A stretch of 64,000 nucleotides of DNA from contig NZ_CP139247.1 of the NCBI RefSeq assembly GCF_034087045.1, forward strand, positions 4,366,001-4,430,000, given 5' to 3'. This document shows positions 1 to 64,000 of this stretch, piece after piece (within the stretch, counting starts at the first letter, position 1; every line of letters begins with the position of its first letter). The notes under the pieces are model-generated. The model saw only the letters and a program-made list of their open reading frames with translations, did not search any database and was not told the DNA's origin. The stretch is from Chitinophaga sancti. GTDB lineage: Bacteria > Bacteroidota > Bacteroidia > Chitinophagales > Chitinophagaceae. Made by a program: the position numbers and the translations under genes.

Positions 1-2934
1 AGAAGTATATGCCGCATCGCTGTTATTCGTATAGTCAGTCTCTTTTAATAAAGCATTCGCATTCACCACCGCATATAACTCTCCGCTGAATGGCGTGCTT
101 ACTACCTGCGTGTAGGTATGACAGCTACCTGCAGTAGCAGCATCGTTATAAAACAATGGTTTTAATAAGGAATCGCCATCATAGAAGGATACGGTCAGGT
201 CTTTCGGAATACTGTCGTAGCCATTGCCGGTGCAGATCTCAAAGGTAACGATGGTATGGGTGTTGTCATAACATTTCACATCAGAAATGGTCATGGTCAG
301 ATCTGGAGGAATTAATCGTACAATAGCTGATACCGATAAATTACAACCGTAAGCGTTTGTCATAACAGCATAGATACCGGCACTGTCTCTGACAGTGATG
401 GTAGGTGTGGAAGTTGTAGCCCCCAACAGACTATTTGCACCTTCTGTACGCCATGCATAAGTTGCAGCTGTAAAATTGCTCACCGCAGTATTCAACGTAT
501 ACGAAGCACCCCGCATCACCGTTGTATCCGCAGGCAGTATACTGCCTGCAGGCAATGTATACGTACCAGCGGCCGTATTATTTGTCGTATCTGTTTCTGC
601 CCATGTACCTGTATTCACTTTGATACTGAAAGGAGAAACGCCTTTTAAAGTTATATGGTAGGTTTCACAGGCATCAGCACTATATGCAGCAATGGTGTAG
701 TTATTCCCAATCAGCAAACCATTTCCATCATAAAAACTCAGGTTTAGATCCTGTGGTACATTTCCCGCAGCGTAGTTATTACACACTTCAAATGTGATAT
801 ACATACTATCATTCCGGGCACATTCTGTGCTCAGCACATTAGCCGTATAGTCATCTACAGGGGCAATGTGTATGGTAGTAAATGTGGTATCATAACAATT
901 GTTCCCATTCGTCACTTTCACTGTTTGCTGGTACAAAGTATCCTTACGATATGGTGCTGTGAAAGTAGTGGTCGTACAATTATCACAACTTACATACGTA
1001 GTGGGTGTCCATGTTACACTATTGATCGTACCGCCAGATATTACTGCTGGTGTCAGGTCAATGGTCTCCGCAGGTGTCATGGCAATATCGGCAGGTGTGA
1101 GCTGGATCCTGAACCGGTAATTAGTCATCATGGCGGTGTTCGTGCCAAATTTAGCAATCAGGGTATCTGCATATGCATTCAGTATAAATGTTTCCAGGTA
1201 AGATGCGCATTTTCCTTTCAGATCGTAAGGCAATAAATAAACACCAATGGAATCATGGGTGCCATTATACAAAGTAATAGGCGTACCCTTTGGAATCGTC
1301 TGGTAACCGAAGTTGTAAAAGTATAAAGAGATCTGTAACTGCGTCTGATTATAACAAGCTACACTGTTCAGGTATACGTGTCCATCAGCGGTAGGGTCAT
1401 CGACTACGATCGTTACGTAGTGGGTCGTATCATAGCAACTGCCATCAGTTGCAATGAGTCTTACCTGGTAAGTACCTGGTGTCTGAAACACATAAGTCAG
1501 ATCCGCAGTAGTCGCTACTTCCGTTTCACTGGCACCCAGTTTTATTCTCCATGAATAGCTGCTGGCATTGATAGAACGATTTGTAAACAACACACTATCC
1601 AGTTCTACACCTGCTTTGGAAGCGATCTTTCTTTTGTCAGGATAAAACCGGGCAGTCACCCCACAGCTCACCTGTAGTATATCCTGCATGCTGCTAAAAC
1701 AACCGGAGGCATCGTAGGCACGTAATACTACCACATAGTTTTTCTTCTCAGTTACATGTAGACTGAAGCTGGCTCCTGTACTCACCACCACATTATCCAC
1801 CAGCCACTGATAGGTAGTTGCGCCGGTAGAAGTATTAGTAAAATTCACCGTACTCCCCATCAAAGGATAATCTGCATCTTTCGTAAAATCCGCTACAGCG
1901 GCGGTAACGCAGGGTGGATTACACAACGTACTGCCGATCATTCCCGTCAGACTACTCCCGATAAAATCACGCATACGCTGTGCCTGTCCTTCTGTAAACG
2001 ACATGGTACAACCCGTACCGCCACCATAGTCCATAAAGTTATCCGGCAGGTCCGGTACATCAGTACTAAAACCAGATAAGGTGTCAGTATTACATGAATT
2101 CTCGGGATTACTACAGGGGAATCCTCCATTGATAGATTTATCTGGTGGCGTATCGCACACCATATCTCCATCGGTGGTGCAATCATCATTTTTACAGTCC
2201 TGGTTGGCAAAAGTATGAATGAGGCTGAGGTAGTGTCCCATTTCGTGCGCTACCAGGTCTACCCCCAATCCAGATACGACTACATCGCCGCCAGCGCTGG
2301 CATAGCCGGCCATGTGCATACGGGTCCAGGCGCCGCACTCAAATGTTTGCAGGAACTCGGATTTGATACCGGATACGACCCAGATATTGATATAGCGGCT
2401 ACCATCCCATTTACCAAGGGCGGTGAGTGCATCTCCTTCCATATCCGCGTCAAAATCAGCGAGATAAGATTTTGTACGTAGTATCCCGGTGGTAGCGCCG
2501 CCATCAGGGTCGGTTTTGGCAAGGCAAAATTGTATACGGGTATCCGTTCTTGCTCCTGCAAATGCACCGGTTTTGCCATAGGCATCGTTCAGTGCCGCGA
2601 GGGCATCCGTTACATCCTGGTCCGTAATGGAAGCGGGATCTTCGTTGATAATATGAAAAACGACAGGCAATGTATAATCTGCCGCAGCTAACCTGTTAGT
2701 ATTCATCAGGATAGCATGATTGGTCTTCTTTTCTTTTTGTCTGAAAGCGGTGCTTTGGCGCCATGTATTCATCATCATATCCGTACCACATGAACGGGGA
2801 TTGATAGATAACCATCTGGCTGTAAGAGAAGGTTGTCCAACTACCTGAGGAACTGGATATTGTGCTCTTAGAGATATGGCGTACAACAGGCAGGTACAGG
2901 ATAGCAGGCACCTTTGCAGGTTTTTCTTAGGCAT
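1..2934 (-). CDS. Secreted M43-type zinc metalloprotease with PKD-like repeats (C-terminus outside window)
   Basis: The minus frame is open from ATG at 2934 to the window edge, 978 codons. A signal peptide is followed by a cytophagalysin/pappalysin-like (M43) protease domain. The zinc site HEMGHYLSLIH (HExxHxxGxxH type, with S in place of G) lies near 2248-2216, and a Met-turn NFMDY follows near 2044-2030. After the protease come two PKD-like modules, then several Cys-containing CARDB/Ig-like repeats (FEVCNN, FEICTG patterns) that run off the edge. Family knowledge: such Bacteroidota proteins are exported and often end in a type IX sorting domain, which would lie outside this window. Expected role: extracellular proteolysis. 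The metalloprotease call is firm; the substrate is unknown. Confidence 0.85.
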   Translation of the reverse strand, partial: MPKKNLQRCLLSCTCLLYAISLRAQYPVPQVVGQPSLTARWLSINPRSCGTDMMMNTWRQSTAFRQKEKKTNHAILMNTNRLAAADYTLPVVFHIINEDPASITDQDVTDALAALNDAYGKTGAFAGARTDTRIQFCLAKTDPDGGATTGILRTKSYLADFDADMEGDALTALGKWDGSRYINIWVVSGIKSEFLQTFECGAWTRMHMAGYASAGGDVVVSGLGVDLVAHEMGHYLSLIHTFANQDCKNDDCTTDGDMVCDTPPDKSINGGFPCSNPENSCNTDTLSGFSTDVPDLPDNFMDYGGGTGCTMSFTEGQAQRMRDFIGSSLTGMIGSTLCNPPCVTAAVADFTKDADYPLMGSTVNFTNTSTGATTYQWLVDNVVVSTGASFSLHVTEKKNYVVVLRAYDASGCFSSMQDILQVSCGVTARFYPDKRKIASKAGVELDSVLFTNRSINASSYSWRIKLGASETEVATTADLTYVFQTPGTYQVRLIATDGSCYDTTHYVTIVVDDPTADGHVYLNSVACYNQTQLQISLYFYNFGYQTIPKGTPITLYNGTHDSIGVYLLPYDLKGKCASYLETFILNAYADTLIAKFGTNTAMMTNYRFRIQLTPADIAMTPAETIDLTPAVISGGTINSVTWTPTTYVSCDNCTTTTFTAPYRKDTLYQQTVKVTNGNNCYDTTFTTIHIAPVDDYTANVLSTECARNDSMYITFEVCNNYAAGNVPQDLNLSFYDGNGLLIGNNYTIAAYSADACETYHITLKGVSPFSIKVNTGTWAETDTTNNTAAGTYTLPAGSILPADTTVMRGASYTLNTAVSNFTAATYAWRTEGANSLLGATTSTPTITVRDSAGIYAVMTNAYGCNLSVSAIVRLIPPDLTMTISDVKCYDNTHTIVTFEICTGNGYDSIPKDLTVSFYDGDSLLKPLFYNDAATAGSCHTYTQVVSTPFSGELYAVVNANALLKETDYTNNSDAAYTS

Positions 2935-3029
2935 AGGTTCTTAGTCGTGGTTATGATCGATAAAGATAAACAGAAATTCTCCTTGCTATGTCAATTATAA
3001 TATATTATTTTTATTCAAAATGCCGGCTG

Positions 3030-4256
3030 ATGGACCTTGAAATACTGAAGCAAGAGTTACTAACCAGGTGGAAAAATGCATTTAATGAGCGATCCCTTCT
3101 ACCTGCGTATAAAGCGAAGATCCTGACCGAGAAGTATGTGCCTGGATTCAGATATGATCTGAAAGACTATGGAACCCAGGCATTTATGCTGCCTGAAGGG
3201 AAAATATTCCCCGAAGCCCGTGCCAGAGAGATCAATGACTATCATTTTTATGGATTTGGAGAGGATGGAAAGCCCATTTATACTGCATTTCGCCATGTGG
3301 TGAATAATATAAACTGGGAAGGATATTATTCTTATAGTGACGATGTTGTTGAGTATGTTGAATATTGCATTACAGAACATACACAAATACCTTCCTGTAT
3401 AAAACGAATGCTTTACAAAGATGGCAGAAAGGTAGGATGGCAATCTCTCCTCGTCAATACCCGGGGCAGTGCCAATAACTATGGCGGAATGAGTGCCGAC
3501 GAGATGATCACTGATATGCTGGAAGATCATTATTCCCTCTTTATCAGCATAGAGGAATACAATTGGGAGAATGACCGCATCCTCACTGCCGACGGCCTGG
3601 GTATGGCCCCCGGACACGGAGAGTTCCATTATATTCAGCACTATACGTACACACCCGATGGCCAGCTGGACGAAATCAGGGCCATTTGCGAAACGGGTAC
3701 TGAGCGGCTTACCTGGGTCAGACCTGATGATGACCTGAACATACAGGCACTGGAAGAAGAAGTGACTGAAAAGCTCGCCGAAGCCATCGTAGATACGCTT
3801 GCTGCATCCCGGATCGAAACACCGCTATCTCTGCTGGAAATCAACTACCATGAAATAGCTGAATATATTCCTTCCCTTTCACCACGCTCACAGGCTTTTA
3901 CTACTGAAATCTCCCGCCGTCATCAGGACGAAGACATCTTTGACCTGATTTTTTTATCGACAGAGATGGATCACCCGTATATGCCTATCCGTACGGAGAA
4001 ATTTGAACGGCCTTTCAAGCAGTTCATGCAGATCATAGAGCGCGAAGAGAAGTGGGAAATAGCCGCGGGCATGCTGCGCAAAGTAGCGTGGTTGCTCACG
4101 ACAAATAAGTTGTACAATCGCCTGCCGGTGAGTGATGATTTTGCAGCGTATGCGATCGACTGGGAATCAGATATGGAAGAGTTTGAGCGAATTTTGAGGG
4201 AATGCGGAGTCGTACCGGATGTAATATCATCCTGGCAGGAAAAAGGGTGGTTGTAA
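3030..4256 (+). CDS. Hypothetical acidic cytoplasmic protein
   Basis: I do not recognise this gene. From ATG 3030 it encodes about 408 residues with no signal peptide, lipobox or obvious membrane segment, and it is rich in acidic and aromatic residues. An in-frame ATG at 2988 would add 14 residues (YYFYSKCRL-like), but that DNA is AT-rich and promoter-like, so the later start is preferred. The centre has short DG-turn hairpins (YTYTPDGQLDEI, MLYKDGRKVGW) that loosely resemble YD/RHS-type strands, too little for a family call. It is divergent from the M43 protease and ends 3 bases before the convergent response regulator. Confidence 0.6.
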   Translation: MDLEILKQELLTRWKNAFNERSLLPAYKAKILTEKYVPGFRYDLKDYGTQAFMLPEGKIFPEARAREINDYHFYGFGEDGKPIYTAFRHVVNNINWEGYYSYSDDVVEYVEYCITEHTQIPSCIKRMLYKDGRKVGWQSLLVNTRGSANNYGGMSADEMITDMLEDHYSLFISIEEYNWENDRILTADGLGMAPGHGEFHYIQHYTYTPDGQLDEIRAICETGTERLTWVRPDDDLNIQALEEEVTEKLAEAIVDTLAASRIETPLSLLEINYHEIAEYIPSLSPRSQAFTTEISRRHQDEDIFDLIFLSTEMDHPYMPIRTEKFERPFKQFMQIIEREEKWEIAAGMLRKVAWLLTTNKLYNRLPVSDDFAAYAIDWESDMEEFERILRECGVVPDVISSWQEKGWL

Positions 4257-4259
4257 TTT

Positions 4260-4670
4260 TTAAGCGTTAAAATATGCATCGAGAATGTCTTCCATTAACC
4301 CGGTCGTCAATGGTTTGTTTCTAAACCCGGATACATCAGGATGACTTATAGCCCGTTGATGATCATCGGGGTTCATAGACGTTGTGAGCATTACTACGAC
4401 TACCTGTCCTTTTTCCTTATCGCCCAGTTTGTTATATTCATCGAGAAATTCCCAGCCATTCAGGGCCGGCATATTTATGTCCAGCAAAATGAGGTCAGGC
4501 TGACCCTGTGGAGTTTCTTTGCAGGCTTTCAGGTAATCAAGAGCTTCCGCTCCATTCCAGGCCACATGCACATGGTCCGCACAATCCATTTTTTTAATCA
4601 CCATCTGGCTGATGAAATTGGTGGCTTCATCGTCTTCAACTAATAGGATGGAATGTAGTTTTCTATTCAT
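4260..4670 (-). CDS. Single-domain response regulator (CheY/Rcp1-like)
   Basis: This 136-residue protein is a stand-alone receiver domain. The acidic pocket is E12-D13-D14, the phosphoacceptor is D64 in LILLDINMP, T96 follows in VVMLTTS, and K119 is in the RNKP loop. There is no output domain, so it presumably signals by protein contact. It begins 5 bases after the stop of the upstream histidine kinase and is almost certainly its cognate partner in a two-gene operon. The Rcp1-like length and the kinase's bacteriophytochrome-style H-box match a common Bacteroidota pairing. The signal is unknown. Confidence 0.92.
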   Translation of the reverse strand: MNRKLHSILLVEDDEATNFISQMVIKKMDCADHVHVAWNGAEALDYLKACKETPQGQPDLILLDINMPALNGWEFLDEYNKLGDKEKGQVVVVMLTTSMNPDDHQRAISHPDVSGFRNKPLTTGLMEDILDAYFNA

Positions 4671-4675
4671 GTGGT

Positions 4676-5974
4676 TTATGCTAAAATTGTGAAATAAAAT
4701 TGACTGCCGTTGCCAGGTGTGGAGGTAAGCCAGATCTCGCCACCGTGAAGGGAAACGATCTTTTTACAGTGAGCCAGTCCAATGCCAGTACCTTCGTATT
4801 GGAGTTTATTGTGCAGGCGTTGAAAGATCTCAAATACCTTTTCCTGATAGCGTGGTGCAATGCCGATTCCATTGTCTGCAAACATGAATTCGTATTCATG
4901 TTCTCTTTTCACACAGGTAATACGGATCACAGGAGGTACATCCTGCTGTCGGAACTTAATCGCATTACTCAGCAGATTTTGAAATAATAATTTCAGTTCT
5001 ATTGGGTAGGCATGTACGATAGGTAAGTTTTCCATAATCACCTGTGCCTTGCTCTCGTGGATGGCCGTACGCAAATCGTCTACTACCGTCAGGATGATCT
5101 GGCTACAATCTACAGCTTCCTTCTGCTTCACATTGCCGATACGTGAGTAGTCCAGCAGGGCTTTGATCAGGTCACTCATACGATTACTTGACTGGCGGAT
5201 AAAGCGAAGATAGTTGTCTGCGTTTTCATCCAGTTTGCCGGTATATTCCGTAGCCACCAGTTCTACCAATGTGCTGATAGAGCGTAATGGTTCCTGCAGA
5301 TCGTGCGAGGCGATGTAAGTAAATTGTTCAAGTTCCCGGTTCTCCATTTCCAGTTTACGAAGGTATAACTGGGTCTGGTCTTCCATCTGTTTCCGTTCGG
5401 TGAGGTCGCGGGTGATTTTGATAAACCCGGTTAACTCCCCTTCATTATTGTGAAGGGCAGTGATAGTCACACCACTCCAGAACAGGGTACCGTCTTTTCG
5501 TACCCGGTAGTCTTCGTTTTGAACGCGACCATCCTGGATAGCTGTGGATAAGAGTATTTCAGGTACACACTCAGCTCTGGCAGCTGGGGTGTAAAAGATC
5601 CTGAAATTTTTGCCTATGATTTCCTGTGCGGTGTAACCTTTGATGCGTTCCGCACCTTTGTTCCAGGTCAGGATATTTCCGTCAGGATCGAGGGTGATGA
5701 TCCCATAGTCCTGGATTTCTCCTACCAGGCTGGAATATGATTCCTGTGATAACTTTAATAATTTTTCGGTAGCTGCGAGTTTGTTTTCAACTTCTCTGAG
5801 CCGTTCGCCTAGTGTGGTAATGCTATTCCTCAACAGGTCTATACTCAGATCATCTTCTTCAAGCAGATCCTTTTCGGCTTGTTTAGAATGAATATATCGC
5901 AGTAGTATTTCGTACAATTCGGCTTTGCTCTGCCTGATCTCTTGCTCCATTGCCCCTGTTTTTTTTAGTGTCAT
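4676..5974 (-). CDS. PAS-containing sensor histidine kinase, cytoplasmic
   Basis: The protein has 432 residues and no transmembrane segment. Order: an N-terminal helical/coiled-coil stretch (about 10-80), a PAS/PAC domain (about 82-193, ending TRDLTERK), a HisKA dimerisation helix with H224 in IASHDLQEPLRS, and a HATPase domain with N-box (NLLSNAIKF), G1 (DNGIGI) and G2 (GTGIGLAHCKK) motifs. The ASHDLQEPLR H-box is the bacteriophytochrome-like class. An in-frame ATG eight codons downstream (5950) is an alternative start. It is transcribed with the receiver gene that begins 5 bases later. The ligand of the PAS domain cannot be inferred. Confidence 0.93.
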   Translation of the reverse strand: MTLKKTGAMEQEIRQSKAELYEILLRYIHSKQAEKDLLEEDDLSIDLLRNSITTLGERLREVENKLAATEKLLKLSQESYSSLVGEIQDYGIITLDPDGNILTWNKGAERIKGYTAQEIIGKNFRIFYTPAARAECVPEILLSTAIQDGRVQNEDYRVRKDGTLFWSGVTITALHNNEGELTGFIKITRDLTERKQMEDQTQLYLRKLEMENRELEQFTYIASHDLQEPLRSISTLVELVATEYTGKLDENADNYLRFIRQSSNRMSDLIKALLDYSRIGNVKQKEAVDCSQIILTVVDDLRTAIHESKAQVIMENLPIVHAYPIELKLLFQNLLSNAIKFRQQDVPPVIRITCVKREHEYEFMFADNGIGIAPRYQEKVFEIFQRLHNKLQYEGTGIGLAHCKKIVSLHGGEIWLTSTPGNGSQFYFTILA

Positions 5975-5994
5975 GCTGGCCTGAAAAGGTAAAA

Positions 5995-6024
5995 CCGGTT
6001 ACAGACATAGATATCTGCAACCGG
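5995..6024. promoter_or_regulatory. Inverted repeat upstream of the histidine kinase
   Basis: CCGGTT-A-CAGA, then 8 bases, then TCTG-C-AACCGG form a 10-bp stem with one mismatch. The repeat lies 21 bases before the kinase ATG and could be an operator or a 5' leader hairpin. The symmetry is direct observation; the role is a guess. Confidence 0.35.
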
Positions 6025-6338
6025 CTATTCTCATAACCACTCTTCTGGGGGGATGTTTAAATCAAAAAGTTCACAAAAATGCAAAATGAAATGTGCCTTT
6101 TTGTACAAAGCTGTTGCAAATAGGTATAGACACTGCAGGTAAGATTCACACGACTATTTCCAGATATTAATTGGTAATGAATTCGTTAATTTGTCCCTTT
6201 ATGTATTTTCGCCAGCTATCGGCAACGGCTTGTAAAATTCCCTTTATTTCAATATATCTGCTTAGATAGATATAGATATTTTTTAATAATTATGGTATAT
6301 ACGGATGTGGCGGAAAAATGGATTTAAATTCAAAAAAA
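6025..6338. other. AT-rich intergenic region without a gene
   Basis: This is the middle of the roughly 390-base gap between the divergent kinase and DUF3820 genes. I see no ORF with coding character, no RNA gene and no strong hairpin. It must hold the kinase promoter on the minus strand. Confidence 0.5.
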
Positions 6339-6346
6339 TATATTTG
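6339..6346 (+). promoter_or_regulatory. Possible -7 box (TATATTTG) for the DUF3820 gene
   Basis: TATATTTG matches the Bacteroidota -7 consensus TAnnTTTG and ends 14 bases before the ATG at 6361. No TTTG -33 box lies at the usual distance, so this is a weak call. Confidence 0.35.
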
Positions 6347-6360
6347 CAAAAAGTAAGCTT

Positions 6361-6600
6361 ATGGAAATAGCAGGACCGGATCCGGAGATCTTTAAACAGT
6401 TGGTAACGATGAGAATGCCATTTGGAAAATACAAGGATGTGCTGCTGTGCGATTTGCCGGTGTCTTACCTGGAGTGGTTTAATCGGGAAGGATGGCCGAA
6501 GGGAAAGCTGGGGATGTTGCTAAGTACGATGTACGAAATCAGGCTAAACGGGTTGATGGATTTGTTAAAGCCTTTGAGAGGCGGTACTCTCAAAGGCTGA
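6361..6600 (+). CDS. DUF3820 family protein
   Basis: This 79-residue protein carries the family core: MPFGKYKDVLLCDLPVSYLEWF followed by GWPKGKLGMLLSTMYEIRLNGL. The family is also called putative quorum-sensing-regulated virulence factor, but no molecular function is established for it. It is small and soluble, with no signal peptide. Its last codons form one arm of a perfect 11-bp hairpin (6569-6598). It converges on fabF, whose stop lies 6 bases away. Family assignment is confident; function is unknown. Confidence 0.8.
   Translation: MEIAGPDPEIFKQLVTMRMPFGKYKDVLLCDLPVSYLEWFNREGWPKGKLGMLLSTMYEIRLNGLMDLLKPLRGGTLKG
6569..6598. terminator. Hairpin overlapping the 3' end and stop codon of the DUF3820 gene
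   Basis: AGCCTTTGAGA (6569-6579) pairs perfectly with TCTCAAAGGCT (6588-6598) across an 8-base loop. The stem covers the last codons and part of the stop of the plus gene and sits just beyond the fabF stop. Neither side has a long T-tract, so it may be a shared weak terminator or an mRNA 3'-end hairpin for the convergent genes. Confidence 0.45.
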
Positions 6601-6606
6601 TGATAT

Positions 6607-7839
6607 TTATAAAGCTTTAAAGACCACAATGCCATTGTGACCTCCGAAACCAAAGGTATTACTCATTGCGACGTTAACCTTTTTTTCTACTGCACTACCT
6701 AGTATGATATTGAGTCCTGCCGGAATAGCAGGGTCCAGTTCAGTCGTATTGATGGTAGGTGGGATTACTCCATTTTTGATGCTTAATATAGAAGCAATTG
6801 CTTCTATAGCCCCGGCAGCACCTAAAAGGTGACCGGTCATGGACTTGGTGGCACTGATGGCGACAGATGGATCAAGCAGCCTGGTAATAGCCGCAATTTC
6901 ACTCAGGTCGCCTACGGGTGTACTGGTAGCGTGTGCGTTCAGATAATCTACCTGGGAGGGGTTTAAACCACCATCTTCCAGCGCTCTTTTCATAGCTTCG
7001 TAGGCACCAAGACCTTGCGGATGAGTAGCGGTCATATGGTAGGCATCGGCAGTCATAGCAGCACCGGCTACTTCTGCATAGATGTGTGCACCTCTCGCTA
7101 CAGCATGTTCGTATTCTTCCAGCACCAGTGCGCCGGCGCCTTCACCCATCACGAATCCATCTCTGCCGGTATCAAATGGTCTGCTTGCATGGGCAGGATC
7201 ATCATTGCGCTGCGACATGGCTTTCATGGCACAGAATCCACCTACTGAAGCCTCCGTGATCGGCGCTTCAGAACCGCCGGTGATGATCACTTTGGCCTTG
7301 CCCCAGCGAATGTAATTGAGTGCATCCATAATGGCCGTATTGCTGGTAGAACAGGCAGATACGGTGGTATAGTTGATACCCATTAACCCGAAGCGGATTG
7401 AGATCATACCTGATGCCATGTTCGCAATTAATTTTGGCACAAAGAAAGGATTGAACCGCGGCTGATAATTATTCTCTACATATTCTTTTACCTGGTCTTC
7501 AAAGGTCTGCATACCACCCTGACCTGAACCCCAGATCACCCCTGTATCGAATGGGTTCATGGTGGCAAAGTCAATCCCAGAATCGTCTACCGCCTGTTGG
7601 GCGGCAATGAGTGCGTATTGGGTAAACGGATCCGTTTTCCTGATATCATTTTTATCTAAAAATTGTGTTGGATCATAATCCTTGATCTCGCAGGCGAATT
7701 GCGTTCGAAACTTACTGGCGTCGAATTTTGTGATCATCGCAGCGCCGCTTTTGCCCGCCAGCAAATTGTCCCAGAAGGCTTTCACGTGATTCCCGATAGG
7801 CGTGATCGCGCCTAAGCCGGTGATAACTACTCTTTTCAT
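6607..7839 (-). CDS. fabF: Beta-ketoacyl-ACP synthase II
   Basis: The protein has 410 residues, normal for KAS II, which condenses malonyl-ACP with acyl-ACP in fatty-acid elongation in the cytoplasm. The Cys-His-His triad is visible: C163 in SACSTSNTAI, H303 in NAHATSTPVGD and H337 in MTGHLLGAAG, with K332 just before it. It begins inside the last codon of the upstream tetR-like gene (4-base ATGA-type overlap), so the two are translationally coupled. No other fatty-acid genes are nearby, so it is probably an extra, regulated KAS adjusting chain length or feeding a special lipid or pigment rather than the housekeeping copy. That last point is inference. Confidence 0.93.
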   Translation of the reverse strand: MKRVVITGLGAITPIGNHVKAFWDNLLAGKSGAAMITKFDASKFRTQFACEIKDYDPTQFLDKNDIRKTDPFTQYALIAAQQAVDDSGIDFATMNPFDTGVIWGSGQGGMQTFEDQVKEYVENNYQPRFNPFFVPKLIANMASGMISIRFGLMGINYTTVSACSTSNTAIMDALNYIRWGKAKVIITGGSEAPITEASVGGFCAMKAMSQRNDDPAHASRPFDTGRDGFVMGEGAGALVLEEYEHAVARGAHIYAEVAGAAMTADAYHMTATHPQGLGAYEAMKRALEDGGLNPSQVDYLNAHATSTPVGDLSEIAAITRLLDPSVAISATKSMTGHLLGAAGAIEAIASILSIKNGVIPPTINTTELDPAIPAGLNIILGSAVEKKVNVAMSNTFGFGGHNGIVVFKAL

Positions 7840-8387
7840 AAAATATCGTCTAATAATTGTTTGCTGATTTTTTCAAATGCGGTTTCTCCCATAACACGGC
7901 TGAGGAGGAGAGAAGCGAGCAGGTTGGAAACGATTAATAATGCCCGGTCCCCGGCGGTGCCTTTGAAGTGAAAGATACCCTTTTTTTGCCCGTTTTCGAG
8001 ACATTCTGTAACCCAGGCTATGACAGAAGCACTGAATTGTCGCAGGCGCACCTGCATATTCTCAGGCAGGGTATTGTAATCCGGGGATAGGGATCCCATG
8101 ATACAGACCATGTGAGCATCGCATTTGTTCTCGAAGGAAGCGATGAGATGGCGCAGTTGCTGATCTTCCGGCAGGGCTTCCCAGTTGGCAATTCCCCTGT
8201 TCATCCAGGTGATTTCCTGGTCAATGACGGCCATGCCAAGGTCGGCCTTGGTGGGAAAATAATAGTGAACGGCGGCATTCTTAATGGCCAGCGGATCAGA
8301 TATATCTTTGTAACTGAAGGCGTTAAAACCTTTTGTTTTGATCAGCTGGTCTGCCAGGCCGACTATTTTTTCTTTGGTGTCCTGCAT
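7836..8387 (-). CDS. TetR/AcrR family transcriptional repressor
   Basis: The 183-residue protein has an N-terminal TetR helix-turn-helix (about 5-50; AFSYKDISDPLAIKNAAVHYYFPTK type, ending in the typical YYFPTKADL) and an all-helical ligand domain. It is the first gene of a two-gene operon with fabF, overlapping it by 4 bases. A 20-bp near-palindrome begins 12 bases upstream of the start and fills the spacer of a matching promoter, so autorepression together with fabF control is likely. The inducer is probably an acyl compound given the target, but this is inference. Confidence 0.88.
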   Translation of the reverse strand: MQDTKEKIVGLADQLIKTKGFNAFSYKDISDPLAIKNAAVHYYFPTKADLGMAVIDQEITWMNRGIANWEALPEDQQLRHLIASFENKCDAHMVCIMGSLSPDYNTLPENMQVRLRQFSASVIAWVTECLENGQKKGIFHFKGTAGDRALLIVSNLLASLLLSRVMGETAFEKISKQLLDDIL

Positions 8388-8392
8388 GCGTG

Positions 8393-8424
8393 CAAAGATA
8401 CTTACTTATTAGTAAGTAAACAAG
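8393..8424 (-). promoter_or_regulatory. tetR-fabF promoter with operator inside the spacer
   Basis: On the minus strand, CTTG (8424-8421) is followed by a 20-base spacer and TATCTTTG (8400-8393), a good -7 box. The near-palindrome TACTTACTTATTAGTAAGTA (8399-8418, 9 of 10 bases paired per arm) fills the spacer. Only 5 bases separate the -7 box from the ATG at 8387, so transcription should start at or next to the start codon. Repressor binding here would block RNA polymerase directly. Confidence 0.75.
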
Positions 8425-8460
8425 TGGCAATAACTAAGTCATAGGATAGCTATAGTGTAA

Positions 8461-8589
8461 CTTCGATATAATACCGTCACTATAAGAGTATCATAAGTAC
8501 ACTATAACGTCACCATAAGGGCACCTCATTATCCCTGGGATATTGAAGTGACCTTATGGTGACCTTTTGGTAACGAAGTTGTATCGAAG
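8461..8589. repeat. Long imperfect inverted repeat upstream of the DinB-like gene
   Basis: Outer arms CTTCGATA (8461-8468) and TATCGAAG (8582-8589) enclose a strong inner pair, GTCACCATAAGG (8509-8520) and CCTTATGGTGAC (8552-8563). Degenerate CACTATAA/CACCATAA units also occur in direct orientation. The whole gap (8425-8637) is otherwise non-coding. It could be an operator cluster, a mobile repeat remnant or a structured leader. Confidence 0.5.
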
Positions 8590-8637
8590 CTGTATCGGCT
8601 TGGCACCCTGTTTGACGCCTATTCCAAAAAGCATACA

Positions 8638-9111
8638 ATGGCACAAAAAGAATTCATTCAATCATTAGAAGAGCTACTCACTGGCAGTCATGCCCATGTC
8701 TCATTCGATGATGCCGTAAAGGGGGTACCTGAAAAAATAAGAGGAATCGTACCGGAAAACATGCCTTACAGCATCTGGCAACTGGTAGAACACATTCGTA
8801 TTGCCCAATGGGATATATTGGAGTTTTCAAGAAATCCCGGTCATCAGTCTCCACCCTGGCCAGAAGGTTACTGGCCTAAGGAGCCGGCGCCAAAAGACGA
8901 CGAAGCCTGGAAGCACAGCATCGCCCAGATCAAAAAGGATTGCGCAGAATTTATTAAATTGCTCAAACGACCTGATGCAGATCTTTTCGAGCCTTTTACG
9001 CATGGAGATGGGCAACACCTCTTTCGCGAAGCGCTGCTGATTGCTGATCATACCAGTTACCATACCGGCGAAATTGTGGCTGTGAGAAGAATGTTGGGGG
9101 CGTGGAAATAA
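8638..9111 (+). CDS. DinB/YfiT-like metal-binding protein
   Basis: The 157-residue four-helix DinB-fold protein has the expected metal triad: H52 in LVEHIRIAQWD, H138 and H142 in ADHTSYHTGE. The family includes metal-dependent thiol S-transferases (bacillithiol and mycothiol users) and is the same fold as the N-terminal domain of EgtB. It is followed after 9 bases by a class V PLP enzyme, and the two probably form an operon. Given the egt genes nearby, a role in ergothioneine-linked thiol transfer is possible, but the sequence only supports the fold and metal site. Confidence 0.82.
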   Translation: MAQKEFIQSLEELLTGSHAHVSFDDAVKGVPEKIRGIVPENMPYSIWQLVEHIRIAQWDILEFSRNPGHQSPPWPEGYWPKEPAPKDDEAWKHSIAQIKKDCAEFIKLLKRPDADLFEPFTHGDGQHLFREALLIADHTSYHTGEIVAVRRMLGAWK

Positions 9112-9120
9112 ATAAATACC

Positions 9121-10305
9121 ATGGACATCGCTAACCTAAGGGCAGATACACCCGGCTGCCAGACCAAAGTACACTTTAATAATTCCGGCGCTGCTTTACC
9201 ACCTTACCCGGTATTGCAGGCCATGCAGGATTATCTTGCTGAAGAAGCTAATTTTGGAGGTTATGAAACAGCGGCAGCCAATGCAACTGCCCTCAACCGT
9301 TTTTACCTGGCCGCAGGAAGATTGCTGAATGCTTCTGCAAAGAATATTGCATTTACCAGCAGCGCGACAAACAGTTTTGCGCGGGCGCTTTCGTGCATTC
9401 CATTTAAGAAGGGAGATGTGGTGGTGATTGCCAATGAAGATTATGCGAGTAACCAGTTGCAGTTCCTTTCGCTGGAAGAGCGGTTTGGGATAGAGCTGGT
9501 ACGCGCACATAGTATGCCGGAAGGTGGTGTGGATGTGGATCACATGGCATCATTAATTCGGGATAGAAATCCCAGGCTCGTGTCACTCACCCACGTTCCT
9601 TCAAATACCGGTTTGATCCAGCCTGTGGCAGAAATAGGAAAAGTATGCCGTGAGCTGGACATCCCTTATCTGGTAGATGCGTGTCAGTCAGCCGGACAAT
9701 TACCATTGGATGTAGAAGAAATAGGGTGTGATTTCCTTTGTGCTACGCTGCGTAAATACCTGCGTGGACCAAGGGGTGCGGGATTTTTGTATGTGTCTGA
9801 CAGGATATTGCATAAACCCTGGTATCCGTTGTTTTTAGATATGTATGCAGCTACCTGGACGGATGATGATACCTTCGTTCCGGCATCAGATGCAAAACGC
9901 TTTCAGGACTGGGAGCAGTCTTATGCATTGATAGCAGGTGGTTATGCCGCTGTACATTATGCCAATGAAATCGGGTTACAAAATATTGCGGACCGGAATA
10001 AATACCTGTGCGGGTTGTTGCGTCCACGGTTGGAATCCCTGCCGGGTGTAACACTGTTGGATAAAGGAAAGGAACTGGCCAGTATCATCACCCTGTCTGC
10101 ACCGGTCAGTGATCCGCAATGGCTGTTGACTTCACTGCGTGAGCGAAATATAAATACAGCCATTAGCGTTACATCCAGTGCGTTGATCGATTTTAAATCA
10201 AAGGGTGTGAACTGGGCGCTGCGCATATCTCCGCATTATTACAATACGGAAGATGAAATTGATATTTTGCTGGATGCGCTGGAGTCAATATTTGCGAACC
10301 CATAA
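9121..10305 (+). CDS. Class V PLP-dependent aminotransferase-fold enzyme (EgtE-like candidate)
   Basis: The 394-residue PLP enzyme is of the cysteine desulfurase/isopenicillin N epimerase class. PLP contacts are visible: D187 and Q189 in VDACQSAGQ, and Schiff-base lysine K212 in ATLRKYLRGPRGAGF. It has no membrane or export signal. It converges on egtD with one shared terminator between them. Known biology: the last step of ergothioneine synthesis, C-S lysis of hercynyl-cysteine sulfoxide, is done by EgtE, a PLP enzyme of this fold. No other EgtE candidate is in the window, so this is the natural one. Alternatives are a kynureninase-like or cysteine-desulfurase-like enzyme. Confidence 0.8.
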   Translation: MDIANLRADTPGCQTKVHFNNSGAALPPYPVLQAMQDYLAEEANFGGYETAAANATALNRFYLAAGRLLNASAKNIAFTSSATNSFARALSCIPFKKGDVVVIANEDYASNQLQFLSLEERFGIELVRAHSMPEGGVDVDHMASLIRDRNPRLVSLTHVPSNTGLIQPVAEIGKVCRELDIPYLVDACQSAGQLPLDVEEIGCDFLCATLRKYLRGPRGAGFLYVSDRILHKPWYPLFLDMYAATWTDDDTFVPASDAKRFQDWEQSYALIAGGYAAVHYANEIGLQNIADRNKYLCGLLRPRLESLPGVTLLDKGKELASIITLSAPVSDPQWLLTSLRERNINTAISVTSSALIDFKSKGVNWALRISPHYYNTEDEIDILLDALESIFANP

Positions 10306-10404
10306 GGGAGGCATCTACCAAATGGAAGTGGGTGTATAAAAAATAGAAAAGAACTCTTCAGAATTGCATTAAAGGACTACTTATCTTCATTAGGCACCCG
10401 AATA

Positions 10405-10442
10405 AAAAGCGGCCGTATCTTACTGCTGATACGGCCGCTTTT
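10405..10442. terminator. Bidirectional terminator between the PLP enzyme and egtD
   Basis: AAAAGCGGCCGTATC (10405-10419) pairs perfectly over 15 bp with GATACGGCCGCTTTT (10428-10442), with an 8-base loop and A/T tracts on both sides. It ends both convergent transcripts. Confidence 0.92.
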
Positions 10443-10455
10443 TATTGCATTTATT

Positions 10456-11448
10456 TTACGCCTGCCATAAACTATCTACAAACCAGCCTTTCCTGTCCGT
10501 AAAGTGCGCGATGGGCTCAAAGCCTGCCTGTATGGCCAGTTTTTCTGATTCATCCAGACTGTACTTCTGGGAGATCTCCATGAAAATAGTTTCATGCTTT
10601 TTAAACCCGATTGTCTTATTTAAAAGATGCACTTCCTGATCCTCCAGACTCACAAGATAGCTTTTGCAGGCGCCTGTACCCGGATCGTACGTAGGGTAGT
10701 GGTCGAATTTTGACAGGTCAAAATCAGCCTCCATTTCCCTGTTAATCCTGGTGAGGAGGTTCAGGTTAAACTCGCGCGTAATACCTTCTGAATCATTGTA
10801 CGCATTCAGAATAATCTGCGGATGCTTCTTCAGATCGAAACCTGTGAGCAGCATATCGCCGGGTTGTAAATAATTGCGCAGCTGGCGGCAGAACTTACGG
10901 GTTTCTGCAGGGGTGAAGTTGCCGATATTGCCACCCATACATAGTACGACTTTAGGTCTTGCCGATAGTGTCTGTACCATTCGCAGCATCTCGAAATATT
11001 CACCGTGCAGCCCATGTACCTGCAACGCCGGTAGGTGCTCAGGCAGGTTTTGCTCCAGTTGACTGATCACATTTGCACTGATGTCAATGGGGTAGTAAGT
11101 GAAAGAGTGATCTATATGTAGTAATTCCTGTAAGAGGTGTACGGACTTGGTCGCATCGCCTGCACCTAGTTCTACAACATCGAAAGTATCTGTGAGCGAT
11201 GCAATCAGCGCACTGATCTGCGCGGATTGTTCCTGCATAATTTCCATTTCACAATTCGTCGGGTAGTATGCCGGACAAGCCATGATACGCTGAAAGATGC
11301 GGTCTCCGTTGTCATCATAAAAATACTTAGCGTCGAGATATTTATCTTTTGCACTCAATCCCTGCAGTACATCACGATGAAAAACGGGCAATTGTTCCAG
11401 CTTCGGGGTCAATACAGTGAAAGCATTCATTACAGAGGTGGTAGCCAT
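10456..11448 (-). CDS. egtD: L-histidine N-alpha-methyltransferase
   Basis: The 330-residue EgtD family protein trimethylates histidine to hercynine with SAM, the first step of ergothioneine synthesis. The family entry motif is present (KYFYDDNGDRIFQRI...PAYYPTNCE, about 41-66), followed by the SAM site VVELGAGDATKS (91-102) and YPIDIS. It begins 27 bases after egtB and is the last gene of the leftward operon, which ends at the terminator at 10405. No EgtA or EgtC homolog is seen nearby, consistent with the route in which EgtB uses free cysteine. Confidence 0.9.
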   Translation of the reverse strand: MATTSVMNAFTVLTPKLEQLPVFHRDVLQGLSAKDKYLDAKYFYDDNGDRIFQRIMACPAYYPTNCEMEIMQEQSAQISALIASLTDTFDVVELGAGDATKSVHLLQELLHIDHSFTYYPIDISANVISQLEQNLPEHLPALQVHGLHGEYFEMLRMVQTLSARPKVVLCMGGNIGNFTPAETRKFCRQLRNYLQPGDMLLTGFDLKKHPQIILNAYNDSEGITREFNLNLLTRINREMEADFDLSKFDHYPTYDPGTGACKSYLVSLEDQEVHLLNKTIGFKKHETIFMEISQKYSLDESEKLAIQAGFEPIAHFTDRKGWFVDSLWQA

Positions 11449-11475
11449 AATGTAAACTTAATTGTTGAATGAAAA

Positions 11476-12624
11476 TTATTTAGCTAATCTGATGCCAGTA
11501 TATTGCCATCTCAGTGGCGGATGGAAAAAATTCCGGTAAGTGATCCGGCTATGCCCCGGCGGAGTGACTACAGAGCCGCCTCTCAGCACCATCTGGCTCA
11601 CCATGAACTTTCCGTTATATTCTCCGATTGCGCCGGGTGCTTTTACAAAACCGGGGTAAGGGAGATATGCACTTTCTGTCCATTCCCATCTTTCTCCCCA
11701 CGCCAGTTGTGGCGCGGCGGCTTCCCATTCATTTTCTGTAGGAAGACGCAGCCCTTTCCAGGCCGCGAATGCAGCGGCTTCGTAATAACTGATATGTGCC
11801 AGCGGCATGCTTGGGTCAATGGCCCTGAATCCTTTTAAAGTATAATTCATCCAGTCACCATCTACTTCATGCCAGTAAAGCGGGGCGTTGATGTTGTTGG
11901 TCTTTACCCAGTCCCATCCCTCGGCATGCCAGTGACGGAAGTTCGTGTAGCCGCCGGCCTTCATGAATTCCAGGTATTCAGCGTTCGTGACAAGCGCACT
12001 GCTGATACTGAATTCTTCCAGGTATACCTTGTGCCTGTTCAGTTCGTTGTCAAAGCAGAAACCATCGCCGGTATGACCGATTTCGTAGATGCCTGCCGGG
12101 AAAGCAATGAAATGACTGCTGGCCACCGGCTGCTCTTTGAAGGTGTAGTCCTCCTGGTATGCGGGAAACAAAGGATTGTGACCTAAGATATATTTTATAT
12201 CAGTGACCAGTAATTCCTGGTGCTGTTCTTCATGATTTAATCCTAAAGTGATGAGCGCGTGTAATTCTTTGGATATATTCTGTGCGAGTAATTTACCCAT
12301 TTCGTTATCTACGTATTCCCTATAACGGTATACATCCGCCACACCTGGTCTGCTAAGATTTCCCCGATCTGTACGAATAACTCTCGCACCTACGGATTCA
12401 TAGTAACTATTAAATACAAAGTTGTAATCAGGATTAAATACCTGGTAGCCGTTTAAATTTGGCTGTAATACAAATGTTTCAAAGAACCAGGTAGTATGGC
12501 CTAAATGCCACTTGGGCGGACTCACATCTACCACTGGTTGTACCACATAATCCTCTGTTTGTAAAGGCGCGCATATGCTCACAGATCTTTGGCGCACGGT
12601 GTCGAAAGCTTGCTTTAATTCCAT
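11476..12624 (-). CDS. egtB: Ergothioneine sulfoxide synthase (EgtB)
   Basis: The 382-residue protein has an N-terminal DinB-like domain and a C-terminal formylglycine-generating-enzyme/sulfatase-modifying domain (about 165-382). The non-haem iron ligands are evident: H43 in KWHLGHTTWFFE, then H131 and H135 in NHEEQHQE. EgtB uses O2 and Fe to join hercynine to a cysteine donor. Mycobacterial EgtB takes gamma-glutamylcysteine; other types take cysteine, which fits the lack of egtA/egtC here. There is no fused methyltransferase, so it is not OvoA. Its start overlaps the permease/binding-protein gene by 10 bases, so it is translationally coupled to an importer. Confidence 0.9.
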   Translation of the reverse strand: MELKQAFDTVRQRSVSICAPLQTEDYVVQPVVDVSPPKWHLGHTTWFFETFVLQPNLNGYQVFNPDYNFVFNSYYESVGARVIRTDRGNLSRPGVADVYRYREYVDNEMGKLLAQNISKELHALITLGLNHEEQHQELLVTDIKYILGHNPLFPAYQEDYTFKEQPVASSHFIAFPAGIYEIGHTGDGFCFDNELNRHKVYLEEFSISSALVTNAEYLEFMKAGGYTNFRHWHAEGWDWVKTNNINAPLYWHEVDGDWMNYTLKGFRAIDPSMPLAHISYYEAAAFAAWKGLRLPTENEWEAAAPQLAWGERWEWTESAYLPYPGFVKAPGAIGEYNGKFMVSQMVLRGGSVVTPPGHSRITYRNFFHPPLRWQYTGIRLAK

Positions 12625-14162
12625 TGTAAGTATTTTGTCAGGTCGCTGATAGTCTTAATTTTTAAAGCACTGGCCTGTTGTCTGCGCATCATTAATGCAT
12701 ATGTATTATTGAATCCAACAGGTGCCAGCCATTTGATATGATAGCGTTGTTGAAAGGCCGCTGCCACGTAGTCGTATACTTTATCAGCCTGTCCACCCAA
12801 TGAATCGAGGGTAGACGGAGGTGCCTGTAAGATGACGAGCAGACCGGTACCGGTATATTCCGGGTACAGGTCAATCTGTGCATTTGTGAGTGCTTCAAAG
12901 CAGATCTTAGTACCTCCCAGACCGGTCTTTGTTTCTACATGCAGATCAGTATAACCTTCAACCAGTAATTTGTACATATTTGCGAGGATGTAGCCGTCAC
13001 CAAAGATCTTGGCGCCAATGCGGATCGTACCTTTTGTACCCGTTCCGGGTGATCGCAGCAAGTGGTGGGCATCGAGAAACTCCTTAGCAACAACAGCCGG
13101 AGACTGTTTTAAAATATCTACCCGGTAATTCAAGGCTGTCATGATACTATCATTAATTGTACCAGACAGTTTATCGAGCGCAGGGGCCAGTTCGGGGTAT
13201 TTGTCAAGCACTTCCAGTCTCACAATTGGTGCGGCGTAATAAGGCGGGAATATGTGTTTGTCATCCTGTAATACCTGCAGGTCATACGCTTTTACACGGC
13301 CATCGGTACTGCTGCCGCTGATCACGTCTACCTTTTTGTCGTAAGCGGCTTTGTACATGATCATATCGCTGATCACTACGGTACGGATTTTTAATCCATA
13401 GATCTTTTTTAAACCTACATCTCCATCATTCCGCCCCATGAATTCAGGTGTAAAGCCTGCCAGCAATTTAGAACCATAAAAGTCAGGAAGCAGGTAAAAA
13501 GAAGATAGTACCAATATCAGCAACGGCATCAGGAACACCTTGCGGAATCTGATGCGGGAGAGGCCCCAGTCGAATAAAATAGCGAGCAATGCAGCAGGAA
13601 TGGCACCAGCCAGGATCATGTTCGTGTTGTTGAGCGCGATACCACCGAAAATAAATTCCCCTAAGCCACCGGCAGCAATGTAGGCAGCGAGGGTAGCGAC
13701 GCCAACATTGATCACGGTAGCGGTTCTTACGCCTGCCAGTAGCACAGGCATGGCAAGTGGTAGTTGTACCTTAAATAATAATTGACGTGGGCTCATGCCA
13801 ATACCGGTCGCAGCTTCGATAACGGCGGGATCCACCTGTATGATCCCTGTATAGGTATTGCGTACAATGGGCAATAGCGCATACAAAAATAACGCGACGA
13901 TAGCTGGTAAAGGGCCGATGCCTAACAGGGGAATCATGAAGCCTAAAAGGGCAATACTGGGGATGGTTTGTATGACCCCTGCAATGCCCAATACAGCACC
14001 TGCCATTTTAGTCCTGCGGGTGATGAGGATACCCAGGGGCACACCAATCACAACGGCGATCAACAAAGAGATAAAGGTAAGGCCGATATGTTGCAGGGTT
14101 TGTTCCAGTATTTTGCCGGATTCCTGCTGTAGAAAGTCAATAAAGCTGTTAGCTGGTTCCAT
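12615..14162 (-). CDS. ABC importer permease fused to a circularly permuted substrate-binding domain (EgtU-like)
   Basis: Of 515 residues, 1-205 are a ProW/OpuB-type permease with the EAA loop at 116-148, and a further membrane anchor lies near 208-227. The rest is an OpuC/EgtU-type binding domain in rotated order. Segments that normally lie second come first (AGFTPEF near 235-241, STDGRVKAYDLQVLQDDK near 285-302, FPPYYAAP, LNYRVD, VVAKEFLDAHH to 367). Then, after a short SPGTGTKG linker, come segments that normally open the domain (TIRIGAKI at 379, YPEYTGTG at 433-440, FNNTYAL at 484-490, TISDL at 504-508). The gene overlaps the ATPase (14 bases) and egtB (10 bases). Fusion transporters of this kind include EgtU for ergothioneine and betaine importers. 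The egt coupling favours ergothioneine or hercynine, but the ligand is inferred. Confidence 0.88.
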   Translation of the reverse strand: MEPANSFIDFLQQESGKILEQTLQHIGLTFISLLIAVVIGVPLGILITRRTKMAGAVLGIAGVIQTIPSIALLGFMIPLLGIGPLPAIVALFLYALLPIVRNTYTGIIQVDPAVIEAATGIGMSPRQLLFKVQLPLAMPVLLAGVRTATVINVGVATLAAYIAAGGLGEFIFGGIALNNTNMILAGAIPAALLAILFDWGLSRIRFRKVFLMPLLILVLSSFYLLPDFYGSKLLAGFTPEFMGRNDGDVGLKKIYGLKIRTVVISDMIMYKAAYDKKVDVISGSSTDGRVKAYDLQVLQDDKHIFPPYYAAPIVRLEVLDKYPELAPALDKLSGTINDSIMTALNYRVDILKQSPAVVAKEFLDAHHLLRSPGTGTKGTIRIGAKIFGDGYILANMYKLLVEGYTDLHVETKTGLGGTKICFEALTNAQIDLYPEYTGTGLLVILQAPPSTLDSLGGQADKVYDYVAAAFQQRYHIKWLAPVGFNNTYALMMRRQQASALKIKTISDLTKYLQWN

Positions 14163-15048
14163 GCATATGTTTAGATTGCCTGTACTGGTCTACGGCATCC
14201 AGCAGTGTATTGCGGGGCATGCCGGCGGCGATGGCGTCCCATATGGTCAGGGTATCATTGCCATTGATTGGCGCTAACCATGGCCGGATGTCGGCGATAG
14301 TGAGTGCTTTCAGTTCCAGTACAAAGCGGTGTTCATCAAAAAAGGCTTTGACAAAGTCATTAGCGGGTGAAAATAAGAGTGCTGCAGGTGTGCCGGTTTG
14401 CTGTACTTTACCTTTGTCCATGAGGCAGATTTTCGTGCCCAGTTCAAAAGCTTCCTGCACATCATGAGTAACCATGATGATGGTTTTGGATTGTATTTCG
14501 TCGAGTGCGCGAAATTCTTTTCTTACGCTGGCGCGGGTCACGGGGTCCAGTGCGCCAAAGGGTTCATCCATGAGCAATACGGGAGGGTCTGCGGCGAGTG
14601 CGCGGGCAAGACCTACACGTTGTTGCTGTCCGCCACTAAGTTGTTGCGGATAGGCATGGAGGAAATCGGAAACGGGGAGATGGAGTTTCTCCATCAATGC
14701 CGCCACTCTCGATGCAATGCGACCTGCATCCCACCGGAGCAGACCGGGTACCACGCCTATGTTTTCACCTACGGTGTAGTGAGGGAAGAGACCATGATAT
14801 TGGAGTACGTAACCGATGCCTCTTCTCAGGGATTCCAGTTGTTGGGATAATACGGATTGACCGTTTACAAATATATTCCCACTGTCTGGCGATATAAGGC
14901 GGTTGATCATTCTGAGTGTGGTAGTTTTCCCACTTCCACTGGTGCCCAGCAGTATGAGTGTTTCTCCTGCATTCACTTCGAATGATACAGCAGAAACGGC
15001 GGGCTTACCGTTGAGGAATGACTTGCTCACATTTTCCAGTTTGATCAT
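14149..15048 (-). CDS. ABC importer ATPase (EgtV/OpuA-like)
   Basis: The 299-residue ATPase has Walker A GTSGSGKTT (35-43), Q-loop in YVLQYHG, signature LSGGQQQR (137-144), Walker B VLLMDEP (157-163) and switch H195 in VTHD. A tail of about 60 residues follows that does not look like the paired CBS domains of osmosensing OpuCA-type ATPases. It energises the permease/binding fusion, which starts 14 bases inside this gene. The absence of CBS domains argues mildly against osmotic control and fits an EgtV-like role. It is the first gene of the tightly overlapping part of the operon. Confidence 0.9.
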   Translation of the reverse strand: MIKLENVSKSFLNGKPAVSAVSFEVNAGETLILLGTSGSGKTTTLRMINRLISPDSGNIFVNGQSVLSQQLESLRRGIGYVLQYHGLFPHYTVGENIGVVPGLLRWDAGRIASRVAALMEKLHLPVSDFLHAYPQQLSGGQQQRVGLARALAADPPVLLMDEPFGALDPVTRASVRKEFRALDEIQSKTIIMVTHDVQEAFELGTKICLMDKGKVQQTGTPAALLFSPANDFVKAFFDEHRFVLELKALTIADIRPWLAPINGNDTLTIWDAIAAGMPRNTLLDAVDQYRQSKHMHGTS

Positions 15049-15095
15049 ATGGGGATGAAATTACTCATATTGTTGTTAGGAACAGGGGAATCTGT

Positions 15096-15107
15096 GATTT
15101 GTACAAA
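15096..15107. promoter_or_regulatory. Palindrome ATTTGTACAAAT upstream of the importer ATPase
   Basis: A perfect 12-bp palindrome lies in the 79-base gap between the disulfide reductase and the ATPase gene. It may be an operator of an internal promoter, in which case the importer/egt genes could be controlled separately from the reductase. No clear -33/-7 pair was found. Confidence 0.35.
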
Positions 15108-15127
15108 TTGTTCCGTAATAAGTACAA

Positions 15128-16507
15128 TTATTTTGTAATGGTCATGAAAAGATTGTTCAATGATTCTGTGTACAGCGGGTGCGCGAAGATCATTTCCCGG
15201 ATCTGTGTAGCGGTCATGCCGGCCATCATGGCGATTTGTAGTACGCTCATGATCTCACCGCCATTATGGCCTAAGATGGCGGCGCCTAAGATCCTGCCTG
15301 TTGACTTTTCGACCACTGCTTTCATAAATCCATCTGTGTGTCCTGTTTCAATGGCGCGGGCTACTTTTGACATATCCAGGCAGGCTACCTGGATATCGAT
15401 GCCCTGTTTGCGTGCTTCCTTCTCCGTTAGTCCTATTCTGCCTAATTGCGGATCGGTAAATACGCAATAGGGGACAGGTCTGCCGGTAGTGGTTTCGTTC
15501 TTTTTTTCTACAAGATTTTTGAGCAGAATTAAATGATCATTGTAGGAAATATGTGTAAATGCCGGACCACCTTTTACATCTCCAAGGGCATAGATGCCGG
15601 GTACAGAAGTTTCCAGTTTTTCATTCACAGGAATGAAACCTTTTTCGTCGGTAGTGATGCCGGTAGTATCTAAGTGTAATTCCTTTGTCTGCGGTGTACG
15701 GCCGGAAGCGACGAGTATATGAGAGCCGGTGACGGTGATACTTTCACCATCGGCATTCAGCACGATCCTCACGGCATCGCCGGCGGCTTCAATTTGTTTG
15801 ATAGTCGCACCTGTATGTACTTTGATGCCAGCCCTTTCCATGATCTTTTTCATGGCGGCCGATACATCTTCATCCTCTCTTTTCAGCAAAGTAGAGCGTT
15901 CGATAATCGTGACCTGGCAACCAAACCGGCGGAACATTTGTCCGAATTCCAAACCAATATAACTGCCACCCAGTACGATGAGGTGGGAGGGAAGGGTTTG
16001 CAGGTCCAGTAAAGTCGTATTGGTAAGATAGGGTACCTGGGCAAGGCCGGGAATATCCGGGACCTTTGGGGAAGTACCTGTATTGATAAAGATATGATCG
16101 GCTGTAATGGTTTCGGAGGTGCCGGTTCTCAGTTTTATATCCACTGTTTTAGGGCCGTTAAAGCTGGCAGTGCCATAGAAAATAGTGACCCCATCCGTAT
16201 TTTCCAGCCCTTTGGTAGCCCCGCCTCTGAAGGAGGCGACGATCTCATTTTTGCGGGCCACGATTTTTTCAAAGTCGGGTTGAAAACCGGACACAATGAT
16301 CCCCCATTGCCTGCTGTTGGCCACAGTATGTGCTGCTTCGGCACAGGCAATCATTGCTTTTGTGGGAGTGCATCCATCATTGATGCAGGTACCGCCTATC
16401 CATCGTTTTTCTATAATGGCTGTTTTCCAGCCAGCCTTTGCCAGTTTTTTTGCCAGGGGAACTCCTCCCTGACCAGAACCAATGACGATCGCATCAAATT
16501 TTTGCAT
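15128..16507 (-). CDS. FAD-dependent pyridine nucleotide-disulfide oxidoreductase
   Basis: The protein has 459 residues from the preferred ATG at 16507; an in-frame ATG at 16534 adds nine unlikely residues. FAD site GSGQGG (10-15), redox disulfide C41-x4-C46 in GGTCINDGCTPTK, an NAD(P) site (VLGGSYIGLEFG), a second FAD motif (YALGDVKGG) and the dimerisation domain with a C-terminal HPLYTE are visible. Homologs are often called mercuric reductase, but it lacks the N-terminal HMA domain and the C-terminal Cys pair of MerA. The same family contains glutathione and mycothione reductases. Upstream of and co-directional with the egt/importer genes, it may reduce a low-molecular-weight disulfide; this is inference. 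Confidence 0.88.
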   Translation of the reverse strand: MQKFDAIVIGSGQGGVPLAKKLAKAGWKTAIIEKRWIGGTCINDGCTPTKAMIACAEAAHTVANSRQWGIIVSGFQPDFEKIVARKNEIVASFRGGATKGLENTDGVTIFYGTASFNGPKTVDIKLRTGTSETITADHIFINTGTSPKVPDIPGLAQVPYLTNTTLLDLQTLPSHLIVLGGSYIGLEFGQMFRRFGCQVTIIERSTLLKREDEDVSAAMKKIMERAGIKVHTGATIKQIEAAGDAVRIVLNADGESITVTGSHILVASGRTPQTKELHLDTTGITTDEKGFIPVNEKLETSVPGIYALGDVKGGPAFTHISYNDHLILLKNLVEKKNETTTGRPVPYCVFTDPQLGRIGLTEKEARKQGIDIQVACLDMSKVARAIETGHTDGFMKAVVEKSTGRILGAAILGHNGGEIMSVLQIAMMAGMTATQIREMIFAHPLYTESLNNLFMTITK

Positions 16508-16538
16508 TCCCGGGTTTTTAGTAAGTAGGATCAATGGG

Positions 16539-16820
16539 TTACCTTAACACCTCTACACCTTTCCAGAAGGCGATGTAACCTTTTATGTTGTTTGCAGCAT
16601 CTTTGGGAGCTGGGTAATACCAGGCTGCGTCTTTGTTTACTTTTCCATCCACCGTTACGTCATAGTAGGATGCTTCTCCTTTCCATGGACAGATCGTGTG
16701 GGTCTTGCTGGGACTAAGCACTTCCTTTTTTACAGCTTCAGGAGGAAAGTAATGATTATGTTCGACTATCACAGTTTTTTCGCTTTCTGCTATTACTTCC
16801 TTTTGCCAGATTGCTTTCAT
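16539..16820 (-). CDS. DUF427 domain protein
   Basis: The 93-residue protein has the DUF427 core: a beta-rich small domain with FPPEAV, then SPSKTHTICPWKGEASYYDV and AWYYPAPKDAANNIKGYIAFW. The biochemical function of the family is not established. It ends 31 bases before the start of the disulfide reductase on the same strand and may be the first gene of that transcript. It is soluble, with no signal peptide. Confidence 0.82.
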   Translation of the reverse strand: MKAIWQKEVIAESEKTVIVEHNHYFPPEAVKKEVLSPSKTHTICPWKGEASYYDVTVDGKVNKDAAWYYPAPKDAANNIKGYIAFWKGVEVLR

Positions 16821-17005
16821 CGTGTTGTCGTTTAAGGCGTTATAAATACGTGGACAAATTTTATACCATTGAAATGAGTGCTTCCTTTCTTTGCGCGATA
16901 ATGATTCTTCCTTGATTAATGTCAGTCTTTCAATTTTGAAAAGTGGACATAGAAGGTAGGGAAATTTTTTTAAAAATGACTTGCCTGATTGAAACTATTT
17001 CCCTT

Positions 17006-17022
17006 ACTTTGTATCTCAAAGT
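17006..17022. promoter_or_regulatory. Operator-like inverted repeat 1 (ACTTTG-N5-CAAAGT)
   Basis: Perfect 6-bp arms ACTTTG and CAAAGT are separated by TATCT. An identical-arm site lies 66 bp downstream (centre to centre), both upstream of the VIT/xrtN operon, which marks them as paired binding sites for one dimeric regulator. Confidence 0.65.
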
Positions 17023-17071
17023 GAATAATGTTTCACCAGATTGGCCATGGCCGATTTTTTTAGCCCTATAA

Positions 17072-17088
17072 ACTTTGAAATACAAAGT
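17072..17088. promoter_or_regulatory. Operator-like inverted repeat 2 (ACTTTG-N5-CAAAGT)
   Basis: The same arms as the upstream site, spacer AAATA, ending 10 bases before the ATG at 17099. Its closeness to the start suggests that it overlaps the core promoter or the extreme 5' end of the mRNA, so binding would probably repress. Confidence 0.65.
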
Positions 17089-17098
17089 ACTTTATTAT

Positions 17099-19576
17099 AT
17101 GACAAAAAAGCAATATTTTCAATTCATGTTCCGGGATGAGCGCCTTTGGGTGGGTTTACTCCTTATTCCTGTTACCCTTGGATTTTACTTTGTTCCCGGG
17201 ATGGTTCATAGTCAGTCGGACGATGTTTTCCCCATGTTTTTGTTTACTTACGTATTGGTGTTGTTGTATTTCGTGTTTTTATGGGCGAGGGGTGGATTTA
17301 AAAAGGGGAGAAGGAGCCGTCATGCATTTGCGGTGTACCTGACCTTGTGCCTCATCAGTTGTTTTGCGTTGAACAAATGCATCGGCATTTTTGCAGTTTC
17401 TACTGACTGGTGGGCGATTACATTGGGAGTGTGTTGCATCAATAATATTGCCTATGGTTTTAAAGAGGGATTTCCTCCTGTGGTGAGAACCATTATGGCA
17501 TTCATACTGGGTGTATCTACCTGTTGTTTTTTATACCTTATGTTCTGTATGTTGCCCACTTGTATCATTGGCGCTATAGGTATGATCGTATTTGGTATTG
17601 GGGGCCATGTATTCATTCCGCTGTTGTTTTTGATCTACACCTATAACCTGGTATCTGCCTATGTCTGGTTCAGGCCCCAATACCGGCATGCCTTCCTGGC
17701 TGGTATCGGTTGTGTGGTGGCACTGATCATTGTATATACTATGCTGTGGAAAAACGCTGTTTCTGCCATTGATGACGCTTATCTCAGGCCAGACAATGAA
17801 GACCTGCCAGCGTGGGAAAATGTAGCCCGAAAGACTCCTGAAAATGCGATGACAGAGAGGGTGCTGAAGGCAGGTATCGTATACCAGAAAGGGAACGATG
17901 CTTTTGGTGACTGGAGTTTTTTTGATATGCCCCGGAGAAGAAGCTTTTTTGATGCGGATCAATTGCAGGATCCGCTGCTGGTAATCGCCTCCCTGACCGG
18001 CACTGCCTACATACCGGAAACAGAGGCGGCCCAGGTACTGACTGCTATGTACGACAGCCGCCAGGAAACACAGGAACGGTTGTGGAGCGGAGATAAACTC
18101 TCTACCATCCAGGTACGTACCAATGCGAATATCTGGCCTTCGCTGCACATGGCGTATACTGAGAAAACAATTAATGTATTCAACACGGAGGTGAGTAGAA
18201 ACAGTTGGAATAACCAGGAGGCCATTTATACTTTTCACCTGCCCGAAGGAGGTGTTGTGACTTCGCTTTCCCTCTGGATAAATGGCAGGGAAGAAAAAGG
18301 TATTCTAACGACCAAAGAAAAAGCGGCGGAGGCGTATGAAAAGATTGTGGGTCATGAATACCGTGATCCCAGCGTGGTACACTGGCAGGAAGGGAATACG
18401 GTGACGGTACGTGTATTTCCCGTGGAAGGTCAATCCGGCAGGCAGGTTAAAATCGGTATCACGGCGCCGTTGCTACAACAGGGCAAGCGACTGGTGTACC
18501 AGAATATCTGGTTCCAGGGGCCGGATGCAGGCAGTGCCCGTGAAGATGTAAACATCAACTTCCAGGAGGCGCCTGTAGGCGTGGAATTGCCCGGGATGTT
18601 CAGTCGTACGAAGAATACTTTTTCCAGCGTAGGTCCATATGCAGCAGACTGGCAATTATCGGTGATCGATCCCGGCATACGGAGTAACCGTTTTAGTGCC
18701 AATGGGAAGTCATTCTATGTAGCGCCTTACAAAAAAGAATTGGGTGATGCTGATATCAAAACTATTTACCTCGATATAAACCAGTCATGGACGGAAGAAG
18801 AATTTAAAGAAATATTGAATCTACATTATCCGGTAAAGGTGTATATCGATAATCAATGGCATACAGCCACGGATGAGAACTTTGAACGACTAGTGAAAGA
18901 CCGTTATAGTTTATTTCCTGTTTACAAAGTACCTGATCGTGCATCCGCATTGGTCATTACGAAGGGAAATGTGATGTCTCCCAATTTGGGTGATCTGGCA
19001 GGAAGTGTATTCAGTTCAGCAATAAAAGAATCATTAAAAATACCGGGGAAAATGCAATTGCTTAATCTTGGCGGAGAGCTGTCTCCTTACCTGCGTACAC
19101 TAAAAGAATACCGGTTCTTCCGGTATGCAGAGGGGGATGTAAAAGAGCTGGCACAATGGCTGTCGCAGCACCAGTTTCCCGGAGATATAGAGAATGATAA
19201 CCGTGTGGTGATAGCCCCCGCAGGTGTGACGATCAATATGGACGATCAGATGGGTGTAAGCAATGCGCCTGATCACCTGATGCGCTTATTTGCTTACAAC
19301 CACATTATGCAGAAAATGGGGCCGCAAAAAATGGCAGACAGTGAGATCATTGCCACTGCAAAAGAATCTTATATCGTGACCCCGGCGTCCAGTCTGATCG
19401 TACTGGAAACACAAGCGGATTATGACCGTTTCGATATACATGATGACGCGAACAGTCTGAAGAACGCCTCCCTGAAAGGCAAAGGGGCGGTGCCTGAACC
19501 GCATGAGTGGGCATTGATCATAATAGGTTTAGTATGTATCGTTTGGTTTAAAAAGAAACGTGCTGTAGCAATATGA
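17099..19576 (+). CDS. XrtN-associated VIT domain membrane protein with exosortase sorting signal
   Basis: The protein has 825 residues from ATG 17099; a TTG eight codons upstream is less likely because it lies within operator 2. The first 230 or so residues hold about six to seven membrane segments. A VIT domain follows (near 350-465; NSWNNQEAIYTFHLPEGG...KAAEAYEKIVG...VRVFPVEG), then a long extracellular region. The C-terminus is a PEP-CTERM-like signal: PEPHEWAL from residue 799, a hydrophobic helix, and KKKR. This matches the VIT protein that accompanies exosortase N in Bacteroidota and is presumably its dedicated substrate. Its stop overlaps the xrtN start (ATGA). Cellular role is unknown. 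Confidence 0.87.
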   Translation: MTKKQYFQFMFRDERLWVGLLLIPVTLGFYFVPGMVHSQSDDVFPMFLFTYVLVLLYFVFLWARGGFKKGRRSRHAFAVYLTLCLISCFALNKCIGIFAVSTDWWAITLGVCCINNIAYGFKEGFPPVVRTIMAFILGVSTCCFLYLMFCMLPTCIIGAIGMIVFGIGGHVFIPLLFLIYTYNLVSAYVWFRPQYRHAFLAGIGCVVALIIVYTMLWKNAVSAIDDAYLRPDNEDLPAWENVARKTPENAMTERVLKAGIVYQKGNDAFGDWSFFDMPRRRSFFDADQLQDPLLVIASLTGTAYIPETEAAQVLTAMYDSRQETQERLWSGDKLSTIQVRTNANIWPSLHMAYTEKTINVFNTEVSRNSWNNQEAIYTFHLPEGGVVTSLSLWINGREEKGILTTKEKAAEAYEKIVGHEYRDPSVVHWQEGNTVTVRVFPVEGQSGRQVKIGITAPLLQQGKRLVYQNIWFQGPDAGSAREDVNINFQEAPVGVELPGMFSRTKNTFSSVGPYAADWQLSVIDPGIRSNRFSANGKSFYVAPYKKELGDADIKTIYLDINQSWTEEEFKEILNLHYPVKVYIDNQWHTATDENFERLVKDRYSLFPVYKVPDRASALVITKGNVMSPNLGDLAGSVFSSAIKESLKIPGKMQLLNLGGELSPYLRTLKEYRFFRYAEGDVKELAQWLSQHQFPGDIENDNRVVIAPAGVTINMDDQMGVSNAPDHLMRLFAYNHIMQKMGPQKMADSEIIATAKESYIVTPASSLIVLETQADYDRFDIHDDANSLKNASLKGKGAVPEPHEWALIIIGLVCIVWFKKKRAVAI

Positions 19577-20838
19577 GGATCCTTATACCTGTGTACCTTG
19601 TCCTCTTCTTTGTAGGGCTGCAGCACTTTGTGGATTGGCAGTCTGCCGGTTTCCTGCTGGGACTGGCAGCGCTGCCCTTCACGACTGAATTCGATCAAAC
19701 AAAAAGAGGAAGCCGGCGATATTTCTATATCTCTATTGGCTTGTTCGCATTGTTTCTACTGGTGCCGGTGCATACATTTTATTATCTGGCATTGATCACA
19801 GCAGTTGTGTTTTGTTTGGAAATGTATGTGGGTAGGATTAATCTGCTGCCTATGCTGGTAATGATCTGTATGTCGCCGGTATTCCGGTTCTGGGCGGACC
19901 TGTTTACATTTCCCATTCGTTTGCAACTGACAGCGCTGGCGGGTAGTGTGGTGATCGGGGCAAAAGTAGAGGGGAATATTATAAGCTGTGATGGACAGGA
20001 TTTTTCCGTAGATCCCGCCTGTATGGGTTTGCAGATGACGGTGACAGCCATGTTGTGTGGAATGATCATCATAGGAGGATTTCAGAAAAAGTATAGAAAA
20101 TATCTATCGGCGGGCATAACCCTTGTGGTATTGAGTGTAGCGTTTGGATTGAATGTAATAGGCAATTTAATACGGATAATTTGTCTGGTGCAGTTTAAAA
20201 TAATGCCAGGCACCCCATCGCATGAGGTGATCGGAGTGATGTCGTTAATTGGATATGTAATAGTGCCCTTTGTTTTTTTCAGCAGGTATATGATCATGCG
20301 GTTTGGTCATCCTGTTGTGGCAGAGAAGAAAATATACCGGATTGTACCTACTGGTCCTTTATTGTTGCGGAATGGCATCTTACTTGCCTGTATGGTCTAT
20401 GGCTGTTATGTGAACCTGCGTCCGCGGCCTGTGGTAGCGCATGCATTGCCTGTGAAGACCGCAGGGTATACCGTGAAGAATTTACCAGATAATGTCACGC
20501 AGTTAATGAGTAAGGATGCGTTGGTGTATGTGAAATTTATTCCTTCATATTATTATTCAGAACATCATCCTATGATTTGTTGGAAGGGGAGTGGGTATAC
20601 ATTTGAAAAGGTACAGGAGCAGGTATGGAATGGCAGGTCTGTATATACCGCACTGTTGGTGGAGGGGAATACAAAACTACATACGGCCTGGTGGTATGAT
20701 AATGGAAAGCATCGTACGAACAGTCAGCTAACCTGGCGATGGGATGTGTTCACAGGGGCACAACCATATTCATTAATTAATGTCACCGCATCCGACGAGG
20801 CGACCTTAAGAAAGGTAATAAAGACACTTATTTTTTAA
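19573..20838 (+). CDS. xrtN: Exosortase N
   Basis: The 421-residue multi-pass membrane protein has the exosortase triad: C150 in VDPACMGLQM, R201 in GNLIRI and H217 in GTPSHEVIG. After about eight membrane segments comes a periplasmic C-terminal domain of about 150 residues. Exosortases are transpeptidase-like enzymes that process C-terminal PEP-CTERM signals, and the only such signal in this window is on the overlapping upstream gene. The ATGA overlap implies stoichiometric production of enzyme and substrate. No EPS-synthesis genes, usual partners of other exosortases, are nearby. Confidence 0.9.
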   Translation: MRILIPVYLVLFFVGLQHFVDWQSAGFLLGLAALPFTTEFDQTKRGSRRYFYISIGLFALFLLVPVHTFYYLALITAVVFCLEMYVGRINLLPMLVMICMSPVFRFWADLFTFPIRLQLTALAGSVVIGAKVEGNIISCDGQDFSVDPACMGLQMTVTAMLCGMIIIGGFQKKYRKYLSAGITLVVLSVAFGLNVIGNLIRIICLVQFKIMPGTPSHEVIGVMSLIGYVIVPFVFFSRYMIMRFGHPVVAEKKIYRIVPTGPLLLRNGILLACMVYGCYVNLRPRPVVAHALPVKTAGYTVKNLPDNVTQLMSKDALVYVKFIPSYYYSEHHPMICWKGSGYTFEKVQEQVWNGRSVYTALLVEGNTKLHTAWWYDNGKHRTNSQLTWRWDVFTGAQPYSLINVTASDEATLRKVIKTLIF

Positions 20839-20889
20839 TCATTGTTTTTTAAAAAAATACTTACCTTACTATGAATATTATCGCCACGT

Positions 20890-21468
20890 ATGAATTTGCA
20901 TTTGCTGACTGATGATCTCTTGCTCCGGCTATTGCAGGCTTCCGACGAGAATGCATTCCGGGTACTATACCAGCGTTATTGGAAGAAACTATTCACCACG
21001 GCCTGTTACAAATTGAAAAGTAAAGAAGCTGCGGAGGAGATTGTACAAAATATTTTTGTCAGTCTGTGGGAGAAGAGAGCCACCTTACAAATCGAAAGTC
21101 TTGAAAATTATTTATTTATAGCAGTAAAATATAAGGTCATTAATTATGTGGAGTCTTTAATGGTAAGACAGGCCGGTCAAAAGCAACTGGCAGGGAATAC
21201 CACGGATGAATCTACAGAGGCGACGATCATGATCAATGACCTGCATGCTGCTATCCAGCAGGCATTGACACAGTTACCGGCTAAGACGAGAGAGGTGTTT
21301 ACGATGAGTCGTTTTGAAAAATATTCAGTGCGGGAGATTGCGCGGCATATGAACCTGACGGAGAAGGCAGTGGAGTATCATATAACACAAAGCCTGAAAT
21401 TAATGAGAGTGAGTTTGAAGGATTATATGGTGATAGGGGTGCCATTAATAGTTACATTATTAAAATGA
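20890..21468 (+). CDS. ECF-type RNA polymerase sigma factor
   Basis: The 192-residue sigma-70 family member has region 2 at about 8-75 (ENAFRVLYQRYWKKL...AEEIVQNIFVSLWEKR) and region 4 at about 125-180 (LPAKTREVFTMSRFEKYSVREIARHMNLTEKAVEYHI). It ends in a short hydrophobic tail. It is followed by a FecR-type anti-sigma factor and a receptor with an STN domain, the classical surface-signalling trio that induces uptake genes when the substrate binds. An ATG at 20871 is out of frame, so 20890 is the start. Confidence 0.93.
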   Translation: MNLHLLTDDLLLRLLQASDENAFRVLYQRYWKKLFTTACYKLKSKEAAEEIVQNIFVSLWEKRATLQIESLENYLFIAVKYKVINYVESLMVRQAGQKQLAGNTTDESTEATIMINDLHAAIQQALTQLPAKTREVFTMSRFEKYSVREIARHMNLTEKAVEYHITQSLKLMRVSLKDYMVIGVPLIVTLLK

Positions 21469-21516
21469 ATTAAATTTTCCCTGGCGATATTTCTTTGCTG
21501 TATTTGGCTGGCCGAA

Positions 21517-21612
21517 GGAGGAACCAGCTGCAGGAGGAACCTGCTTCAGGAGGCACTTGCAGAAGGCGAAACCCTCTGCAGGAGGAACCTGCTACAGGAG
21601 GGACCCGAGCCC
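21517..21612. repeat. Six tandem 16-bp repeats, consensus GGAGGAACCTGCTnCA
   Basis: Six exact-length 16-base units run head to tail (21517, 21533, 21549, 21565, 21581, 21597); units 1, 2 and 5 are nearly identical and units 3, 4 and 6 are diverged. Neighbouring units create short GCAGG...CCTGC hairpins. The array lies between the sigma gene and its terminator, so it would be in the sigma mRNA 3' region. Confidence 0.85.
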
Positions 21613-21614
21613 GC

Positions 21615-21653
21615 AAAAAAGAGGCTTCTACTGAAGGTGGAAGCCTCTTTTTT
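21615..21653. terminator. Terminator after the sigma factor gene
   Basis: GAGGCTTC (21621-21628) pairs with GAAGCCTC (21640-21647), with an A-run before and TTTTTT after. It separates sigma from fecR, whose start lies 76 bases further on. Confidence 0.88.
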
Positions 21654-21728
21654 GTCTATTTTATTTTTTTTTTAAACTATTTAGGGGTTTTCATTTCTGC
21701 CCTGACTTTAATAATATAACTGCTATTC

Positions 21729-22757
21729 ATGAACCGAACCGAATTCCGTCTTTTTCTCAAACGTTATGCGGAGAACAAATGTACTCCGGAGGAAATGACC
21801 TTAATAGACCACTGGTATGAACTGATCGGCGATGACGAACTACTGTCGTCGATGCAGGAAATGGAATGGCAGGAAACAGAAGACCGCCTCTGGCAAAAGA
21901 TCAACGAAGGCACGCAGCCAAAAAAATCGTGGGTCATTAAATCGCGGGTTATTAAATGGCGTTGGGCCGCCATCGCCGCCGCCATCTCGGGCATTATCAT
22001 TGCCACCACCCTGTATACATTTTATTGCAAAGATTGCGACGACACCTATTACGCTGCCGCCGGCAATACAAAAGAATATAACGAGATCAGGAATGACAGC
22101 AAAGCCAATCAACAGGTACGACTGGAAGATGGTACAATTGTCAACCTATATCCCGGTGCGGCTATGAAATATCCGCACCACTTTCACACAGCTAAAAGAG
22201 AAGTATACTTAAGGGGCAAAGCCTTTTTCGATGTAGGAAAGGATGCCAACCGGCCATTTTATGTATACAGCAACCATCTCGTTACGCACGTACTGGGCAC
22301 CAGTTTTATGATACAACCCGCCGCCGCCACAGGGCAAGTGGAAGTATCCGTGCGTAGCGGTAAGGTGGAAGTGTATGAACAAACCAATGCCAGTCAGAAA
22401 CATACTACCGGCGGCGTAATCCTTACCCCGAACCAGCGGGTACTTTACCGCCAGAAGGAAAGCTCCTTCCAGACCACACTGGTCGAAAAACCAGAACCGG
22501 TAGTGCCAGTGACAGACATGCCGGGCATGCAATTCAAATTCAGTGACGATGCCCTGCGCACCGTAGTCAATGCACTCGGTAATTACTATGGCGTAGAAAT
22601 CGTCGTGGAAAACGACAGTCTATACAATTGCCCGTTCACCGGCGCACTTACCCAGCATGATCTCTATACCAGGCTGGATGTGGTATGCCAGACCATCGGG
22701 GCCACTTATGAAATAATAGGAACAAGAATACTGATACGGGGAAAAGGATGTAAATAG
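21729..22757 (+). CDS. FecR family anti-sigma factor
   Basis: The 342-residue protein has an N-terminal cytoplasmic sigma-binding part (about 1-75), one membrane helix (about 79-98), a periplasmic FecR domain (about 105-225; VRLEDGTIVNLYPGA, EVYLRGKAFFDVGKD, HVLGTSF) and a C-terminal DUF4974/STN-like domain (about 265-335; MQFKFSDDALRTVVNALGNYYGVEI). It would hold the ECF sigma factor and release it when the STN domain of the TonB receptor signals. Terminator hairpins lie on both sides of the gene, so it may be transcribed on its own. Confidence 0.92.
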   Translation: MNRTEFRLFLKRYAENKCTPEEMTLIDHWYELIGDDELLSSMQEMEWQETEDRLWQKINEGTQPKKSWVIKSRVIKWRWAAIAAAISGIIIATTLYTFYCKDCDDTYYAAAGNTKEYNEIRNDSKANQQVRLEDGTIVNLYPGAAMKYPHHFHTAKREVYLRGKAFFDVGKDANRPFYVYSNHLVTHVLGTSFMIQPAAATGQVEVSVRSGKVEVYEQTNASQKHTTGGVILTPNQRVLYRQKESSFQTTLVEKPEPVVPVTDMPGMQFKFSDDALRTVVNALGNYYGVEIVVENDSLYNCPFTGALTQHDLYTRLDVVCQTIGATYEIIGTRILIRGKGCK

Positions 22758-22912
22758 AACAGTGCACAATGATATAGCCTTCAATAATTATCACTGATAC
22801 AATTTAACACGTTATGATCACCAAACTACATTCCGGGTGACCGGGGAAGACGTATGCATACAGGATCGCCTGAACGCGCACAGGAACCTCCTGCTAATCA
22901 GCCCGGGATCTC
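22758..22912. other. Non-coding leader part of the fecR-receptor gap
   Basis: The stretch between fecR and the 46-bp repeat array contains no ORF with coding character and no clear hairpin. An AGGAACCTCCTGCT segment near 22880 loosely resembles the 16-bp repeat upstream. Confidence 0.4.
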
Positions 22913-23149
22913 GCTATCCTGATACGGGTATGAGATAAATATCCACATCCGCACCTTGCATAATCCCGGTGTGGGCATGAGATAATATCCGCATCCGCAC
23001 CTTGCATAATCCCGGTGTGGGCATGAGATAATATCCGCATCCGCACCTTGCATAATCCCGGTGTGGGCATGAGATAATATCCACATCCGCACCTTGCATA
23101 ATCCCGGTACGGCTATGAGATAAATATCCGCATCCGCACCACTGCATAA
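22913..23149. repeat. 46-bp tandem repeat array
   Basis: Units start at 22951, 22997, 23043, 23089 and 23136. The last is cut short, and a partial unit precedes 22951. The period is exactly 46 bases, 47 in the last full unit through an extra A. Complete units differ at only one to a few bases. Each carries GCACCTTGCA, ATCCCGGTGTGG and GAGATAATATCC, and GGTGTGG can pair with CCGCACC of the next unit. 46 is not a multiple of 3, so the array does not encode a repeat protein. Confidence 0.92.
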
Positions 23150-23154
23150 AAAAA

Positions 23155-23180
23155 GCCGGCAATGCTGCTACATTACCGGC
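23155..23180 (+). terminator. Terminator-like hairpin before the TonB receptor
   Basis: GCCGGCAATG (23155-23164) pairs with CATTACCGGC (23171-23180), one mismatch, after an A-run and before CCTTTA. It lies 68 bases upstream of the receptor ATG. It either ends the fecR transcript, with the receptor promoter squeezed into the remaining gap, or acts as an attenuator in the receptor leader. Confidence 0.65.
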
Positions 23181-23248
23181 CTTTACTCCTTATGCAGGAA
23201 GGATTTTACCGCCAAACCATTTTTTAACGATCAAATCCACGTAAAAAT

Positions 23249-26164
23249 ATGAAAAATAAGCAACTTGTTGCTTTAATGTTGCTCGCAATGAAAGTAACTA
23301 CCGTGCAAATCGCGCTCTCTATTATCCTTGTATATTCGGTATACGCTACGCCCTCGAAAGCGCAGACCATGCTGGACAAGAAAGTCACGCTCAATGCCGA
23401 TAAAAAGGAACTGAAAAAAATCATTAACGACATCCAGGGTCAGACCGGTGTTCGCTTTATATTCAGTGCCAGCGCTATCGGAACGGAACGTATTATCAGT
23501 TTCAATGTCAAAGACCAGAAACTGAGCGTATTCCTCCAACAGATCTTCCTGCCCCTCCATATCGGGTACAAGGTGGTGGAAGACCAACTGCTGCTCTACA
23601 ATACCGACATTACCCCAGCCGACAGGGAGGGCAATATTTCCGGTACGGTAAAGAGTAACAAGGGGGAGCTCTTACCCGGCGTCACCATTCAACTTAAAAA
23701 TATCAATGCATCTGCATTGACGGATGGCGCCGGTCATTTCGAACTGAGAAAGGTACCTGCGGGTACCTATACCATGACTATCTCTTCCGTAGGCTATATT
23801 GGAAAGGAACAATCTGTGACTATCACCGACGGTCCTGTCAACATCACGATCGAACTCACGGAAGACGTGCTGCAACTGTCAGGCGTGGTAGTGACCGGGG
23901 GGAATCCTAAAAAGAAAATTGAATCCAGTGTGGCCATCACCACTGTGAGCAATAAAGATATTGAAACAAGAGCGCCCCTCAATGCGACCGACCTCCTCAA
24001 AGCCATTCCGGGTCTGACGGTCGAAAGCACAGGTGGCGATGGTCCGGGCAATGTATGGGTGCGTGGGTTTCCGCAACAGGGTGGTTATATCTTCCTGGGT
24101 ATTATGGAAGATGGTCTGCCGGTAGTGCCAACCGGTTATAATTCCATTCCTTCTGCTGACCAGTATTATAAAACAGATCTGACTATCAAAGGTGTGGAAG
24201 CCATCAGGGGTGGTAATGCGGCGATCCTGCTGAGCAATACACCTGGCGCGGTGGTGAACAATTTAAGTTATACCGGCGGGGATCAGCAATACGGCAAAGT
24301 AAAAGTAACTTCAGGTATGTCTCAGTCCCTGTACCGGGTAGACTTCAATACCGGTGGCAGTATGAGTAGTCATGTGAAATACAATATTGGTGGTTTCTAT
24401 CGCACTGACAAAGGTGTAGTACCACCTTCCTATACTGCAAACCAGGGCGGACAGATTAAGGGCAATATGACCTTTGATTTTAAAAATAAGAAAGGTTTTA
24501 TCCGCGTATATGGTAAATACCTGAACGATAAAGTTCAGTGGATGCTGCCATCTTATTACTCTTACGATGGTTCCGGCAAACCTAAGCCTATCAATGGTTA
24601 CGATCTCTTTTCCCAATCTATGGCCACAGCTGATACCAAATGGAGTTATACTGATCCTACCGGTACCTTGCATAACTACGACATGGCGGATGGTATTCAT
24701 ACAAAGCTCGGTAATGGTGGCTTTCAATTCAACTATACAACAGACAATGGCTGGACCATCAATAATAACTTTCGTTATCAATCCGCTTCTACTGCCTATA
24801 CAGTCGGAATTCCTATCGGTGCTTCGCAGTGGGATGGTACCTCTACCTACTATTATACTGATGGTAAAGCGGCAGGCTTGAAATCAGGTGATTACATCGT
24901 AAGTACTTATGCCATTGGTCAGCAGAACAGGGACAAACAAATAATAGATTATTTCGATTTCAAAAAGAAGATCAATAAGCACCAGCTCACATTAGGTGCG
25001 GGGTTGTACCAGTTTAATGTAAACAATGGACCCAATTATAATTTCTTCTTCTTCCAGGAAATGAAAGAACATGGCCGCCGCTTGTTGACGAGTCCTTCAG
25101 GTGATGGTATGACAGCGTTGTCAGTCGCCTCCTTGATTGGTAATACAAGAACACTCTCTGCGTATGCTTCAGACGAAATTACACTGAATGACAAGTGGAG
25201 ACTGGATATAGGTTTCCGGCTGGACAATGATCATATTGAAGGTAAACGTCCTTATTATGGGGTAGATGCATCCGGCAATCCTGACCCTACTGTAGCTGCG
25301 GGTACGACCATTGCAGGTTATACAGCCTATACACAAAGTAATACCAACTGGGCGGGAACACTGGGTCTGAATTATAAGATCAGCAATGCTCTGGCCATGT
25401 TTGCGAGAGCAACAAAGGCATATAATTCACCGAATATCTCGGACTATAATGCTACAGAGTTTGATCCGGCTTCCATTAAAAAACGTCCGGTTTATTTAGG
25501 TGAGATTGGTGTGAAATATGCAGAAGGACCGTTGTCACTCTTTGCATCAGCAAGCTATTCAGCGATTAAGAATGTATCGCTTACCATTGCAGTGCCTACA
25601 ACATCTTCAGGGTTGCAAAGCTTGCTGGCATTTGGTTCTACCCGTACTTACAGTGCAGAGTATGAAATCTCTTACAGACCTCTCAGGAATCTGGGCTTTC
25701 GCCTGACCGGTACTTTGCAGGATTCAAAGTATACCGATTACAAGGCATCTACCAATACCAACTCAGCTGTACTGGCCGAAATGGGCGATACGACCTATAG
25801 TTTCACCGGTAAGAAAACAGAGCGTGTACCGGCGTTGAATACAGAATTGTCCGTAACGTATGATCTGAAACGTTTCAATGTAAACCTCTCTGCAAACTAT
25901 ATCGGTAGCCGCTTTACAGCGCCGTCCGATAGCTACAAACTGCCTGCTTATGTGGTGATGAGAGGTGGTGCCGGTTATGATATTTCCAGGAAGGTAAATG
26001 TACGTGCATGGGTAGATAATCTGCTGAATACAAGAACGCTGACAGAAGGTGATGTGAGAGGGGATCAGTTCAGGGATTTCAGCACTGTGACCAAAGGTAC
26101 AGCTATGGCTGGAAGAACGATATTGCCACGTAGTTTCTGGGCATCTGTTTCCTATGAGTTTTAA
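23249..26164 (+). CDS. TonB-dependent receptor with STN signalling domain
   Basis: The 971-residue outer-membrane receptor has a long signal peptide (to about 38, SKAQ), an STN domain (about 45-115; NADKKELKKIINDIQGQTGVRFIFS) that contacts FecR, a carboxypeptidase-regulatory-like beta sandwich (about 130-210), a plug (about 225-330; NATDLLKAIPGLTVESTGGDGPGNVWVRGFP) and a 22-strand-type barrel ending SVSYEF. There is no SusD gene next to it, so it is a FecA-like receptor rather than a SusC. The GH3 gene begins 20 bases after its stop, so the imported ligand may be a beta-linked glycoside or a siderophore-like glycoside. Confidence 0.93.
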   Translation: MKNKQLVALMLLAMKVTTVQIALSIILVYSVYATPSKAQTMLDKKVTLNADKKELKKIINDIQGQTGVRFIFSASAIGTERIISFNVKDQKLSVFLQQIFLPLHIGYKVVEDQLLLYNTDITPADREGNISGTVKSNKGELLPGVTIQLKNINASALTDGAGHFELRKVPAGTYTMTISSVGYIGKEQSVTITDGPVNITIELTEDVLQLSGVVVTGGNPKKKIESSVAITTVSNKDIETRAPLNATDLLKAIPGLTVESTGGDGPGNVWVRGFPQQGGYIFLGIMEDGLPVVPTGYNSIPSADQYYKTDLTIKGVEAIRGGNAAILLSNTPGAVVNNLSYTGGDQQYGKVKVTSGMSQSLYRVDFNTGGSMSSHVKYNIGGFYRTDKGVVPPSYTANQGGQIKGNMTFDFKNKKGFIRVYGKYLNDKVQWMLPSYYSYDGSGKPKPINGYDLFSQSMATADTKWSYTDPTGTLHNYDMADGIHTKLGNGGFQFNYTTDNGWTINNNFRYQSASTAYTVGIPIGASQWDGTSTYYYTDGKAAGLKSGDYIVSTYAIGQQNRDKQIIDYFDFKKKINKHQLTLGAGLYQFNVNNGPNYNFFFFQEMKEHGRRLLTSPSGDGMTALSVASLIGNTRTLSAYASDEITLNDKWRLDIGFRLDNDHIEGKRPYYGVDASGNPDPTVAAGTTIAGYTAYTQSNTNWAGTLGLNYKISNALAMFARATKAYNSPNISDYNATEFDPASIKKRPVYLGEIGVKYAEGPLSLFASASYSAIKNVSLTIAVPTTSSGLQSLLAFGSTRTYSAEYEISYRPLRNLGFRLTGTLQDSKYTDYKASTNTNSAVLAEMGDTTYSFTGKKTERVPALNTELSVTYDLKRFNVNLSANYIGSRFTAPSDSYKLPAYVVMRGGAGYDISRKVNVRAWVDNLLNTRTLTEGDVRGDQFRDFSTVTKGTAMAGRTILPRSFWASVSYEF

Positions 26165-26184
26165 CAGACCTCAAAATACACAAC

Positions 26185-28509
26185 ATGAAAAAAATCGGAA
26201 GTATTGTAGCCTGTATGGCATGGGTACAAATTGCCTTTGCTCAGGTAGATTATACGGCGCAGGCCAATGCGCTGGTGGCAAAAATGACATTGGAAGAAAA
26301 GGCGGCGTTGTGCTCCGGGCGTGATTTCTGGAGTACGAAGCCAAATGATAAAGCGGGGATCCCTTCAGTATTCATGACGGATGGACCGCATGGATTGCGC
26401 AAGGCAGTGGGCACGGATTTTACAAATTCAGTACCTGCTACCTGTTTCCCCACGGCGGCAGGATTAGCATCCAGCTGGAATCCTGAATTATTGAGCCGCA
26501 TGGGTGTTGCATTGGGGGAAGAATGTCAGGCAAATAACGTACAGTTCTTACTGGGGCCGGGTGTGAATATGAAACGGTCGCCATTAGGGGGGCGCAACTT
26601 TGAATACTTTTCTGAAGATCCTGTGCTGGCGGGGAAGATGGCAGCGGCATTGATCAAAGGTGTGCAGAGTCAGGGAGTGGGCACTTCGCTGAAACACTTT
26701 GCGGCGAATAACCAGGAGTTTGAAAGACTCACGAACAATTCGGAGGTGGATGAGCGCACTTTGCATGAGATCTATCTGCCGGCATTTGAGATAGCGGTGA
26801 AGGAAGCGCAGCCGTGGACGGTGATGTGTTCTTATAATAAGTTGAATGGCACCTATGCTTCGCAGAATGCTTTGTTGTTAGATACGATATTGCGGCAGCA
26901 GTGGGGTTTTAAGGGGTTTGTGGTGAGCGACTGGGGGGCAGTGAATGATCGCGTACCTGGTGTGAAGGCAGGATTGAATTTAGAGATGCCGGGAAATGGG
27001 GGCGTGAATGATAATGCGATCATTGCGGCTGTGAAGGATGGATCTTTGTCTGTAGTACGATTAGATGAAGTGGTGACACAAACATTGGCCTTATTTTTAC
27101 AAACCAGTGCTATGCATAAAGAAGGCGCCACTTATGATAAAGATGCGCATCATGCATTGGCAAGAGAAGTGAGCAGTGAATGTATTGTGTTACTGAAGAA
27201 TGAGGATGTACTTCCTTTAGCGAAAGGAAAGAAAATTGCATTGATCGGTGGTTTTGCAAAGAACCCCCGTTACCAGGGAGCGGGTAGTTCGCAGGTGAAC
27301 CCGACGCAGGTAGATAATGTATATGGTTTATTAGGGAATGTAGCGTATGCTTCAGGGTATAATACAGATGCTACTACAAATGATAAACTCATTGCAGAAG
27401 CACAGCAGACGGCAAAGAACAGTGATGTGGCAATCGTATTTGTGGGGCTGCCGGATTCTTATGAGAGCGAGGGTTTTGACAGGACGAGTATTGATATGCC
27501 TGCGGCCTTTAATCAGCTGGTAGAAAGTGTGGCAAAGGTACAGCCGAATACTGTGGTGGTTTTGATGAATGGTGGGGCAATAAGCATGCCATGGGCTGGC
27601 AAGGTAAAGGGCATTATAGAAGCATGGTTAGGTGGTCAGGCAGGAAGTGGGGCGATTGCAGATGTATTGACAGGAAAGGTGAATCCTTCCGGTAAATTAT
27701 CTGAATCTTTTGCGGTAAGATTAGAAGATACACCGGCGTATTTAAACTTTCCAGGGAAGAATGGAAATACCTTGTATGGAGAGGGGATTTTTATCGGGTA
27801 CCGGTATTATGACAAGAAGAAAGTAAAACCGTTATTTCCATTTGGATATGGGTTGAGTTATACCACATTTGCATACACTGGTATCTCTGCCGATAAAACG
27901 GCCGTGAATGATAATGATGCGGTGACAGTGCATGTGAAAGTAAAGAATACGGGTAAGGTAGCAGGGAAGGAAGTGGTACAGTTGTATGTGCAGGATGTGG
28001 GTAGTACAGTGATCCGTCCTGAAAAAGAGCTGAAACACTTTGCAAAGGTGTCGCTGAAACCGGGAGAAGAAACGACAGTCGATTTTGTATTAGAGTATCG
28101 TGACTATGCATATTACAATGAGCGTGTGCATGACTGGCAAACGAATACAGGCAAATACAATATACTGGTGGGAGGCTCTTCGGCAGATCTACCCCTGCAT
28201 CAGGAGTTGGATGTGACGGCTACACATGTTTTATATCCGCCTTTGACAAGGAATTCGTTGTTGAAAGATTTTGCGGATCATCCTAAAGGGAAGGCGGTGT
28301 ATGCGAAATTATTGGAGGGAATGGGAACCATGTTTGGAGGAGGAGAGCGTAAGGAACCACTCACACCGGCAGAAGAGGAAGCTAAAAAGAAAATGCAGGC
28401 GATGATGGCGGCTATATTGAATGAAATGCCGGTAAGCAAGTTGGTAACGATGGGAGGAGGGAAATTTACAGAAGAAATGCTGGATGCGATGTTGAAGCAG
28501 GTACAGTAG
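26185..28509 (+). CDS. Family 3 glycoside hydrolase (beta-glucosidase-like)
   Basis: The 774-residue protein has signal peptide MKKIGSIVACMAWVQIAFAQ. The GH3 N-domain contains substrate motifs K170-H171 and nucleophile D249 in GFVVSDWGAVND. The C-domain follows (GAGSSQVNP; candidate acid/base E in YESEGFDR), then a fibronectin-III-like domain (about 600-670; VKNTGKVAGKEVVQLYV). The 90-residue tail is unusual, with Gly- and Lys/Met-rich stretches (MFGGGERKEPLTPAEEEAKKKMQ). It acts in the periplasm or outside. Co-transcribed with the receptor, it probably cleaves the ligand that induces the sigma/FecR relay. Confidence 0.93.
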   Translation: MKKIGSIVACMAWVQIAFAQVDYTAQANALVAKMTLEEKAALCSGRDFWSTKPNDKAGIPSVFMTDGPHGLRKAVGTDFTNSVPATCFPTAAGLASSWNPELLSRMGVALGEECQANNVQFLLGPGVNMKRSPLGGRNFEYFSEDPVLAGKMAAALIKGVQSQGVGTSLKHFAANNQEFERLTNNSEVDERTLHEIYLPAFEIAVKEAQPWTVMCSYNKLNGTYASQNALLLDTILRQQWGFKGFVVSDWGAVNDRVPGVKAGLNLEMPGNGGVNDNAIIAAVKDGSLSVVRLDEVVTQTLALFLQTSAMHKEGATYDKDAHHALAREVSSECIVLLKNEDVLPLAKGKKIALIGGFAKNPRYQGAGSSQVNPTQVDNVYGLLGNVAYASGYNTDATTNDKLIAEAQQTAKNSDVAIVFVGLPDSYESEGFDRTSIDMPAAFNQLVESVAKVQPNTVVVLMNGGAISMPWAGKVKGIIEAWLGGQAGSGAIADVLTGKVNPSGKLSESFAVRLEDTPAYLNFPGKNGNTLYGEGIFIGYRYYDKKKVKPLFPFGYGLSYTTFAYTGISADKTAVNDNDAVTVHVKVKNTGKVAGKEVVQLYVQDVGSTVIRPEKELKHFAKVSLKPGEETTVDFVLEYRDYAYYNERVHDWQTNTGKYNILVGGSSADLPLHQELDVTATHVLYPPLTRNSLLKDFADHPKGKAVYAKLLEGMGTMFGGGERKEPLTPAEEEAKKKMQAMMAAILNEMPVSKLVTMGGGKFTEEMLDAMLKQVQ

Positions 28510-28536
28510 CAAATGGGCTTATTATGGTAGAGAGCG

Positions 28537-28572
28537 GTGATTAGGTTTTGGCCTTCAACAAAACCTAATCAC
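28537..28572. terminator. First hairpin after the GH3 gene
   Basis: GTGATTAGGTTTT (28537-28549) pairs perfectly with AAAACCTAATCAC (28560-28572). It has no T-tract. It stands directly before a canonical terminator and may be an mRNA-stabilising 3' hairpin. Confidence 0.6.
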
Positions 28573-28580
28573 TGCAAAGC

Positions 28581-28618
28581 AAAAAAAAGACTTTTGCCTT
28601 AGGCAAAAGTCTTTTTTT
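28581..28618. terminator. Terminator of the receptor/GH3 operon
   Basis: GACTTTTGCC (28589-28598) pairs with GGCAAAAGTC (28602-28611), with eight A before and TTTTTTT after: a near-perfect bidirectional intrinsic terminator. Confidence 0.93.
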
Positions 28619-28692
28619 GGGTGTTAAAATTTGAACAGTTTTAAGAATTCTGTGTTATATAATACTTATCTTATCTCATTGTTCCAAATTAT

Positions 28693-31600
28693 ATGAAAGC
28701 AACCAGTAATACCCAGCGCGAAGCCGAAAGATTGAATACACTGGCTGGCTATCACATTCTTGACTCTCATCCTGAAGAGGAATTCGACCGGCTTACCACC
28801 CTCGCTGCCCTCATCTGCAATACCTCTACGGCCTGCATCTCCTTCCCCGATCAGGACCGCCAATGGCTTAAATCAGCTATCGGACTAAATTTCAGAGAAG
28901 TTACCCGCGAATGGTCCTTCACAGAAGAGGTCCTCCGCACCAACAGCTATGTAGAAAAGCCTGACATTGGCGAAGGCAACTTCTTCCGCTTTTTCTCCGG
29001 CTACCCCATTCGCGATCCCAAAGGCATCATTCTCGGGGCTCTTTGTGTCATGGACGAACAACCTCGTCAATTGCAGGAGAGCCAGCGCCATGCACTGGAA
29101 CTCATGGCGAACGAAATTATGACCCTCATCCTGAACCGCCGTCAGAAAGAAGAGGTCTATTATTTAGAAAAACTCTTTCTTCTCTCGGACAACCTTGTAG
29201 GTATCACTACCTCCTCCGGTAAGTTCAAAAAGGTCAACCTTGCCTACACCCACATCTTCGGTTATTCACCAGAAGAAATGCTGCAACAGAACATCCTGGA
29301 TATGATCCATCCCGATGACCTGCCAGCCTCCCTGGCCGAAAGCAGCAACACGATCGCCGGTAAATCTGCTATCGCTTTCGAGAACCGCCTCCGAACCAAA
29401 TCAGGTGAATGGCGTACCATCTCGTGGATGGCCACCGCCGAACCCGACACCCAGGATATTTTTAGCATAGGCCATGACATCACCGAAGAACGCAGAAAGG
29501 AACAGCTGCTCAGGGAAAGTGAACGTAACTTCCGCACTTTCTTCGAAAACTCCCCCGAACTCATGTGCACCCATGATTTGAAGGGCTATTTCCTTACCGT
29601 CAACGAAGCCGGTGCAGCAGGATTGGGGTATACCCTCGATGAACTGGTGGGTGCCAGTCTGTTCGATATCGCACCAAAGGAACTGCACCATGAGGTGCAT
29701 GCATACCTGGACCAGATCAAAAAATCAGGCAAACTAAACGGGTTGATGAAAGTGCTGAAGAAAGACGGTACACGCATTATAATTCATTACAATAACGTAC
29801 TGGTAGACCATTACGTCATCTCTAACGCGGCGGACATTACTATCCATTACCAGCTGGAAAAGGACCTGAAGCGCTCCACCGAAATGCTGGAACGTACGAA
29901 CAAAGTAGCACGTATTGGCGCCTGGGAAATAGACATGCATAATGGAAAAGTTTTCTGGTCTGACGTAACCCGCGAAATACTGGAAGTAACCCCGGATGAA
30001 CCTGCCCAGTTTTCCAATGGCATGCGTTTTTACAAAGAGGGCGAAAACCGCCAGCGTATGCAGGCAGCACTGGCAGAGACCATTGCCACGGGCAATTCTT
30101 TCAACCTGGAACTTGAAATCGTAACCGAAAAAGGTAATGACCGATGGGTACGCAGCCGCGGCAGTGCACAGTTTGAAAACGGTCAATGCAAGCGACTCTT
30201 TGGCATCCTGCAGGACATCACTGAAATGAAACTCGCGGAGATAGAACTCAAAACCCAGAAATTGCGGCTCTCAACCTTTGTGGAACACGCTCCAGCGGCA
30301 GTGGCCATGTTCGACAAGGAAATGCGGTACATTGCCGTGAGTCGTCGCTGGCTGGAGGAATTCCGGATACAGGGGCAGTCCGTACTGGGTATCTCTCACT
30401 ACGAGGTATTCCCCAATATATCAGACCGCTGGAAAGAGATCCATGCCAGTGCACAGTCAGGCGAAGTACTCAGGGAAGAAAAGGACGTATGGCGCCCTGA
30501 AGGCTGGAACCATGATCAGTACCTGCGTTGGGAAGTAAGACCCTGGTTTCAGTACGATGGCAAAATTGGCGGTATTATGATGTTCACCCAGGATATTACC
30601 GAAGCTTATCTGCAGCAGGAAGAATATAAACAGGCAAAAATACTGGCCGAACAGGCGAATATAGCAAAGTCAGAATTTCTGGCAAATATGAGCCATGAAA
30701 TCAGGACTCCGTTAAATGGCGTTATCGGCTTCACAGACCTTGTTTTAAAGACGCACCTTACGGAATCTCAGAACCAATACTTATCGATCGTAAATCAGTC
30801 TGCAAATGCCCTTTTAAGCATTATCAATGATATCCTCGACTTCTCGAAGATCGAGGCGGGCAAACTGGAACTGGATATTAATAAATGTGATCTCTATGAA
30901 TTCTGTAGTCAGGCGAGTGATATTATCAGTTACCAGGCGCAGAACAAAGGGTTGGAGCTGTTACTGAATGTCTCCTCCAATCTGCCCCGTTTTGTGTACA
31001 TAGATGAAGTACGCCTGAAACAGATACTTGTGAACCTGATGGGGAATGCCGTGAAATTTACTCCTGAGGGTGAGATCGAGCTGAAAGTGACGCAACTGGA
31101 CAGGGATGACCTTTTCCGTTTTGAAGTACGCGATACGGGTATTGGTATCCGGCCAGAGAAGGCGCATAAGATATTTGAAGCGTTCTTACAGGAAGATGTG
31201 TCCACCACAAAAAAATATGGGGGTACGGGGTTGGGGCTTACCATCTCGAACAAGTTACTCGCATTGATGGGTAGTACCCTTCAGCTGGAAAGTGAACCAG
31301 GTAAGGGGAGCCGTTTCTTCTTTGACATCTCTGTAAAAACAGAAGATGGTGAACGCATTCACTGGGAGAACATCGACATGGTCAAAAATGTATTGATCGT
31401 AGATGACAATGACAACAACCGTGTGATCCTGAGAGAAATGCTTTTCCTGAAAGGGATCAGTTTTGTAGAAGCAAAAAATGGTTTTGAAGCGCTGGAGATC
31501 CTCTCAAAGAAAAATTATATCGACGTAGTGCTCATGGATTATCACATGCCTTTTATGGATGGAATTGAGACCATAGAAAAGATCAGGAAAAATATCGATG

Positions 31601-32568
31601 CCGATCCCCGGCAGAAAATAATCTTACTGCATAGTTCCTCGGATGATGAAAGGATCATCAAAGCCTGTGAACGCCTGCAGGTACAACAGCGTCTTGTAAA
31701 ACCTATTAAAATGCAGGAGATGTACAACGCCCTGTCCCGTTTATTCAAGAAAGAAATGATCATACCTGTTACGACTGAAAATACCTCACAGAGTGCGAGG
31801 GGCGAAGGTTTTAATGTGCTCGTGGTAGAAGATAACCCGATCAATATGTTTCTCGCCACGACTATTATTCATCGCATCGCGCCCGCAGCTGTGATCCATG
31901 AAGCAAATAATGGTAAAGAAGCATTGGCAATTTTAAGTCATATCATGCCGGATATTATTCTCATGGACATCCAGATGCCGGAGATGAATGGTTATGAAGC
32001 CAGCAAACTGATTCGCACGGATTATCCTGGTTTTAGGGTGCCTATTATTGCGCTGACAGCAGGCAATATCATGGGTGAGCGGGAGAAATGTATAGAAGCG
32101 GGAATGGACGATTTTATGGCAAAACCATTTATAGAAAATACCATGGTGGCGATGTTCAATAAATGGTTGCGGCTGGATAATCCACAGGAGCCGGAAGAGC
32201 TGGGAGATAAAGCGGAGGTATTAGATATTGAATATTTGAAAACGTACCTGGGTGATGATGATCCGGCGTTTATGAAAGATATCCTATCACTGACAGTGAG
32301 GGAATTCAATAAGCTGATGGCGGAGTTTGACAGTGTTTTGACAGGCGAAAATGTGCTTACTTTAAATGCCTGGGGGCATAAATTACGTGGGGTGGCAGTG
32401 ACAGTGGGGTTGATGGATCTGGCATTGCTGGCGGAGCAGATTGAAGGTTTGAAAAATATACAGCCGGAGGCCTTACAGGAATTGGTGATAGAAGCCAAAG
32501 GAAAGATCAGTAAGGCGATCCGGCTGATACAAAATTGTATTGATACGGCGCTTAGTCTACACTCGTAA
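28693..32568 (+). CDS. Hybrid sensor histidine kinase with GAF, four PAS, two receiver and HPt domains
   Basis: The protein has 1291 residues and no membrane segment. Order: GAF (about 30-148), four PAS/PAC units (about 155-640), HisKA with H668 in NMSHEIRTPLNG, HATPase (about 770-880; DTGIGI, GTGLGLTISNKLL), receiver 1 (phosphoacceptor D949 in VLMDYHMPFMDG), receiver 2 (D1092 in ILMDIQMPEMNG) and a C-terminal HPt domain with H1229 in AWGHKLRGVA. It thus carries a full internal phosphorelay and needs an outside receiver as output. None is adjacent. Its 3' end overlaps the convergent lipoprotein gene by 17 bases. Confidence 0.95.
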   Translation: MKATSNTQREAERLNTLAGYHILDSHPEEEFDRLTTLAALICNTSTACISFPDQDRQWLKSAIGLNFREVTREWSFTEEVLRTNSYVEKPDIGEGNFFRFFSGYPIRDPKGIILGALCVMDEQPRQLQESQRHALELMANEIMTLILNRRQKEEVYYLEKLFLLSDNLVGITTSSGKFKKVNLAYTHIFGYSPEEMLQQNILDMIHPDDLPASLAESSNTIAGKSAIAFENRLRTKSGEWRTISWMATAEPDTQDIFSIGHDITEERRKEQLLRESERNFRTFFENSPELMCTHDLKGYFLTVNEAGAAGLGYTLDELVGASLFDIAPKELHHEVHAYLDQIKKSGKLNGLMKVLKKDGTRIIIHYNNVLVDHYVISNAADITIHYQLEKDLKRSTEMLERTNKVARIGAWEIDMHNGKVFWSDVTREILEVTPDEPAQFSNGMRFYKEGENRQRMQAALAETIATGNSFNLELEIVTEKGNDRWVRSRGSAQFENGQCKRLFGILQDITEMKLAEIELKTQKLRLSTFVEHAPAAVAMFDKEMRYIAVSRRWLEEFRIQGQSVLGISHYEVFPNISDRWKEIHASAQSGEVLREEKDVWRPEGWNHDQYLRWEVRPWFQYDGKIGGIMMFTQDITEAYLQQEEYKQAKILAEQANIAKSEFLANMSHEIRTPLNGVIGFTDLVLKTHLTESQNQYLSIVNQSANALLSIINDILDFSKIEAGKLELDINKCDLYEFCSQASDIISYQAQNKGLELLLNVSSNLPRFVYIDEVRLKQILVNLMGNAVKFTPEGEIELKVTQLDRDDLFRFEVRDTGIGIRPEKAHKIFEAFLQEDVSTTKKYGGTGLGLTISNKLLALMGSTLQLESEPGKGSRFFFDISVKTEDGERIHWENIDMVKNVLIVDDNDNNRVILREMLFLKGISFVEAKNGFEALEILSKKNYIDVVLMDYHMPFMDGIETIEKIRKNIDADPRQKIILLHSSSDDERIIKACERLQVQQRLVKPIKMQEMYNALSRLFKKEMIIPVTTENTSQSARGEGFNVLVVEDNPINMFLATTIIHRIAPAAVIHEANNGKEALAILSHIMPDIILMDIQMPEMNGYEASKLIRTDYPGFRVPIIALTAGNIMGEREKCIEAGMDDFMAKPFIENTMVAMFNKWLRLDNPQEPEELGDKAEVLDIEYLKTYLGDDDPAFMKDILSLTVREFNKLMAEFDSVLTGENVLTLNAWGHKLRGVAVTVGLMDLALLAEQIEGLKNIQPEALQELVIEAKGKISKAIRLIQNCIDTALSLHS

Positions 32569-33376
32569 TGAAGTTATTGAACAGCTTCACATATTCCTCT
32601 TTTACTTTTTGATCAGTATCATTGAAGAAGTATGCGGTGAAACCTCTTTCCAGTGGTTGCGACTGTGTATTGGCCAGTTGGAGTGGTCTGGCAGCAACGG
32701 CGCCGATTAAGCTGTTTTTATAAAACACCAGTACAATCCTATACAGTGGAGACGGATCATCCACGGAATTATCATAGTTCTGATATTCAAGGAATGGTGC
32801 ATTTATACCTGTGTTTTCCAGCTGGAACTGTTTGATAAACGGCTGCATATCAGGCAGCAATCTGCCAGTGTGTGTACGCAGGTAATCTGCGAGTGCTGTT
32901 TCGATCACAGAACCCGGTTTGATATCTTTCTTCTGAACATAACCAAAGAAAAACCCTGTCAGTTCACCTTGCATATTTTCGCCGGTGGTGACCAGGTGAA
33001 GGTCATCCAGTGCTTTGCCGACTACTTTGCCTGCAAGGGTGAGAATCTGACCTTTTTTGATGATCATACTCTTTTCCTGAGCGGCATTGACAGCGATTTC
33101 TATGCTGGTTTCCGACCAGCCGTTCTTAGGCATGGTGGCGTCCAGCAGGACGTTGTCATTCAGGGATACGAGGGGCTTTCCGTCGATGGTATCTAAAAGG
33201 GTGACGGTGCCATTGGTCCTTTCCGCGATAATTTTATCTGGAAGAGGACTGGACGTGGAACTGGCAGACTGTTCGTGTACGGTAAGGGAGCTGTCTGCAT
33301 CAGGTAAGGGCTTTTTCGCATTTTCTGCACAACTGCACAGGAGGCTGATGAGCAGAAATGGTAAATACTTTCGCAT
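32552..33376 (-). CDS. Lipoprotein of unknown function
   Basis: A start at 33376 gives 274 residues beginning MRKYLPFLLISLLCSCAEN, a lipoprotein signal with C16 as lipidated Cys. The open frame extends upstream to 33787, but that part is low-complexity and lies opposite the AraC gene, so it is rejected. The mature protein has an SH3-like or beta-rich region (LDTIDGKPLVSLNDNVLL, KGQILTLAGKVVG) and a C-terminal mixed part. I recognise no family. It is divergent from the copper regulator and convergent with the hybrid kinase. Confidence 0.75.
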   Translation of the reverse strand: MRKYLPFLLISLLCSCAENAKKPLPDADSSLTVHEQSASSTSSPLPDKIIAERTNGTVTLLDTIDGKPLVSLNDNVLLDATMPKNGWSETSIEIAVNAAQEKSMIIKKGQILTLAGKVVGKALDDLHLVTTGENMQGELTGFFFGYVQKKDIKPGSVIETALADYLRTHTGRLLPDMQPFIKQFQLENTGINAPFLEYQNYDNSVDDPSPLYRIVLVFYKNSLIGAVAARPLQLANTQSQPLERGFTAYFFNDTDQKVKEEYVKLFNNFITSVD

Positions 33377-33507
33377 GATGATGTTTTGTAAGACCGGCGC
33401 AAAGGTAATCAATTTCGGGTTCTTTTTATTTTTGAAGGGAGACCGCAGTGTGTGGTGCAGGGTTGTCTTCATTTGACGAGGCATCCCGTTATTCTGTTTT
33501 AAAGGAT

Positions 33508-33547
33508 ATAGGTTGTTTGTACCTATTATTAAGATAGCATAACTTTG
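33508..33547 (+). promoter_or_regulatory. Promoter of the HMA-AraC regulator with inverted repeat at -33
   Basis: TTTG (33516-33519), a 20-base spacer and TAACTTTG (33540-33547) match the Bacteroidota consensus. ATAGGT-N7-ACCTAT (33508-33526) overlaps the -33 box and could be an autoregulatory site. Only 4 bases separate the -7 box from the ATG at 33552, suggesting a leaderless mRNA. Confidence 0.72.
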
Positions 33548-33551
33548 CCAT

Positions 33552-34115
33552 ATGCATTTGTTTATAAAAAATATGGTTTGTAACCGCTGTATTATGGTGG
33601 TGAGCCAGGAACTGGAAAAACTGCACATCCCCTTCAATACTATCTCGCTCGGAGAAGTGAGCATCAGGGAGGCGCCTGCGCCGGAGCAACTGAAGGTACT
33701 GGGTAGTAACCTGAAAGAACTGGGTTTTGAACTGCTGGACGATAAAAAGGATGCGCTGGTAGAGAAGATCAAAACCACTATCATCAACCTGATTCATGGC
33801 AAGGATAATGATACCTTAAATACCAAACTGTCTGTATTTCTGCAGGATAGCATCGGGGTAGATTACCATTACCTGTCCACCGCCTTTAGTTCAAGTGAAG
33901 GACTGACAATAGAAAAGTACGTGATCCTCCAACGTATTGAAAGAGTGAAAGAACTGGTGCAATACGACGAGATGAACCTGAGTGAAATCGCTGATAGTCT
34001 GGGTTATAGTAGCGTACAGCACCTGAGTCAGCAGTTTAAGAAAATCACGGGTATGACGCCCAGCGCCTACCGCCAGCTGAAAGAGAACAGCCGCAAACCA
34101 CTGGATCAGGTGTAA
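33552..34115 (+). CDS. AraC-type regulator with N-terminal HMA-like metal domain
   Basis: The 187-residue protein starts with a heavy-metal-associated-like domain (about 1-65) with C10-x2-C13 in IKNMVCNRC and the typical beta-alpha-beta pattern. It ends with an AraC helix-turn-helix pair (about 95-182; LSEIADSLGYSSVQHLSQQFKKITGMTPSAYRQ). The cysteine pair suits Cu(I) or a similar soft metal. It lies 66 bases upstream of copA and is its likely regulator. The alternative Met8 start would remove the first beta strand, so the longer form is kept. Such HMA-AraC proteins occur in other Bacteroidota. Confidence 0.88.
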   Translation: MHLFIKNMVCNRCIMVVSQELEKLHIPFNTISLGEVSIREAPAPEQLKVLGSNLKELGFELLDDKKDALVEKIKTTIINLIHGKDNDTLNTKLSVFLQDSIGVDYHYLSTAFSSSEGLTIEKYVILQRIERVKELVQYDEMNLSEIADSLGYSSVQHLSQQFKKITGMTPSAYRQLKENSRKPLDQV

Positions 34116-34141
34116 TAATTATATACATTTTATACCTGATC
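34104..34141. promoter_or_regulatory. Inverted repeat between the regulator and copA
   Basis: GATCAGGTGTAA (34104-34115) and TTATACCTGATC (34130-34141) pair at 11 of 12 positions around a 14-base loop. The left arm contains the regulator stop codon. No T-tract follows, so an operator or processing hairpin is more likely than a terminator. It shares AGGT/ACCT arms with the site at 33508-33526. Confidence 0.5.
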
Positions 34142-34169
34142 ATATAACAGCCCATCCCTTTGCCCTTGG

Positions 34170-34177
34170 TAGCTTTG
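34170..34177 (+). promoter_or_regulatory. -7 box (TAGCTTTG) of copA
   Basis: It matches TAnnTTTG and stands 4 bases before the ATG at 34182. No TTTG is found at the -33 distance, as expected for a promoter that needs an activator such as the AraC protein upstream. Confidence 0.55.
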
Positions 34178-34181
34178 TACC

Positions 34182-36335
34182 ATGGGACACTTAATAAAAG
34201 AAACCTTTCCCGTTCTGGAAATGAGTTGTGCTGCCTGTGCAGCAAGCGTTACTTCCATGTTGCAATCCGTACCCGGGGTGCAGGAGGCAATCGTCAACTA
34301 CGCCAACCAGACAGCCCTCGTGACCTATGACGCTGATCAGGCAACTCCTGAAACCATGCGCAACTCCCTTCGTAGTGTAGGATACGACCTCGTCATTGAA
34401 ACCCATAACAGGGAAGAAATACAACAGCAGGCACAACAAAGTCATTACCAGGCTTTGAAGACCCGTACTATTATTGCGATCCTATTATCGTTGCCAGTAG
34501 TGGTGATCGGCATGTTCTTTATGGATATTCCTTATGCTAACTGGATCATGTGTGTATTGTCTGCGCCGGTGGTATTCTGGCTTGGAAAAGGTTTCTTTGT
34601 GAATGCCTGGAAACAGGCCCGGCATGGGAAATCCAATATGGATACATTGGTCGCGCTGAGTACAGGAATCGCCTGGATCTTTAGTGTATTTAATACAATC
34701 AATCCACACTTCTGGATGGCCAGAGGATTGCATGCGCATGTGTATTTCGAAGCAGCGGCAGTGGTGATCGCATTTGTATCACTGGGAAAATTACTGGAAG
34801 AAAAAGCGAAATCAAATACTTCTTCTGCATTAAAAAAACTGATGGGCTTACAACCTAAGACAGTGTTTGTGATGAGACACAATGAGCAGGTTGAAGTACC
34901 GCTGGAAGCCGTGCAGGTAAATGATATCATACTGGTGAAACCCGGTAATCGTATTCCTGTAGATGGTGTAGTAGTAGAAGGTGGGTCTTATGTAGATGAA
35001 AGTATGATCAGTGGAGAACCAGTACCTGTATTGAAAGAGAAAGGCAGGCAGGTATTTGCAGGCACTATCAATCAGCAGGGTAGTTTTCAGTTCAAAGCTG
35101 AAAAAGTAGGAGCGGATACCGTATTAGCACAGATCATTCGCATGGTGCAGGAAGCACAGGGTAGTAAAGCACCCGTGCAGCAGTTGGTGGATAAGATTGC
35201 GGGGATCTTTGTACCAGTGGTGATTGGTATAGCCGTGGTAACGTTTGGTATCTGGATGGTGGCGGGTGATTTTACACATGGATTATTGGCAGCAGTAACA
35301 GTATTGGTCATTGCATGCCCTTGCGCATTAGGATTGGCGACGCCTACAGCGATTATGGTAGGAATTGGTCGTGGTGCGGATAATAATATACTCATCAGGG
35401 ATGCAGAGAGCCTGGAAAAAGGATATAAGACAAATGTATTGTTGCTGGATAAAACCGGGACGATTACAGAAGGGAAACCTACGGTAGAAAGTATAAGTAT
35501 TGAGGCGGCATTGCTGCCTGTATTATTAGCGATGGAGTTGCAATCTGAGCATCCGTTGGCACTGGCAGTCGTGCATCAGTTGCAGGAAGATAATATCCAG
35601 CCTGTGCAACTTTCGCAAATAGAAAGTATTACCGGTAAAGGTATTGTGGCTGCATATAATGGCCACCGGTACCTGGCAGGAAATGCAGCGTTGTTGAATG
35701 CGCATGGTGTAAAAACAGATAGCAGTGCGACTATTGTCATGGCAGAGGATAATAAAATCGCAGGCTATATCCATATCACTGATAAAATAAAACCAACTTC
35801 CGCACCTGCGATCGCTCAGTTAAAACAACAAGGCATCACTGTCTACATGCTCACTGGTGATAATGAAAAAACAGCAGCAGCTGTGGCTCAGTCAGTAGGC
35901 ATTGAACATTACAAAGCAGGTATGCTACCGGCAGATAAAGCTGCGTTTGTAAAATCCTTGCAGTCGCAAGGGAAGATAGTGGCCATGGCAGGAGATGGGA
36001 TCAATGACAGTCAGGCGCTGGCACAGGCAGATGTCAGTATCGCGATGGGGAAGGGTTCAGATATTGCGATGGATGTGGCGAAGATGACCCTCATTACAGC
36101 CGATTTAAAGGCTATTCCGAAGGCTTTGGCTTTGTCTAAGCTTACAGTGCGTACTATCAGGCAAAACCTCTTCTGGGCCTTTATTTACAATGTTATTGGA
36201 ATTCCCCTGGCTGCCGGCATCCTGTATCCCGTAAACGGGTTTTTATTAAACCCTATGATCGCAGGTGCTGCCATGGCTTTAAGTTCTGTTTCGGTAGTCA
36301 GTAACAGTTTAAGATTAAAATGGATTAAATTATAA
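34182..36335 (+). CDS. copA: P1B-type copper-exporting ATPase
   Basis: The 717-residue enzyme pumps Cu(I) out of the cytoplasm. There is one N-terminal HMA domain with C16-A-A-C19 in MSCAACAASV. The membrane metal site is C379-P-C381 in VIACPCALG. The phosphorylated D423 is in DKTGT, the HP motif is in SEHPLALA, and the hinge is GDGINDSQAL. C-terminal helices carry NLFWAFIYN and MALSSVSVVSNSLRLK, the Cu(I) (P1B-1) signature. It is preceded by the HMA-AraC regulator and followed after 5 bases by a small HMA protein that probably delivers copper. Confidence 0.95.
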   Translation: MGHLIKETFPVLEMSCAACAASVTSMLQSVPGVQEAIVNYANQTALVTYDADQATPETMRNSLRSVGYDLVIETHNREEIQQQAQQSHYQALKTRTIIAILLSLPVVVIGMFFMDIPYANWIMCVLSAPVVFWLGKGFFVNAWKQARHGKSNMDTLVALSTGIAWIFSVFNTINPHFWMARGLHAHVYFEAAAVVIAFVSLGKLLEEKAKSNTSSALKKLMGLQPKTVFVMRHNEQVEVPLEAVQVNDIILVKPGNRIPVDGVVVEGGSYVDESMISGEPVPVLKEKGRQVFAGTINQQGSFQFKAEKVGADTVLAQIIRMVQEAQGSKAPVQQLVDKIAGIFVPVVIGIAVVTFGIWMVAGDFTHGLLAAVTVLVIACPCALGLATPTAIMVGIGRGADNNILIRDAESLEKGYKTNVLLLDKTGTITEGKPTVESISIEAALLPVLLAMELQSEHPLALAVVHQLQEDNIQPVQLSQIESITGKGIVAAYNGHRYLAGNAALLNAHGVKTDSSATIVMAEDNKIAGYIHITDKIKPTSAPAIAQLKQQGITVYMLTGDNEKTAAAVAQSVGIEHYKAGMLPADKAAFVKSLQSQGKIVAMAGDGINDSQALAQADVSIAMGKGSDIAMDVAKMTLITADLKAIPKALALSKLTVRTIRQNLFWAFIYNVIGIPLAAGILYPVNGFLLNPMIAGAAMALSSVSVVSNSLRLKWIKL

Positions 36336-36340
36336 ATACT

Positions 36341-36544
36341 ATGAAATTCAAGACAAATATTAAATGCGATGCGTGTGTGGCCAAAGTAACACCTTATTTA
36401 GATGCATCACCAGCTAAAGATGCATGGAAAGTAGATACGACTACTCCTGATAAAATACTAACAGTTGATGATAATAAAGGATTGTCTGCAGCTGATGTAA
36501 TCAGGCAGATAGAAGCTGCAGGATACAAAGCCAGCGAGATTTAA
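36341..36544 (+). CDS. Small HMA-domain copper chaperone
   Basis: The 67-residue stand-alone heavy-metal-associated domain has C9-D-A-C12 in NIKCDACVAKV and the Gly-Tyr end (EAAGYKASEI). It is CopZ-like in role: a cytoplasmic carrier handing Cu(I) to CopA. It starts 5 bases after copA and ends the operon at a terminator. The loop before the Cys pair lacks the usual GM (NIKCDAC), typical of a Bacteroidota subgroup. Confidence 0.87.
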   Translation: MKFKTNIKCDACVAKVTPYLDASPAKDAWKVDTTTPDKILTVDDNKGLSAADVIRQIEAAGYKASEI

Positions 36545-36563
36545 TAAAAACGGGTTTTTATGG

Positions 36564-36601
36564 AAAGCCGCTTCTGCCAAAGGTAGGAGCGGCTTTCTTT
36601 T
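36564..36601 (+). terminator. Terminator of the copper operon
   Basis: AAAGCCGCT (36564-36572) pairs with AGCGGCTTT (36588-36596), followed by CTTTTT. Confidence 0.88.
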
Positions 36602-36642
36602 TATGCCCGCATGAAAATTTAACAAATATTTTATAACCCTAC

Positions 36643-36671
36643 TTGTTTTGTAGAGTATTTGATTATCTTTG
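36643..36671 (+). promoter_or_regulatory. Possible promoter of the TlpA-like gene
   Basis: TTG (36643-36645), an 18-base spacer and TATCTTTG (36664-36671). The -7 box is a full consensus match, the -33 is partial. It leaves a leader of about 65 bases before the ATG at 36744. Confidence 0.5.
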
Positions 36672-36743
36672 TCCCCGTGAAGTTGTAACCTTAACCTCCT
36701 CTATACTGTAGTAACTGATCGCTTAACCAGTAAACAAAGTACA

Positions 36744-37313
36744 ATGAAAAAAATATTGTTATGCAGCGCGGTATTAGGTATTGCCTTAGCAGGGTTTGCT
36801 CAGACAGCTGCACCTACACCAACCAAAGAAGTAAAATATGAGAATCCTGCCGCCGACAGCAGAGGGTACCTTGTTAAAGTAGGCGATCATGCTCCTGATG
36901 ATTTTGAATTGGTATTAACCGATGGTAAAAAAACTACGCTCAAAGAATTGCGTGGTAAAGTAGTGGTACTTCAATTCACTGCCAGCTGGTGTAGTGTATG
37001 CCGCAAAGAGATGCCCCACCTGGAATCAGAAGTATGGCAGGCTAATAAAAATAAAGACTTTGTATTAATAGGCGTGGACAGGGATGAACCTTTGGAAAAG
37101 GTGTCGAAGTTTCATGAAGACATGAGCATCTCCTACCCGCTGGCGCTCGATCCCGGCGCAGCTATCTTCCGCCGCTATGCCGACAAAAATGCAGGCGTGA
37201 CAAGGAATATCGTCATTGACAGAACAGGAAAAATAATATACTTAACAAGATTGTATGATGAAAAAGAGTTTGCAGCCATGCTGTCTGTAATCAATGAACA
37301 ATTAAGCCACTAA
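36744..37313 (+). CDS. TlpA-like thioredoxin-fold protein, exported
   Basis: The 189-residue protein has signal peptide MKKILLCSAVLGIALAGFAQ. The redoxin/AhpC-TSA fold starts near 45 (VGDHAPDDFELVLTDGKKTTL). The active site is C83-S-V-C86 in TASWCSVCRKEMPHL, and GVTRNIVIDRTGKIIYLTR follows. It acts in the periplasm as a disulfide reductant or isomerase. It precedes a SusC/SusD pair by about 97 bases, a frequent arrangement in Bacteroidota, and may be co-expressed with it. The partner protein is unknown. Confidence 0.9.
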   Translation: MKKILLCSAVLGIALAGFAQTAAPTPTKEVKYENPAADSRGYLVKVGDHAPDDFELVLTDGKKTTLKELRGKVVVLQFTASWCSVCRKEMPHLESEVWQANKNKDFVLIGVDRDEPLEKVSKFHEDMSISYPLALDPGAAIFRRYADKNAGVTRNIVIDRTGKIIYLTRLYDEKEFAAMLSVINEQLSH

Positions 37314-37409
37314 GCTTCTCAACATTTTATTTATTAATTCAACCAACCAGTACACAGGGCGAACACTGTGTGCTCAGGACTTTATTACCTCCTATCAAGC
37401 AAAGAAACA

Positions 37410-40400
37410 ATGAAACAAATCGTAAGCGCATTGCTGCTGCTATCCCTTTACCTGGGTGCAGCTGCACAGTCACGCCGCATTACCGGTAAAGTTACAGCGA
37501 AGGACAACGATTCCCCTATCCCCGGCGTATCTGTAAAAACAACCGGAAAATCTATCGGCGTTCAAACCGATGGTCAGGGTAACTTTTCTATCGAAATACC
37601 TGAAGGTGTCACTTCGCTGGAATTCACCTACATTGGTTACCAGAAAATAATTTTACCCATCAGTGGAAATACTGTCAATGCCAAACTGGAATCTACCGCC
37701 AGCGGTCTGAATGAAGTGGTGGTAGTAGGTTATGGTACACAGACAAAAAGAGAATTTACCGGTGCTGCTGCACGCATTTCCGGTGCACTCGTGAAAGATG
37801 CACCTGTGCAGAGCTTTGACCAGGCCCTCTCCGGTCGGGCGGCAGGTGTAAGCATCGCATCACCAAACGGTGTGCTGAATAACCCGCCTGTGATCCGTAT
37901 CCGTGGTGTGAACTCTATCTCTCTCAGCTCTTATCCGCTGGTGGTGATCGATGGGATTGCTGTTAATACCGGCAACATCTCTACCAGTACTTCTGTACCT
38001 AACAACCCGCTGAGTGATATCGATCCTGCAGACATCGAGTCTATCGATGTACTGAAAGATGCAGCATCTACCTCCATCTATGGTTCCCGTGCTGCTGGCG
38101 GTGTGCTCCTTATCACTACCAAAAGAGGTAAGGAAGGAAAAGCCAAAGTAGTATACGATGCATGGGGTAGCTTAACAAAAGCAGCCCGCCTGCCTAAACT
38201 GCTGGATGCGACCGGTTATATGAAATACAAGAACGAAGCAGTATACAATGCGAAAGTATTGGGTGGTAATGAAAACAATAGCAGCGTAGCTTCCGAATTG
38301 TTCTTCCCTAGCTATAATGCAGACGGTTCTCTGGTGAATACTAACTGGTACGATTATATCTACCGCACAGCCTATTCTCAGAACCATAACATCAGCGTAT
38401 CTGGTGGTAACAAAACAACTAATTATTATTTATCCGCCAACTATTCTAACCAACAAGGTTTTGTGGTAGATAACGAATTCAAACGTAAGTCACTTCGTTT
38501 CAATGTTGACCATGAAGTAACCAAATGGTTCAAGATCAAAGCTGGTGGTGCATACAATACGTCATTCAACCAATCTCAGAACACAGGTTCCCTGCCTAAT
38601 AGTACCTTCTTGCTCATCGGTGCTGCACGTCTTGCCACTGCACTGGCACCCAATGTGTCTGTGTACAATGCCGACGGTAGTTACAACCTGAGCTCAACAG
38701 GTACGTTAGGTATGGGCAACAACCTGGTGACCAACACCCTGTGGAATGCAAAAGCATTGTTCGACCTGAGTAGCTATACGACAGAGAACGATCGCTTTAC
38801 AGGAAATGTAGGTGCAACCATTAAGTTGCCGTATCACTTTGAACTGAATACTACGTATGCGATGGACAGGCTGAGAACTGAAAATAATACGTGGTTAAGT
38901 TCTCAACTGGGATCTTCCGGTTATTCTGTAGGTGGTTCTGCTACCAATGTGAGTGCACTCCGTAATAACTGGGACTGGGCGAGCACGTTGGGTTTCAATA
39001 ACAAATACCGTAAGCACCACGTAACTGCCTTATTGGGTTACGATGTACAGAAATTTGAAACTACTTCCTGGGGGGCTTATGCCACTGTAGCAGCAGACAA
39101 TTTCTTTACCAACTACGAAGGTAGTTACAGTACCGTTACGGCAAGCGGAAACAGCAAGAGTGAAAAAGCTTTTATCTCTTACTTCTCCCGTGTGACTTAC
39201 GACTTTAGTAACAAGTACTTCCTGACTGCCAACTTCCGTCGCGATGGTAACTCTGCTCTGGGAGCCAACAGCAAGTTTGGTAACTTCGGTGGTGTGAGCG
39301 CGGGCTGGCTGTTATCAGAAGAAGGATTCTTCAAAAACCTGCACATCGAAAATATTGTAAACAATGTGAAACTGCGTGCCAGCTGGGGTCGTGTAGGTAA
39401 TGGTAACGTGACCAACGACTACGCCAGCCAGAGCCTGTACAGTGCTTCGCTGTACGGTAGTGCCGCTACCTGGTACCTGAGTCAGGCCGGTAACCCTGAT
39501 CTGTCGTGGGAAACCAGTAAACAAACTAACCTCGGTCTGGATCTGGGGCTGCTGAATAACAGGATCCAGGTAGAAGGTACCTGGTTCAACAACGATGTAA
39601 ATGGTCTGATCCTGAGTGCACCTCAATCTGCATCCAAAGGTATTCCTGACAATGCCATCCTCATGAACGTAGGTTCCATGTATAACCGTGGATGGGAACT
39701 GGGCGTAACAGCCAGCGTGATCCGCAAGGAGAACTTCAGCTGGGATGCGAGCTTTAACTATACACACATTAAGAATAAAGTAACAGCCCTGGCAACAGGT
39801 AACTCAGACATCATCGGTTACACTCACACTTCTTCCGAAGCAAGTAACGTAACGCGTGTAGGGTACTCTGTTGGTAGCCTGTATGGTGCCAGGACAGCTG
39901 GTGTGAATCCTGAGAACGGGCGTCGTATCTTCATCAACAAAGCAGGTGAGAAAGTGCAGTACAGTTCTACGGTCGTTTCCGGCGAGAGTAACTGGACTTA
40001 CCTGGATGGTACTACGGCTACTGCGATCTCTGCGAGCGACTACTACCTGCTGGGCAATGCATTGCCAAAATGGTATGGTGGTCTGAGTAACACTTTCCGA
40101 TACAAGAATTTTGATCTGGGTATCAACCTGACTTACGCAGGTGGTAACTATGTAATGAACGGTACCAAAGCTACCCTGAGAGATCAGCGTTTTTACAACA
40201 ACTATACAGACATCTCCAAACGCTGGACGACTGTAGGTCAGAAAACCGACATCCCTCGTCTGGTATACAATGACCAGATCTCCAATGGTTCTTCTTACCC
40301 GATTTCAGCGAACGTAGAGAAAGGTGATTTCCTCCGTCTGCAAAGTCTGACGCTGGGTTACCGTGTACCGGGCCGTGTATTTGGCACTTCTGGAATCAGC

Positions 40401-40568
40401 AGTGCACGTATATATGCTTCCGGCAACAACCTGTTGCTACTCACTGGTTATACAGGTACAGATCCTGAATCAAGCAGCAATGGTAACTCCAATACCACAC
40501 CGGGTATTGAGAAGAACGCAGTGGGTCAGGGAAGAACTTTCACAGTGGGTATTAACGTAGGTTTTTAA
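37410..40568 (+). CDS. SusC/RagA-type TonB-linked outer membrane transporter
   Basis: ATG at 37410 starts a clear signal peptide (MKQIVSALLLLSLYLGAAAQ), so the ATG at 37368 is rejected. It encodes about 1052 residues: a carboxypeptidase-like domain (about 22-100), the SusC motif EVVVVGYGTQTKREFTGAAARI, a plug (QSFDQALSGRAAGVSI...IRIRGVNSI...SIDVLKDAASTSIYGSRAAGGVLLITTKRG) and a barrel ending TVGINVGF. No STN domain, so no FecR signalling is expected. It pairs with the SusD gene 17 bases downstream. The substrate is unknown because no hydrolase accompanies the pair. Confidence 0.95.
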   Translation: MKQIVSALLLLSLYLGAAAQSRRITGKVTAKDNDSPIPGVSVKTTGKSIGVQTDGQGNFSIEIPEGVTSLEFTYIGYQKIILPISGNTVNAKLESTASGLNEVVVVGYGTQTKREFTGAAARISGALVKDAPVQSFDQALSGRAAGVSIASPNGVLNNPPVIRIRGVNSISLSSYPLVVIDGIAVNTGNISTSTSVPNNPLSDIDPADIESIDVLKDAASTSIYGSRAAGGVLLITTKRGKEGKAKVVYDAWGSLTKAARLPKLLDATGYMKYKNEAVYNAKVLGGNENNSSVASELFFPSYNADGSLVNTNWYDYIYRTAYSQNHNISVSGGNKTTNYYLSANYSNQQGFVVDNEFKRKSLRFNVDHEVTKWFKIKAGGAYNTSFNQSQNTGSLPNSTFLLIGAARLATALAPNVSVYNADGSYNLSSTGTLGMGNNLVTNTLWNAKALFDLSSYTTENDRFTGNVGATIKLPYHFELNTTYAMDRLRTENNTWLSSQLGSSGYSVGGSATNVSALRNNWDWASTLGFNNKYRKHHVTALLGYDVQKFETTSWGAYATVAADNFFTNYEGSYSTVTASGNSKSEKAFISYFSRVTYDFSNKYFLTANFRRDGNSALGANSKFGNFGGVSAGWLLSEEGFFKNLHIENIVNNVKLRASWGRVGNGNVTNDYASQSLYSASLYGSAATWYLSQAGNPDLSWETSKQTNLGLDLGLLNNRIQVEGTWFNNDVNGLILSAPQSASKGIPDNAILMNVGSMYNRGWELGVTASVIRKENFSWDASFNYTHIKNKVTALATGNSDIIGYTHTSSEASNVTRVGYSVGSLYGARTAGVNPENGRRIFINKAGEKVQYSSTVVSGESNWTYLDGTTATAISASDYYLLGNALPKWYGGLSNTFRYKNFDLGINLTYAGGNYVMNGTKATLRDQRFYNNYTDISKRWTTVGQKTDIPRLVYNDQISNGSSYPISANVEKGDFLRLQSLTLGYRVPGRVFGTSGISSARIYASGNNLLLLTGYTGTDPESSSNGNSNTTPGIEKNAVGQGRTFTVGINVGF

Positions 40569-40585
40569 TGTAAACAATCAGGAAA

Positions 40586-42022
40586 ATGAAAAAAATATAT
40601 CAATATATAGCTTTGGGTGTGATACTGGCTTTCTCCTCCTGCAGTGAAAAAGAATTGCTGGATACCGTGCCTTCAACATCCATCAGTGACGCAAATTCAT
40701 TTGGTTCTGCTTCCCGTATCCTGGGTCTGGTGAATGGAGCGTACGATGCAGTGAAAGGCGCCTCTTTATACGGTGGCCGCTACCTGCTGTACTGTGATGT
40801 TAGAGGAGAGGAGTTCATCAATGTAACAGCGAATTCATACACGGCGTATGAGAGCTGGAACAACAGCTACAATTCCGGTTCCAACGATATCAATAACCTT
40901 TGGTCACAGGCGTATACTGCCATTAATGATGCGAATATCATCATCGCGGGGCTGGCTACCAGTACCGGTGTGATCTCTGACACGCTGAATGCGCAATATA
41001 CAGCAGAAGCGAAGTACATCCGTGCATTGTGCTATTTTAGTCTGGTAACAGTGTATGCTACGCCTTACAATTCCGATCAGGGTGCATCCAAAGGTTTGCC
41101 ACTGCGCCTGCAGGCAGAAACCGATGGTAGCAATAATGACCTGGCACGCAGCACAGTAGCAGAAGTGTATACCCAGATCTTATCAGACCTGGATTCAGCA
41201 GAAGCGAATCTGCCTGACAGTTATTCCTCAGATCTGCTGAATACTACCCGTGCACATAAGAGTACTGCGATCGCCCTGAAGACAAGGGTGTACCTGACGA
41301 TGAATAATTTTGCGAAAGTGGTAGAAGAAGCTGCGAAGATTGTTCCACAGACGACTGCTCCGTTCAGTACTACCAGTTATGGTGTAAAGCATGCATTGCA
41401 GTCCGATATCACAACATTGTTCGGTACGACTTATACGACAACCGAGTCCATCTTCTCTATGCCGATGACATCTTCTGATTCGTATTCAGGCCAGTCTGCC
41501 ATTGGTTATATTTATAATGCCAACTCAGAGTACTACCTGAACCCGGATGGCATTTTAGGCAATGCACAATGGGGTAGCAGCGATAATCGAAGAAGTCTGT
41601 TGCGTGTAGCTTCCAGTTTGTATTACCTCAAGAAATATGCAAAGGCATCTCCATATATCGATTACATTCCGGTAATCCGTTATTCAGAGGTTATGCTGAA
41701 TTATGCAGAAGCTGCGGCACAGACAGGCAATCTTACACTGGCTGCAAATCTGCTGAAGGCGGTGCATGCACGTAGTGATGCGGGCTATACATTTGCAGAT
41801 GCGGATATAGCGACCGCTTCCGCACTGGTATCTACTATCGCCATCGAGAGAAGGATTGAATTGTTGGGCGAAGGTTTCAGATCAGGTGATCTGCTGAGAA
41901 ACCTACAAACGATCCCTGCAAAGGGTAGCAGCAGTCTGCAGGCAAATGCGGTTGCACCAACTGCTTCCAATTACATTTTCCCGGCACCCAATAATGAGTT
42001 GACAACAAATAAGCTTTATTAA
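40586..42022 (+). CDS. SusD/RagB family surface lipoprotein
   Basis: The 478-residue protein has a lipoprotein signal ending at C19 (AFSSC). SusD helices follow (AYTAINDANIIIAGL, AEAKYIRALCYFSLVTVYATPY) along with the C-terminal pattern YIPVIRYSEVMLNYAEAAAQ and IERRIELLGEGFRSGDLLR. It forms the lid of the SusC barrel and binds the substrate at the cell surface. It directly follows its SusC in one operon. Confidence 0.94.
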   Translation: MKKIYQYIALGVILAFSSCSEKELLDTVPSTSISDANSFGSASRILGLVNGAYDAVKGASLYGGRYLLYCDVRGEEFINVTANSYTAYESWNNSYNSGSNDINNLWSQAYTAINDANIIIAGLATSTGVISDTLNAQYTAEAKYIRALCYFSLVTVYATPYNSDQGASKGLPLRLQAETDGSNNDLARSTVAEVYTQILSDLDSAEANLPDSYSSDLLNTTRAHKSTAIALKTRVYLTMNNFAKVVEEAAKIVPQTTAPFSTTSYGVKHALQSDITTLFGTTYTTTESIFSMPMTSSDSYSGQSAIGYIYNANSEYYLNPDGILGNAQWGSSDNRRSLLRVASSLYYLKKYAKASPYIDYIPVIRYSEVMLNYAEAAAQTGNLTLAANLLKAVHARSDAGYTFADADIATASALVSTIAIERRIELLGEGFRSGDLLRNLQTIPAKGSSSLQANAVAPTASNYIFPAPNNELTTNKLY

Positions 42023-42102
42023 TAAAGTTTGGCCCTGTATTTGCTATTCTACAATAATAACGAACGAAATGCGTTTCATAATCGGACAGTAAACCCAGGA
42101 TC

Positions 42103-42468
42103 ATGCTTAGAAGATCTACCTGGAAGAAATTTAAACAGCCTGCCAATATCCTAATATCTTTTAGTTTATTGGCAGGTTTTGTGTTTTTGGGCACTGGCTG
42201 TGCCTCAAGCCGTGGTGGAAACTACGAACCCCCACGTCTCGGTGCAGAGTACCGTTTTGAGGATGGTATGCGCAAAGAAAAACATCCCCAGTATTTATTC
42301 AGCAACAAGGAGAGAAAGGATATGATAAAAATGGGATTGCCTGCGGGCGCCCAGAATGAAGCCGTAGGTGGCGCCACACTTCCTTCAGCCACGAACCAGT
42401 TACCTCCCGAAGCCAGGAAAGATAGTATTCCTCCAAAAGATACCGTGTACAAAGTTTTGCCTCAGTAG
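42103..42468 (+). CDS. Small lipoprotein of unknown function
   Basis: The 121-residue protein has a basic N-terminus, a hydrophobic helix and lipobox LGTGC with C33. The mature part is short, polar and Pro-rich with no recognised domain (PPRLGAEYRFEDGMRKEKHPQYLFSNKERKDMIKMG). It follows susD by 80 bases on the same strand. It looks real from its signal sequence and coding character, but no family is recognised. Confidence 0.65.
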   Translation: MLRRSTWKKFKQPANILISFSLLAGFVFLGTGCASSRGGNYEPPRLGAEYRFEDGMRKEKHPQYLFSNKERKDMIKMGLPAGAQNEAVGGATLPSATNQLPPEARKDSIPPKDTVYKVLPQ

Positions 42469-42605
42469 TAACTTTTTTTTAAGGAGTTACGTTTTAACTC
42501 ATGTAAATATCTATTTATGTGCAAACCCGGTTTGCTATTTTTCCTGATTCCCGGCAACTGACTACCCATAGAGCAGTTTGCAGCATTGCCTTAATATGCC
42601 CAATT
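42469..42605. other. Intergenic stretch without a gene
   Basis: A T-run and a short GAGTT-N7-AACTC hairpin follow the lipoprotein stop; nothing else is supportable until the pseudogene at 42606. Confidence 0.4.
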
Positions 42606-42702
42606 ATGAAAAACACGTTTATTTGTTTGCTTACTATTTGTAAGCGGGACAACCGTGGGACAATCAAAGTTAATCAGTTTGGGTCCGTATGTAAAAACAT
42701 AA
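42606..42702 (+). pseudogene. Frameshifted remnant of a third beta-barrel paralog
   Basis: ATG at 42606 opens as MKNTFICL. One extra base then shifts the frame, and the next frame reads LLFVSGTTVGQSKLI and SLGPYVKT before a stop at 42700-42702. Together they give a signal peptide plus the QSK...GPYV start seen in the two intact paralogs downstream (GQSKKLSYGPYVEA and LKRFSIGPYVET). The rest of the gene is missing or unrecognisable. It is a decayed copy at the head of a tandem family. Confidence 0.7.
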
Positions 42703-42769
42703 CGACAGCCAGATCTCAGGTCATTCCTATATCAGCTTAGGCAGATGCGGGATTTCATCATGATAAACT

Positions 42770-43258
42770 ATGAAACAGCTATTTTACTTTTTTGCCGTCC
42801 TGTTTTTTATTACTGCTTCCGCTTTGGGGCAGTCTAAGAAATTGTCTTACGGCCCTTATGTAGAAGCCCTTATCAACCAGGGGAAACTGCCTGCAGCTTC
42901 GAAAGTTGGCACAGGGGCCGGTGTTGGCATGAATGTAAAATTATTGACCGGGTGGAGTTTTACGGCATCTGCAGGATATGTGTGTTTTAAAGGGAACAGT
43001 ACGCAGAAAAATTCAACCGTTACAGACTACCAGGTCATTCCGGTTCGTTTAGGAGTAGCATATAAACTACCCATGCCGGCAGTGTACATCAAAGTAGAAA
43101 CAGGAACTGCCACGGCTATTGGTCATGGCACGAAGGCCATTCTCACCCCGGGATTAGGTGTTCATCTAAAATCATTGGATGTAGAGGCGAAGTATGAGAC
43201 CTGGATATGGGAGGATACGAATAGCATAATAGGGGTAAAAGCCGCGTATTCCTTCTGA
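42770..43258 (+). CDS. Small outer-membrane beta-barrel protein, paralog 1
   Basis: The 162-residue protein has signal peptide MKQLFYFFAVLFFITASALGQ and alternating beta strands ending KAAYSF with the C-terminal aromatic of outer-membrane barrels. It aligns throughout with the next gene (GPYVE, SAGYVCFKG, IPVRLGVAYK, VYIKVETGTAT, LTPGLGV, LDVEAKYETW). Its length fits an eight-strand barrel. Function unknown. Confidence 0.8.
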   Translation: MKQLFYFFAVLFFITASALGQSKKLSYGPYVEALINQGKLPAASKVGTGAGVGMNVKLLTGWSFTASAGYVCFKGNSTQKNSTVTDYQVIPVRLGVAYKLPMPAVYIKVETGTATAIGHGTKAILTPGLGVHLKSLDVEAKYETWIWEDTNSIIGVKAAYSF

Positions 43259-43280
43259 CATTAATTTACTATGAATTACT

Positions 43281-43288
43281 TACATTTG
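43281..43288 (+). promoter_or_regulatory. Possible -7 box (TACATTTG) of the second beta-barrel paralog
   Basis: It matches TAnnTTTG, 21 bases before the ATG at 43310; no -33 match is seen. Confidence 0.35.
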
Positions 43289-43309
43289 TGAGAATTTTAA
43301 AATATCCGT

Positions 43310-43834
43310 ATGATAAAAACCATTCAAAATTCATTATTACTGGCACTCTTTTGTGTGATTGGTACCCAGTCCCAGGCACAGTTAAAGAGATTCAGCATTG
43401 GCCCCTATGTAGAAACAGGTGTTCCTACAGGTGACTTCAAAGACACCCACAATGCTGGATGGGGTGGTGGTCTGAATGCAGACATCAAGCTGATTGCTGG
43501 TTTGGGTGTAACTGGTTCTGCTGGTTACATGCGTTTTTCCGGTAAGTCTTTTGACTATAGTGCAGTTGACGGTCCGGTAGGCAAATATTCTGCGCTGCAG
43601 GCTTTTCCGGTAAGAGTAGGGGTAAAGTATAAATTCTCTATCCCATTACTGTATGTAAAGGTAGAAGGTGGTACTGCTACTTACGTAGGTGACTATGATG
43701 GTACTGCTGCTCTTTTTGCGCCAGGAGTGGGTATTCGTTTCCTCGGTCTTGATGTGGAGGCGAAATATGAGAGCTGGTTTAAGGATGGAGACCATGTAGG
43801 TTTCTTTGGTCTGAAAGCTGGTTATAATTTCTAG
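43310..43834 (+). CDS. Small outer-membrane beta-barrel protein, paralog 2
   Basis: The 174-residue protein has a signal peptide to about 24 (TQSQAQ), then the same strand order as its upstream neighbour: FSIGPYVETG, GSAGYMRFSGKS, FPVRVGVKYKF, YVKVEGGTATYVG, LDVEAKYESW, and a final GYNF. It is longer by an extra loop (GKSFDYSAVDGPVGK). With the pseudogene it is the third member of a local tandem expansion. It ends at a strong terminator. Confidence 0.82.
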   Translation: MIKTIQNSLLLALFCVIGTQSQAQLKRFSIGPYVETGVPTGDFKDTHNAGWGGGLNADIKLIAGLGVTGSAGYMRFSGKSFDYSAVDGPVGKYSALQAFPVRVGVKYKFSIPLLYVKVEGGTATYVGDYDGTAALFAPGVGIRFLGLDVEAKYESWFKDGDHVGFFGLKAGYNF

Positions 43835-43865
43835 TATTCAGGCAGTTTGTTATTTATTTATAGGG

Positions 43866-43894
43866 GCCTCCGGAAGTATCCGGGGGCTTTTTTT
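43866..43894 (+). terminator. Terminator after the beta-barrel pair
   Basis: GCCTCCGG (43866-43873) pairs with CCGGGGGC (43880-43887), one T-G wobble, followed by TTTTTTT. Confidence 0.88.
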
Positions 43895-43938
43895 ATGGTA
43901 GTTATCTTCTTCTTTGCTGCCACAGGCCAATTTCCCCC

Positions 43939-43972
43939 AAAAAGGAAGCCCCCTGAATTTTCAGGAGGCTTT
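43939..43972 (-). terminator. Terminator of the DTA-repeat gene
   Basis: Read on the minus strand, AAGCCTCCTGAA pairs with TTCAGGGGGCTT (one mismatch), followed by CCTTTTT. It supports the minus-strand reading of the gene at 44040-44741. Confidence 0.78.
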
Positions 43973-44039
43973 AAGGTTTCCGTTTGAATAGAAAAATCTT
44001 TCCGGTCAATAATAATGTACCGGCATGTTCACTGTACTG

Positions 44040-44741
44040 CTACTGTTTAGGTTGTTTCTTATGCTTTTTTGCAGTAGTATCAGCAACTTGCTTGCCTGTA
44101 GTATCGGCTTTGGCAGATGAAGTATCACCTACTGATTTAAATGCAGCTGTGTCTTTTACAGACATCGCTGTATCCAGTCTGTGTGCAAATGCGGCAGTGT
44201 CTGCTTTAGCACTGGTAGTGTCACCTTTCAGCGTGAAGCTGGCAGTGTCTTTCATCATTGCAGTAGCCAGGGTGTCTTTACCGAAAGCAGTGTCTGCTTT
44301 GGCAAAAGCCGCAGTGTCACGGAAGTTGGCAGTATCAGCTTTGAAGCTGAAAGTTGTGTTTTTCATCAGCGCAGTATCAGCCTTGAAGAAAGATGCGGTG
44401 TCGCGGAAATTCGCAGCAGTATCAGCTTTGAACAGGTTCGCTGTGTCACCCATCATAGCGGTATCCGCTTTGAAAAAGGTCGCAGTGTCTGCTTTAAACA
44501 AATTAGCTGTGTCATTCGCCATCGCAGTGTCTCTTACATAGCTGGCTGTGTCGGTGCTGAAGTTAGCAGTGTCTCTCGCAAAGCTGGCAGTATCTGCTTT
44601 GAAATAGCTCGCAGTGTCTGCTGACATAATGGTGTCGGCCGCGTTACCGCTGTTAGACATAACATTCTTTGCATTCACATTGGCCAGAACAAAAGCGCCA
44701 AAACCTGCCATAAGGCCGAAACGGATTAATTGCTTCTTCAT
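44040..44741 (-). CDS. Exported DTA-repeat protein
   Basis: The 233-residue protein has signal peptide MKKQLIRFGLMAGFGAFVLA (to about 24, ANA). The rest is built of Asp-Thr-Ala units: 19 DTA tripeptides plus DTT, DTL, DTS and DTI variants, usually as KADTAxF or xRDTAxF every 7-9 residues (FKADTASF, FARDTANF, FFKADTAMM). The tail is basic (KKHKKQPKQ). The composition suggests a fibre, solenoid or extended surface polymer. I recognise no family. The plus strand also has an open frame of AVSAL repeats, but only this strand has a signal peptide and a correctly oriented terminator. Confidence 0.72.
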   Translation of the reverse strand: MKKQLIRFGLMAGFGAFVLANVNAKNVMSNSGNAADTIMSADTASYFKADTASFARDTANFSTDTASYVRDTAMANDTANLFKADTATFFKADTAMMGDTANLFKADTAANFRDTASFFKADTALMKNTTFSFKADTANFRDTAAFAKADTAFGKDTLATAMMKDTASFTLKGDTTSAKADTAAFAHRLDTAMSVKDTAAFKSVGDTSSAKADTTGKQVADTTAKKHKKQPKQ

Positions 44742-45242
44742 GGTTTTTCAATTTTAATTGGTTAATAAAAAATCAATAAATGATGGTTGATGAGTAAGTA
44801 ACCAAAACGGTGCAAGAATCTTCTAAGAAAATGTTAAAGGCAATTAAACTTTATATAACTAATTGGAAAATAGATGTTTGTATCTTTTTCTTATTTGAGT
44901 AGTTTTTCTTACCCCATTAAACTTTACTAAAAAAAGTAAGTCGGCACTGCGGGGAAACTGTAGATATGAAGTAACAAGACCGGGTATACGTTTTCATACT
45001 GGGAATAGTAAGCTTAAAAAGGAAGCATGTTTACTAGCTAATTTTTTTTTAAACTCGTTAAATTAATATCATAATATCTTGTTAAGAAAGTCTACTTTTA
45101 CTATTATATCTGTGAATGTGACATCGTAAAAAAGTATTCCTATTATTAATGTACACCACTTGAATGTAATGCCAGCGAACAGTGTGTAAGCTTCCTTGAT
45201 ATTATAATTACGTTTTTCCAAAATCCAACTACTTTCTTTGCT
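44742..45242. other. Divergent regulatory gap between the DTA gene and the second susC
   Basis: About 500 AT-rich bases without a credible ORF. ATTAAACTTTA occurs twice in direct orientation (44843-44853 and 44916-44926, 73 bases apart), and TTACT-N6-AGTAA follows the second copy. Promoters for both divergent genes must lie here, but no full consensus pair was found. Confidence 0.45.
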
Positions 45243-48200
45243 ATGAGGTACAAACCATTGGGCAAGCTATGCTTCCTTCTATTCATTTCATGCCTGCTAA
45301 CGACGGCGGCACTCGCACAGCGCACCATCTCCGGGATGGTCAAAGATGCCAGCGATAGCAGTGGCCTCCCTGGTGTAAACATCACCGTGCCAGGCACCAC
45401 ATCCGGCACCATCACGGATGCCAAAGGCCACTTCTCTTTGCAGGTCCCTGAATCCGCAAAAAGTCTGACCTTCTCGTTTATGGGATATACCCAGCAAACA
45501 ATCGCTATCGGCACCCAGACCACACTTGCTGTATCACTGCAATCCACCTCCAAGGGCCTGGGTGAAGTAGTTGTAGTAGGTTATGGTACACAAAACCGTC
45601 GCGATGTAACAGGTACAATATCGTCCATCAAAGGCTCCGATATCAAAAACCTGCCTGTCAGCGATGCGGCACAGGCTATACAGGGTAAAGTACCTGGTGT
45701 AGACATTGTGCGTTCCGATGGTTCCCCAGGTACTGAACCGAATATTCGTATCCGTGGTACAGGTACTATCAACAATGCGGAACCCCTTATTATTATAGAT
45801 GGTGTGCCCGCTACCGGCATGAGCGATGTGAGTCCGAACGACATCGCCTCTATGGAAATCCTGAAAGACGCTTCCAGCTCCGCTATTTATGGTACCCGCG
45901 CTGCAAACGGTGTGGTGATCATCACCACGAAGAGAGGTGGCTATGGCGAGAAAACCCATGCTACCGTGAATGTTTATAAAGGTACTTCCAACGCACGCCG
46001 TTATATTCCATTACTCACCGCTCCTGAACTCGTACAGCTGAAGCAGGAACGGTATACCAACGATGGTGTGGCCATCAACTCCCTTTGGCAGGATCCTTAC
46101 TATGCGGTACAGCGTACCGACTGGCAAAGAGCACTGATCGGCACCGGTTCCACCACGAATGCAGATGTGAACCTGCGTGGCGGTAGCGCTGTTTCCAACT
46201 ACCTGTTCAGCGCTGGTTATTACGATGAAAAAGGGATGATCGAAAATACCTTCTTCAAGCGCTATAGTTTCCGTATTAACTCCGAACATAAACTCGGTAG
46301 TCGTGTGAAAGTAGGAGAGAACCTTCAGCTTACTTACCGCAATGCCAAAGGCTTTGATACGTATTCTTCACAAACAGGCCTGATCTTTAGCGCACTTCGC
46401 TTTAACCCTGCTATTCCTGTAAGAAATGACGATGGTAGCTATGGTACAGCGAAGGCCAGCAATGAGCTGGGTGACATTAACAACCCTGTATTCACTGTTG
46501 AAAATATTGATGCCTGGAGCAAGACCTACCGTGTACTTGCCAGCGTTTATGGTGAAGTACAGATAATAGATGGCCTCTCCTTACGTGTGAACGGCGGTTA
46601 CGATGGCAGCATCTATCAACAATATAGCTTCACCCCTGCCATACTCGATCAGACCCGCGTGAGCGCAAATGCAGACCTGTGGCAACGTACCGAATCCAAT
46701 GGTACCGCATTGGGCGAAGCCTTCCTGACGTACAACAAGACTTTCAATAACGTTCACCAGGTAACCCTGACTGGTGGTTACTCTATTCAAAAATCACAGG
46801 GCAACTACTTCCGTGCAGAGCGCTGGGGTTATACCGACGAATCTGCGGATCAGCGTGTACTTGACAACGGTACCACAGTATACAATGCTTCCGGTAACTA
46901 CAATCCGGAAAGCGCCATTGCCTCCGGCTTCCTGCGTGCATTCTATGGTTATAAAGGTAAATACCTCTTCACCGGTACTTTCCGTGCGGATGGTTCCAGC
47001 CGTTTCCCGAAAGACCAGCGCTGGGGGTACTTCCCGGCCTTTTCACTGGGTTGGCGCGTGAGCGATGAAACTTTCTTCAAAGACAACGTCGGCTTCATGA
47101 GCAACCTGAAAGTCACCGGTGGCTGGGGACAGCTGGGTAACCAGAACGTAACCGACTACCAATACCTCGCGATCGTAACCAAGGACCGTAAATACTCCTT
47201 CGGTGGCAATGCCACAACAGGTATCTGGAACAGTTCTCTTGCCAACCCTAACATTACCTGGGAAAAAGCAGAGATGACCAACATCAGTGCCGAAATGGGC
47301 TTCTTTAAAAACGCGCTGAATGCTACTGTGACCTGGTTCAACAAGAAAACCCGCGACATGCTGGTACCTTATCCTGAACTGGATGTACATGGTACAAGTA
47401 CAATTCCTGATCAGAACATTGGTCAGATGAGCAACAAAGGATGGGAAATTGAACTAAGCTACCGTGGTGGCAAACAGGCAGTACATTATAATGTAGGGGT
47501 GAATGCATCCTTCATTAAGAACCGCGTGACCCGTCTGTACTCCGGTACCTATATCACCTCTACACCTTATGGCCGTCAGGCACAGGAAATTTCCCGTACC
47601 TACGAAGGACAGCCGATTGCTTCCTTTTATGGCTGGAAGACGAATGGTATCTATCAGAACCAGGCAGCTATTGACAACGATGCGAATGTGGCGAATGATA
47701 ATAACAGGGCCGATATCAAACCCGGTGATGTACGTTTCGTAGACATGAACGGTGATGGAAAAATAGATGAAAATGACCGTACTAACCTGGGTGATCCTAA
47801 CCCACGTATGACTTACGGCATACAAGCTGGTATTGAATTTAAGGGCTTTGATCTGAGCGCGAACTTTGCAGGCGTAGCAGGTGTGAAACTATATAATGCT
47901 GACAGAATGCAAGGGTTGGATCCGACCTACTCATACAACATGTATGCAGAAGCAATGGGCCGCTGGCATGGTGAGGGTACCAGCAACAGTATGCCACGTA
48001 TGTCTCTCGTAGATGCCAATCAGAACGCACGTACTTCAGACCGTTTCGTAGAAAGTGGTAATTATTTCTCCCTGAGAAATGTTACCCTTGGCTATACGAT
48101 CCCTTCCCATGTATGGGGCAAATCAGGTATCTCTGATATCAGGATCTATGCTACTGGTCAGAATGTGTTCATGATCACCAAATACAAAGGACTGAATCCT

Positions 48201-48314
48201 GAGCTGGGTTATGCTTCCGCTTCAGGTGGAGATGGTAACCTGATGCGCGGTGTAGATGTGGCGACTTACCCACAGGCACGTGTATTCACTTTTGGTGCAA
48301 CCATGAATTTCTAA
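45243..48314 (+). CDS. SusC/RagA-type TonB-linked outer membrane transporter (arabinose-polymer locus)
   Basis: The 1023-residue protein has a signal peptide ending AALAQ, a carboxypeptidase-like domain (about 27-105), GEVVVVGYGTQNRRDVTGTI, a plug (AAQAIQGKVPGVDIVRSDGSPG...MEILKDASSSAIYGTRAANGVVIITTKRG) and a barrel ending TFGATMNF. There is no STN domain. It is followed by its SusD and a GH51 arabinofuranosidase, so it probably imports arabino-oligosaccharides. No dedicated regulator gene is adjacent. Confidence 0.95.
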   Translation: MRYKPLGKLCFLLFISCLLTTAALAQRTISGMVKDASDSSGLPGVNITVPGTTSGTITDAKGHFSLQVPESAKSLTFSFMGYTQQTIAIGTQTTLAVSLQSTSKGLGEVVVVGYGTQNRRDVTGTISSIKGSDIKNLPVSDAAQAIQGKVPGVDIVRSDGSPGTEPNIRIRGTGTINNAEPLIIIDGVPATGMSDVSPNDIASMEILKDASSSAIYGTRAANGVVIITTKRGGYGEKTHATVNVYKGTSNARRYIPLLTAPELVQLKQERYTNDGVAINSLWQDPYYAVQRTDWQRALIGTGSTTNADVNLRGGSAVSNYLFSAGYYDEKGMIENTFFKRYSFRINSEHKLGSRVKVGENLQLTYRNAKGFDTYSSQTGLIFSALRFNPAIPVRNDDGSYGTAKASNELGDINNPVFTVENIDAWSKTYRVLASVYGEVQIIDGLSLRVNGGYDGSIYQQYSFTPAILDQTRVSANADLWQRTESNGTALGEAFLTYNKTFNNVHQVTLTGGYSIQKSQGNYFRAERWGYTDESADQRVLDNGTTVYNASGNYNPESAIASGFLRAFYGYKGKYLFTGTFRADGSSRFPKDQRWGYFPAFSLGWRVSDETFFKDNVGFMSNLKVTGGWGQLGNQNVTDYQYLAIVTKDRKYSFGGNATTGIWNSSLANPNITWEKAEMTNISAEMGFFKNALNATVTWFNKKTRDMLVPYPELDVHGTSTIPDQNIGQMSNKGWEIELSYRGGKQAVHYNVGVNASFIKNRVTRLYSGTYITSTPYGRQAQEISRTYEGQPIASFYGWKTNGIYQNQAAIDNDANVANDNNRADIKPGDVRFVDMNGDGKIDENDRTNLGDPNPRMTYGIQAGIEFKGFDLSANFAGVAGVKLYNADRMQGLDPTYSYNMYAEAMGRWHGEGTSNSMPRMSLVDANQNARTSDRFVESGNYFSLRNVTLGYTIPSHVWGKSGISDIRIYATGQNVFMITKYKGLNPELGYASASGGDGNLMRGVDVATYPQARVFTFGATMNF

Positions 48315-48335
48315 ACAAGCAAAACGAATTAAGCA

Positions 48336-49784
48336 ATGAAACGAATGAAATATCTGCTGCTGTGTGTACCTGCGTTCTTTGCCTGTAACAAGGAATTGGA
48401 TGTAGAGAAAAAAGGTAGCTATACAACGGCCAACTACTGGCGCAATCAATCTGACGCAGTGGATGGCATCACTGGTATCTATAATATTTTACTGGAAGAA
48501 GACTTTACGGGCTTTGGTGAGTTTGTATATGACAACTGTTCAGACGACCAGTATCGTGCAGGGGATCACCCTGAACTGGCAGACCTCGAAGCCTTTACAT
48601 ACGATGCCTCCAATGCTGCTGTGAAAGCGCCCTGGAAGTGGAAGTACGAAATGCTGAACAGATCAAACAGTGCCCTGCTGTATATTCCAGATATTACCAG
48701 TATTGATACGGATATCAAAAACCGTTGTTTGGGTGAGGCGCATTTCTTCCGTGCATACGCTTACTGGCGCCTTGCTTTGATCTATGGTGATGTACCTATG
48801 ATCATGGAAGAAGATATCAAAAACGGTACTTACAATAAAGCAAAATCTACCATCGACGAAGTGCATGCACAGATCGAAGCAGACCTGAAAGCAGCGGCGA
48901 TCTTATTGCCTGAGAGTTACGATGCATCGCAGGCGGGTCGTGTGAGCAAAGGTACGGCATGGGGTTTACTGGCAAAACTATATCTCTATGAGAATGATTT
49001 TGCAAATACTATTTTGTATGGTGACAGCGTGATCACAAATTCAAATTACGCCCTGCAGTCTACCTATGCGGCGAACTTTACACCTGCTACCAGCAATAAC
49101 AGTGAGATGTTGTTTAACGTACAGACACTGGATGGATGGGGTTATTCTGACTTCATCACTTATCATGCACCACGTGCATGGGGCGGATGGGATTTCTTTG
49201 AGCCCGTGCAGGGATTACTGGATGAATTTGAGGCTGGTGATCCACGTATAGATGTATGTATTATGAAGCCGGGAGATGTGATAAATATTGGTACAGGTAA
49301 TGCCACCTATACCGCATCTTTGTCATCAACCGGTTATCATTATAGCAAGTTCTGCGCATGGACCAGCACAGGTGGTTTGAATTATTCATTCAAATATCCT
49401 TTGATGCGTACATCTGACATTTATTTGTGTGTGGCAGAAGCAAAGATCCGTCAGACCGGCACTGGTGCAGGTGATGCGGAGATCAATGCGATTCGTAGCC
49501 GGGTAGGTTTAACAAACGTATCCAATGCAGGTATGACGGCGTTAATGCATGAGAGAAGGGTAGAGCTATGTGGAGAGAATGAACGTCACCAGGATCTGAT
49601 GCGTTGGGACAAGGCGGGTATCATTGACATCACGACTATTTACAATCAACCTAAGTTAACGTCTTCAGGAGCTGTGATTCAGGCGGCGCGTACATTTACA
49701 AGGCCTAAGAATTACTATTTCCCATTACCACAATCAGAGATTGATAAGAGTAACGGTGTGTTGGTACAGAATTCAAATTTTTAA
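48336..49784 (+). CDS. SusD/RagB family surface lipoprotein (arabinose-polymer locus)
   Basis: The 482-residue protein has a lipobox at FFAC with C17. SusD core helices are visible (NYWRNQSDAVDGITGIYNIL, CLGEAHFFRAYAYWRLALIYGDVPMI) along with the C-terminal pattern YPLMRTSDIYLCVAEAKIRQ and HERRVELCGENERHQDLMRW. It is the glycan-binding partner of the SusC that ends 21 bases upstream. A strong terminator follows, so the GH51 gene has its own promoter or depends on read-through. Confidence 0.94.
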   Translation: MKRMKYLLLCVPAFFACNKELDVEKKGSYTTANYWRNQSDAVDGITGIYNILLEEDFTGFGEFVYDNCSDDQYRAGDHPELADLEAFTYDASNAAVKAPWKWKYEMLNRSNSALLYIPDITSIDTDIKNRCLGEAHFFRAYAYWRLALIYGDVPMIMEEDIKNGTYNKAKSTIDEVHAQIEADLKAAAILLPESYDASQAGRVSKGTAWGLLAKLYLYENDFANTILYGDSVITNSNYALQSTYAANFTPATSNNSEMLFNVQTLDGWGYSDFITYHAPRAWGGWDFFEPVQGLLDEFEAGDPRIDVCIMKPGDVINIGTGNATYTASLSSTGYHYSKFCAWTSTGGLNYSFKYPLMRTSDIYLCVAEAKIRQTGTGAGDAEINAIRSRVGLTNVSNAGMTALMHERRVELCGENERHQDLMRWDKAGIIDITTIYNQPKLTSSGAVIQAARTFTRPKNYYFPLPQSEIDKSNGVLVQNSNF

Positions 49785-49791
49785 TAATGTA

Positions 49792-49829
49792 AAAAGAGGG
49801 TGTATCTAACTTGTGATACACCCTCTTTT
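49792..49829. terminator. Terminator between susD and the GH51 gene
   Basis: AAAAGAGGGTGTATC (49792-49806) pairs perfectly over 15 bp with GATACACCCTCTTTT (49815-49829); bidirectional type. Confidence 0.93.
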
Positions 49830-49911
49830 GGGGCATTGAAAATAATTGTCAAAAGCACACACAAAAATTCCTTTTTAAAACCTATATTGGGCTTCTGAAT
49901 AATTCCTGGTT

Positions 49912-51870
49912 ATGCGATACAAACTTCATCGCTGTCTTACAGCGCTATTATTGTCCGGAACAATTTCCGTGGCTCAGACGCTTACCGTCAAAGTAAACAC
50001 ACCGCAACACACTGTTCAACCCACCATGTGGGGAATCTTTTTCGAAGACATTAACTTTTCGGCAGATGGCGGCATTTATGCTGAACTGGTCAAAAACCGC
50101 TCGTTTGAATTTGCCCAGCCTTTACAGGGATGGAAAGTGATCAAAGAAGCCAGTAACGGCAAAGTCCTGATCGTAAACCGTGCCCCTGAAAATGCGGCCA
50201 ATCCACGCTATGTTCACATTACTGCTGCTGGCAATTTCGGCCTTTTCAACGAAGGTTTCCGTGGCATGGGTTTCAAAAAAGGAGAAACGTACAACTTCTC
50301 TGTGCTGGCTGGTAATACCACCGGCAATCTTACAATTAAGGTAGTCCTCCTCAACGATAAAGGAACCCCTATTGGCACTGCTACCGTAGGCACTCCCGGC
50401 AAAGACTGGAAAAGGTACACTACCAGCATCACTGCTGGTGAAACCGTGGCCAAAGGCGGGCTGCAGGTCTTCTTTGAAGGCAATGGTACCGTAGATGCGG
50501 ATATGTTCTCCCTCTTCCCGGCTAATACCTGGAAACAGCGTCCTGGTGGTCTCCGTACAGATCTCGTACAACTGCTGGTTGACCTCCATCCTGGTTTTGT
50601 CCGTTTCCCCGGTGGCTGTATCGTGGAAGGTAAGGACCTGGTGAACCGTTACCAATGGAAAAAGACGGTAGGACCCATCGAAGACCGTACCCTGATCGTG
50701 AACCGCTGGAATACAGAATTCCCGTACCGTGCTCCGGGTGATTACTATCAAAGCTATGGGCTTGGGTTCTTTGAATACTTCCAGCTTTCTGAGGACATCG
50801 GCGCCGAGCCACTGCCTATTCTGAACTGCGGCATGGCCTGCCAGTTCAATACCGGCGAAGTGGCGGCAGATGAAGATGTGCCTGCTTATATCCAGGATGC
50901 CCTTGACCTGATCGAATTTGCCAATGCCGGCACCGATACAAAGTGGGGAAAACTAAGGGCCGATATGGGGCATCCCAAACCTTTTAACCTGAAAATGATC
51001 GGGGTGGGCAATGAACAATGGGATAGCCAGTACATAGCCCGTTATAAAATGTGGGAAACCGTGCTGAAGACCAAACACCCTGAGATCAAACTGGTATCCG
51101 GCACAGGTCCGTCACCTGACGATGAGCGCTTTCACTATGCGTGGTCCCAGCTGAAAGGTTCCAAAGCCGACCTGGTAGACGAACATTATTATATGGCGCC
51201 TGACTGGTTCCTGCATAATGCTTCCCGCTACGATAATTACGATCGTAAAGCGCCCCATATCTTTGCAGGGGAATATGCAGCCCACATCAGGGATAAGGAG
51301 AAAGATCAGCCTGAAAGCCGCAATACCTGGGGGAGTGCCCTGGCCGAAGCCGCATTTATGACCGGCCTGGAAAGAAATGCGGATGTGGTGAACATGGCTT
51401 CGTACGCACCGCTGCTGGCTCACGTGGACGCATGGCAGTGGCGCCCTGACCTGATCTGGTTTGACAACCTGCGATCTGTAGGTACGCCAAATTACTACGT
51501 ACAGAAGCTATTTGCCAACTACAAAGGCACAAACACCGTTCCTGTTACAGAAAATGGGAAGGTCCTCACTGGGCAGGACAGCATTTACGCCAGTGCTACC
51601 ATTGACGCAACCAAACACCAGCTGTTGCTGAAAGTGGTAAATGCTTCCACAGCTGCCCGTCCTTATAAGATCCGGCTGGATGGTGCTACGACTACCAAAG
51701 AGGCTGCTGTACAACAGATCCTTACCGCTACGGACAAACTGGCTATCAATACTTTGGACCAACCGTTACAGGTAGCTCCATTGCAGCAAAAGCTGACTGT
51801 TACAAAAAACAGTGCCAGCGTAACCCTGCAACCGGCCTCTGTGAACGTTTTTGTGATCCCATACAAGTAA
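49912..51870 (+). CDS. Alpha-L-arabinofuranosidase, GH51
   Basis: The 652-residue protein has a signal peptide to about 21 (SVAQ). A family 51 catalytic barrel follows a beta-sandwich insertion (about 80-190, CBM4-like). The acid/base is E368 in GVGNEQW and the nucleophile E454 in FAGEYAAH, both in family-typical context. A C-terminal beta sandwich closes the protein. It removes terminal arabinofuranose from arabinan or arabinoxylan in the periplasm or at the cell surface. Placed behind susC/susD, it defines the likely substrate of the locus. Confidence 0.94.
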   Translation: MRYKLHRCLTALLLSGTISVAQTLTVKVNTPQHTVQPTMWGIFFEDINFSADGGIYAELVKNRSFEFAQPLQGWKVIKEASNGKVLIVNRAPENAANPRYVHITAAGNFGLFNEGFRGMGFKKGETYNFSVLAGNTTGNLTIKVVLLNDKGTPIGTATVGTPGKDWKRYTTSITAGETVAKGGLQVFFEGNGTVDADMFSLFPANTWKQRPGGLRTDLVQLLVDLHPGFVRFPGGCIVEGKDLVNRYQWKKTVGPIEDRTLIVNRWNTEFPYRAPGDYYQSYGLGFFEYFQLSEDIGAEPLPILNCGMACQFNTGEVAADEDVPAYIQDALDLIEFANAGTDTKWGKLRADMGHPKPFNLKMIGVGNEQWDSQYIARYKMWETVLKTKHPEIKLVSGTGPSPDDERFHYAWSQLKGSKADLVDEHYYMAPDWFLHNASRYDNYDRKAPHIFAGEYAAHIRDKEKDQPESRNTWGSALAEAAFMTGLERNADVVNMASYAPLLAHVDAWQWRPDLIWFDNLRSVGTPNYYVQKLFANYKGTNTVPVTENGKVLTGQDSIYASATIDATKHQLLLKVVNASTAARPYKIRLDGATTTKEAAVQQILTATDKLAINTLDQPLQVAPLQQKLTVTKNSASVTLQPASVNVFVIPYK

Positions 51871-51889
51871 TAAAATACTCTTCCCATTC

Positions 51890-51928
51890 AGCCCATTTTT
51901 CTGCCGGTGGTAGAAAAATGGGCTTTTG
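51890..51928. terminator. Terminator of the GH51 gene
   Basis: AGCCCATTTTTCT (51890-51902) pairs perfectly with AGAAAAATGGGCT (51912-51924), followed by a T-run. Confidence 0.9.
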
Positions 51929-52004
51929 TATATTTATTGAACAGCATGGCACGTTTTTTAGTTAAATTAGTAACGGATGAGTATCTGTCTTGAAATGTTC
52001 TTTT

Positions 52005-53321
52005 ATGTTCAACAAACTCATATTCTTTTGTTTCTTTGTTTGTAAGTGTGCTCCTATACAGGCACAGGACTCTCTTCCACGGTGGAGCCTCCAGAACTGC
52101 CTGGATTATGCAAAAACGCATAATATCACACTGAATAGCTTACGCCTGAACCGCAGTATTTCTGAACAGGACCTCTTATTATCCCGGTCGGCAGTATTAC
52201 CCGGCGTATCTGCTTCCCTTGCACCTTCCGTGACCTATTCCAAGGTGACTGACACGAATGGCGACCTCAGATCCCGGGTGACTACCTCGGGCTCTACGTC
52301 GGCCAGTGCTTCCGTTACCTTATACAATGGTGGGTATCTCAGAAATGATATTAAGCAAAAGCAGTTGCTGGTGCAGGTGGCTGGTCTGGACCTGGCGGCT
52401 TCAGTAAATGATATTACCCTGAGCATAACTGAGGCCTACCTGAATATACTGCTGGCAAAGGAGAACATTGTGTATGTCAGGGATGTAGTAGCTACGTCGG
52501 AAGCCCAGGTAAAACAAGAACAGCAGTTCTACGATGCGGGTACGGTGGCACTGAAGGACCTTATTCAGTTGCAGGCGCAATTAGCCAATGATAAATATAC
52601 CCTGGTGGCGGCGGAGAATACCCACCGTCAAAATATGCTGACGCTAAAGCAAATATTGCAATTGCCACCGGATACGGGTTTTACCGTGGTGGAACCGGAT
52701 ACAATTATGTCTAATCCTGTGTTGACCACTTTGTCAGAAGCAAGGAAAACAGCATTGGATAATCGTCCTGAAGTGAAAAGTAGTGAGCTGAGTGTGGAAT
52801 CGGCTAAAATAGGGGTACTGAAAGCCCGTTCCGGTTACCTGCCTACATTGTCAGCAGGAGCAGGGATAGGGACCAGTTATACAGATAACAGTTACTATTC
52901 ATTCATGCGGCAGATGGACAATAATTTCTACCAGCAAATAGGGGTGACGCTCTCCGTGCCCATCTTCAGCAGGCGGACGAATAAGGTAAATGAAGCACTG
53001 GCAAAACTGGAAGTGGGGCAGGCGGAACTCACGTTGCAGAATACACGTACTACCTTGTCTTACGACGTAGAGCAGGCTTATATCAATGTGCTCAATGCCC
53101 AGTCACAATATGATGCGGCTGTAGAGCAATTGCGGTATACACAGGAAGCCTACCGCATAGCGAATGAGCAATTGAAGATCGGCGCTACCAATACAACGGA
53201 AGTGCTGGTGCAGAAAAATCTCTATGTACAGGCGTTACAGTCTTATATACAGGCTAAGTATAGTTCCGCGCTGTATATCAGAATCTATGATTTCTACAGG
53301 GGAGTACCTGTTACATTGTAA
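52005..53321 (+). CDS. TolC family outer membrane efflux channel
   Basis: ATG 52005 starts a signal peptide (MFNKLIFFCFFVCKCAPIQAQ); the TTG five codons earlier is less likely. It encodes about 438 residues: two repeats of the outer-membrane efflux domain, SLQNCLDYAKTHNITLNSLRLN at the start and long alpha-hairpin segments (EQQFYDAGTVALKDLIQLQAQLANDKY; YRIANEQLKIGATNTTEVLVQKN). It forms the outer-membrane tunnel of the tripartite exporter encoded by the next three genes on the same strand. Confidence 0.93.
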   Translation: MFNKLIFFCFFVCKCAPIQAQDSLPRWSLQNCLDYAKTHNITLNSLRLNRSISEQDLLLSRSAVLPGVSASLAPSVTYSKVTDTNGDLRSRVTTSGSTSASASVTLYNGGYLRNDIKQKQLLVQVAGLDLAASVNDITLSITEAYLNILLAKENIVYVRDVVATSEAQVKQEQQFYDAGTVALKDLIQLQAQLANDKYTLVAAENTHRQNMLTLKQILQLPPDTGFTVVEPDTIMSNPVLTTLSEARKTALDNRPEVKSSELSVESAKIGVLKARSGYLPTLSAGAGIGTSYTDNSYYSFMRQMDNNFYQQIGVTLSVPIFSRRTNKVNEALAKLEVGQAELTLQNTRTTLSYDVEQAYINVLNAQSQYDAAVEQLRYTQEAYRIANEQLKIGATNTTEVLVQKNLYVQALQSYIQAKYSSALYIRIYDFYRGVPVTL

Positions 53322-53343
53322 AATTTGTATAAACTGATATAGG

Positions 53344-54594
53344 ATGAATAAAAAGGTCCTTATAATTATATTGGTCGTGGTGGCTGTATTAGCCGTATGG
53401 TTTTTCTTTTTTAGAAAGAAAGAGAAACTGGTGATGATTGAAACGGAAAAGCCCCAATACGGTCATATCTATACAAGCGTCACAGCGACGGGATATGTGC
53501 AGCCGGTAGATACGGTTACAGTAGGTACGCAGGTATCTGGTACGCTCAAGTACATATATGCAGACTTTAATTCGCAGGTGAAGAAAGGCCAATTGATCGC
53601 TGAGCTGGATAAGGTATTGTTGCAGGCAGAGGTGGATCGGACCAAAGGTAACCTGGCCAGTTCGCAGAGTCAGCTGGTCTATGAAGAAGCACAGTTCAAA
53701 AGAGAAGAACAACTATATAATGTTGGTGCGGTGAGCAAGGCTGACTATGACAATGCGAAGTACCTTTACCAGGCGGCGAAAGCAGGTGTGGAAAGTGCCC
53801 GGGCATCGTTGGCGACAGCGCAGCGGAACTTGTACTTTACAGAAATTTATTCACCGATTGACGGGGTTGTTCTGAGCCGTTCAGTGAGTGTAGGACAGAC
53901 AGTAGCAGCAAGTTTTAGCACGCCAACCTTGTTTGTATTAGCGAAAGATATTACGAAGATGCAGGTGCAGGCCAATGTAGATGAGGCGGATATCGGTAAT
54001 GTAAAAGATAGTCAGCGTGTATCCTTTACGGTAGATGCGTTCCTGGAGGATGAATTTTCCGGCAAGGTAGAGGAGATACGGTTGAAACCTTCGGTGTCTT
54101 CAAATGTGGTGACATATACCACGATTATCAGTGCACCAAATGAAGATATGAAATTGAAGCCGGGTATGACAGCGACGGTAACCATTTATACGGCAGAGAA
54201 GAATCATGCGTTACTGGTGCCTGCAAAGGCGTTGATGTTTAAGCCGGATTCAGCGATGTCAAAGCAGTTTACAGTGGTGAGTATAGCGCCTGCGGCAGCG
54301 GAGAAGCATAAGTCATCAAAACCGGTGACGGGAGGGGAGCAGGATACGGTAAGGAGGCAGCATGCGGATACGTCGAAAGTAACGGCTACTTATGTGTGGG
54401 TGAGACAGGGAGATTCGTTGGTGCAAAGAAAGGTGATCATTGGGTTGAATGATAATACGCATGCAGAGGTGATTTCAGGGCTGACAGAAGAAGATGATGT
54501 GATAACGGCGATGACACAGGTGGCAGCAAGTAAGGGGGCAAAGACTTCAGGGTCTGGTAGTAGTCCATTTATGCCGCAGCGGAGAAAACGATGA
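53344..54594 (+). CDS. Periplasmic adaptor of a MacAB-type exporter
   Basis: The 416-residue HlyD/MacA-type adaptor has an N-terminal membrane anchor (about 4-22). Lipoyl-like halves are visible (VTATGYVQPVDTVTVGTQVSGTLKYI; YSPIDGVVLSRSVSVGQTV) around an alpha-hairpin, then a beta-barrel domain (LKPGMTATVTIYT). The C-terminal part has an inserted charged segment (KHKSSKPVTGGEQDTVRRQ). It links the TolC channel to the ABC pump encoded downstream. It starts 22 bases after the tolC-like stop. Confidence 0.92.
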   Translation: MNKKVLIIILVVVAVLAVWFFFFRKKEKLVMIETEKPQYGHIYTSVTATGYVQPVDTVTVGTQVSGTLKYIYADFNSQVKKGQLIAELDKVLLQAEVDRTKGNLASSQSQLVYEEAQFKREEQLYNVGAVSKADYDNAKYLYQAAKAGVESARASLATAQRNLYFTEIYSPIDGVVLSRSVSVGQTVAASFSTPTLFVLAKDITKMQVQANVDEADIGNVKDSQRVSFTVDAFLEDEFSGKVEEIRLKPSVSSNVVTYTTIISAPNEDMKLKPGMTATVTIYTAEKNHALLVPAKALMFKPDSAMSKQFTVVSIAPAAAEKHKSSKPVTGGEQDTVRRQHADTSKVTATYVWVRQGDSLVQRKVIIGLNDNTHAEVISGLTEEDDVITAMTQVAASKGAKTSGSGSSPFMPQRRKR

Positions 54595-54684
54595 TCTGAT
54601 ATCTTTCATTAACAAGCGGTTGATGATTGTTTTTTTCGATTCATTTGCAGGCGTTTTTTTCGTCTGTTCCATTCATTATAAACG

Positions 54685-55434
54685 ATGAGCAAAAAGATAC
54701 TGGAAATACAACAAATCAAAAGGGAATTCCATATGGGCACAGAAACCGTTCGTGCGCTCAAAGGCGTCACCTTCGATGTGTTTGCGGGTGAGTTCGTCAC
54801 CATTATGGGAAGCAGTGGTTCCGGTAAAACAACTTTACTAAACATACTGGGTTGTCTTGACAAACCTACGGAAGGTACCTACTTACTGGACGGTGTAAAC
54901 ATCGGACAACTTTCCCGGAATGAACTGGCGCAGCTACGTAATCGTAAAATAGGGTTTGTGTTTCAGTCATACAACCTGCTTCCGCGTACATCGGCATTGG
55001 AGAATGTAGAATTGCCTTTGCTGTACAATATGGAGATCAGTCATGAGGATCGTCGTAAGAAAGCCATTCATTCACTGGAAGCGGTGAAGTTGGCAGAGCG
55101 CATGGATCATACGCCCAATCAGCTTTCTGGTGGACAACAGCAGCGTGTAGCGATAGCCCGTGCGCTGGTAAATGAACCTGTGATGATATTAGCGGATGAG
55201 GCGACGGGAAACCTGGATACGCGTACCTCCTACGAGATCATGGCGCTTATGCAGGAACTAAACAGGGAGCAGGGTAAAACAATTGTCTTCGTTACCCACG
55301 AACCTGACATTGCTGCATTTAGCAGCCGTACGGTCACATTGCGCGATGGGAAAGTGGTGAAAGATACAAAGAATGAAAATGTAAGATCAGCAAAGGAAGC
55401 ATTGGCTTCCCTGCCGGTCTCAGATGATTATTAA
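54685..55434 (+). CDS. ABC transporter ATPase of the MacB/LolD type
   Basis: The 249-residue protein has Walker [10 protein letters not shown] (about 38-46), Q-loop in [11 protein letters not shown], signature LSGGQQQR, Walker [12 protein letters not shown] and H-switch VTHE. The class mark [18 protein letters not shown] is typical of MacB/LolD ATPases. The domain is on its own, while the permease is the next gene, so this is a split MacB. It drives mechanotransmission-type export through the adaptor and TolC partner. Confidence 0.93.
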
Positions 55435-55438
55435 ATGT

Positions 55439-56659
55439 ATGAATATATTAAACCTCATCAGGATTGCTTTCAAAGCCCTGCTGCGCAATAAGCTGCGGGC
55501 TTTTCTGACCATGCTGGGTATCATCATCGGTGTGGCGGCTGTGATAGCTATGGTGGCGATTGGACAGGGGAGTAAGCAGAGCATTCAGTCACAGTTATCC
55601 AGCATGGGATCCAATATGATCACGATTATGCCCAGCAGCAATGTAGCTGGTGGAGCCAGGCTGGGAGGGTCCTCTGTCAATACCCTGACCATTGATGATG
55701 TGAAGGCCATCCGTAAGCAGGCGGTAAATGTAAGTGCGGTATCGCCAGCAGCAAATAGCAGCGGACAATCCATCAATGGCGCGCTGAACTGGCCGACTAC
55801 TATTTATGGCGTGAGCCCGTCTTATTTAGATATTCGTCAATGGGCCCTGAAGGACGGTATACCTTTCAGTGAAGAAGATGTTCGTGCATCAGCAAAAGTG
55901 TGTTTATTAGGCCAGACAGTGGTGACAAATTTATTCCCCAGTGGCGATAATCCGATTGGGAAAATCATTCGCTTTAATAATATTCCTTTCCAGGTAATAG
56001 GTGTGCTGGAAGCCAAAGGACAAAGCTCTTTCGGTCAGGACCAGGACGATGCGATCCTCGCGCCATATACGACTGTGCAGAAGAGGATATTAGCGTCTAT
56101 TTATTTTCGTACCATTTTCGCTTCTGCCGTGAGTGAAAGTGCTTCGGATGCGGCGACAGATGAGATCACGGGTATACTTCGCAAACAGCATCGTCTGCGT
56201 GCAGCAGATGAGGACGATTTCCAGGTGCGCACGATGGCGGAGTTGATCGCTACATTGAGCTCTACGAGCAATTTGCTGACTATATTATTGACGGCAATAG
56301 CCGGAATTTCGCTGGTGATAGGAGGGATTGGGATTATGAATATCATGTATGTGTCAGTGACGGAACGTACGAGGGAGATAGGGTTGAGGATGTCAATAGG
56401 CGCGAGGGGTATTGATATATTGATGCAGTTTTTGATAGAGGCGATTATGATTAGTATAACGGGAGGGATAATTGGGGTGGTATTAGGAATCACATCGGCG
56501 AAGTTGATATCAATATTTTTGTCCTGGCCAACGTTGGTGTCGGAGTCGTCTATAGTGTTGTCGTTTTTGGTATGTGCAGCTACAGGTGTGTTTTTTGGGT
56601 ATTATCCGGCACAGAAGGCATCGAAGTTAGATCCTATAGAGGCGTTGAGGTATGAGTAG
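55439..56659 (+). CDS. MacB-type FtsX-domain permease
   Basis: ATG 55439 lies 4 bases after the ATPase stop; an ATG five codons upstream overlaps the ATPase and is less likely. It encodes about 406 residues: TM1 (FLTMLGIIIGVAAVIAMVAIG), a large periplasmic MacB_PCD domain (about 45-280), and three FtsX helices with ISLVIGGIGIMNIMYVSVTERTREIGLRMSIGA. It ends DPIEALRYE, the usual family end. Substrates of such pumps are peptides, macrolides or lipids; this one cannot be told. Confidence 0.93.
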   Translation: MNILNLIRIAFKALLRNKLRAFLTMLGIIIGVAAVIAMVAIGQGSKQSIQSQLSSMGSNMITIMPSSNVAGGARLGGSSVNTLTIDDVKAIRKQAVNVSAVSPAANSSGQSINGALNWPTTIYGVSPSYLDIRQWALKDGIPFSEEDVRASAKVCLLGQTVVTNLFPSGDNPIGKIIRFNNIPFQVIGVLEAKGQSSFGQDQDDAILAPYTTVQKRILASIYFRTIFASAVSESASDAATDEITGILRKQHRLRAADEDDFQVRTMAELIATLSSTSNLLTILLTAIAGISLVIGGIGIMNIMYVSVTERTREIGLRMSIGARGIDILMQFLIEAIMISITGGIIGVVLGITSAKLISIFLSWPTLVSESSIVLSFLVCAATGVFFGYYPAQKASKLDPIEALRYE

Positions 56660-56723
56660 GATATTACGTTTAGTTGATCATTATCCTGCAAATTTTTTTG
56701 CAGTAAGAATAAATTATTTTATC

Positions 56724-57695
56724 ATGAGAGTAAAGTACGAAGAGCTTAAACAGGTTTTTATAGAGAAATTGATTGACCTTGGTTTTGACACTGCAAAGGC
56801 CGGCATTGTCGCCGGTATCTTTGCTGATAACAGCCGTGACGGTGTCTATTCCCACGGATTAAACCGTTTTCCTGTATTTGCGCAATTGATAAAAGATGGC
56901 CTCGTAGACCCCAATGCCACTCCGGAAATGGTAGAGAAATATAGTCTGATTGAAACATGGGAAGGATACAATGGTGCTGGTATGTTCAATGCCACTGTAT
57001 GTATGGATCGTGCCATTGAACTGGCTAAACAATACGGTGTCGGTATCGTAGGCATCCGCAATACCAACCACTGGATGCGTGGTGGTACTTACGGCTGGCA
57101 GGCAGCCCAGGCAGATTGTATAGGTATTTGTTTTACCAATGCAATGGGTAGCATGCCGCCCTGGGGAGGTACAATTCCCCGCCTTGGCAATAACCCATTA
57201 GTAATAGCTGTACCCCGCCCTGAACACCCAATTGTGCTGGATATGGCCATGTCTCAGTATTCTTATGGCAAGATGCAGGAGTATGAATTGAAACACAAAG
57301 AACTGCCATTCGAAGGAGGATATGATAGTAATGGAGCACTTACAAAGGACCCTGCAGAGATAAGGAAAACGAAGCGGGCATTACCTATTGGTTTATGGAA
57401 AGGTTCCGGATTAGCCCTCATGTTGGATGTGCTATTAGGAGCCCTGACCGGGGGACGCTCTGTAGAGCAGATTACAGCTAGTGGAAAGGAGTTTGGCGTG
57501 TCACAATGTTTCATTGCGATTCATAAACCTGATTTCCATGAAAGTTTGATAGCGGGTATCTTAGAATATACTAAATCTGAAAATCCGGATCAGATTAGTT
57601 TTCCGGGAGAGAATACTTATAAGACAAGAATGGAAAATTTACAGGAAGGTATTCCAGTGAATGAGGAAATGTGGAAGCAGGTAAAATCTATTTAA
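56724..57695 (+). CDS. Malate/L-lactate dehydrogenase family (YiaK/DlgD-like) NAD(P)H reductase
   Basis: ATG 56724 gives 323 residues starting MRVKYEELKQVF; the longer frame from 56652 overlaps macB and is not protein-like. Ldh2 family motifs are visible: DGVYSHGLNRFP, GIRNTNHWMRGGTYGWQAA with the catalytic His, CFTNAMGSMPPWGG, RLGNNPLVIAVP, VLDMAMSQYSYGKM and GLALMLDVLLGALTGG. The closest described activity is 2,3-diketo-L-gulonate reductase, but other 2-oxo acids are possible. It is a single gene with no related sugar-acid genes beside it. Confidence 0.88.
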   Translation: MRVKYEELKQVFIEKLIDLGFDTAKAGIVAGIFADNSRDGVYSHGLNRFPVFAQLIKDGLVDPNATPEMVEKYSLIETWEGYNGAGMFNATVCMDRAIELAKQYGVGIVGIRNTNHWMRGGTYGWQAAQADCIGICFTNAMGSMPPWGGTIPRLGNNPLVIAVPRPEHPIVLDMAMSQYSYGKMQEYELKHKELPFEGGYDSNGALTKDPAEIRKTKRALPIGLWKGSGLALMLDVLLGALTGGRSVEQITASGKEFGVSQCFIAIHKPDFHESLIAGILEYTKSENPDQISFPGENTYKTRMENLQEGIPVNEEMWKQVKSI

Positions 57696-57701
57696 GTGAG
57701 A

Positions 57702-57746
57702 TTGGAATTGGGTTTTCTTCTGAAATATATCGAAGCCCAATTCCAA
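57702..57746. terminator. Hairpin between the dehydrogenase and the giant T9SS protein
   Basis: TTGGAATTGGG (57702-57712) pairs perfectly with CCCAATTCCAA (57736-57746), with an inner CTTC/GAAG pair. It lacks a strong T-tract on either side, so termination is likely but imperfect. Confidence 0.5.
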
Positions 57747-57828
57747 CTATTGGTCATATGGCGCTCATTATTTTGTTCAAAAGTAAAATTGAATTGCACA
57801 CATAGCAATTAATCAAACGATATTGTGT

Positions 57829-60800
57829 TTAATATCCTACAAAAACTTTCTTAGATCGCAATCCTTTCTGCGAATAGTAACTTACTATATAGATGCCGCT
57901 GCTGAAAGAAGGTCCCAGGTCGTGATAACCTTTGCCTGATAATTGTTGACGCAGGATTACCTGTCCGGACATGTTACTTAGCATAATGCCGGCTTTATCT
58001 CCTGAAGCAAGGTCCAGGTATACGTATATTTTGCGGCCGGCACTGTACACGTTAAATGTATCAGTCGCATTTTCTTCCGATGGAGAAAGGTCTTTCAGAC
58101 TAAATACCAGCGAGAAGCGGTTGTTGTATTTTCCTGTTTCAATAAGTTGGCGATAACTGGGGTTGCGTTGCAGGTCCTGGGTAATATTTGTTTTTTCATC
58201 ATGCAGATAAATGTGCAGACCGGAAGGTATTCTCTCAAGGTCCTGTACTTTAAACGTAATCCATCCTGACCTTTGCGTGATCAATCCTAACGGTATCCTG
58301 CTGGTGCTATCCTGCACATAAGGAAGGGCATGGATAGATAGTTTTGTCGTATCGGACAATGAATAGAGATTAGGCACCAAAGGATCTGTATTGATCAGTT
58401 TAAGCGCATCCATTTCAGGGTCTGTTGAAAGGGTAGCGGAATTATCAAAATAGATAACAGTTGCATCTTCCGGCATAGCTTCATCTGCAAAGGATGCATT
58501 GAGGCGAAGTAATGGTACGGTTGATGGTGCATCCCTGTGATAGTTAGGTGTCAGGTTGTTTACCCTGGCGATATTATTGACAGCAAAAGATGCGGTAACA
58601 GGATAGGTGCCATTGCTTACATGGACAAAGAATCCCTGCATGGCAGGAATGATATTATTGGCTATGCCATCGCTGGAAATTCCATTGATATAAGTGGAGT
58701 AAGTACCGGTATATTGGTTGGTAGTACCGGCATTGAAATAATAAAGCGCGTTATCAATGTTTGTTTTTGTCCATCCCCCCGAAGCGTTCCAGTCAACCGG
58801 AGAAGGGTAGGGATTTCCTGCCAGGTTAAAACCGAGTGTGTACGGTTGGTTATGGTTGTATATTGTTGGCGAGGTAATGTTACCATTATTCACGACGCCT
58901 GTCATATCAATTGTTTTAGGCGATGAAGAACTGCCAAAGTTGGCAGAATATCCCACCATGGGTGTGAGTATATTCGTAGTTGTTGTATAGACAGTATATC
59001 CTGAGGAAGCCTGGTTCTCTACGTACTTATAAAAAGTAGGGAAGGTGGCGGCTAGGTCCAGGTCATTAGCAAATTCATTCACTGTAGCAGCTGTGAAAGG
59101 GGAGCTGACATATTTATAACCAAAACCGGAAGCCAGGTAGCGTTGCATGGTTACGTTACCTGTTACAGAGCCCGATCCACTGCCATCTATCAACGCTGTT
59201 TGCGTAGCTGTGGACAGGAGGGTAAGGAAACCACCTGTGCTGAACTGACCGGTAGTGGCTTTTAATATGCCGGAGACCTGCAACGTACCGCCTAATGTTA
59301 CGCCTGCACTATTATTTATTGTAATGTTTTTGATCAGGTTACCTGCAAATGCGGCCGCAGGTATTGTTTGTGCCGTGATGCTTATAAGTTCGATGCTGCC
59401 ATTACTGGTAGTGAAAGTACCGCTATTGGTAATAGTACCTGCAATCTGCATGGCGCCACCATTGACAGTGACAGAAGCACCGTTTTGTATAGTAATGCTT
59501 TGAACGGTAGCTGTACCCGTGGTTATCACCGGGTAATTGGTTAAACTGGAAGGAATAATCGCATCAGTGGTAATGAGCGGTGCAAACCCGGTTGACCAGT
59601 TCCCGTTAAGATACCAGTCGGTGCTGGTAGCGCCTGTCCAGGTAGCGCTGTTTACCAGTTCACCTATTGCAATATCTCCAACGAAGCTAAGTCCTGTTCC
59701 CTGTATAGAAGTAGAAAGAGGAGAAACCGTAGAAGGTAAAGACCATGAAGATCCATTATAACTGGCCACCTTAAAGTTTGCGGTAGTAGCTCCTGCATCT
59801 ACGTCTGTAGCTACCCAGTTAACTGTAACAGATGCTGTTGTGAAAACAGTAGCGTTGTTGGTAAATGACCAGTAGCGGTTTACACTTTTGTTAGTGTTAA
59901 TACCTGAAGTACTGATGTTGGGATGATCCGGAGTGGTGGTTACAGCGCTGAGATTGCCGGAATTGGTAACACTGGCATAAAGGACTGTAGCCGGTGTATA
60001 AGAAGTATTATCGCCTATTTCAAAAGTGCGGGATACAGCAGAGCCGGTAGCTATATTTTTCTGTAATTTCCCATTTACCCATCCGGTACCCTGTGCGGCC
60101 CCTGTGACGCTACCACCTGCTGGAATTATTACACTAAAACTGCTGCCTGTTTGTATCTTACCTGCACTGAATTTAAGTATCCCGTTTGTTGTTACATTAG
60201 AGGCAAGTGTGATGGGGTTTGTCGTTTTATTAACGGTGAGATTATTGAATGCTCCGGTGGAGTTGATACTTTGCGGTGCTGTTCCGTTAAAGACAAAGGT
60301 ACTTCCTGTATTGGTAAAAGTACCACTTGTCATATTCCAGTTGCCATTGATGGTATCTGAAAACGTTCCCGGCACAAAGGTGCCATTGGTGAGGGTGAAG
60401 TCACTTAATATATATAAAGCAGCAGTAGCTGTTTTAGTACCGGTGGTTGAAATGGTGAGATCGCCATATGGTGTAGCAGAAGATACTGTTTGCGTACTTC
60501 CGTTATATTCTACACTGCTTAACGTATCGAATGCATATGTGGTGAAGGTGGGCAATGAATTTGTACCACCTATTTTAAAAAATGAGTTGTCCTCAATGCT
60601 GAATGTTCCGCCAGCGGGGTCCTGGGTGATGGTAAATGTAGCGGCATCCAGTATGCCGCTGTGAATATGCAGATCTGTTACAGCCGTTATGTTTTTTGCC
60701 AGCGTGGTAGTAGCGCCGGTATTTTTTCTGATGGCAATCTGTGCCAGATCAAAAGAAGCGGCTGTTCCGCTTATTACAGAAGGAGTAGAACCAGTCATCG

Positions 60801-63800
60801 TGACGGTTCCTATGGTAGCATCAAAACTATTGTTATTGGTAAAGTTATGAGATACGTTAAAATCACTGTTGGCCATAAGGGTGCCTGAGATCGTCAGATC
60901 ATAGAAGGTGGTTCCAGGGCTGCCGGTAAGTTGTGCGTTGGTACCACTCAGCGTAAACAGGGAGGTGCCGCCATTTAATGTACCATCACTTTCCATATCT
61001 CCTGCCACGGTAAAAGTATTGCTACCCGCGTTAAAAACAGCATTATTCGCTATCAGGAAGTTGCCTGTTATATTCCAGTTGGCTGCTGGTGTTACGCCGT
61101 TGATATTGGTGACGTTTACATTATTTAAAGCGGTAGGTGTACCTGTAACAATTATAGCGCCTGAGCCCCCGAATATAACGGTACCAGTGCTTGAAAAACT
61201 GGTGCCTGCCAGTTTGATGGTTTGTGTTGCGGAAGGAATGAAATTGATTGTACCACTGCTGGTGACAGTACCATTATTGGTGAAGCTTCCGAGGATATTA
61301 TGTGTAGGAGCTCCCCCATTAAACGTAGCGCCGCTGCTGATGTTGAATGCAATGGCTATGGTCCAGTTTACGCTTGGATTTATCCCTGCAGTATTATTGA
61401 TGTTGAGTGTTGCAAATATGGGGGCGCTGGTAGAGTTCAGTACAGGAGAAACATTTCCGTTAAAATTGATGATACCGCTTGAGTTCGAGGTAATGGCATT
61501 TAACAGGCGGATGGTTTGCACACTGGTTCCTGCGAATGTAGTGGTACCGTTACTTATTAGCGAGCCACTGTTGGTCAGGTCTCCGCTTATTGTTGCCTGA
61601 CCGGAACCCCCATCGAAGGAGCCGGAGGAAGTAATGTTTAACAGACCATTGTAGGTGATATCGCTTCCACTTACAGCATAACTGCCATAAATAGTTAACT
61701 TGTTAAAGGTGGTATTACCTGTAATGGTTTTACTGCTTCCATTCAGGATGACAGTACCTGTACCGGAAGTAAAGGTACCGCTGTTGACCCAGTTACCGCC
61801 CAGGTTTATGGTATTGCTATTTGCGTCGAATGTGGCGCCGCTGTTGATGGTGAGGTCACCGTTCACTGTAAGAGGCCCCGTTAATGTTTTAGTGCCGCTG
61901 TTACTGAATATAATGGTGCCCACAATTATCGGTGGTATAGTTTGTGCAACGGTACCATTAAAGTGTATAACACTGGCATCGCCCACAATATAAGTATTGA
62001 AGTTTGCCGGTACATTATTAGCCCCACTGAGCAGCAATGTTGTTCCATTGGCAGCGGTAAGTGTACCACCGACAGAACTTCTGTTAATAGTAAATGTTGT
62101 AATATTCAATGTACCGGCGCTAAATAATACATTACCATTAATTGTTAAATTCCCGGTAAGTGTGGCCGTACTACCTGGTTTGTTAATCGTAAAATTATTA
62201 AATGTAGTGGCAGAAATGGTTTGTGGACCACTGCCATTGAGTAAAATGGTACCGCTTAATGATAGGAAAGTACCACTGTTATTCCAATTGCCGCCAACAG
62301 TAGTAGTGATGCCATCACCATTCAGGGTGGCACCTGAGGCAATGTTTACATCTCCGGTTATAGTGGAGGAGGCGTTGATATCCAGTTCACCTGATGTGAC
62401 GGTAAGATTACCATTCACAGTAGTCGGGGAATTGATAGTTGCGATACCAATTGTTTTATTCACGACAAGATTGTTGTAGGTGACTCTTGCCACGGTTTGT
62501 GCGACACTGCCATTATAAGTAACAGTGCTGGTGGAGGGGGTGAAGGTACCACTGGTGTAATTAAAGTCATCGCCTATAATCAAGGCGCCCGCCCCTGAGA
62601 AGGTCACATTGGCACCACCTGATTCAGTCAGCGAACCTGTAATAGTAGTGGTACCTGTTCCCATGTTAAGATTGATTGCATGGCTTGTTGTACCATCACT
62701 GAGCGTCAGATCTCCGTTTACGGTAATATTCTGGTTATTGGCATTGATAGTATGTGTGGCATTGGCTGACCATGTACCGCTGATATTTCCCTGTGTGGTT
62801 AAAGAACCACCGTTATTTAATGTGAGCGTAACTGCCTGCACGCTTCCAAACGTGATACTTTTTGCTACGGCTGCACTCGTAGCAATAACAGGTTGATTGG
62901 TAAAGGCAGTTGTGCCTATTTCCACGATATCTGTGGCCGCCGGTGGTCTTGAAGGAGTGCCCTGTACGGTTGTCCAGTTGCCTGCTGTAAACCAGTCACT
63001 GCTCACAGAGCCGTTCCACCGTACCAGGCTTATATCATCAGAGAGCGTCCAGCGGTTACTTACGTCCAGTAATAAGATTTGTTCAACGTAATTAGAGGTG
63101 GTACTGTTAGTTGTTTTGCCGGATACCCCCCATGTTGACCCATTATAATGCCATAGCTGGATGGAAGATTCATTATTACCATTCAGTTCTGCATCTTCGT
63201 AGTGTAACCGGAGTGTAGCCAGGGATACAACCGTACCTGTTAATTGAATATTATATACCCGGTTAATAGACCCTCCAAATGGGAAATCACTGATCGATCC
63301 TTTGGTGACCGTTACGGTAACAGAAGTAAGCAATAAGTTCACCCCTGAAAATGTGATGGTATTATTAGGTCCTTCAAATGCATAGGCGGTGCCTGATGCA
63401 AAACTATGTGTGTGTTTTATGGTACCTATTATAATACCGTTTCCGCTACGGTTTGTTGTAATATTGATAGTATTGCTGCCGGTTTGCATGCCACCACTGG
63501 TCATATTCAGGGTAGCTGCATCCACATTACTGAGGATAGTCACCTGGTTGGAAGTAGCAGATTTGTTGATGGTGAGAGTATTGAAAGTAGTAACACCGTT
63601 GATAGTAACATCTGTAGTACCTGTAAACGAAACGGTGCTGGTTGATGCAGTAAATGTACCTGTTGTCGTCCAGTTCCCTAGTATTGTATGTGAAAATGAG
63701 GACGCATTAAAAGTGGTGGATGCTGCAATTGTAAGATCACCGTTTACCGTAATCGCGCCACCTGCTGTTTTAGTACTGCCATTAGATAAGATGAGATTTC

Positions 63801-64000
63801 CATAATTGCCTGCCGTAACGGTTTGTGCACCACTGCCATTATAGTTGACCGTATTGGGAGTAGAGGTCGTCACATTTAAGGTACCGGCAGTTATTGTATA
63901 AGCGCCTGCAATACCAAGTACGGCGTTAGTGGATAATTGAAGTGAAGTACCATTCAGTGTTACATTAAAAAGGTTGGCTGTTCCGTTGAGTGTGCTGGCA
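57829..64000 (-). CDS. Giant repetitive surface protein with type IX sorting domain (N-terminus outside window)
   Basis: The minus frame is open from the right edge to the stop at 57829, about 2056 residues; a GTG at 63873 is only an internal codon. Most of it is a beta-solenoid-like repeat rich in Thr, Asn, Gly and Ser: GDLTINSGATFDANSNTI, GNWVNSGTFTSGTGTVIL, TFNNLTINK. The repeat period is about 40-60 residues. Two W-x-G...DWxxxGNW modules interrupt it (WNGSVSSDWFTAGNW and WTGATSTDWYLNGNW, each followed by TNxPVI). The end is a T9SS type A domain (MSGQVILRQQLSG... GIYIVSYYSQKG, SKKVFVGY). It is exported and probably surface-bound or secreted. Adhesion or a structural role is inferred. Confidence 0.9.
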   Translation of the reverse strand, partial: ASTLNGTANLFNVTLNGTSLQLSTNAVLGIAGAYTITAGTLNVTTSTPNTVNYNGSGAQTVTAGNYGNLILSNGSTKTAGGAITVNGDLTIAASTTFNASSFSHTILGNWTTTGTFTASTSTVSFTGTTDVTINGVTTFNTLTINKSATSNQVTILSNVDAATLNMTSGGMQTGSNTINITTNRSGNGIIIGTIKHTHSFASGTAYAFEGPNNTITFSGVNLLLTSVTVTVTKGSISDFPFGGSINRVYNIQLTGTVVSLATLRLHYEDAELNGNNESSIQLWHYNGSTWGVSGKTTNSTTSNYVEQILLLDVSNRWTLSDDISLVRWNGSVSSDWFTAGNWTTVQGTPSRPPAATDIVEIGTTAFTNQPVIATSAAVAKSITFGSVQAVTLTLNNGGSLTTQGNISGTWSANATHTINANNQNITVNGDLTLSDGTTSHAINLNMGTGTTTITGSLTESGGANVTFSGAGALIIGDDFNYTSGTFTPSTSTVTYNGSVAQTVARVTYNNLVVNKTIGIATINSPTTVNGNLTVTSGELDINASSTITGDVNIASGATLNGDGITTTVGGNWNNSGTFLSLSGTILLNGSGPQTISATTFNNFTINKPGSTATLTGNLTINGNVLFSAGTLNITTFTINRSSVGGTLTAANGTTLLLSGANNVPANFNTYIVGDASVIHFNGTVAQTIPPIIVGTIIFSNSGTKTLTGPLTVNGDLTINSGATFDANSNTINLGGNWVNSGTFTSGTGTVILNGSSKTITGNTTFNKLTIYGSYAVSGSDITYNGLLNITSSGSFDGGSGQATISGDLTNSGSLISNGTTTFAGTSVQTIRLLNAITSNSSGIINFNGNVSPVLNSTSAPIFATLNINNTAGINPSVNWTIAIAFNISSGATFNGGAPTHNILGSFTNNGTVTSSGTINFIPSATQTIKLAGTSFSSTGTVIFGGSGAIIVTGTPTALNNVNVTNINGVTPAANWNITGNFLIANNAVFNAGSNTFTVAGDMESDGTLNGGTSLFTLSGTNAQLTGSPGTTFYDLTISGTLMANSDFNVSHNFTNNNSFDATIGTVTMTGSTPSVISGTAASFDLAQIAIRKNTGATTTLAKNITAVTDLHIHSGILDAATFTITQDPAGGTFSIEDNSFFKIGGTNSLPTFTTYAFDTLSSVEYNGSTQTVSSATPYGDLTISTTGTKTATAALYILSDFTLTNGTFVPGTFSDTINGNWNMTSGTFTNTGSTFVFNGTAPQSINSTGAFNNLTVNKTTNPITLASNVTTNGILKFSAGKIQTGSSFSVIIPAGGSVTGAAQGTGWVNGKLQKNIATGSAVSRTFEIGDNTSYTPATVLYASVTNSGNLSAVTTTPDHPNISTSGINTNKSVNRYWSFTNNATVFTTASVTVNWVATDVDAGATTANFKVASYNGSSWSLPSTVSPLSTSIQGTGLSFVGDIAIGELVNSATWTGATSTDWYLNGNWSTGFAPLITTDAIIPSSLTNYPVITTGTATVQSITIQNGASVTVNGGAMQIAGTITNSGTFTTSNGSIELISITAQTIPAAAFAGNLIKNITINNSAGVTLGGTLQVSGILKATTGQFSTGGFLTLLSTATQTALIDGSGSGSVTGNVTMQRYLASGFGYKYVSSPFTAATVNEFANDLDLAATFPTFYKYVENQASSGYTVYTTTTNILTPMVGYSANFGSSSSPKTIDMTGVVNNGNITSPTIYNHNQPYTLGFNLAGNPYPSPVDWNASGGWTKTNIDNALYYFNAGTTNQYTGTYSTYINGISSDGIANNIIPAMQGFFVHVSNGTYPVTASFAVNNIARVNNLTPNYHRDAPSTVPLLRLNASFADEAMPEDATVIYFDNSATLSTDPEMDALKLINTDPLVPNLYSLSDTTKLSIHALPYVQDSTSRIPLGLITQRSGWITFKVQDLERIPSGLHIYLHDEKTNITQDLQRNPSYRQLIETGKYNNRFSLVFSLKDLSPSEENATDTFNVYSAGRKIYVYLDLASGDKAGIMLSNMSGQVILRQQLSGKGYHDLGPSFSSGIYIVSYYSQKGLRSKKVFVGY

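Follow-up and report, generated by a model that had tools for sequence, protein, structure and literature searches.

The substrate-binding domain (SBD) of a permease fusion in Chitinophaga sancti is an EgtU/AfProX-type domain that is truly circularly permuted, its C-half preceding its N-half. The fusion gene lies within the window, the whole stretch of 64,000 nucleotides that was analysed, and its product is best read as part of a permuted, working importer of the betaine type, a reading to which a probability of about 80% is assigned; the steps that concern the tether and the cargo are weaker than this. In window coordinates, the gene and its parts are:

12615..14162, minus strand: permease/substrate-binding fusion, 515 aa, in the order transmembrane domain (TMD), SBD C-half, SBD N-half (T-C-N); open reading frame and translation, PF00528 and a split PF04069
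13563..14162, minus strand: TMD core, residues 1-200 (BPD_transp_1; Pfam match at residues 40-199)
13482..13538, minus strand: further hydrophobic segment, residues 209-227, with a 19-residue hydropathy peak of 1.97
13470..13481, minus strand: tether of only four residues (228-231) from the last membrane segment (by hydropathy) to the first SBD match
13053..13469, minus strand: SBD C-half, residues 232-370, corresponding to positions 138-276 of the EgtUC chain (phmmer; Pfam profile 114-256); begins inside lobe D2 and continues into D1
13029..13052, minus strand: 8-residue linker, residues 371-378, from the old C-terminus to the old N-terminus (gap between the two phmmer matches)
12627..13028, minus strand: SBD N-half, residues 379-512, corresponding to positions 7-134 of the EgtUC chain (phmmer; Pfam profile 2-113); lobe D1, the crossing and the first D2 helix

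With a BPD_transp_1 TMD and an SBD in one chain and an ATPase gene alongside, the fusion has the domains of a type I ABC importer with a fused SBD, of which it would be the TMD-SBD subunit. Its coordinates are borne out, as domain residues 231-515 translate from window positions 12618-13472 on the minus strand, followed by the stop codon at 12615-12617. The chain is thought to cross to the outside at residues 209-227.

The PF04069 (OpuAC) match of the fusion reaches 186.1 bits, against a curated cut-off of 21.2, and falls into two stretches. The best of these in a Pfam scan places residues 232-364 on profile positions 114-256, and in a profile search of the own genome positions 2-113 lie downstream of it in the chain. 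The same arrangement is found with phmmer against S. pneumoniae EgtUC, in which fusion residues 232-370 match chain positions 138-276 and residues 379-510 match positions 7-134; only three EgtUC residues (135-137) fall between the two matched stretches, so that little was lost at the cut. Each half thus occurs once, both align to one canonical domain, and their order is exchanged, which is the pattern of a circular permutant. The domain was also aligned, at every tenth rotation and with 20 shuffles per comparison, to canonical domains from E. faecalis, Niallia, Fusobacteria and Synechocystis; this gave native-order scores of 297, 281, 253 and 214, respectively, and best rotated scores of 507, 492, 475 and 398, the shuffled maximum being 41 over all four and at most 31 for the 507/297 comparison. 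Three of the four canonical comparison domains were scanned with Pfam (L100, L099 and L102), and each shows a single uninterrupted match. An AlphaFold2 model of the SBD from a 62-sequence alignment is confident (pLDDT 92.6, pTM 0.88) and keeps the fold. On structure comparison, good matches to EgtU, AfProX and the choline-type sensors cover just one half at a time (133-149 columns, 34-47% identity), and B. subtilis OpuAC matches in order over 241-248 residues at 16% identity. Together, the Pfam, phmmer, rotation and AlphaFold results back the original prediction of a circular permutation in which the old termini are fused by a short Gly-rich linker.

A Pfam match that comes in two pieces might also be produced by two repeats, or by halves fused from two different binding proteins. 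Such an origin is exceedingly improbable, as the halves are single-copy and both align over their full extent with the same solved chains, the nearest solved relatives are identical for both, and the two yield one coherent predicted model. A rearrangement introduced by sequencing or assembly, or gene decay, has a similarly negligible chance: the order is identical at 40 loci in other assemblies and in the 313 homologues listed from three queries (best 120 of about 8000 matches per query), the frame is open, the pocket residues are conserved and the model is confident. An assembly rearrangement inside the gene, the alternative that had been named at the outset, is excluded by the independent assemblies that carry the same order, and the further claim of rearrangement and not decay stands.

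The position of the cut differs from what had been expected. EgtU numbering is the EgtUC chain number plus 229 (K242 of EgtU at chain position 13), and the available sections of PMC9732360 assign residues 233-331 plus 445-506 to D1 and 341-432 to D2. The new ends fall between EgtU residues 363 and 367, about 22 residues past the first interlobe crossing, and hence inside D2, after its first helix, and not at the crossing itself, where they had been placed in the original prediction. After permutation, D2 is discontinuous and carries both termini, and D1 is continuous. The linker between the half models is 8 residues long in 283 of 314 proteins and 7-11 in 306; in eight proteins it is longer, at 14-76 residues, and these include P0251-P0254, whose loops are of low complexity and 64-76 residues long, and P0313 with a loop of 43. 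Some of these loops (43-76 residues) resemble translated repeat elements, and they sit exactly at the junction of the old ends. Since it accepts such inserts, the linker loop is probably exposed and not functional, as fused termini predict.

The permuted order is common to all 40 loci found by a search of genome contigs, of which 37 are named Chitinophaga or [Flexibacter] and one each Flavihumibacter, Chitinophagaceae and Pedobacter; one locus (L037) is cut at its N-terminal end. Of 195 genomes in the own family, 26 gave a match, which was full-length in 25 (the own genome included) and a fragment in one. Across 395 genomes of the phylum, 79 matched, and classification of these rows by hand gave 22 with T-C-N order (own genome included; G503, one of these, matched as two collinear pieces), 31 in which one or more SBD pieces precede the TMD, and 26 with a weak TMD match only (36% identity or less); none of the 79 shows the order TMD-N-C. 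All 12 loci fetched from the 31 have the order N-C-TMD, a third architecture in Bacteroidota in which a canonical SBD precedes the TMD (L127-L138, e.g., L127 5953-7431). The L127 protein has a signal-peptide-like start, and N-C-TMD order is also found in Gemmatirosa (L101). Protein searches with three queries (the window protein, a deep Bacteroidota member and a Thermodesulfobacteriota-labelled member) listed 313 different homologues, and with the window protein all 314 are permuted (311 T-C-N and three T-T-C-N), a count drawn from the best 120 of about 8000 matches per T-C-N query that speaks for these closest relatives. Their source labels comprise Bacteroidota, Cyanobacteria, Melainabacteria, KSB1, Aminicenantes, Scalinduaceae, Thermodesulfobacteriota and Balneolales, several of the sources being metagenome bins. 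The three T-T-C-N proteins (P0063, P0082 and P0127; 779-805 aa) are double-TMD fusions that apparently hold both permease halves and a permuted SBD in one chain.

In a tree built on the re-ordered SBD halves, the 28 T-C-N domains tested, all from Bacteroidota, are set apart from the rest by a single branch (97/97). With the TMD by itself, the T-C-N rows do not come out as a single group (2 changes), but a tree in which they do is not rejected (AU p 0.38). The EgtU/AfProX-type SBD was probably permuted once in this lineage and then inherited.

The T-C-N permutation, real and widespread, is of a known kind and not a first, as permutation has already been seen in B. subtilis OpuAC. The original claim that no permuted domain had been described in the family was therefore too strong: B. 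subtilis OpuAC belongs to the same Pfam family and has the same order, and the available part of PMC2395249 (2008) describes permutation among the glycine-betaine-binding proteins 2B4L, 1R9L and 1SW1. The claim survives for the EgtU/OpuC/AfProX branch, as an open-access literature search with partial listings found no description of permutation in that branch or in a membrane-fused form; in PMC2861598, on L. lactis OpuAC, no word begins with permut- or swap-. A Pfam scan showed that an OpuA-type binding protein of L. plantarum (L143) is permuted at the same profile position, and this protein aligns as one stretch with B. subtilis OpuAC 2B4L and as two with L. lactis OpuAC 3L6G/7AHC. Canonical order by Pfam is found in E. 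coli ProX, E. faecium OpuABC and the Azospirillum, Listeria innocua, Natranaerobius, Rhizobium and Sinorhizobium proteins.

The T-C-N domain shares its order with the B. subtilis OpuAC type, and T-C-N and permuted OpuA proteins are cut in one and the same loop, which follows the helix bearing the (S/D)DL motif. Shared order and a nearly identical cut site are what descent from a single event would leave. Descent of this kind is nevertheless very unlikely, as the T-C-N domain falls outside the OpuA clade. In an extended tree on re-ordered halves, to which eight OpuA-type proteins were added (16 T-C-N rows, from Bacteroidota only, and one permuted OpuA row), the 16 T-C-N rows group together (99/97) on the EgtU/AfProX side, and the permuted L. 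plantarum row lies inside the OpuA clade (100/100), where canonical relatives from E. faecium and L. innocua are its neighbours (89/86). Grouping the permuted OpuA row with T-C-N lowers the log-likelihood by 185 and is rejected by the AU test (p 5e-78), in a tree whose two sides are separated by a branch of 4.1 changes per column and with canonical order assumed to be ancestral. The T-C-N permutation is thus apparently independent of that in OpuAC, judging from one permuted OpuA row.

The binding pocket was surveyed over 207 T-C-N sequences, a set drawn from listed protein homologues and from genome loci that includes duplicates and many close relatives. Equivalents of EgtU K242, Y341, E375, R379 and Y443 are present in 207 of 207, and those of T275, T296 and N339 in 205; position 293 is Tyr and position 337 is Phe throughout (207/207), and position 244 is Phe in 203. 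Position 419 is Ser in 129 of the 207 (mainly Chitinophaga relatives, the window protein included), Tyr in 76 and Thr in 2. The idea that all motifs are intact accordingly holds for nearly all of them, the exception being the cage tyrosine Y419, the equivalent of which is a Ser at residue 284 (window 13311-13313). This Ser might free space next to the position-244 Phe. According to the available sections of PMC9732360, the ergothioneine carboxylate is held in EgtU by K242, T296 and R379, and since their equivalents are kept, a carboxylated betaine is the likely cargo as far as sequence can tell. The same sections name G244 and the F293/Y337 pair as EgtU determinants, and report that SpEgtU G244F binds ergothioneine about 100-fold more weakly. 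The window protein has F387, Y436 and F484 at positions 244, 293 and 337 in place of the SpEgtU signature (G244 with F293/Y337), and the T-C-N order in place of the canonical TMD-N-C of EgtU. H. pylori EgtU (8DP7, with ergothioneine by its title) has Ser at 244 and Tyr/Phe at 293/337, as read by eye. Because it has the same Tyr/Phe pair, the AfProX-like pattern weakens the case for ergothioneine but leaves it possible.

The neighbouring genes bear on which betaine this might be:

14149..15048, minus strand: ATPase subunit (PF00005), overlapping the fusion gene by 14 bases; proV subfamily TIGR01186 at 271.5 bits, below the cut-off of 326.6
11476..12624, minus strand: egtB (TIGR03440 at 548.7 bits, cut-off 360), overlapping the fusion gene by 10 bases
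10456..11448, minus strand: egtD (PF10017, E 1.3e-99; TIGR03438 at 288.7 bits, just under the cut-off of 290.9)

As egtB and egtD stand in one run with the fusion gene, the cargo is probably ergothioneine or its precursor hercynine, a suggestion drawn from gene context. The alternative, an importer that takes up glycine or proline betaine as an ordinary osmoprotectant and is associated with egtB/egtD for regulatory reasons or incidentally, is a possible but less favoured one. It fits the AfProX-like residues at 244, 293 and 337, the naming of many listed homologues as osmoprotectant permeases by their sources, and the fact that the fusion is the only PF04069 protein that a profile search found in its own genome. 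It is harder to reconcile with the overlap of the genes here, with the Tyr/Phe pair that H. pylori EgtU, solved with ergothioneine (8DP7), shares at 293/337, and with the presence of egtB and egtD within about 6 kb in 53 of 60 T-C-N loci (7 of 60 are without the pair). The pair is found in 39 of the 40 contig-search loci, nearly all Chitinophaga, and in 14 of 20 further T-C-N loci chosen by hand for spread from 45 other family and phylum genomes; it is near 3 of the 12 N-C-TMD loci, at 33-47% identity. Two further genes flank the run. A gene resembling FAD-dependent disulfide oxidoreductases (15128-16534, same strand) adjoins the ATPase gene, has relatives near the fusion in 38 of the 40 contig-search loci, and is possibly linked to ergothioneine redox. 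On the other strand, a class V aminotransferase/cysteine-desulfurase-like gene (9121-10305) adjoins egtD; it scores far below the EgtE family cut-off, and an EgtE role is possible.

A cut between the first D2 helix and the next strand, together with the 8-residue junction, would exchange the roles of the lobes, D1 becoming the continuous lobe and D2 carrying both chain ends. The model suggests that fold and cleft are kept, and the domain should still close on a quaternary amine. What would change is the tether, the last membrane helix entering D2 instead of D1. In the available sections of PMC11065425, the docked SBD of OpuA meets one TMD subunit with one lobe and the second subunit with the other, and its linker has a length of 11 residues. 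Since a docked SBD would meet its two TMDs by different lobes and the tether is short, anchoring through D2 should, by analogy, exchange the lobe that lies over the SBD's own TMD and leave the docked complex unchanged; the change may have been fixable because the two-fold symmetry of the TMD pair would leave that complex unharmed. A more comprehensive account is put forward only tentatively and is, as a whole, doubtful: that the permutation arose at least twice at one D2 loop in the Pfam family, that in T-C-N proteins it acts as a tether switch, moving the anchor between lobes and exchanging the lobe docked on the own TMD, and that the importer recaptures ergothioneine or hercynine from its own operon.

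The TMD-N-C, N-C-TMD and TMD-C-N forms offer a large natural comparison for asking whether the anchoring lobe of a fused SBD matters. A second, apparently independent permutation at the same loop suggests a preferred permutation site of this pseudo-symmetric two-lobe fold, which may be of use for sensor design. Family rules and alignments that depend on order can misplace the T-C-N group, which points to a candidate betaine-type importer in bacteria with ergothioneine-synthesis genes.

Of the known systems, B. subtilis OpuAC is a binding protein that is not fused to a permease, and A. fulgidus ProX is a separate binding protein. B. subtilis OpuAC (2B4L/2B4M) and L. plantarum L143 are like the SBD of the fusion in their permuted order, nearly the same cut and Pfam family; the B. 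subtilis domain is 16% identical to it, and the L. plantarum protein stands alone, unlike the permease-fused SBD here. A. fulgidus ProX (1SW1/1SW2) has the canonical order (one stretch with canonical queries), unlike the fusion, and one of its halves matches the fusion's SBD structurally at 36% identity; at EgtU positions 244, 293 and 337 it has the same residues as the fusion, its own being those given in the available sections of PMC9732360. The OpuA of L. lactis and E. faecium (OpuABC; 7AHC, 3L6G) shares with the fusion a TMD-SBD chain with an anchoring helix and a short linker, but is canonical in order, and its SBD is too dissimilar to be detected by sequence from the fusion, of which only the TMD matched 7AHC. 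From hydrophobic segment to SBD, the tether is about 4 residues in the fusion versus about 8 in the E. faecalis EgtU-type protein. S. pneumoniae EgtU (EgtUBC; SBD 7TXL/7TXK, PMC9732360) is, like the fusion, a TMD-SBD protein with a separate ATPase gene, both of its SBD halves match those of the fusion, and most of the cage and carboxylate-contact residues are common to the two. The fusion differs from it in the swapped SBD halves, in the replacement of G244 by Phe, F293 by Tyr, Y337 by Phe and Y419 by Ser, and in its neighbourhood: it adjoins egtB/egtD, whereas the available sections of PMC9732360 put EgtU forward for cells that are unable to make ergothioneine.
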